Positions 1 through 24,749 of a stretch of 24,749 bases of DNA are shown piece by piece; position 1 is the first letter of the stretch, and each line of letters begins with the position of its first letter. The stretch comes from a virus. The DNA is taken from positions 1-24,749 of IMG/VR virus record IMGVR_UViG_3300008218_000048; one strand, given 5' to 3'. The notes beneath the pieces are model-generated. The model was not told the origin of the DNA and did not search any database. It worked only from the letters and a program-made list of their open reading frames with translations. A program made the position numbers and the translations under genes.

Positions 1-115
1 GCTTTTTACCACGTCTTACAATTGCTTTCCCAGCAATTACCGGCTTGAATGCTGGTTCTTTCCCCTTTTCCGTGGGAACGCGTACCGTCATCTCCGTGAG
101 ATTAACCTTTTTCAT
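1..115 (-). CDS. hypothetical protein, C-terminus cut by the window edge
   Basis: An open frame starts at the ATG at 113-115 and runs off the left edge without a stop; 38 residues are visible (MKKVNLTEMTVRVPTEKG and onward). The visible part is basic and contains a KPVIAGKAIVRRGKK-like stretch. Its start overlaps the stop of the upstream 88-residue gene as ATGA (112-115), the coupling style used throughout this phage, which supports it as a real gene. I do not recognise a family and cannot infer a function from so short a fragment. Confidence 0.6.
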   Translation of the reverse strand, partial: MKKVNLTEMTVRVPTEKGKEPAFKPVIAGKAIVRRGKK

Positions 116-378
116 TTATCAACTCCAAGTTTTGCATAAACGCCTACTGCTAATATTACCAGTATTGCTGTTGTAATCATACGAACAACTGTCTGGCCCA
201 TCGTTTTTTTTGCCCCCCTCCATGCATCAAGTAAATTACGAAGCTCTCGCACGTCTTGACCGGCATTTTTATCTGACAATCCTATTTCCTTTAGTGCGGC
301 TCTAGCACCTTTAGCGGTCGCCTCTTCGACTAATTTTCGAAGACCTTCGTCAGTTAGATGGATTACTTTATTGTCCAT
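112..378 (-). CDS. small membrane-anchored phage protein, resembles DUF6127
   Basis: This 88-residue protein has a soluble N-terminal part (LTDEGLRKLVEEA, then a charged helical region with ELRNLLDAWRGAKKT around residues 46-60). One hydrophobic segment follows at about residues 63-82, with a short basic tail. The pattern RDLxDLLDAWR...KT...VVRxxTTAxL looks like DUF6127, a family I know from alphaproteobacteria and their phages; that match is from memory. A single C-terminal membrane span at the end of the late operon would fit a lysis-associated or membrane-tethering role, but this is inference. A run of eight T (204-211, A8 on the coding strand) lies in the KK codons. Confidence 0.7.
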   Translation of the reverse strand: MDNKVIHLTDEGLRKLVEEATAKGARAALKEIGLSDKNAGQDVRELRNLLDAWRGAKKTMGQTVVRMITTAILVILAVGVYAKLGVDK

Positions 379-417
379 GTGAAGATTTTAGTTCAGGTTA
401 TTTATCCCTGTCGTCCA

Positions 418-1614
418 TCATAATTGCAGTACGGAATCAAAGGATTTGACTCCAAATACTTTCTCGCAGGCATGGCAATCCCAACATCTATTTTTACAGG
501 TAGAGAGTATTTTACTTAGACTACGGCCCTTTTTTGTATGCCATATAGAGTTAAGTTCGTCTTCACTATGTTGCTGAGTATGGGATAAATTAGTCCACCC
601 TTGAATTGCCCACCTATCCACTAAATATGGAGATAATTTTTTATTATATATTTCCGTAAAGGAATCTGCGTATTCAAGTGAGCGCAACAACAACCCGCTT
701 TCTAAGTCTATCTTTTCTCCACCCCTCTCAAAACCTGACCAGCACATTCTGCCATTTGGATCGACACCTTGATTCTGCCCCAATCTACCGCTGAATTTAA
801 AAACATCCACATTATCGAAGAAGCTATCCACAATTTCTCTGGTAGCCATTGATATATTAACACCCAGTCTAGGCAGCTGTTCCGAATGAGGCCATCTCCA
901 GTGAGCGCAAGTCGTGGGGAAGGTTTGCCAGTAATTGGAATTTGTCTTGGAGAGGGGCGCCTGCCATATGTCATGCTCTTGTTTGAAGGGACAGCTTGGC
1001 ATACATGACTCAGACGCAAGAAGCGATGTTTCTATATTTAGATTCTTAGTTGCCGTGCGAATTTCAGTCAGTAGATCAATATCTCTGTTAAGGGAGCGAT
1101 CTAAAAGTATAGTGTTGTAGCCTAAGGCAGCGTAATCATATACTTCCTGCGTTGTTTTCACTAAATGGTTTACTGTATTCTTCCAATTCATTTCAGGGAA
1201 TTCTGCCTGCAAAGCCCCCGTTCTCATTAGATGGGCCGAACTAATAGTGCAAATTCTTAAACCTCTTTTATAATACTGTTTTATATAACTCAGCATTTGT
1301 TTTATGACATTAAGGTCAGAGGCTAGCTCCTTCCCCATATCCATAGAATTTAATGTCAGAGATATCTCTACACCAAATTCGTCTTGTATTTTAAAGAGAT
1401 TGTCTACTTGCTTGGGAGACGCAGTGACTCCCATAACTTCGCCGTATGTTTTTTGCTGGCCGTCGTGTTCGTAGACGAATTCTGCGCCGAAATATATATC
1501 GCGTACTTCGTCTTTGTATTCCTGCTTTGAATTCTTAAATAAATTATAGAATAGGTCGTCTTCTGTATAACTATCCCAATGAGGGATAGAGAACTTTTTA
1601 TTACAGTCTAACAC
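418..1614 (-). CDS. cysteine-rich TIM-barrel-like protein, possibly U32-peptidase-like with an Fe-S cluster
   Basis: This 398-residue protein is not a structural protein by appearance. It has alternating strand/helix segments typical of a TIM barrel (FGVEISLTLNS at 80-90, GYNTILLDRSLNRDIDLL near 165-182). Conserved-looking cysteines occur in ESCMPSCPF (C204, C208), then C236, C291 and a C-terminal cluster C373, C377, C380, C383. U32 proteins such as UbiU and UbiV are barrels that bind [4Fe-4S] through scattered cysteines, so a related fold and cofactor are plausible; membership is inference. C373-x3-C377-x2-C380 also fits the radical-SAM spacing, but it lies at the C-terminus, which argues against that class. 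The start is GTG, immediately after the TAA of the upstream gene. It is the last large gene of the fibre block. Confidence 0.65.
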   Translation of the reverse strand: MLDCNKKFSIPHWDSYTEDDLFYNLFKNSKQEYKDEVRDIYFGAEFVYEHDGQQKTYGEVMGVTASPKQVDNLFKIQDEFGVEISLTLNSMDMGKELASDLNVIKQMLSYIKQYYKRGLRICTISSAHLMRTGALQAEFPEMNWKNTVNHLVKTTQEVYDYAALGYNTILLDRSLNRDIDLLTEIRTATKNLNIETSLLASESCMPSCPFKQEHDIWQAPLSKTNSNYWQTFPTTCAHWRWPHSEQLPRLGVNISMATREIVDSFFDNVDVFKFSGRLGQNQGVDPNGRMCWSGFERGGEKIDLESGLLLRSLEYADSFTEIYNKKLSPYLVDRWAIQGWTNLSHTQQHSEDELNSIWHTKKGRSLSKILSTCKNRCWDCHACEKVFGVKSFDSVLQL

Positions 1615-2010
1615 TTAATCAGGATCTAAAATTCTATCTTTATCTATTGGATCAACCGCAGCAACTTTAGGAATGTCTGATTTTACTTTATCAATGTGAT
1701 CGATGAATGTCGTAGTCCCATCACGCATGTCACGATAGATAGCGTCAAGCTGATCGCCAAAAGGACCGTAAGCAAGTTGGCGTTCAAATTTCATGGTCTC
1801 TCGTTGCCCTTCGGGTGTTGCATCATGGGCAGCTCTCTGATTAGTAAAACTACCATCGTCAGGGTTACGATTCCAAGCACCGCGTTCTACAGTGTCATCA
1901 CTGCACTCGTGCCATTCTAGGCTTGGATGAACCTCAAACCGCTCCTCGATGGTATCCACCACCTGTGCAACACGATGGTTTCGTAAAGTGTCTACAAGAA
2001 CGTGCTTCAT
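1615..2010 (-). CDS. probable tail-fibre assembly / XkdW-like small phage protein
   Basis: This 131-residue protein begins MKHVLVDTLRNHRVAQVVD and has a charged middle with a GAWNRNPDDGSFT segment. Its C-terminal part, LAYGPFGDQLDAIYRD followed by DGTTTFIDHI (about residues 79-106), is the pattern seen in small proteins that accompany phage tail fibres (XkdW and fibre-assembly relatives; YGPIGDQLDxIYxD). It directly follows the glycine-rich fibre gene with a 9-base gap, as a dedicated fibre chaperone would. No catalytic motif is visible. The assembly role is inferred from family resemblance and position. Confidence 0.7.
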   Translation of the reverse strand: MKHVLVDTLRNHRVAQVVDTIEERFEVHPSLEWHECSDDTVERGAWNRNPDDGSFTNQRAAHDATPEGQRETMKFERQLAYGPFGDQLDAIYRDMRDGTTTFIDHIDKVKSDIPKVAAVDPIDKDRILDPD

Positions 2011-2019
2011 GGCTATCTC

Positions 2020-2841
2020 CTACGCGTATTCCCAGATGATTACAAGACCGGGCTTCGTAGCTGAGCCTTGCGTATAGCCGTTGTACACACCCATGCCACC
2101 GGCCCCATAAGCGATATAAGTATGCAAGGTGGCGTCAGTGGTGTCGGGACTCCCCGGAGTACACCCACCAAAATAACTAGAACCGCCTGTCGCAGACATA
2201 TTGTTGACGGCGGAACCCCCGCCGCCTCCTACGATATTAATATCGCCTCCAGTACCATCCCCTCCAAATCCACCACGATTGGATTGGACACTACCAGCGG
2301 TGTATCCACCAGTTGCCGAGACGTAACTCCCGAAGGAGGATGTATTCCCGTTTGGTGAGCCAACAGTGACCGTAACTGAGGGAAGTAAGCTAACATCGCA
2401 AATCTTTTCTGCGTAACCTCCTGCCCCACCACCTCTTTGTCCATTTGATCCATGTGCGCCAGAACCCACTAATTGGACCCTGACTGTTGAAACACCAGCC
2501 GGTCTTGTCCAAGTTCCACTTGAAGTAAATGCTTGAACAGATTTCAATCCTCCGCCCTCTGCTGCGTCTACCCATTCAAGAGTAGAGCCACCAGCAGCAG
2601 TTGCTAAAGTTTGCCCGGCTGTGCCTGTCCCGACATCTGTTCCATCTATTCCGTCTGTGCCTCCGGCTGACATCAATTCCCAATTTGATCCGGTGGCGAA
2701 GGCGCCACCAGATGTATGAGCGAGGATGCACATATATGTGCTGCCACCGTTCTGAACCATGTCGTCTACAACGTAAGCAGTAGTCGCGGCCCATGCCCCT
2801 TTCCAAACTGTTCTGACTCTGCCTAAATTGATAGTAGTCAT
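2020..2841 (-). CDS. glycine-rich tail fibre / adhesin
   Basis: This is a 273-residue fibre in three parts. Residues 1-60 resemble a small carbohydrate-binding-like module (WKGAWAATTAYVVDDMVQ, then SGGAFATGSNWELMS). Residues 61-95 are a short collagen-like linker (GTDGIDGTDVGTG). From about residue 100 there is a beta-rich entry SSGTWTRPAGVSTVRVQLVG, then a glycine-rich region with runs such as GGGAGGYAEK and VGGGGGSA, ending KPGLVIIWEYA. Glycine-rich domains of this type form receptor-binding tips in phage adhesins, so a host-recognition role at the end of a fibre is likely. It is followed by the small assembly-like gene at 1615-2010. Confidence 0.8.
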   Translation of the reverse strand: MTTINLGRVRTVWKGAWAATTAYVVDDMVQNGGSTYMCILAHTSGGAFATGSNWELMSAGGTDGIDGTDVGTGTAGQTLATAAGGSTLEWVDAAEGGGLKSVQAFTSSGTWTRPAGVSTVRVQLVGSGAHGSNGQRGGGAGGYAEKICDVSLLPSVTVTVGSPNGNTSSFGSYVSATGGYTAGSVQSNRGGFGGDGTGGDINIVGGGGGSAVNNMSATGGSSYFGGCTPGSPDTTDATLHTYIAYGAGGMGVYNGYTQGSATKPGLVIIWEYA

Positions 2842-2856
2842 CTCTTGTTCCTTTCC

Positions 2857-3087
2857 TTAGTAAGTAACTACTAAGTCGCCGTTACTGTCTATTGAATACG
2901 TCTGATTGGGAGATCCAACGATGACCATGTCATAAGGATCGAACCCAGAAGCAGCCGCGCCTGCGCGGAGATCATCTGTAATATCGTATGCCAGATCGTT
3001 GCCCTTGTACCAAAGTAGGTTGCCGCTAACGACCCTGAAAGCATGGTATATATTGTTAACGACCTTGGCATTGCCTATATACCCCAT
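2857..3087 (-). CDS. hypothetical small protein in the fibre operon
   Basis: The gene encodes 76 residues beginning MGYIGNAKVVNNIYHAFR and ending GDLVVTY. It is mostly short beta-prone segments with a FDPYDMVIVG stretch; no signal peptide, membrane span or cysteine motif is visible. The stop of the preceding gene and this start interlock as TAATG at 3085-3089, so the two are probably translationally coupled. Small beta-rich proteins in this position are usually virion accessory proteins; that is inference from context. I do not recognise the family. Confidence 0.6.
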   Translation of the reverse strand: MGYIGNAKVVNNIYHAFRVVSGNLLWYKGNDLAYDITDDLRAGAAASGFDPYDMVIVGSPNQTYSIDSNGDLVVTY

Positions 3088-3425
3088 TAAGTAATCTCCA
3101 TCACGCTCAAAGCTACGTCAAGCGCAGCGGTGACAGACGCAAGCGCTTTTACGATGTCTCCTGTCTCAAGCACTACTTTCCCCTCAATAGCTTCAAGCGT
3201 CCCGCCAGTAGGAATAGATACACTTTTGATTATGTAGACGTCGTCCGCGTTCTCGCCTGCGCTAGACGCGGTGACAATCTGTACGTCTACGGTAATTGCA
3301 GACGCAGATTTATTTGCCATCATGGCGCCAATCATAACTGCGGTTGTCGCCGCTGGTACTGTGTAGACTGTCTCAAGGGAAGTTCCTACACTAGCCCCGG
3401 TTTTTAGTTTGAAAGTATTCGCCAT
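3087..3425 (-). CDS. beta-rich phage structural accessory protein
   Basis: This 112-residue protein begins MANTFKLKTGASVGTSLETVYTVPA. Regular beta-strand patterning continues through TTAVMIGAMMANKSASAITVDVQIV (about 28-52) and LEAIEGKVVLETGDIVKALA to the end. The layout (a short tag, YTVPAATTAVMIG, then NKSASAITVDVQIV) is a common small virion protein type in marine phages, probably an immunoglobulin-like or jelly-roll beta sandwich. It carries no catalytic residues. It sits between the fibre-module genes upstream and the 76-residue gene it overlaps by one base. Exact position in the virion is unknown. Confidence 0.65.
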   Translation of the reverse strand: MANTFKLKTGASVGTSLETVYTVPAATTAVMIGAMMANKSASAITVDVQIVTASSAGENADDVYIIKSVSIPTGGTLEAIEGKVVLETGDIVKALASVTAALDVALSVMEIT

Positions 3426-3428
3426 TGG

Positions 3429-3512
3429 CTAGGCCCCCTTCGGGAATCTCATTTTAATTTCAGCGGCCAGATTAGGGACTCCTGTCCCCGCGCCTTGAAT
3501 TGTGCTTGTCAT
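3429..3512 (-). CDS. 27-residue peptide, possible relic of fibre-module recombination
   Basis: The ATG at 3510-3512 opens a 27-codon frame ending in TAG at 3429-3431, four bases before the next start codon. The peptide is MTSTIQGAGTGVPNLAA then EIKMRFPKGA. The first half matches the GKGTGVPNLSANFK segment near the N-terminus of the 258-residue fibre protein (4010-4786). The last residues match the C-terminal EIKTRFPKD of the 84-residue gene (3748-4002). It therefore looks like a stump joining pieces of two neighbouring gene types, either a deletion remnant or a minimal coupling peptide. Expression is uncertain. Confidence 0.5.
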   Translation of the reverse strand: MTSTIQGAGTGVPNLAAEIKMRFPKGA

Positions 3513-3516
3513 CCAA

Positions 3517-3744
3517 TTATCCTAGCGCAATGGCCATTGCTGTGGCATCGTCTATGGTCGCAATATTTCTGAAGACGAGATTTGCCGACCCGTCTGTCAC
3601 AAGTCCTTGTCCATCTGCCCCATCTCCATTAGGAAAGAGTAGGTTGCTTATCCCTATTTTCACTCTCCCCGTTCCACGTCCCCTGATTTCCAGATTGGTG
3701 TCATCTGTACTCGCTTCTACGATATTTGCTCTCAGGGTCGACAT
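3517..3744 (-). CDS. short tail-fibre N-terminal module protein
   Basis: The gene encodes 75 residues: MSTLRANIVEAS, then GRGTGRVKIG, LFPNGDGADGQGLVTDG and a short tail IDDATAMAIALG. The first 58 residues align without gaps to the N-terminus of the 167-residue gene at 6528-7031, which has MSTLRADLVQAS, KGKGNQKVKIG, FPDVDGTVGQALVTDANG. The protein stops where the other continues into a distal region, so this is either a natural stand-alone attachment module or a truncated fibre. The downstream gene begins four bases after its TAA. A structural role is likely from the shared module. Confidence 0.65.
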   Translation of the reverse strand: MSTLRANIVEASTDDTNLEIRGRGTGRVKIGISNLLFPNGDGADGQGLVTDGSANLVFRNIATIDDATAMAIALG

Positions 3745-3747
3745 GTC

Positions 3748-4002
3748 CTAATCCTTTGGAAATCTGGTTTTAATCTCTAACCTTTTCTCGGCATGTGTAC
3801 CGGCAGGAATTTCACCAGCATTTTCCTGAAAAAATAAGGGATCTGACTCGCTTACGTATGCAGCTCGCCTTTGCGCGATTGCTTCCGCTGCCCTAAGAGC
3901 AGGAGCCGCTGCCTTTGACGCCTCTATATCAGCTTCGTAGGCCGCTTCCTCTGCCGGGGTGAAAGCTATCTGCACCCCATCAGTATTGTGATATCGTGTC
4001 AT
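3748..4002 (-). CDS. probable small tail-fibre assembly-type protein
   Basis: This 84-residue protein begins MTRYHNTDGVQIAFTPAEEAAYEAD. An alanine-rich helix follows (about 27-48), then AYVSESDPLFFQENAGEIPAGT and a basic end LEIKTRFPKD. The pattern Y-x-E-S/A-DPLFF plus a terminal EIKxRFP is one I associate with small phage proteins encoded beside tail fibres, thought to assist fibre assembly. It lies directly after the 258-residue fibre gene (7-base gap), consistent with a fibre/chaperone pair. The assignment is by resemblance and location only. Confidence 0.65.
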   Translation of the reverse strand: MTRYHNTDGVQIAFTPAEEAAYEADIEASKAAAPALRAAEAIAQRRAAYVSESDPLFFQENAGEIPAGTHAEKRLEIKTRFPKD

Positions 4003-4009
4003 ACTTCAC

Positions 4010-4786
4010 CTATGCCTTTTTCCAGCCATACATTCTAATACTCCCACCAGCAGCAAAATTCTGCCCGTTCCAGTAGAATCGAACAGCGTCTACTACATCC
4101 AAATCAAGCCTATGGTACTCACCCCCTCCTAGATAACGGGCGCCAGCACTGGTCTGAGCAGTCATTTTCCAATCAAACATAGTAAAGGTATTTGCATCAC
4201 CCGCTCCCCAGACTCTAACATAGCCACTAAACCCAGAGTTTGTGCCGGTATGTGTAGTTGTAAAGCCACCAAACCACTCTACATAACTTTCGTCGTTGTA
4301 CCCCTGTTGAAATCCCCTAGCGCTGGTGGGGTGGTAATATTTGTGTTTCCCGTAGTTTTGTGTCCCTGTGTCATAGGTCGAACCGCCATCGCTGCTGCTA
4401 AGAAATCTAAATCTTTGCTCACTGCCCGGGCCTGATCCGCTTGGCTGGACATTCGTCAGGGCAAATTCATAATGGTCATACAAGGATGAATCGAAACCTG
4501 TGAAATTCATATTTGTAGTAGACGCGCCTGATGGCTCGATGGTTTGTATAAGAGTGGTTGCGCCACCCGCAGCCGCCTGAAATGTCGGGGGAGTTGATGC
4601 ACCTGTAGACGTAATAACTTGCCCGGATGTTCCCCCTCCTCTAATAGACGTTAGAGGGACACCAGCTGTGCCACCAACTTTAAAATTAGCGCTTAAATTG
4701 GGAACGCCGGTGCCTTTTCCACTGACAATCAGATCAGTATTTGTCCCAGATAATGGAGTTATTTCATCAACTAGAATTTTCGACAA
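4010..4786 (-). CDS. tail fibre protein with a C-terminal beta-sandwich domain
   Basis: This 258-residue protein has an N-terminal module MSKILVDEITPLSGTNTDL followed by GKGTGVPNLSANFK, related in style to the MSTLRA modules of neighbouring genes. A linker with GTSGQVITSTGASTPPTFQ (about 53-71) follows. The C-terminal domain starts at about residue 78 (TTLIQTIEPSGASTTNMNFT), has a YDHYEFALTNVQPS strand, many aromatic residues and a final IRMYGWKKA. This C-terminal type is widespread in phage tail fibres and is likely the exposed tip. The small gene at 3748-4002 follows it. The receptor cannot be predicted. Confidence 0.75.
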   Translation of the reverse strand: MSKILVDEITPLSGTNTDLIVSGKGTGVPNLSANFKVGGTAGVPLTSIRGGGTSGQVITSTGASTPPTFQAAAGGATTLIQTIEPSGASTTNMNFTGFDSSLYDHYEFALTNVQPSGSGPGSEQRFRFLSSSDGGSTYDTGTQNYGKHKYYHPTSARGFQQGYNDESYVEWFGGFTTTHTGTNSGFSGYVRVWGAGDANTFTMFDWKMTAQTSAGARYLGGGEYHRLDLDVVDAVRFYWNGQNFAAGGSIRMYGWKKA

Positions 4787-4799
4787 TGGCTCTACTCCT

Positions 4800-5237
4800 T
4801 TATGACCCCGGCTTTTCGGGCCAAACCGGATTATCTGGTTGGGCCGTAGCTGAAGGTAAATCTCTCAAAGCTCTTCGCCAAGCCGCCCACTCTTCTTTTT
4901 CTACATTTGAGAGTGGGCTGTCATTAGCCTGCGTCCAGTCACTTTGATGTAATTCATGGTCCCTTGTCGTCCTTAAATCACGCCAATCAGCAGTAATTTC
5001 CTCAGGAGTTTTGGGACGAACACGCTGCACAATGACTACACGGTCTTCTTCGATGTTAATTTGGTCCGTGTCTCTTGTTTGCCCCGGTGCAGAGATAGTC
5101 TCAGTTACAACAACAGGAAGCCATCCCCATCGCTTTAACTCTTCATCAGTGGCAAGGTGCAAGCCGCTGATGTTGCGCCATGATTTAGGCAGCGGGCCAA
5201 TATTACTTACTTGGCCGTTTTCGATCTGGGCATACAT
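4800..5237 (-). CDS. phage tail assembly chaperone-like protein
   Basis: This 145-residue protein begins MYAQIENGQVSNIGPLPKSWRNISG and continues with a DEELKRWGWLPVV segment. Its C-terminal half is R-x2-RDHELHQSDWTQANDSPL followed by KEEWAAWRRALRDLP (about residues 89-130). The SDWTQxxD...W-x2-WRxALRDLP signature is characteristic of the phage tail assembly chaperone family (PF16778 type). Such proteins help fold or attach fibre proteins and are usually encoded beside them, as here between the lectin-like gene (5249-6019) and the 258-residue fibre gene. The match is from motif recognition. Confidence 0.82.
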   Translation of the reverse strand: MYAQIENGQVSNIGPLPKSWRNISGLHLATDEELKRWGWLPVVVTETISAPGQTRDTDQINIEEDRVVIVQRVRPKTPEEITADWRDLRTTRDHELHQSDWTQANDSPLSNVEKEEWAAWRRALRDLPSATAQPDNPVWPEKPGS

Positions 5238-5248
5238 TTAATTTTCCC

Positions 5249-6019
5249 CTACCATGTTAAGCCATAAGAATTAGCAATGTAATTTTTCGTTTGGGTTCGT
5301 ATGGGATCAGTGTTAGCGGAATAGAGAAGAACCTCTGCTATTTCGCCCCTGAAATACTGACCGGGATACTGAGAGCCACCGATTAAAGGAGACTGATTCT
5401 GATCTCCAGTATTCCAAGAAAGACTCTGTGAAACCGTAGTCAGCCCCGTTGTTTCCATTGTCGTGATTCCTGTGGAATTATTTCGATACACAAGGGTCGA
5501 ATATGTCGTGCCTACTACATGACCGGATTGCTGTAGTGTATTGTTACCAAAAGACATGTGCGTTGCGCTACCCGGACCAACCCAGTAATACCCCTGCTGA
5601 CCTCCCCATATCTCTGCATAAGAATAGTTATTACCTGTTGTGGCAGTCCTGAAAACCACGAATATCATTGCAGTATCGTAATTTCCGCCAAAGAACTCCT
5701 TGCTCCACGGCGCTGAGGTAGTGAAAGGGCCTGAGGCGAATTTAAAATTAAAGCTGCCGGTATTCGGGAACGTAATACTGGGGTGGTCATTAAAATTAGA
5801 ATCTGAGGCATTTAGTGTTGGCTTATAATTAGTATCTTGTGGAACACGGTGTCTCCCGTTTCCACTCTTATCAGTCCACTGCGAAATATCGCCTGCCGAT
5901 TCAACTACCTCATCTGCCCTAAACCACCCCCCCAGAAAACTGGAATGAGGCTCCCCTACATAATCTGGAGGACCAGAGTTACCAGCAGCAGCCATCATTC
6001 CCTTTTTATAGCTAGTCAA
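5249..6019 (-). CDS. concanavalin A/LamG-like lectin-domain fibre protein
   Basis: This 256-residue protein has a short N-terminal tag MTSYKKGMMAAAGNSG, followed from about residue 30 by a single beta-jelly-roll domain. Visible landmarks are GWFRADEVV, GDISQWTDKSGNGRH (about 43-57), a central FVVFRTATTG strand, GTTYSTLVYRNNSTG, and the terminal pattern RGEIAEVLLYSANTDPIRTQ then NYIANSYGLTW. These are classic landmarks of LamG/concanavalin A-like domains, including the closing IAEVLLY...YIAxxYGL. The protein probably binds a surface glycan as part of the adsorption apparatus. The following gene encodes the assembly chaperone-like protein. Confidence 0.78.
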   Translation of the reverse strand: MTSYKKGMMAAAGNSGPPDYVGEPHSSFLGGWFRADEVVESAGDISQWTDKSGNGRHRVPQDTNYKPTLNASDSNFNDHPSITFPNTGSFNFKFASGPFTTSAPWSKEFFGGNYDTAMIFVVFRTATTGNNYSYAEIWGGQQGYYWVGPGSATHMSFGNNTLQQSGHVVGTTYSTLVYRNNSTGITTMETTGLTTVSQSLSWNTGDQNQSPLIGGSQYPGQYFRGEIAEVLLYSANTDPIRTQTKNYIANSYGLTW

Positions 6020-6028
6020 TGATCGTTC

Positions 6029-6517
6029 CTAACTAGAATCAAGGCTGGAAGCCATGCCATGCCAGACAGTCCCGGCATCGTGGGTTACAAAAACCAGCAA
6101 GTCTATTCCCGCTGCTGTGAGTGTCGGCGCCGTTCCCCCCGGCCAACGTGTTCCCGCTGGCCAGTTTATTGTTTGTGATCCCGCGTTCGTCAGGATAAGA
6201 GAGAACCCACAAAGCTCATCTGCCCCTGTGGGGTTCGAAAATGTAAAGGTGGTTGTGCTTGTGTCTATCGTCGCACTTACGCTGTTACCAAGTTTTAGAT
6301 CTATGTCTTGAGTGCCGCCGCCTACCGAGCCGATTGCGTTGGTAACTTCACCGTAGTCCAGTAAATTTACTTGCTGAAAAGTATTGTCGCCCGCGTCCAC
6401 AGCCCCAGCAAATGTTGTTGCGCTCGATACTGCGACACCGCCCGTCCCTGCTCCCGATAATGTAAGTGTGCTATTGGTAGTCCGGGCAGTGACATTATCA
6501 GCTTTTAAAGTAGACAA
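6029..6517 (-). CDS. tail fibre protein, MSTL-module paralogue
   Basis: This 162-residue protein has an N-terminal module MSTLKADNVTARTTNSTL then SGAGTGGVAVSSATTFAGAV, related to the N-terminal modules at 3517-3744 and 6528-7031. The rest is a beta domain: LLDYGEVTNAIGSVGGGTQDI, TTTFTFSNPTGADELCGFSLI, and TNAGSQTINWPAGTRWPGG (about 109-127), ending GTVWHGMASSLDSS. The SFxLxLTNxGSQTxxWPAxxxWPGGxAPTLTxxGxD pattern recurs in phage fibre and appendage proteins. A virion adsorption or collar role is likely. It sits between two other fibre genes with roughly 10-base gaps. Confidence 0.72.
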   Translation of the reverse strand: MSTLKADNVTARTTNSTLTLSGAGTGGVAVSSATTFAGAVDAGDNTFQQVNLLDYGEVTNAIGSVGGGTQDIDLKLGNSVSATIDTSTTTFTFSNPTGADELCGFSLILTNAGSQTINWPAGTRWPGGTAPTLTAAGIDLLVFVTHDAGTVWHGMASSLDSS

Positions 6518-6527
6518 TTTACTTCTC

Positions 6528-7031
6528 CTATATTATTGCCAGCACACCTGCGACAGAAAGCGTCACTGAGGGGTCTACCCCAAAAGGCCCGGTACAGCTT
6601 GCATTTGTGCTTGCTGCGATTGTAGTGCTAACTGTTAGTGTGCCTGAGTTCACGCGAAAAATATCCGCTAAGCCATTTGTGCTGTCCCCCGTTATGCCGT
6701 TGTTGCCTTGGAAATATCCCGCTCCCCCCGGTGCCGGGACGGCAGACGTCCAGATTGTTCCGTTAGACGTCAAAAGATTCCCGACCGCGCCCGCGGCCGT
6801 CAGCCCTGTCCCGCCATCTGGAGTGCTAACTGGAGAAGCTACGCCAGCAGCAGCGAACGATAGATTGCCGTTTGCATCTGTGACAAGCGCTTGACCTACA
6901 GTGCCGTCGACATCTGGAAAGGATATTTCGGCGTCACCTATTTTAACCTTTTGGTTTCCCTTGCCTTTTAACTTCAGTGCGGTGTCAGTGCCGGTCGAAG
7001 CCTGAACCAAATCTGCTCGTAATGTTGACAT
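6528..7031 (-). CDS. tail fibre protein combining the shared N-terminal and C-terminal modules
   Basis: This 167-residue protein begins with the MSTLRADLVQAS module (1-60), followed by a linker TPDGGTGLTAAGAVGNLLTSNG (about 70-91). The C-terminal module at about 102-167 (GGAGYFQGNNG, DIFRVNSGTLTVSTTI, STNASCTGPFGVD, ending VLAII) is clearly paralogous to residues 493-558 of the large fibre gene just upstream. It thus links both module families of this operon and probably trimerises into a short fibre or a distal tip. The function is structural by inference. Confidence 0.72.
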   Translation of the reverse strand: MSTLRADLVQASTGTDTALKLKGKGNQKVKIGDAEISFPDVDGTVGQALVTDANGNLSFAAAGVASPVSTPDGGTGLTAAGAVGNLLTSNGTIWTSAVPAPGGAGYFQGNNGITGDSTNGLADIFRVNSGTLTVSTTIAASTNASCTGPFGVDPSVTLSVAGVLAII

Positions 7032-7043
7032 CTTGCTCTCCGA

Positions 7044-8720
7044 TTAGATAATCACACAGGTTCCTTGACAGTCCAGAACCACACCAGAATCCACGTCTAA
7101 CGGGCCTGCTACACTTGCATTCGTGGAAGTTTCAATTGTAGTGCTGACATCCATGTTAGTGTTGTTGACTCTGAATAGATCTTTTTTCCCGTTTTGAAGA
7201 TCGCCGTGAGTAGTGCCAGAGCCAATAAAATATCCGGCGCCGCCTATGGACCCCCAAGACGAAGCGCCATAACCTTCGAATTGCCCCAGACTTGCATTGA
7301 ATCTTAGGTATCCGCTGACACCTGTCGGGCGCTGGGCCGTGGTCCCGGCAGGCATATACGCCGCGCCAGTGCCGGTATTCTTCTCGACAACGGTGGCCGA
7401 AGATAGAGCGGCGACTTGCCAAGCTGAGCCGTTGTACACCTTGAGGTTATTGACGGTTGTATTGAAGTACATGTCTCCGGCGGTGAGGGCATCTCCATCG
7501 TTGTCTAATGTTGGGTCAGAGCTTTTCGCGCCCAAGAAAGTGTCATCGAAATTATCAAGCGCTGCTTCAGCCGCAGTCTTCGCAGTCTCCGCTGCTGTCT
7601 GCGCTGTTTCAGCTGCGGTCTTGGCTGTCTCGGATGCGGTTTTTGCTGTGTCTGATGCAGCTGCCGATGTCGCGCTTGCGGTTGCGCTGGCAGCCGATGC
7701 TGTAGCTGAAGTAGAAGAATTTGTGGCTTGAGTAGCAGCGGTGCCGGAACTTGATGCGGCAGCAGTAGCACTAGCGGCACTTTTTGCAGCATGATGGAGT
7801 GATGAATAACCTGATCCATCTACGGCTGAATCTTCAGCCTGTGTCGCCCAATCCTTTGCAGACCCATCGCCAACCGTCGTACCTAACGCCCATTCCTTTG
7901 CGGCGTAATTTGTGCCGTCTACAGTAGCGCCAGTTGTCTGCGCCCAATCTTTAGCAGACCCACCAAGTGTCGCTCCTGTCATCGACGAGCCTTGCGCCCA
8001 ATTTTTAGCAGAGCGGTCGTTAGTTCCTGCGCCGTTTACTTGGTCAGTATCCTGCGACCAAGATTTAGCACTGCCACCAGTGGTGGCCGCAGTGCCAATA
8101 GCGTATTCTTTCGCGCTGTATTCTGAGGTATCAACTGCTGCACCAGTTGTTGTAGCCCATTCCTTTGCGGCTCCCTTGCCAGATGTTGTTGTGACACCTG
8201 TGCCACCGATTGCGTATGCTTTGGCTGAGTAATCTGTGGAGGATATTTGGCCGTCCGTCTTGCTCGCCCAGTCCTTGGCCTCGGATACGTCTACAATTTT
8301 TGTCGTGTTGGAACTGGCAATAAAGGCTGCTTCATTTGCGTAGGTTGCACCGGCAGAAAGGCCGGTGACAATGTAGACGTCTTTGGCAGCTACAGTGACT
8401 ATATCGAAATTCTGGTATGTGTTGCTACTGTTGAAGACACCACGCTGACCGAATAGATAGGTGACGTCTGTCCAGCCGGTAGATGGCCCAGCAAACTGGC
8501 CGACACGAACTTGGAATTTATCAGTGGCGGGGTCGAGCCTGAATTCAAAGTTGTCTGAGCGGAAAGCCCCGGAAGCAGCCGGGTCGAACAAGTCTCCCAG
8601 AAGATCGTAGACTGTGCGGTCCCCAATCTCCATTGCCTCCATATATGTGTCTAAGATCCACTCCCCTGTCTTGGAGGAAACAAATCTTAGTTGTTCGCCT
8701 GTTGGTCTGGTTTCAGCCAT
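7044..8720 (-). CDS. large tail fibre protein with SAK repeats and an Ala-rich coiled coil
   Basis: This is the largest fibre, at 558 residues. Residues 1-110 form an N-terminal domain (IGDRTVYDLLGDLFDP, FEFRLDPATDKFQVRVG). Residues 147-313 hold about nine S/A-A-K-x-W/Y-A repeats. Residues 314-390 are Ala/Ser/Thr-rich with heptad-like TAKTAAETAQTAAETAK, a likely triple coiled coil. Residues 397-436 show the widespread fibre motif DPTLDNDGDALTAGDMYFN then LKVYNGSAW. The end (493-558) is the GGAGYFIG...VII module shared with the next gene. Its start overlaps the preceding small gene by 8 bases. It probably forms the main shaft to which shorter paralogous parts attach. Confidence 0.82.
   Translation of the reverse strand: MAETRPTGEQLRFVSSKTGEWILDTYMEAMEIGDRTVYDLLGDLFDPAASGAFRSDNFEFRLDPATDKFQVRVGQFAGPSTGWTDVTYLFGQRGVFNSSNTYQNFDIVTVAAKDVYIVTGLSAGATYANEAAFIASSNTTKIVDVSEAKDWASKTDGQISSTDYSAKAYAIGGTGVTTTSGKGAAKEWATTTGAAVDTSEYSAKEYAIGTAATTGGSAKSWSQDTDQVNGAGTNDRSAKNWAQGSSMTGATLGGSAKDWAQTTGATVDGTNYAAKEWALGTTVGDGSAKDWATQAEDSAVDGSGYSSLHHAAKSAASATAAASSSGTAATQATNSSTSATASAASATASATSAAASDTAKTASETAKTAAETAQTAAETAKTAAEAALDNFDDTFLGAKSSDPTLDNDGDALTAGDMYFNTTVNNLKVYNGSAWQVAALSSATVVEKNTGTGAAYMPAGTTAQRPTGVSGYLRFNASLGQFEGYGASSWGSIGGAGYFIGSGTTHGDLQNGKKDLFRVNNTNMDVSTTIETSTNASVAGPLDVDSGVVLDCQGTCVII
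7782..8282 (-). repeat. degenerate SAK-(W/Y)-A protein repeat array inside the large fibre gene
   Basis: Within residues 147-313 the units EAKDWA, SAKAYAIG, AAKEWA, SAKEYAIG, SAKSWSQ, SAKNWAQG, SAKDWAQ, AAKEWALG and SAKDWA recur at irregular spacings of roughly 13 to 20 residues. A final HHAAKSA leads into the coiled coil. Copies alternate between a W-A and a Y-A-I-G ending, which suggests an ancestral two-part unit. The DNA copies have diverged, so this is a protein-level repeat and probably forms a regular helical or beta shaft. Confidence 0.75.
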
Positions 8721-8991
8721 CGTCGTAGTAACCCATTTCTTTCATCATTCTAATGAGTTTTACTTTAGTTAAAGCATATCTGTCGTCCGGTTTATCGGCA
8801 GCAATTGCTTTTGCTTCTGCTACTGACAGCTTTAATTTGGCTATCTCCTGCTCGAGTAAATTTATACGCGAGCAGCAGTTGTCTGTTCGGACAACACACT
8901 CTGTATCTACCACCGCGCAAGCAGCGTCGACGTAATCTGCTGTGCGCTGATTAATCTCCGGGCGAAGTGCCGCCTTTACAGTTGCACTCAT
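8713..8991 (-). CDS. hypothetical small coiled-coil protein between portal and fibre genes
   Basis: The gene encodes 92 residues: an N-terminal helix (MSATVKAALRPEINQRTADYV), a cysteine-containing middle (C25, C32, C39, C40), then a heptad-like helix INLLEQEIAKLKLSVAEAKA and a KLIRMMKEMGYYDDG end. Its start overlaps the portal stop as ATGA and its stop overlaps the large fibre start by 8 bases, so all three are probably co-translated. A head-to-tail joining or virion scaffold role would fit the position, but no family is recognised. Confidence 0.65.
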   Translation of the reverse strand: MSATVKAALRPEINQRTADYVDAACAVVDTECVVRTDNCCSRINLLEQEIAKLKLSVAEAKAIAADKPDDRYALTKVKLIRMMKEMGYYDDG

Positions 8992-10910
8992 GCCGCTTCT
9001 CCCATTGGTATCAGGTTGCCCTTTTGAACTTCATTGTCTACTTCTGCAGCTGGGCGTACCGACGCACCACGCATTTTCTCCATCATGGCTACTTTCTGAC
9101 TTGGGGACTCTCCCATTTGTCGCTCTTCGTCTGAGATTCGGAAGCGGTCCAAGTCTGTAATACCCATAGCACGTATTGCTTCCTCTGCTATCAGGCCAGC
9201 TTTGTATTCCATGTTAAGCCCGGTCTGGTTCATAATCTGAAGCATATTCATCCATGTCTCTGCATTACGGGTCGGTTCAATCGGGAGAGTGCCATCAATT
9301 ACTAGGTAGTCTATTTCTCCTTGCAGATCCTTAGACACATCATAATCCAGATAGCCTTCTTTTGATTTTGGCATCAATTGCGTAGGTGTGGTATATTGAT
9401 CCAGTTTTATAGATCCTTTCATTGTCAATGCATCCTGAATGTTACCAACCATCATTCGCACGAGCGGCCTTACTGTGGTCGCTGACATAATTCGGGCAAG
9501 CACTCCAAGACGCTGTGAACCCAGCTGAGTAAGTCTTGCTATTTCTGTTGCTGTTCTTACATCTGGAGTAGGAATGCCCTGCTGAGCGTCTGAAGCTGCT
9601 GATACTCGCTGTTTCAGTTCAGACATTGCAGCAATATCATTGAAGTGACCTCTGGTTACATCTGGGATTTCGGCAATGAAAACACCGTCACCCGGCTTAA
9701 CTCCGGGGAGCGTTCGTACAACACCCCACGGATTCCTGTCGATAAGATCAGGAATGGAAACCTGAGTCGGATCAACAAAAATCAGGTTGTTTAATGCCGC
9801 TGAAATATTGTCGATACGCGAGCGCATAAGGTATGTCGCAATATCGTGCATCGGCATCATTATGTCATAAAGAGATTGGCCGTACGTCTTGTGGGAGTCT
9901 TGGTACAGGCCGCCGATAACAATCGGGAATTGCTGGCCGTACGGATTCAACTGGAATCTGATTACAACATCTTCGTCTAAGATGGATATGATTAACCAGA
10001 TTTGGTCAATCGTTGGGATATTAATTTCATGGCCAGACAGGCGGACCCAAGCCTCGTCGACAATACGGGCATCGCCAAGAGTGAAGTAGGCGTGGGCACC
10101 TTGGCCTCGCTGGTGGGGCTGTGCTGGGTCGATGGACAGTCCCTTTCCTTCTTCTGCATGAAATCTATGTCCCTCCCACGCAGCTTTTGGCGGCGATGTT
10201 CTATGTTGAAGTTCAGGTCGTTCCTTTAGTTTCGGATATAAATTACTGAAAGTAAGGGCGTTGTAGGACATGAAGTCTGAGAAGACGATGTACTGCATGT
10301 CCTCCCAGTCGCCCCAGTTAACTCGTGGGTCGGGGAAACAGCGACGTGGATCAAAATTTATAATTTTGTTTTGGTTAGTAGCGCTGTCCCAAATCATCTT
10401 GGTTGGAGCAAAGCCGTATCTGACACTGTCCAATAGCATTTGCGCTAGGCGGGCTTCGCCCGCCGAGCGTCTCATTTGTTGATGAAGAACCCTCTCAAGG
10501 ATGAGAGCCGCGTCTCTGCTTTCCCTATTAAGACCCTCAAGCTGGAACATAGGATTACGGCCACCCAAAGCAGCCATGAGATAGGTAAGCACAGTATCCG
10601 CAATAGCCCTCGTATCAGCAATAACAGCCTTTTCGCGGAACTCTGTAGTATCAGGGGGAACATAGACATCATGCGCTCTATCCGCCTCTTTCCAATGGGA
10701 ATAACGCCCTTTGATTTTAAAGTAAGACATATCTACCATTGACTTCACATAGTCAACGATCCGTCTTTCTTGCTCTTCTGATAGAAGATCAGCTATGTCT
10801 TCATAGCCTACGATTTTCTCTGCAAACTCAGACAAATCAGCAATAACGCCATCCGTTGGTGGGCTTTGATATCCGCTTCCGGTGTACGTTGTTTTCTTTT
10901 TGTTGGCCAT
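8988..10910 (-). CDS. phage portal protein (head-tail connector)
   Basis: This 640-residue protein lies directly after TerL. Its length and architecture fit large portal proteins. An N-terminal helical region (EEQERRIVDYVKSMV) leads into DTRAIADTVLTYLMAALGG and a wing region with NFDPRRCFPDPRVNWGDWED. A central part, NPYGQQFPIVIGG then YGQSLYDIMMPMHDIATYL, leads to stem-helix candidates, with DVRTATEIARLTQLGSQRLG beyond. The C-terminus is helical and ends VQKGNLIPMGEAA. Twelve copies would form the ring through which DNA is packaged and ejected. The assignment rests on these motifs plus the TerL neighbour. The upstream AAGGG lies about 12 bases before ATG. Confidence 0.88.
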   Translation of the reverse strand: MANKKKTTYTGSGYQSPPTDGVIADLSEFAEKIVGYEDIADLLSEEQERRIVDYVKSMVDMSYFKIKGRYSHWKEADRAHDVYVPPDTTEFREKAVIADTRAIADTVLTYLMAALGGRNPMFQLEGLNRESRDAALILERVLHQQMRRSAGEARLAQMLLDSVRYGFAPTKMIWDSATNQNKIINFDPRRCFPDPRVNWGDWEDMQYIVFSDFMSYNALTFSNLYPKLKERPELQHRTSPPKAAWEGHRFHAEEGKGLSIDPAQPHQRGQGAHAYFTLGDARIVDEAWVRLSGHEINIPTIDQIWLIISILDEDVVIRFQLNPYGQQFPIVIGGLYQDSHKTYGQSLYDIMMPMHDIATYLMRSRIDNISAALNNLIFVDPTQVSIPDLIDRNPWGVVRTLPGVKPGDGVFIAEIPDVTRGHFNDIAAMSELKQRVSAASDAQQGIPTPDVRTATEIARLTQLGSQRLGVLARIMSATTVRPLVRMMVGNIQDALTMKGSIKLDQYTTPTQLMPKSKEGYLDYDVSKDLQGEIDYLVIDGTLPIEPTRNAETWMNMLQIMNQTGLNMEYKAGLIAEEAIRAMGITDLDRFRISDEERQMGESPSQKVAMMEKMRGASVRPAAEVDNEVQKGNLIPMGEAA

Positions 10911-10949
10911 GCGTTATTTCTACCCTTTACAATTTAGGAGGTCGTCCCG

Positions 10950-12581
10950 CTAGATTCCCCAGCCACTAAATTTTGGGATATCTTTGTTCACCCTCTCCCG
11001 TAGAGAACTTCCAAGAGAGTCATGTAGGGAATTAAGAGACTGTGATGTGTCTGTCATCATCTCAAACATCTCAGGACTCATGGATGTTCGGGAGAGAACA
11101 TCTATGGTTATTGTCATTGCGTCTACTTGGTCGTCGTACATGCCGTTCGGGAATGTCACAGTCTCGTCCATGAAGTCGTCTATCCACTTGGCATTCTCTG
11201 GGAGAAAAACTCTGCCCCCTTGTATGAGAGGAAGGATAGCACTTACACGACTGACTTTATCGTGGACGACCTTGTAGGGGATTATAGACATGCCGCTCTG
11301 GCGCTTTAGTTCTTGGACAACAGACTGCCCACTTGCCTTGTCTTCAACGTAGATTGCGCGCAGGGCCTTGCCCCTCCACCTGTTGTTTAATTGGATAAGA
11401 CGCTGCTTCAGTTCTGGGAAATCCCATTTGCCACGCATGACATCAATAATGTAGATGTCGCCATTTCTGTCCAGACCGCCTATTACAAAGGCGGAGTAGT
11501 CTGATGTCTCTGTTTTCTTGAAGGCTGTATCAACTCCGATGACTACAGACATAAAATTTTCCGGCTTCAAATCTTCCGGGTAGAATCTCCACCATTCTGA
11601 CTTGATTAAATTTCCGCCCTCTATATATGGGCGCTGTTGATACAGGCTTGCAAATTCCCTTTTGTTAAGTCGCTCTCTTCTTTTTAAATCTTCAAGGGGG
11701 AATCTCTCAGGCCATAAAGCGTGTTCCTCCTCCTCATATATATGTCTCTTGCTGGCAGTTACTTTATGGAGAGAACCGGGTTCCATCTTCTGAGGATGGC
11801 CCTCTGGCAAATCTACCTTGGAAATCTTCTTCCCCTTTGATACACCCACAGCCGGGAAATTAATATGCTTCCATCTTCCTTCTCCCCAATCTGCTGTTTG
11901 CATCAAACGACCAGCAAGATCATCAGGATGCCATCTGGTCAGGATTATAATTTGTTTCGGTGGGGTGCCATCCGGCAGAGGCTGTAGACGAGTTGCTAGT
12001 GCAGACGTGTAGTAGTTCCACGTCTTGTTTCGCTGAGTCATAGACTCAGCGTCTTCCCTAGACTTGATTGGATCATCAACAATCAGAAGATTGGCAGGAC
12101 GACCTGACGTGGTGCCACCAACACCGACACCATAATATGTTCCACCTACATCTGTACGCCATACGTCTGCTGCCCTACTGTCTTGGGATAGGACGAAAGA
12201 CGGGAAAACTTGACTGATCTTTTTGTCTTCAACAATTGACCTGATTTGTCTGCCAAAATCCATTGCAAGCTGGCTATTGTAGCTTGAAGACATAACCTGT
12301 CGCTTTGGATCTCTCCCCATAAACCAGCTTGGGAATAATATTGTCCCGAAAGTAGACTTTGCATGACGAGGGGGCATTGTTATTAGAACATTATCACAGC
12401 CGAGAGAGTTCTTTTCCAGTTTGTCGAGAACGTCTACAAGTTCTAACTGAAAATCAGGTAGGCTCCACTCCGGGTACATCATTTTTACGAAACCAAGGAA
12501 CCCTGCCTGTGCATCCTTCAACCCAATGACGTACTTTGCCACCTCTGCGCGGCTCATCATGTTTGTAGTGTTATTATCCAT
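10950..12581 (-). CDS. terL: terminase large subunit
   Basis: This 543-residue packaging motor has both enzymatic domains. The ATPase domain shows a Walker A-like MPPRHAKST at 69-77, Walker B LLIVDDP at 165-171 and the coupling region ILTRWHPDD at 213-221. The RNase H-like nuclease domain shows VVIGVDTAFKK (acidic D351), IYVEDKASGQS (E413, D414) and YDDQVDAMT (D484, D487). All expected catalytic residues appear present. The first ATG overlaps the upstream 74-residue gene by 8 bases; no clear ribosome binding site precedes it, so coupling probably drives translation. TerL cuts concatemeric DNA and pumps it through the portal encoded next. Confidence 0.96.
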   Translation of the reverse strand: MDNNTTNMMSRAEVAKYVIGLKDAQAGFLGFVKMMYPEWSLPDFQLELVDVLDKLEKNSLGCDNVLITMPPRHAKSTFGTILFPSWFMGRDPKRQVMSSSYNSQLAMDFGRQIRSIVEDKKISQVFPSFVLSQDSRAADVWRTDVGGTYYGVGVGGTTSGRPANLLIVDDPIKSREDAESMTQRNKTWNYYTSALATRLQPLPDGTPPKQIIILTRWHPDDLAGRLMQTADWGEGRWKHINFPAVGVSKGKKISKVDLPEGHPQKMEPGSLHKVTASKRHIYEEEEHALWPERFPLEDLKRRERLNKREFASLYQQRPYIEGGNLIKSEWWRFYPEDLKPENFMSVVIGVDTAFKKTETSDYSAFVIGGLDRNGDIYIIDVMRGKWDFPELKQRLIQLNNRWRGKALRAIYVEDKASGQSVVQELKRQSGMSIIPYKVVHDKVSRVSAILPLIQGGRVFLPENAKWIDDFMDETVTFPNGMYDDQVDAMTITIDVLSRTSMSPEMFEMMTDTSQSLNSLHDSLGSSLRERVNKDIPKFSGWGI

Positions 12582-12798
12582 TGCGTTTTTGTCTTAATAG
12601 ACGAGCAGCTGTTAGGTCTATTGCCACTGTCCTGTCGTGAATGGTGCCAGCCATGACTTTTGCGACCTGATCCATCACTGCTTCTTGGCGTCTATGCTTT
12701 GGAACGCCCCTTAGGTCCAGTTCAGCCATAGCTTTGCCGAATTGGTCTGGAGTAATGGACGATTTTAGCCCGTCAGGCTGCCTGCTCTTTGCTTGCAT
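12574..12798 (-). CDS. hypothetical small protein between TerS-like and TerL genes
   Basis: I start this gene at the ATG at 12796-12798 rather than the GTG-type start further upstream, because a GGAG sits about eight bases before it on the coding strand. This gives 74 residues. The protein is charged and helical (SSITPDQFGKAMAELDLRG, HRRQEAVMDQVAKVMAG, LTAARLLRQKRNG). It overlaps the end of the TerS-like gene by 26 bases and the start of terL by 8. The location suggests a packaging accessory role, but I do not recognise the family. Confidence 0.65.
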   Translation of the reverse strand: MQAKSRQPDGLKSSITPDQFGKAMAELDLRGVPKHRRQEAVMDQVAKVMAGTIHDRTVAIDLTAARLLRQKRNG

Positions 12799-13246
12799 TT
12801 TTATTCTCCACGTAAGAAACCTCAATCCCGGCAGCAATACGCTCTAATTCGTCCCTAGACAGGTCAATTACGTCCTTATGGTTGATTTCATGCTGGTGAT
12901 ATGAGGCTGAAAGGTCTGGGACCACCTTATTTAGTAGGGTTGCGAACACTCTAGCCTGTGTTGGGGACCATTCTATGTTCCCAAGTATCACTTCATTGGC
13001 CAAATCAAGCTGATTTCGTACAAAATTAGCTATTTGCCCCCGTATTTTAGATGATTGAGCGGGAGATAACCTATTTACTGCTGCTTTTTCAACCACTTTA
13101 GCCACTTTTTGAGCCTCTTTTTCGTTCTTACGGCGCTCCCAGTATCGCTTTCTGCACAATACAGAGCAATTTTGCATCCTGTCTACATGACTAGGCTTAC
13201 ATTCGAACTCTCTTCTACATGTTATGCAACGCTTTCTTACCGGCAT
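12773..13246 (-). CDS. putative terminase small subunit with an N-terminal zinc-finger-like motif
   Basis: This 157-residue protein is first in the minus-strand late block. Residues 7-31 carry C7-x2-C10 and C27-x3-C31, a probable zinc site resembling HNH or ribbon fingers (RKRCITCRREFEC, NCSVLCRKRYW). A basic helix follows (38-56). The part from about 60 to 140, with LDLANEVILGNIEWSPTQARV, LLNKVVPDLSAS and LSRDELERIAAG, resembles the C-terminal half of small terminase-like proteins of marine phages. Position upstream of terL supports the call. A fused finger is unusual for TerS and could be a DNA-recognition element. A separate DNA-binding regulator is the main alternative. Confidence 0.62.
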   Translation of the reverse strand: MPVRKRCITCRREFECKPSHVDRMQNCSVLCRKRYWERRKNEKEAQKVAKVVEKAAVNRLSPAQSSKIRGQIANFVRNQLDLANEVILGNIEWSPTQARVFATLLNKVVPDLSASYHQHEINHKDVIDLSRDELERIAAGIEVSYVENKNASKEQAA

Positions 13247-13359
13247 TTGGCCTGAAATTTCATTTTATGCTGCGATTGGTAGCGAAGTAGGGGAGTAGAT
13301 CATCGACGCGCGGGCATCGGCGGGGGTGAACCCTCCCCCCCTACACGTCGCGCACCCGC

Positions 13360-13374
13360 AGTTCCGAAGGAACT
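13360..13374 (+). promoter_or_regulatory. perfect inverted repeat with a GAA loop in the divergent intergenic region
   Basis: The 189 bases between the divergent starts at 13246 and 13436 contain no convincing sigma-70 promoter that I can read, although transcripts must begin here in both directions. The clearest structure is AGTTCC-GAA-GGAACT, a 6-bp stem with a three-base loop. It could be a repressor operator or a small hairpin in the 5' leader of the rightward gene. A 4-bp CGGC/GCCG pair follows at 13393-13405. A six-base stem alone is not statistically unusual; the position is what makes it worth noting. Confidence 0.3.
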
Positions 13375-13435
13375 TCCAAGGGTAGAAATCCACGGCGATT
13401 TGCCGAGGATCGTGTAAACGCGAGGAGAAAATCGC

Positions 13436-13849
13436 ATGCCTACACGTACACCGAAACCAACGCACGGGAGCGTGGCGTTCAACGCAACGCTCCTCGAGAT
13501 CAACGCCGCTGTCGCGGCCGACCCGAAACTCGTGCCCGAGGCCATCGCAGTCCTCGACGCCCGCGCAGCCCGCAAGCTCGCGAAGGGCGCTCAGGGGAGC
13601 GCTGCGAAGGCCACTCACGCGGCCGACCAATTGCGCGAGGGCGCGAAGCAGATCGACACGAAAGCGGCCAACAAGGCGCAGGCGCCGTTCAGCGCGCCTC
13701 GCGAGAAACGCGGCAGCACACGCAAGGTCCTCGTCACGCCTGCGATCAACCCGGAAATCCTCCTAGCGCTCGGGCGTGACCCGCTCGCGGGAGAATCGCC
13801 CGCGATGACGATGTACCTCGCGCTTTGCACGCCCGAGACGAAGGAGTAA
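13436..13849 (+). CDS. G+C-rich hypothetical protein, moron-like
   Basis: The gene encodes 137 residues beginning MPTRTPKPTHGSVAFNATLL. A strong GAGGAG at 13422-13427 lies eight bases before the ATG. The protein is rich in Ala, Lys and Arg with an alanine-rich helical centre (ARAARKLAKGAQGSAAKATHAA, about 42-62), a proline/basic linker and a C-terminus INPEILLALGRDPLAGESPA. Base composition is far richer in G+C than the surroundings: 43 of 60 bases at 13501-13560 against 27 of 60 at 17221-17280. It stands alone with its own terminator directly after, so it looks like an independently acquired gene. No family recognised; a basic DNA- or RNA-associated role is possible. Confidence 0.7.
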   Translation: MPTRTPKPTHGSVAFNATLLEINAAVAADPKLVPEAIAVLDARAARKLAKGAQGSAAKATHAADQLREGAKQIDTKAANKAQAPFSAPREKRGSTRKVLVTPAINPEILLALGRDPLAGESPAMTMYLALCTPETKE

Positions 13850-13856
13850 CGCATGA

Positions 13857-13888
13857 GGGGGCGCGCTCGCGCGCGCTCCCTTTTTTTT
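13857..13888 (+). terminator. rho-independent terminator after the G+C-rich gene
   Basis: GGGGGCGCGC (13857-13866) pairs with GCGCGCTCCC (13871-13880) as a 10-bp stem with one G-T pair and a TCGC loop, followed by eight T (13881-13888). It begins seven bases after the stop codon, so it closes a single-gene transcript. Confidence 0.92.
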
Positions 13889-13925
13889 GCGTGTGTTTTT
13901 TTAGCGTATGAGGAGGATTTGCGCG

Positions 13926-14090
13926 ATGACAACACCACATCGACGACATCACAGACGTTTTGAGATCCGCCTCGTGCGCCTCTGGACACTACCTCACATA
14001 TGCTGTTTGACGTCATGTCAACAACTTACACAACCTCACGGGACAATGTCGTCCCGCGACAACACCACAACACACAGGAGGAAGGCATGA
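13926..14090 (+). CDS. possible leader peptide or small basic protein
   Basis: The ATG at 13926 follows a near-perfect Shine-Dalgarno (GAGGAGG at 13909-13915) and opens a 54-codon frame. The frame ends in TGA at 14088-14090, overlapping the next gene start as ATGA. The peptide begins MTTPHRRHHRRFEIRLVRLW, is very rich in His and Arg, and lacks clear domain structure. The overlapping hairpins at 14039-14061 lie inside it. Two readings fit: a short regulatory leader whose translation controls the operon, or a small genuine protein. The composition looks non-protein-like, so I hold this loosely. Confidence 0.4.
   Translation: MTTPHRRHHRRFEIRLVRLWTLPHICCLTSCQQLTQPHGTMSSRDNTTTHRRKA
14007..14021. 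promoter_or_regulatory. inverted repeat TTGAC-GTCAT-GTCAA, possible operator
   Basis: TTGAC at 14007-14011 is mirrored by GTCAA at 14017-14021 around GTCAT. The left half also resembles a -35 hexamer (TTGACG), but no good -10 box lies at the expected distance, so I call it only a possible operator upstream of the long coupled operon. Confidence 0.3.
14039..14061 (+). promoter_or_regulatory. two overlapping, mutually exclusive hairpins in the operon leader
   Basis: CGGGAC (14039-14044) can pair with GTCCCG (14051-14056). TGTCG (14047-14051) can pair with CGACA (14057-14061). The two helices share bases 14051-14056, so only one can form at a time. They sit about 16 to 40 bases before the ribosome binding site of the gene at 14087. 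This arrangement is typical of attenuators or translational switches; whether it acts so here is inference. Confidence 0.4.
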
Positions 14091-14353
14091 CCATGTACTG
14101 GGTCAACGTCTACGAGATCATTGCGGATGAGGCTGACTACTGCGCTGTCGCCGAGTTCCAAGGATCACAAGGGTTATTCGACAACGCGTTCGACGCCGCG
14201 AGGTTCGTTAACACGATTCCCGGCGGCTCGGCACAAGGACTTCCGACACGTCTGGGTGACCAGTACGTACTCGTGAAAGTGGAGCATAAGCGTGGTTCAA
14301 CCCACATGATTGCTCTTCCATACCAACCACATGCACAGGAGAAAGCTGCATGA
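14087..14353 (+). CDS. hypothetical protein, first clear gene of the coupled accessory operon
   Basis: The frame opens earlier, but the ATG at 14087 is preferred because GGAGGAAGG ends just before it; this gives 88 residues. The sequence starts MTMYWVNVYEIIADEADYCAVAEFQG, with an alpha/beta pattern and a later LGDQYVLVKVEHKRG strand pair. No membrane span or known motif is visible. The stop overlaps the next ATG as ATGA. A small cytoplasmic accessory protein is all that can be said. Confidence 0.65.
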   Translation: MTMYWVNVYEIIADEADYCAVAEFQGSQGLFDNAFDAARFVNTIPGGSAQGLPTRLGDQYVLVKVEHKRGSTHMIALPYQPHAQEKAA

Positions 14354-14529
14354 CGCAAGAACAGATAGAAGCAGTCGTAACTCGCTGGCTCGGCATTGCG
14401 AGCAAAGCTGAACTGGAGGGCAAGCCGGGACGTGCCCGCTTAGCCTTCAGGAAGGCGATGGCCAATGACGCCTTGACCGCTAATGGCAAGGTAGACGACC
14501 TCTACGATCATTACACGATAACTCGATGA
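14350..14529 (+). CDS. hypothetical 59-residue helical protein
   Basis: The ATG at 14350 gives 59 codons plus TGA at 14527-14529. The product reads MTQEQIEAVVTRWLGIASKA, then GKPGRARLAFRKAMANDAL and ends YDHYTITR; it is a compact, charged helical protein. It is linked by ATGA overlaps to the genes on both sides, and that regular chaining is the best evidence that it is real. No function can be assigned. Confidence 0.6.
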   Translation: MTQEQIEAVVTRWLGIASKAELEGKPGRARLAFRKAMANDALTANGKVDDLYDHYTITR

Positions 14530-14741
14530 GAGACTTTAGGCCCGTCAGCAAATGGCGGAAGATGACATCAACGATCACGATGGTGGCGCTCTGCGCCATC
14601 ATCGGCCTCGCAATGATGGTCATTATTGTCGAGTGGCTCGTCGGTTGCGGCGAGAAGGAATACTCAAGCGACGGCACTTACGACGTCATCGACTGCGTGT
14701 TCTTCGACAACAACCCAACACCTGAAGGGACATGGCGATGA
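14526..14741 (+). CDS. small single-span membrane protein
   Basis: The gene encodes 71 residues. A basic N-terminus (MRDFRPVSKWRK) precedes a hydrophobic segment at about residues 15-40 (TITMVALCAIIGLAMMVIIV, then EWLVG). A polar acidic tail follows (GEKEYSSDGTYDVIDCVFFDNN). LVGC at 38-41 resembles a lipobox, but the glutamate at 36 inside the hydrophobic run makes a lipoprotein signal unlikely. The charge pattern predicts the N-terminus inside and the tail in the periplasm. An early phage inner-membrane protein could alter host envelope functions; that is speculation. It is coupled by ATGA overlaps at both ends. Confidence 0.65.
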   Translation: MRDFRPVSKWRKMTSTITMVALCAIIGLAMMVIIVEWLVGCGEKEYSSDGTYDVIDCVFFDNNPTPEGTWR

Positions 14742-14965
14742 CAAAAGCCAAGGAGAACCCACGCATTCACGGCTCGACCCCAAACCACACGTACATTGGG
14801 GAGCCGTGGGCATGGAAGCGGATATTCGACGCCGCTGCGGAGAAGAACGAGACAAAAGCGTTAGGCAACATCATGATGATAACACGCTTGGGAGCCGAGA
14901 TGACGCTTGCAACACAGTCTCGTGTATTATACAACCTGTTGTCTTACAAGGGAGACACAACATGA
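14738..14965 (+). CDS. hypothetical 75-residue protein preceding the AAA+ gene
   Basis: Two ATGs lie at 14732 and 14738. I choose 14738 because AAGGGA (14725-14730) is then eight bases upstream and the ATGA overlap with the previous stop is restored. The product starts MTKAKENPRIHGSTPNHTYIGEPWAWK, then helices with AAAEKNETKALGNIMMITRLG and a VLYNLLSYKG end. No motif is recognised. It overlaps the ATPase start as ATGA. Confidence 0.6.
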   Translation: MTKAKENPRIHGSTPNHTYIGEPWAWKRIFDAAAEKNETKALGNIMMITRLGAEMTLATQSRVLYNLLSYKGDTT

Positions 14966-16971
14966 AGACAGACAACATCGAAAGGCCAGACGAAGGACGA
15001 GTGCCGCCCGAAGCCTGCCTAGAATACGCACAGGAACTTGACGGCATCCTGTCAATACCCTCCTTCACAACAAGACGTACTCTGTTGCGAAAGTGGGTCA
15101 GCCGTGATTGGCTGATAGTCTACGAAAGCCACTCAGATGGTGAGATAACCGTGAATGGCTTCAATTGCACACATCAGACGCTATCACACATAAACGATCC
15201 TTTACACAGGATCACTGACGCCTTTAAGAACTCACCGATGGTCGGTGTGAACCCGGACCAGATCTCACCGAAGCCAACAACTCATGGGTTGAGGGACAGC
15301 CTAGACTTGGAAACTCTCAGGGGCCTTGCTCTCGGGGCGATAACCGTCGACCACATCATCGAGGCAATCATAAACCCCGCCGCATACGGCATCGAAGTCG
15401 AACCGGACAGCAGGGCTAAGACGCGTTGGGTCTTTGGGCGTCCATCGGGGTGTACCGAGGAACGATTGCGAGTAGTAAGCGACGAACTCTTCGGGCAAGT
15501 TGGGTACAAGCCTAAAGATGCCAAACTCAAGCGAGCAGATTACACGCTTTCAACCATCATCAGCACCATAGACGCATTGGTCGACGATGAGTACGGAAAC
15601 CATCAAGAAATCGGCGAGACGTTAAAACCGCTATTCGATGATCCGGGGATGATTGACAATGTGATCGAAGCAATGGACACACGCGAAGGTGGCCCGGAAA
15701 AAGGCTTCCGCGAAAATGCAGACGCAACCTTACGCAAGGCTGTGGCAGATATTTTCGAAGTCGACGGCGACGATATTGTTAGCGCCCAACAAGCCACAAC
15801 CAATCACGACTTCAAGAAGATAGCCGCGCCGAAGGTGCATGAGCAGGCCGCAGTTGACGCAGTCACTAATGCCCTGTCATTGCAATCAATGGGGTCCATC
15901 GTTGAGGCACACAACAAACTCATCGACGAACTCACCACCGCAAAAGCCGCACAAGCTACGGTTCTTGCAATGCCCGCTGTGATCCCAGACATGACGGGAG
16001 AGGACGGCGAGCCATCTGGCACTCACAAGATGGTGAAGGCAAAGTCTGTGTTCAAAATCAGGGCTAAGGGCTTTGACATCGAAGTCCCGAAATTCACTTG
16101 GGACTCCACTCACAAGAATGTCCCTATCATCGACCCTGATTATGTCTTCGAGCCATCGTCTCTGCGCCGCATACTAAGGGCACTGTTGATGAACAAGACG
16201 TTCTACCTCCACGGTCACACAGGAACAGGCAAGACAACACTGGTCGAGCAGGTAGCTGCTCGTTTGCAGTGGCCACTTGTGCGTCTAAACCTCCACGGCG
16301 AGATCAGCCAGATGGATTTGCTTGGACGTGAAGTGTTGCGTAACGACAACGGTGTGACAATAAGTCAATACCTTGAGGGACCAGTGCCACAAGCAATGGT
16401 CGGTCCTAACATCCTGTTGTTGGATGAGATTGACTACATCAGGGCGAACGTCAGCTACGCACTACAACGTGGCCTTGAGGGCCACGGGCTAATGCTCACA
16501 GAGGACGCAGGGCGCATCATAAAGCCTCACCCGCTATTCAGGTGGGCAGCGACAGGAAACACGCAGATGAAGGGCGATGAATACGGAATGTACCGAGAGG
16601 CACGAATACAATCATCTGCGTTCATCAATCGTTGGGCCAACTGGGTCCACGTCGATTACATGAGCAAGCCACAACGCAGGAGGTTGTTGAAAGCCAAGGT
16701 GCCATCAATCTCAGACGATTTTCTGGAGAAACTGGTGCAGTACACCGCAGAACATCTGCGAGCCTTCACGAACGCTGAAATCATACAGCCTCTAAGCCCG
16801 AGAGACTACATCGAAGCCGCTGACGCACAGGTCGCGTTCTTGGCAATGGGATTGGATGAGACAGAGGCCACGAAGGAGGCTTTAATCACATCCATCATAG
16901 ACGCAGCAGTACCACAAGACGCTCAAGTGTTGCGTGGTCTGGTGCAAAATGTATTCAACGTGCAAGTCTAG
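14962..16971 (+). CDS. CobS/MoxR-like AAA+ ATPase
   Basis: This is a 669-residue protein starting at the ATG at 14962, which has AAGGGAG about seven bases upstream and an ATGA overlap. The first 380 residues are an unrecognised helical region, longer than in cobaltochelatase CobS. The AAA+ core follows: a lead-in VFEPSSLRRILRALLMNKTFYL, Walker A GHTGTGKTT (418-426), an LHGEISQMDLLG region, Walker B ILLLDEID (484-491) and sensor 1 RWAATGN (N533). A C-terminal lid follows. MoxR/CobS ATPases act as hexamers with a VWA partner, here encoded next. No CobN is present, so cobalamin synthesis is unlikely; remodelling of a protein target is the better inference. Confidence 0.85.
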   Translation: MKTDNIERPDEGRVPPEACLEYAQELDGILSIPSFTTRRTLLRKWVSRDWLIVYESHSDGEITVNGFNCTHQTLSHINDPLHRITDAFKNSPMVGVNPDQISPKPTTHGLRDSLDLETLRGLALGAITVDHIIEAIINPAAYGIEVEPDSRAKTRWVFGRPSGCTEERLRVVSDELFGQVGYKPKDAKLKRADYTLSTIISTIDALVDDEYGNHQEIGETLKPLFDDPGMIDNVIEAMDTREGGPEKGFRENADATLRKAVADIFEVDGDDIVSAQQATTNHDFKKIAAPKVHEQAAVDAVTNALSLQSMGSIVEAHNKLIDELTTAKAAQATVLAMPAVIPDMTGEDGEPSGTHKMVKAKSVFKIRAKGFDIEVPKFTWDSTHKNVPIIDPDYVFEPSSLRRILRALLMNKTFYLHGHTGTGKTTLVEQVAARLQWPLVRLNLHGEISQMDLLGREVLRNDNGVTISQYLEGPVPQAMVGPNILLLDEIDYIRANVSYALQRGLEGHGLMLTEDAGRIIKPHPLFRWAATGNTQMKGDEYGMYREARIQSSAFINRWANWVHVDYMSKPQRRRLLKAKVPSISDDFLEKLVQYTAEHLRAFTNAEIIQPLSPRDYIEAADAQVAFLAMGLDETEATKEALITSIIDAAVPQDAQVLRGLVQNVFNVQV

Positions 16972-16981
16972 GGAGACACAC

Positions 16982-18874
16982 ATGAAGAAAGTCAGATCAG
17001 AACACCTACAGGGCGAATTGAGCGTCACTGCGGGTGTGTTCAGTAAGAACGACGACCTTGAGGTCGTCTTTCAAGGAGACACAGCGCAAACAAACGGCAG
17101 CACGGTAATCCTGCCATCATTACCACACCACACATATGTCTCACGAAAAACTGTGGACATAGCACGGGGATACGTGAAGCACGAAGCCGGACACGTACAA
17201 CATTCCGACATGCCTGCAATCAGTCGAATGATTCGTGAAAGCGAGGCTATAGGCAACAAGATGTTGCCTAACATTGCGAACGCACTGGAAGATGTATGGT
17301 TGGAACGACGTGTCAAAGCCGAGTACGCCGGGGCAAACTCAAGTCTTATGGCTACGACTACAGCCGTAAATGAGGAATTCCTCAAGCAATACGAAAGTTG
17401 GACACCAGAAGAACGTACAGAAAAAATGGCCGACGAAAGTTTCGTTGGCGCAGTCGCTCTCACATGGGAAGGACGCAAGGGCTACGGCGAAGAAACGAAC
17501 ACCAAGTGTCTTGATCTATTGCCTGATAGCGTCAGGAACAAGTTAGCCCCTCGTATCAAAGCACTGAACGACTGCCGAAACTCTGAAGACGTGATTGCTT
17601 TGGCACGTATGATAGACAAGGACATCCGAGAGGATGTCGGGAAGAAAAAGCCCAATGACAAGCCCGGATTAGGCAAGCCCTGCGAAGAAGGCGAGGAAGG
17701 CGAAGGCAAAGGTAAGGGTAAGGGCGAAGCCAAAGACGACAGCGAAACCAAAGGCGAAGGTAAGGGCGACGAGCGTACTAAGGAGGGGGGAGAGAAAGAG
17801 GCAGAAGAAGAGGGAGGCGGTGACCAAGGGTATGTGCCTTTGGATACAAAGGACATGTACGACGGATCACTGGCGAAAATGGTAGCCGACGTGCTTAGAC
17901 ACGACAGTAAACCACAACCCGGCGAAGAATACTGGCGCCCGTTCTCAACTGAAGACGACAGGATTATCACTAGGCACAATGACCGCACCAAACGCAATGG
18001 CCAGAAGAGTGTCTACAAGGCAATCGTCAAGGGAATGGGATCTAAACTCAACGCCATGCAACGCAAGTTGGAAGCATCACTTGCTGCTCAACTGGATCGT
18101 GATTGGGAAACAGAACAGTTGTCGGGACGACTGGATAACAGACGTCTTGTCCCTGCGTACAACTGTACACCCACCGTCTACAAGACACGACTCCCAACGC
18201 CTGAAATTGACACGGCAGTAACACTACTTGTCGACCTGTCAGGATCTATGTGTGGCAACAAATTAAAGCTAGCGCGCGAAGTCTGCGTGTCATTGTTGGA
18301 ATGCCTTGACCGTCTTGGGACATCAACCGAGGTGATAGGCTTCAGAACAGGACGTGGGATGGTTCGTGGCGCTACTTACGATGACCGCTATGACAAGAAG
18401 TGGTCAAGAACAGGCGCACTGGATCACCACATTTACAAGTCATTCAACGAACGCCTGTCTGATGCCAAATGCACGTTCAGTGCGATGCTAAATGACGGCG
18501 GAGGCGCAAACTCCGATGGCGAGAGCCTTGATTTAGCCAGAGAGAGGCTAGTAACACAGGTAGAAGAACGGAAAATTATGATTGTCCTGTCTGACGGGTG
18601 GCCAACAGGTTGCGGTGGAACTTGCGATCCAAACCAACATCTTCGAAATGCTGTGGAGCGTTGCCGCAAAGACAAGATTGACTGCGTCGGCATAGGCATC
18701 ATGTCAGAAGCCGTAAAGGAATTCTATCCCGCGTTCACAGTGTGCGAGTCACTGGAAGATTTACCCAAGTCAGTCATACAGGAAGTTGGGCAACTGCTTG
18801 TCAGCGACAGGTATGTAGCAAGCAATGCCGATCTTAGGAAGCCGTCGGGTTATGCCCATATGGCGGCCTCCTAA
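16982..18874 (+). CDS. CobT-like VWA-domain protein with an N-terminal HExxH motif
   Basis: This 630-residue partner of the preceding ATPase starts at the ATG at 16982 after TAGGGAGA; its frame extends upstream without support. The N-terminal domain contains KHEAGHVQHSD (HEAGH at 67-71), which matches the zinc-metallopeptidase HExxH pattern, with acidic residues downstream in NALEDVWLERR. A long acidic/basic low-complexity linker follows (about 220-282). The C-terminal VWA domain has the MIDAS motif DLSGSM at 418-423 and later IMIVLSDGWPTG, which supplies the conserved aspartate. CobT-type proteins bind the MoxR/CobS ring and a substrate. Whether the HEAGH site is proteolytic or only structural is unknown. 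Confidence 0.85.
   Translation: MKKVRSEHLQGELSVTAGVFSKNDDLEVVFQGDTAQTNGSTVILPSLPHHTYVSRKTVDIARGYVKHEAGHVQHSDMPAISRMIRESEAIGNKMLPNIANALEDVWLERRVKAEYAGANSSLMATTTAVNEEFLKQYESWTPEERTEKMADESFVGAVALTWEGRKGYGEETNTKCLDLLPDSVRNKLAPRIKALNDCRNSEDVIALARMIDKDIREDVGKKKPNDKPGLGKPCEEGEEGEGKGKGKGEAKDDSETKGEGKGDERTKEGGEKEAEEEGGGDQGYVPLDTKDMYDGSLAKMVADVLRHDSKPQPGEEYWRPFSTEDDRIITRHNDRTKRNGQKSVYKAIVKGMGSKLNAMQRKLEASLAAQLDRDWETEQLSGRLDNRRLVPAYNCTPTVYKTRLPTPEIDTAVTLLVDLSGSMCGNKLKLAREVCVSLLECLDRLGTSTEVIGFRTGRGMVRGATYDDRYDKKWSRTGALDHHIYKSFNERLSDAKCTFSAMLNDGGGANSDGESLDLARERLVTQVEERKIMIVLSDGWPTGCGGTCDPNQHLRNAVERCRKDKIDCVGIGIMSEAVKEFYPAFTVCESLEDLPKSVIQEVGQLLVSDRYVASNADLRKPSGYAHMAAS
17641..17826 (+). repeat. low-complexity GEGKGKG-type repeat linker in the VWA gene
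   Basis: Short direct repeats of GGCGAAGGCAAAGG and GGTAAGGGC type encode a Gly/Glu/Lys-rich linker (EEGEEGEGKGKGKGEAK, later TKGEGKGDERTKEGGEKEAEEE). It separates the HExxH domain from the VWA domain. Such flexible charged linkers are normal in CobT proteins. The repeats could make this stretch length-variable between related phages. Confidence 0.75.
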
Positions 18875-19058
18875 ACGTGACCTCGTTGTTCACACATTTT
18901 GGCTACGTTGGTTCCCCGGTAAACCTCTGGGATTCTGGGCAAGTGTGGCCAAAGAAATTAAGCGACGAGGCATACGTAAAGGTGACAAGCGTAAGATCAC
19001 GCAAGTTTGTCACGAAGTTTGGAAAGCGTGGTGCAACATATATGGGAAGGGAGAATGA
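18852..19058 (+). CDS. hypothetical basic protein after the VWA gene
   Basis: The frame begins inside the end of the VWA gene. The ATG at 18852 gives 68 residues, and an upstream ATG at 18825 would give 77; neither has a convincing ribosome binding site. The protein is basic and aromatic: MPIWRPPKRDLVVHTFWLRWF, then KEIKRRGIRKGDKRKITQV and HEVWKAWCNIYGKGE. Its stop overlaps the next start as ATGA, which favours this frame over the longer competing one at 18877-19215. A nucleic-acid-binding role would fit the charge but is unproven. Confidence 0.55.
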   Translation: MPIWRPPKRDLVVHTFWLRWFPGKPLGFWASVAKEIKRRGIRKGDKRKITQVCHEVWKAWCNIYGKGE

Positions 19059-19846
19059 AACAGGAGAAACGAGCATTACATTTCTGGGACGAGGCCCCCA
19101 AAATTGGGACTGGTTTCCGAATTGTCACGGCCTCGATAGGCAGAAAGTACGTCTATCTCAAGACAAACTATCGAAATCAGCGCATCACAAGGAAGGTGTG
19201 GGATCAGATGCTTAGACGTAAACGTAACCAACAGTCGGGAGTATTGTACGACATGAAGAAAACGACACGTAAGACAGCCGTCAAGCCACAAGAACTTGAC
19301 CTTGGCGATAAGATAGCCAAGAGCAAGTTGGCCGGATACGGCATTGAGAGTGAGGAAGAGGCTGATGTGCAGCCTGATGCTTTTGAAAGAGCCACTGGCG
19401 TCGAACGGCGCCCACTGTGGGAATTGTCTGACGATGACCCTGACAGGAGGCCCATCACAAGACATCGGGTAGCAACAGATAAAAAGAATGCCACTCACGC
19501 GAAGGAACTTCGGGAACAAAGCCAAGACCCTCTTACGATCCCAAGTTTCCTACGTCGTCAGCGTCAGCTTGAGCATCCGGCTTATAGTGGTCGGTTGGTT
19601 GAGATGGCCTCTAAATTCCATCGTGCCAATGGTAGTGTGGAGATACCAAGTGAGCAATTAGACGAAATTGTGAACCTGCTACACCGCACACTCGGAGACA
19701 CGATGGAAAAGGCAGGGCTGCTATGGAAAACAGCCGCTGCCAAGAAAACCAAGAAGATGCTCACCGCTCTGGTCAAGCAGGCAGTTTGGACACCAGACGG
19801 AGACCATCATTACACGATCAACATAACCGATAGTGAAAAGGAGTAA
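19055..19846 (+). CDS. hypothetical protein, 263 residues
   Basis: The ATG at 19055 has AAGGGAGA directly upstream and overlaps the previous stop as ATGA. Residues 1-50 form a compact basic beta/alpha unit (GFRIVTASIGRKYVYLKTNY, RITRKVWDQMLRRKRNQ). A polar middle contains LDLGDKIAKSKLAGYG and an acidic patch. The C-terminal half is helical (PSFLRRQRQLEHPAYSGR, EQLDEIVNLLHRTLGDTM) and ends in a beta hairpin DGDHHYTINITD. An internal ATG at 19252 could be an alternative start. No known motif is recognised. Its place after the ATPase/VWA pair in the same operon suggests a shared process. Confidence 0.6.
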   Translation: MKQEKRALHFWDEAPKIGTGFRIVTASIGRKYVYLKTNYRNQRITRKVWDQMLRRKRNQQSGVLYDMKKTTRKTAVKPQELDLGDKIAKSKLAGYGIESEEEADVQPDAFERATGVERRPLWELSDDDPDRRPITRHRVATDKKNATHAKELREQSQDPLTIPSFLRRQRQLEHPAYSGRLVEMASKFHRANGSVEIPSEQLDEIVNLLHRTLGDTMEKAGLLWKTAAAKKTKKMLTALVKQAVWTPDGDHHYTINITDSEKE

Positions 19847-19851
19847 CGCAG

Positions 19852-20403
19852 ATGGAAAGATTGTCCATCAAAGTCCGTAATTGCACGGCAATCAAAGTTA
19901 CTTCCGCGCTTAGAGCGCGGAAGGGTGACTACATCTTGGTCGCAGAAGATGGGACCACGTCTTCAGTAACGGGACGCGTCTACCATGCACTCAAAGCGCA
20001 GTTTGGAGAGACGAAGAAGTTGTCTGCTAGTGGCGAAGCGAAGACACCTTATGGCCAAGGGCCGATTGGCAAGGCCAGTCAGAAGTACCCACGGAATCTT
20101 ATGCGTGGAAGAATTGTCACGGCGTTGAAAATTCCGATGCTAACTGGGGTGCTGTGCGAAACCGTCTTGGAAGCCAAGGACACGTTTGACGGGAACATGT
20201 GCGGTTATATCGCAAAGATATGCAATAAACTAGAGCGTGACGGCGAGATCGAGTTTGTACACATAACTGCACCTGATCGTAACGGTAACATGAGAAGGCA
20301 GAAATTGTGGGCGGAGACTAGGGCTTATGACAAGGAGAGTCTTAGCGCTCACGCTCAGACTACATACACCCATAACCGTCCAACAAATCGGGCAACAAAA
20401 TGA
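19852..20403 (+). CDS. hypothetical protein, 183 residues, possible winged-helix-like C-terminal part
   Basis: AAAAGGAG lies nine bases before the ATG. The N-terminal third (MERLSIKVRNCTAIKVTSAL, KGDYILVAEDG) is beta-rich. The central and C-terminal parts, with MRGRIVTALKIPML and GYIAKICNKLERDGEIEFVHI, have the helix then strand order of a small winged-helix or regulatory domain. That reading is tentative. A perfect 10-bp inverted repeat lies within codons 17-24. The stop overlaps the next start as ATGA. Confidence 0.6.
   Translation: MERLSIKVRNCTAIKVTSALRARKGDYILVAEDGTTSSVTGRVYHALKAQFGETKKLSASGEAKTPYGQGPIGKASQKYPRNLMRGRIVTALKIPMLTGVLCETVLEAKDTFDGNMCGYIAKICNKLERDGEIEFVHITAPDRNGNMRRQKLWAETRAYDKESLSAHAQTTYTHNRPTNRATK
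19901..19923 (+). repeat. perfect 10-bp inverted repeat with a three-base loop
   Basis: CTTCCGCGCT (19901-19910) is followed by TAG and AGCGCGGAAG (19914-19923), an uninterrupted 10-bp stem about 50 bases into the 183-residue gene. It could form a stable mRNA hairpin just beyond the initiation region, or serve as a DNA palindrome. There is no T run, so it is not a terminator. Confidence 0.6.
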
Positions 20404-20624
20404 TAGCGCTAGCAGAAATTGCTAAGGAGTCCACCCATATCCCGTGTTCTATATGCGGGTTGGATGTCCCGCATCATGTACGCAATGGAGAAGTTGTCTG
20501 GGCAACCGGACACAATGCCGAGCCAGTGAATGATGGAAGATGCTGCGATTGGTGCAACGAGAATGTTGTTATCAGACGACGTATGAATGACCGTATGCGA
20601 GCGCAAAAAGAAGAGCGGTCATAA
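20400..20624 (+). CDS. small zinc-ribbon-like protein
   Basis: The gene encodes 74 residues, starting in an ATGA overlap. It carries two cysteine pairs typical of a zinc ribbon, CSICG (C16, C19) and GRCCDWC (C48, C49, C52). VWATGHNAEPVNDG between them adds a histidine (H38). A basic helical tail follows (VIRRRMNDRMRAQKEERS). This CxxC...GHNAxPVxDGRCCxxC pattern recurs in phage small proteins. It could bind nucleic acid or a host protein. The stop overlaps the next ATG as TAATG. Confidence 0.72.
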   Translation: MIALAEIAKESTHIPCSICGLDVPHHVRNGEVVWATGHNAEPVNDGRCCDWCNENVVIRRRMNDRMRAQKEERS

Positions 20625-20773
20625 TGGTTAGGCTCGCCAGAGGATTAGACGGTGAGTGCCTCGGCGTAGTCTTTGGATCATGCAAAACCCCGTCAGGCCG
20701 TGGGCTTGCCTACTCCTCCGTGACACTTTCTGGGAGCCGCGACGGCCACCTTACAATTAACCAAGGGAGGTGA
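20624..20773 (+). CDS. hypothetical 49-residue protein
   Basis: The ATG at 20624 shares a base with the preceding TAA and opens 49 codons to TGA at 20771-20773. The product is MVRLARGLDGECLGVVFGSC, then KTPSGRGLAYSSVTLSGSR and a GHLTINQGR end. It is small, glycine- and serine-rich, and without motif. The codons near its end also form the ribosome binding site (AAGGGAGG) of the next gene. That nested arrangement is the main reason to accept the frame. Confidence 0.5.
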   Translation: MVRLARGLDGECLGVVFGSCKTPSGRGLAYSSVTLSGSRDGHLTINQGR

Positions 20774-20776
20774 GAG

Positions 20777-20935
20777 ATGACTGATAACAGCAAGAAATTT
20801 TCTGATGATTTCGATTTCCCCTGCATACTGAGTTGTGATGACCCAGATTGTAAGTGCAGGCAATCAATTGAGTGGCCAGACAACATCACGTCTGGTTGCC
20901 CCCACAAGACACAACACATAAGGGAGACTGACTGA
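20777..20935 (+). CDS. small cysteine-rich protein, 52 residues
   Basis: A very strong GGGAGGTGAG precedes the ATG at 20777. The product has C16, C20, C25, C27 and C41 in FPCILSCDDPDCKCRQS and SGCPHKTQH, so it could hold one zinc ion. It is otherwise polar and acidic at the N-terminus. The stop interlocks with the next start as TGATG. No family is recognised. Confidence 0.58.
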   Translation: MTDNSKKFSDDFDFPCILSCDDPDCKCRQSIEWPDNITSGCPHKTQHIRETD

Positions 20936-21603
20936 TGAACGAAGAAGTATTGGCGAACAATCTGAAGAAGATGTTGGACACGACTACACCACCGGAACCG
21001 CCCAAACTGGTGACAAACTTGGTTGACTGCATGACTGCCGTAGAGGTCACGGGGTTGATGCTGTATTGCTCTGCGTTAATAGGGCAAAGGGCAACTGCGG
21101 AACTTGTCTGCCATATGGCCAAGAGGAAGCAGCTAGACCTCAGTGTTATCCGTGCTTTTGAGGACGCAGGAGTCAGGGTCAAGATGAGGGCGAGGCCCGA
21201 AGCACCGGCTGCCCCCGTACCAACTCCACCCAAGACGAAGACGGAAGCGAAGGTAATCAAAGGCAAGCCATCACGTCGTGGCAATGGGTGGGGTGGTAAG
21301 AAGGGTCCTGTGTGGCTGAAGCAAGTAGACAGCATCGACAAGACGCAGAACGGGATGGACGCCATTGACGGTTCGTGGCTATCGGACCCAACGTCTATGG
21401 ATGACATGACGGACATCAACAAGCCCGTACTAATGGGAGTCAGGTATCCTGATAAGCATTACGCAGTGCTGATTTATAAGAAGGGCGCAACGGCAAAACT
21501 GAAGTGCCAGACTGCCATACATGAGGTGAAAGATGCCAAGTTGTTAGACGATTCATCTCTCTTCAAGAGCATGCTGCCGGTTCTTGACAAAAACTTAAGC
21601 TAA
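20935..21603 (+). CDS. hypothetical protein, 222 residues
   Basis: AAGGGAG sits about nine bases before the ATG. Residues 1-85 are helical (NLKKMLDTTTPPEPPKL, VTGLMLYCSALIGQRATAEL, DLSVIRAFEDAG). Residues 86-120 are a proline/basic linker (APAAPVPTPPKTKTEAK, RRGNGWGGKKGPVW). The C-terminal 70 residues are a beta-rich unit, with HYAVLIYKKGATAKL. The linker suggests two separable domains. No catalytic motif is visible, and the function is unknown. Confidence 0.62.
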   Translation: MNEEVLANNLKKMLDTTTPPEPPKLVTNLVDCMTAVEVTGLMLYCSALIGQRATAELVCHMAKRKQLDLSVIRAFEDAGVRVKMRARPEAPAAPVPTPPKTKTEAKVIKGKPSRRGNGWGGKKGPVWLKQVDSIDKTQNGMDAIDGSWLSDPTSMDDMTDINKPVLMGVRYPDKHYAVLIYKKGATAKLKCQTAIHEVKDAKLLDDSSLFKSMLPVLDKNLS

Positions 21604-21638
21604 CCTGTATAACTGGTTGAACAAAGCGAGTAAATGCC

Positions 21639-21911
21639 ATGAGCAAACGGGAGATTGGCACAACAGAGGTAAAGATTGCGTGTGTAATGCACCGCCTTAC
21701 CTTTGTGCGTGACTGCATTAACCACAACCACCCCGTTTCCGTGAAAGAATTACAAAGGGCAATCGACGACATGTCTGAGATAAAGACTTCCCTTCGCCTT
21801 GAGGATACGCCAAACCAAGAGCCAGATGATGATGGATGGGTGACTATTTTCCCCACCCAAGATACGTTAGAGGTGCCAAGTGAAAACCCTGATCGATTCG
21901 ACGTCGTCTAG
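21639..21911 (+). CDS. hypothetical protein, 90 residues
   Basis: The frame starts MSKREIGTTEVKIACVMHRL and continues as a helical region (VRDCINHNHPVSVKELQRAIDDMSEIKTSL) with an acidic tail (NQEPDDDGWVTIFPTQDT). It is separated from the preceding gene by 35 bases and has only a weak ribosome binding site, unlike its neighbours. The helical core could pair with a partner. No family recognised. Confidence 0.52.
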   Translation: MSKREIGTTEVKIACVMHRLTFVRDCINHNHPVSVKELQRAIDDMSEIKTSLRLEDTPNQEPDDDGWVTIFPTQDTLEVPSENPDRFDVV

Positions 21912-22131
21912 TGTGATATGCCCAAGCTGTTCGGGCTTAACCAGAATTATGTACACACATGGGCATGTGACTTGTGAATTCTGTAGGTGGCCTATAGAAA
22001 CATGTTGTGACGGTGAGTGTGCCCAACCAACTGAAGGAGAGGGATATGGCCGACGAGAAGCGGGAACTTATCAAAGTTGGAGAAGTCGACTTGATCTTAG
22101 ACGCGGCCAAGGAGCAAGTCATTGGAGTTAA
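21880..22131 (+). CDS. small Cys-rich (zinc-binding-like) protein with a GTG start
   Basis: A GTG at 21880, preceded by AGAGGTG, opens 83 codons. The useful part is residues 12-47: VICPSCSG (C14, C17), then VTCEFCRWPIETCCDGEC (C32, C35, C42, C43, C47), a double CxxC zinc-ribbon layout. It overlaps the upstream gene by 32 bases. The last 28 codons overlap the next gene in another frame, have no cysteine motif and look like read-through. Only the N-terminal half is convincingly protein-like. Confidence 0.5.
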   Translation: MKTLIDSTSSSVICPSCSGLTRIMYTHGHVTCEFCRWPIETCCDGECAQPTEGEGYGRREAGTYQSWRSRLDLRRGQGASHWS

Positions 22132-22360
22132 CTGGCGTTGGACAGAGAACGTCACCTCCGCTATAGGCGCAGTAACTACAATCAATTCATTGAAGGCGTC
22201 TCTCAGAGACGTAGGTTGGACAACGTCAGTTGTTATGGCGGCAACGCCGCGAACTGAAGAAGACCCAACTGATACACAATCACCAACGCCTGTCGATCAG
22301 GCCACGGTAACCGAAGTAAGCGACAATCAAGAGCCGCCTGCTGTTGACCTCGGCAGCTAA
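22046..22360 (+). CDS. hypothetical protein, last gene of the plus-strand operon
   Basis: The start at 22046 is chosen because GAAGGAGAGG lies just upstream; an earlier ATG at 22007 has nothing comparable. The 104-residue product begins MADEKRELIKVGEVDLILDA, has a short beta/alpha unit (QVIGVNWRWTENVTSAIG) and ends in a Pro/Thr/Glu-rich tail (EEDPTDTQSPTPVDQ) that is probably disordered. It stops 45 bases before the terminator stem. Function unknown. Confidence 0.6.
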   Translation: MADEKRELIKVGEVDLILDAAKEQVIGVNWRWTENVTSAIGAVTTINSLKASLRDVGWTTSVVMAATPRTEEDPTDTQSPTPVDQATVTEVSDNQEPPAVDLGS

Positions 22361-22405
22361 GGCGCACGACTTTCTCCTCCCTTAGTCGGAATGGTTGTCG
22401 CTTCT

Positions 22406-22442
22406 GCCCTCGACCCACGCCAACGGGTCGGGGGCTTTTTTT
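22406..22442 (+). terminator. rho-independent terminator of the plus-strand operon
   Basis: GCCCTCGACCC (22406-22416) pairs with GGGTCGGGGGC (22425-22435), giving 11 bp with one T-G pair around an eight-base loop, followed by seven T (22436-22442). It lies between convergent genes. The opposite strand has no T run after the stem, so termination is one-way. Confidence 0.93.
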
Positions 22443-23181
22443 ATCTACGCGCAAGACATGTGTATAGATCACCGCAGTCAGCCGGTTGCTTCGTATTATC
22501 CTGAGTGCAAACCGTACTCCAATCCGCCAATGCACACGCATTAAAGCGTGTTTCATCCAACCCGATCTTCGCGCGCTTCAATCCTTCAATCCATTTACGA
22601 CTGGACGGGTATGAAAATTGTCGCCATTGATAGATGCTCACGGGGCGAAACCCTGACGACAACATTGCGTCTACGTAAAATTGCCATGTGTGTAGATAGC
22701 ATGTGTCGTTGAAGTATAGCCCCGGCATGTCGTCACTGACATTTACGGTAAACGCTACAGTATCCGTTACTTTTGACAGCCGCCTGAACATCCCCGGTAT
22801 ATCATTGGAATGATCGAACGACTCCACTGAAATCGCTACATCAAATCTACCTGATGGAAATTCCTTATCGAAATTCCCTATCTCAACGTCGAAGTTACAG
22901 ACTTCTTTTTGTTTGGGTGAAGACGTAATACCAACAATGCTCGCGCCGAGTTCCCTAGCTATCTGGTGACCGGGGCCACCCCATCCACTACCAATGTCCA
23001 GAACACGAGAGCCGCGCCGGATAACCGGATACAATAATCTTGTAGACGTCTGACAGGCAGCCTCTAAGGTCTCGTCTCCAAAAAAAAATCCGTGATGATA
23101 GTGACGCTCCGGGCCAAGGATTGTAGCCCAGACGTCCGGGTCGTCGTTGTAGAACTTGGTAATAAAATCGAAGTCTATCAC
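22441..23181 (-). CDS. class I SAM-dependent methyltransferase
   Basis: This is a 246-residue Rossmann-fold methyltransferase. Motif I is VLDIGSGWGGPG (60-71), the post-I segment is ASIVGITSSPKQ (80-91), and the motif II region is FDVAISVESFDH (113-124). The lead HYHHGFFFGDETLEAACQTS is like small-molecule or lipid-type enzymes (cyclopropane synthase, sarcosine or tocopherol methyltransferase families) rather than DNA methylases; no DPPY or PC motif is present. The substrate is unknown. The start is GTG, overlapping the previous stop (GTGA at 23178-23181). A T9 run on the coding strand (23080-23088) encodes the FFF. Confidence 0.85.
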   Translation of the reverse strand: MIDFDFITKFYNDDPDVWATILGPERHYHHGFFFGDETLEAACQTSTRLLYPVIRRGSRVLDIGSGWGGPGHQIARELGASIVGITSSPKQKEVCNFDVEIGNFDKEFPSGRFDVAISVESFDHSNDIPGMFRRLSKVTDTVAFTVNVSDDMPGLYFNDTCYLHTWQFYVDAMLSSGFRPVSIYQWRQFSYPSSRKWIEGLKRAKIGLDETRFNACALADWSTVCTQDNTKQPADCGDLYTCLARR

Positions 23182-23417
23182 TTATTGCCGTTGAGTTTGT
23201 CTCGCATTTTATTTACGAATTCCCACAAGCTGGATATCTGTTTGTTCAGAATGTCTATCTCTGCGCGAGCCTGCACAAACTTTGCATACAATTCACGTCT
23301 TTGTATCTCGTTTACATCTTTACGCAAGTCTGATGTTTGCTCTCGCAGCTTGGTGAACATCACTATTGCAAGGCCAATGAAGATAATCTGATGCCAGTAT
23401 TCTTTGATGACGTCCAC
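23178..23417 (-). CDS. small membrane-anchored coiled-coil protein, possibly spanin-like
   Basis: The gene encodes 79 residues: a hydrophobic segment near the N-terminus (about 9-22, QIIFIGLAIVMFTK) and then a continuous charged helix with heptad character (REQTSDLRKDVNEIQRREL, ARAEIDILNKQISSLWEFV). One N-terminal span plus a long coiled coil resembles inner-membrane spanins and some small virion or holin-linked proteins; no partner outer-membrane lipoprotein is visible, so this is open. The GTG start overlaps the Usg-like stop as TAGTG. Confidence 0.6.
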   Translation of the reverse strand: MDVIKEYWHQIIFIGLAIVMFTKLREQTSDLRKDVNEIQRRELYAKFVQARAEIDILNKQISSLWEFVNKMRDKLNGNK

Positions 23418-23671
23418 TAATGCACCGTCCCTATCTCAAAGTAGTGGTCGATAACATGAGCCTCGGTGGGGAAATCGCTGACAAAAGTCTGACACTCGAC
23501 CATTGCCCCTTCGATATGCTCATCCCAGTAATCTATAAAACGCGTGACCTTTGGGAGTTCAGGTAACGTGTCCTCAGTCTGCCAGACAAATTGTTGAATC
23601 AGATGGCTGAAGTCTGGCAACCTATACAGGATGTTGACTGTCACAATACGAGGGAGATTCATAAATATCAC
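23417..23671 (-). CDS. Usg-like family protein
   Basis: This 84-residue protein matches the pattern of the alphaproteobacterial Usg family: TVNILYRLPDFSHLIQQFVW (residues 11-30), then TEDTLPELPKVTRFIDYW and EHIEGAMVECQ. The landmarks ILYRxPD, LLQxFVWQ, PxxxRFxxxW and IEGxxxxxxV are in the family order. Usg proteins are short, of unknown function, and in Caulobacter lie next to trp genes. Finding one here implies host-derived or co-evolved function. The start could be residue 1 or the ATG three codons later; neither has a clear ribosome binding site. Confidence 0.7.
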   Translation of the reverse strand: MIFMNLPRIVTVNILYRLPDFSHLIQQFVWQTEDTLPELPKVTRFIDYWDEHIEGAMVECQTFVSDFPTEAHVIDHYFEIGTVH

Positions 23672-23674
23672 TGT

Positions 23675-24748
23675 TCACTGCCATATATCTCTTGCCACAC
23701 CGCCCAAGTTCTTCTCTGACGTTCTTTGACTGTCGGGGTGGACGGGAACGCCTACGTGGATACGAAACCTGTCCAGTTCCTCTGCAAACGGATCTCCATA
23801 CGGTTCCCCTCCAGTCCACCCGTGCATCCTCAGGCTGGGTATATCTGGGTCACCAGTACCAAGAAAGCCCCCGATAATTTGATCGAAGCGGGAAACATCA
23901 TGCCACTTGTCCATGCCTCTCTTCTCTACATCACGGAAAGCGCCGGGGAACATAGAGTTTGCATCTGTGACGTGGTCATATGATCGCTCCTTCCACCCAC
24001 CCTTGCCACTGTACTCAGGGCTTAGCGATGCGGCCGTCTTTAGACGATTGTACCAGCCGGGGTCTACATTCTTTAGGTTATGCAGGCTCTCCCCAAACGT
24101 GTACTTTTCTATCTGTTTGTCTGTTAGCTCGTCTTGGCCAAGTGCTTGCTCATACTTTGCGTAGTTTAGATAGACGGTAGGCTTGGCGTTAGGCCCGGCC
24201 CCCGGTGGACTTGGTACGAATTCTCCCCAGCGAAAGTCATCTGCACCGTCCTTGAAAAACTCCCTAGACTGCGCCTCCGAGGCCCGGTGGACACTATCCA
24301 CCAGCTTTCGTCTTAGAGGGGGGTTAAATTTTTCTTGCTGTGCATCGTAAGCAGAAAGTTCGGGTGTCAAATGGGGAGCGTTGGTGTACAACACAGCGTC
24401 TAAGCGTTCGTTGATCCAATCACCAAGGTCTTTCTTTACCTCGGGTCGTCCTCGTTGGGCCAAGTATTTATTAGATTCATCCCACATAACTTGCATTGAC
24501 CTTCTGAGCGGACTCTTTGCATCTCTTAGGGACTCAACAAAGGACTTGTCATAATAATCCGGGTCCGGGTGGATCTTTTTCAAGCCGCCCCATTGCGAAA
24601 GATAAGAGGAGGGCATAACAGCGTGTGGGTCTCCGTGTCCACCGCGGTAGGGCTTCATTGGGTGGGCAAGATAGTCGAAGGCATAAATAGCTCTATGTGC
24701 TGCTGTTCGATCTGGCATCCCACCCCATCTAGCTTCTAGCATCCCCAC
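23675..24748 (-). CDS. conserved phage protein, N-terminus outside the window
   Basis: The frame is open to the right edge, so the 357 visible residues are probably the C-terminal part of a longer protein. Landmarks are FGESLHNLKNVDPGWYNRL (about 215-233), KERSYDHVTDANSMFPGA, and SRFDQIIGGFLGTGDPDIPS. The SR-DQ-IGGxLxxGDPDIP order is one I associate with a widespread phage hypothetical family encoded near structural and lysis genes. No catalytic triad is evident. No membrane segment or signal is visible. It is the first gene of the leftward cluster that leads to the Usg-like gene. Confidence 0.62.
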   Translation of the reverse strand: MGMLEARWGGMPDRTAAHRAIYAFDYLAHPMKPYRGGHGDPHAVMPSSYLSQWGGLKKIHPDPDYYDKSFVESLRDAKSPLRRSMQVMWDESNKYLAQRGRPEVKKDLGDWINERLDAVLYTNAPHLTPELSAYDAQQEKFNPPLRRKLVDSVHRASEAQSREFFKDGADDFRWGEFVPSPPGAGPNAKPTVYLNYAKYEQALGQDELTDKQIEKYTFGESLHNLKNVDPGWYNRLKTAASLSPEYSGKGGWKERSYDHVTDANSMFPGAFRDVEKRGMDKWHDVSRFDQIIGGFLGTGDPDIPSLRMHGWTGGEPYGDPFAEELDRFRIHVGVPVHPDSQRTSEKNLGGVARDIWQ

Positions 24749-24749
24749 C

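Follow-up and report, generated by a model that had tools for sequence, protein, structure and literature searches.

A phage protein with seven invariant cysteines represents, by predicted fold and descent, a separate subfamily of the U32 superfamily

Introduction

U32 enzymes carry out hydroxylations in ubiquinone, tRNA, and rRNA, and in the synthesis of ubiquinone and mo5U the hydroxylation is followed by O-methylation. Two members, UbiU and UbiV, bind [4Fe-4S] clusters and take part in O2-independent hydroxylation, and the four cysteines of U32 proteins form the motif CX6CX15CX3/4C or its UbiU form (PMC6747719). Two others, TrhP and RlhA, require prephenate for hydroxylation, and E162 is the essential Glu of TrhP (PMC6599085). 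No link between U32 proteins and phages or reductive dehalogenases was found in the papers searched.

Here, we examined a marine virus gene in positions 1 to 24,749 of the IMG/VR virus record IMGVR_UViG_3300008218_000048; this whole stretch of 24,749 nucleotides is referred to below as the window. The original prediction described the gene product as an enzyme-like, cysteine-rich TIM-barrel protein that was comparable to UbiU and UbiV, closed a tail-fibre operon, and could modify a fibre protein or a host metabolite. Our analysis partly supported this reading: the fold and the type of cofactor were supported, and equivalence with UbiU/UbiV and a fibre target were not established. The results assign a fold, a likely cofactor, and a reaction type that can be tested to a "hypothetical protein" of more than 120 sequenced cyanophage records and many uncultured phages, and they would define a U32 subfamily whose cluster site is different. 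They also suggest a common thread that joins viral flavin halogenases such as VirX1, the 2OG oxygenases encoded at phage fibre loci, and the unexplained genes located beside reductive dehalogenases.

Results

The gene occupies positions 418 to 1,614 on the minus strand, with a GTG start codon at 1,614 and a TGA stop codon at 418 to 420, and its product is 398 aa long; the coordinates, strand, and length had been predicted exactly. In a comparison with its closest distinct relative (L003, 83% identical), dN was 0.088 and dS was 0.66 (dN/dS of about 0.13), and about 80 relatives of the protein were present in IMG/VR. Because of this substitution pattern and the number of relatives, we consider the open reading frame to be a genuine conserved gene, as judged by sequence comparison.

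To characterize the cysteines, we used alignments of 20 and later 48 relatives, with mean column identity down to 37%. The protein has ten cysteines (C4, C122, C204, C208, C236, C291, C373, C377, C380, and C383). The eight that had been listed were placed correctly, but C4 and C122 had been missed, and the eight did not hold as the set that matters: seven cysteines (C204, C208, C236, C373, C377, C380, and C383) were invariant in the 48 diverse relatives, C122 was nearly invariant, and C4 and C291 were not conserved. The same seven cysteines were all present in the 11 cyanophage homologues examined, which are about 26% identical to the window protein; thus, the pattern is far above chance. A metal-type cysteine pattern had been proposed, with homologues lacking the cysteines as the result that would speak against it, and the persistence of the seven across the 48 relatives left the metal-site reading standing. 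Further invariant residues included W144, K145, T147 to N149, D172, R173, R177, E202, H214, R249, K273, and R277. As read from the alignment, this pattern fits an active site and not a scaffold.

An AlphaFold2 model of the window protein, built with the 48 relatives, had a pLDDT of 89.4 and a pTM of 0.90 and was predicted to contain a U32-type TIM barrel. The best solved structure in a Foldseek search was 5d88, the U32 protein Mk0906 (E 6.7e-7), and VIA-align against 5d88 gave a Z of 15.9 over 226 residues with an rmsd of 3.5; the next match, an unrelated barrel, had a Z of 12.1. The predicted U32-like barrel was therefore borne out, and a fold without a barrel, which would have spoken against it, was not obtained. 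Based on secondary structure and the VIA alignment to 5d88 (model residues 2 to 340), the barrel part spans approximately residues 1 to 295 (positions 730 to 1,614, minus strand). When the C-terminal 116 residues were modelled alone, the pLDDT was 74 and no match to a solved fold was found for the isolated part. Because the lone model was moderate and lacked a solved counterpart, we claim no fold for the C-terminal part.

Sequence searches of Pfam, NCBIfam, and the PDB with the window protein gave no direct match, and a direct profile comparison with U32 proteins (Escherichia coli UbiU, UbiV, TrhP, and RlhA plus deltaproteobacterial members) gave a P of 7e-4, which was suggestive only. A search of one phylum with the family profile found matches in 17 of 297 genomes, most with E values of 1e-10 to 1e-18, and reached the canonical U32 protein L155 at E 6.5e-4. 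The barrel cysteine trio and a C-terminal four-cysteine cluster were both present in 14 of the matched bacterial proteins, three of which have the spacing CX4CX2CX2C. The window protein has no direct match to PF01136; bacterial intermediates found with the family profile scored above its cut-off, and L140, L142, L149, L150, and L154 passed the Pfam Peptidase_U32 cut-off with E values of 1.2e-13 to 3.2e-5. Homology to U32 proteins is supported by this route, since the family profile retrieves intermediates that pass the Peptidase_U32 cut-off. The deltaproteobacterial U32-like proteins (L140 to L154) share the barrel trio and the C-terminal four cysteines with the window family and are intermediate between it and Pfam U32, but they are cellular, are about 350 to 420 aa long, and form a separate, well-supported clade (100/99 in a maximum-likelihood tree).

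A joint alignment indicated which U32 features were kept. The window protein shares the TIM barrel, the motif order, and a K-x-x-G-R motif with the U32 hydroxylases (UbiU, UbiV, TrhP, and RlhA) and with Mk0906: the FPEM motif aligned, DRSLNR aligned on SRELSL, and KFSGR (residues 273 to 277, positions 784 to 798, minus strand), in which K273 and R277 are invariant, aligned on the U32 motif KIEGR. Three cysteine positions also coincided with three of the four U32 ligands. Specifically, C204-x3-C208 (991 to 1,005, minus strand) aligned to C170/C177 of TrhP, and C236 (907 to 909, minus strand) aligned to C197 of TrhP. In contrast to the U32 hydroxylases, the window protein has CX3C-x27-C in the barrel in place of CX6CX15CX3/4C or the UbiU form, so the loop between the first two barrel cysteines is shorter (x3 versus x6) and the fourth ligand is missing. 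The residue aligned to E162 of TrhP is S197, and the window protein adds C373-x3-C377-x2-C380-x2-C383 (466 to 498, minus strand), which is not part of the canonical U32 motif and characterizes the subfamily. Equivalence with UbiU and UbiV was not upheld, as the ligand pattern and the key Glu differ. By modelled fold and by descent, we place the window family in the U32 superfamily; because it lacks the canonical four-cysteine motif and a counterpart of the essential Glu of TrhP, we treat it as a separate subfamily, distinct from the UbiU, UbiV, TrhP, and RlhA families. For the same reason, its reaction may differ from those of the U32 hydroxylases.

Relatives are known from cyanophages. The window protein matched both PHROG 1458 (E 5.9e-26 at residues 67 to 277, over the barrel) and PHROG 36869, which are annotated as unknown function. 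In INPHARED, 123 cyanophage records contain a homologue (about 26% identical) that is annotated as hypothetical, and notes in cyanophage records label it T4-GC 354, a cyanomyovirus cluster. The T4-GC_354/PHROG 1458 proteins of cyanomyoviruses have the same seven cysteines and the same fibre-module position as the window protein, but they carry an extra methyltransferase-like domain of about 200 aa, whereas the window protein ends right after the C-terminal cysteine motif. In the case of S-CAM4, the extra domain matched Methyltransf_24 above the cut-off (E 1.9e-7), and in the case of P-HM2 it fell just under the cut-off (E 1.9e-5). The homologue in Prochlorococcus phage P-SSM3 (L134, 6001-7239) has no annotated CDS; its frame stops prematurely within the methyltransferase-like part, giving 412 aa where relatives have about 521.

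In the window, the enzyme gene is preceded on the same strand by a phrog_1787 gene (1,615 to 2,010, 131 aa) and by a gene for a tail-fibre-type protein with a CBM5/12 and a Gly-rich part (2,020 to 2,841, 273 aa). The gene had been described as closing a tail-fibre operon; the fibre gene is indeed just upstream, but a DUF6127 gene (112 to 378, 88 aa) follows on the same strand. The nearest relative, the 59.7-kb L001, encodes a 98%-identical protein and has more same-strand genes after its DUF6127 gene. The window gene is therefore not the end of an operon, since same-strand genes follow it both here and on L001.

Among the 37 viral clusters left after collapse at 85% identity, which share ancestry so that neighbour counts are not independent trials, a fibre gene was nearby in 15, a phrog_1787 gene was within two genes in 15, a Trp-halogenase-family gene was within two genes in 10, and a 2OG-Fe(II) oxygenase was within eight genes in 10. 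Other clusters had carbamoyltransferase, GT9, sulfotransferase, or DUF6445 genes as neighbours, and in five clusters, from T4-like phages, the gene was part of the DNA-replication module, with a regA-like gene on one side and a polymerase gene on the other. In a reciprocal search with the halogenase, the U32-like gene was present at 17 of the 80 viral loci recovered, often directly abutting it. The best match of the neighbouring halogenase was VirX1 (E 7e-145). This enzyme of cyanophage Syn10 was the first halogenase known from a virus; iodide is its preferred halide, and its aromatic scope is broad (PMC8407142). In the records checked for the window clade, including the 59.7-kb near relative, no halogenase was found, and a PF13640 2OG oxygenase was found only in the more distant L017 record.

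Several related loci had arrangements of their own. About seven tandem 2OG-Fe(II)-oxygenase-like genes are located downstream, on the opposite strand, in L025, L026, and L033. In Synechococcus phage syn9 (L191, 7488-10593), tail-fibre assembly genes are directly followed by a tandem pair of tryptophan-halogenase genes and then by several 2OG-Fe(II) oxygenases. Several phages closely related to that of the window have a trypsin-like protease gene directly after the U32-like gene, as in L008 (4519-5364) and related loci.

Full-length close relatives of the window protein (about 40% identical) were also found in bacterial chromosomes, and they were rare: in three phyla, such a close relative occurred in 1 of 297, 6 of 301, and 2 of 294 genomes. 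The homologue of a deltaproteobacterium (L087) adjoins a pyruvate:ferredoxin-oxidoreductase-like gene, two homologues (L090 and L092) are from Planctomycetota, and that of a Dehalococcoidales genome (L089) is located between two genes that we take, by eye, to be cdsA-like and dxr-like; five more genomes from the phylum of L089 carry a homologue. The Chloroflexota homologues L175 to L180 matched the family profile with E values of 1e-139 to 1e-146. In-frame stops in three Chloroflexota matches were not counted as breaks, as the full-length open reading frames are 403 to 441 aa. These Dehalococcoidia-type proteins are full length and have the seven cysteines, as in the window family, but they are chromosomal and are found in rdhA/O-methyltransferase neighbourhoods. 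In L177, L179, and L180, the order is a reductive dehalogenase-like gene, a Methyltransf_2-type O-methyltransferase gene, and the U32-like gene; in a fourth genome of this type, a PF13486 reductive dehalogenase and a small membrane-protein-like open reading frame precede the U32-like gene. Pfam was run on L177 and L178, and the order in L179 and L180 was read by sequence similarity. No description of the dehalogenase-like/O-methyltransferase/U32-like gene order was found in the papers searched.

Because of the chromosomal homologues, we dropped the views that the family is restricted to fibre loci or to phages. In the maximum-likelihood tree, in which several branches are long, the cellular close relatives branched in two places among phage sequences, and this placement suggests that the gene may have moved from phages to cells. 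No relative of the window protein was found in plasmids. Three further candidates (L085, L088, and L091), from MAGs assigned to Thaumarchaeota, Pelagibacterales, and Chloroflexi, were not counted as cellular homologues; their neighbourhoods match IMG/VR phage contigs, and they are probably phage contigs binned into MAGs.

Discussion

The explanation that we favour, with moderate confidence, is that the window protein is an enzyme of a separate Fe-S subfamily of the U32 superfamily and performs an O2-independent hydroxylation of a virion or fibre component or of a metabolite attached to one. The predicted fold, the homology, the conservation of the cysteines, and the gene partners are results of the analysis. 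By analogy with U32 biochemistry, an Fe-S cofactor and O2-independent hydroxylation are most likely. We infer the number of clusters, the open iron site, and the target as follows. Three cysteines in the barrel and four in the C-terminal part suggest two clusters: the C-terminal CX3CX2CX2C would hold one [4Fe-4S] cluster, and C204, C208, and C236 would hold a second by three cysteines only, which would leave one iron open for substrate. The enzyme would then transfer oxygen, independently of O2, to an aromatic or heteroaromatic group, and in related phages an O-methyltransferase or a flavin halogenase would catalyse a consecutive step. A methyltransferase link was found twice, as the cyanomyovirus fusion and as the gene order in three Dehalococcoidia-type genomes, and it resembles hydroxylation followed by O-methylation. 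For the window phage, a virion component is favoured as the target because of the fibre-module position, and it may be a fibre protein. A universal role in fibre modification was weakened because five of the 37 clusters place the gene in the replication module.

A broader proposal, which we regard as speculative and rather doubtful, is that the family is a two-site U32 class with one open iron, that it has travelled mainly with phages and also occurs in organohalide-respiring bacteria, and that its O2-independent chemistry on halogenated or methoxylated aromatics would, in phages, tailor the receptor-binding part of the virion.

The replication-module copies keep an RNA or DNA target possible. 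In such a case, the enzyme would hydroxylate a tRNA, rRNA, or phage DNA base, and the methyltransferase fused to it in cyanophages would complete a methoxy group. Two characterized U32 families, TrhP and RlhA, do act on RNA (PMC6599085), and in the T4-like clusters the gene is flanked by regA-like and DNA polymerase genes. However, in more clusters the gene belongs to a fibre or tailoring-enzyme module, no tRNA was found in the window, and the partners are halogenases and sulfo-, glycosyl-, and carbamoyltransferases, not RNA enzymes. We therefore consider a nucleic acid substrate unlikely.

The open iron that a three-cysteine barrel site would leave could also serve another Fe-S reaction, for example a dehydratase or reductive step, whose substrates in phages and Dehalococcoidia alike would be halogenated or methoxylated aromatics. 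The halogenase genes near the phage copies and the reductive dehalogenase genes near the cellular ones are consistent with this idea, but, to our knowledge, the U32 members of known function are all linked to hydroxylation; we rate a reaction of this kind as quite unlikely. It is more improbable still that the protein descends from the U32 barrel but serves in the virion fibre as a structural or zinc-binding part, without catalysis. Its gene adjoins fibre genes and the canonical ligand motif and Glu have been lost, but the seven cysteines and K145, N149, D172, R173, R177, E202, H214, R249, K273, and R277 are invariant across very diverse relatives, and the methyltransferase fusions and the cellular relatives beside dehalogenase genes point to an enzyme. 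A radical-SAM enzyme, for which the CX3CX2C spacing at C373 to C380 and weak Fer4_12 matches in two relatives (E 0.013) might argue, was rejected on topology as very improbable, since the only CX3CX2C (residues 373 to 380) lies past the barrel and not after its first strand, and the fold and profile evidence point to U32, with no match to a radical-SAM family.

Two other parts of the window deserve mention. A gene pair on the plus strand (14,626 to 18,874) encodes a CobS-like AAA ATPase and a CobT-like VWA protein, and this pair also occurs in other marine phages. On the minus strand (22,441 to 23,181), near the opposite contig end from the U32-like gene, is a gene for a methyltransferase like cyclopropane fatty acid synthase (PF02353, E 5.7e-12).
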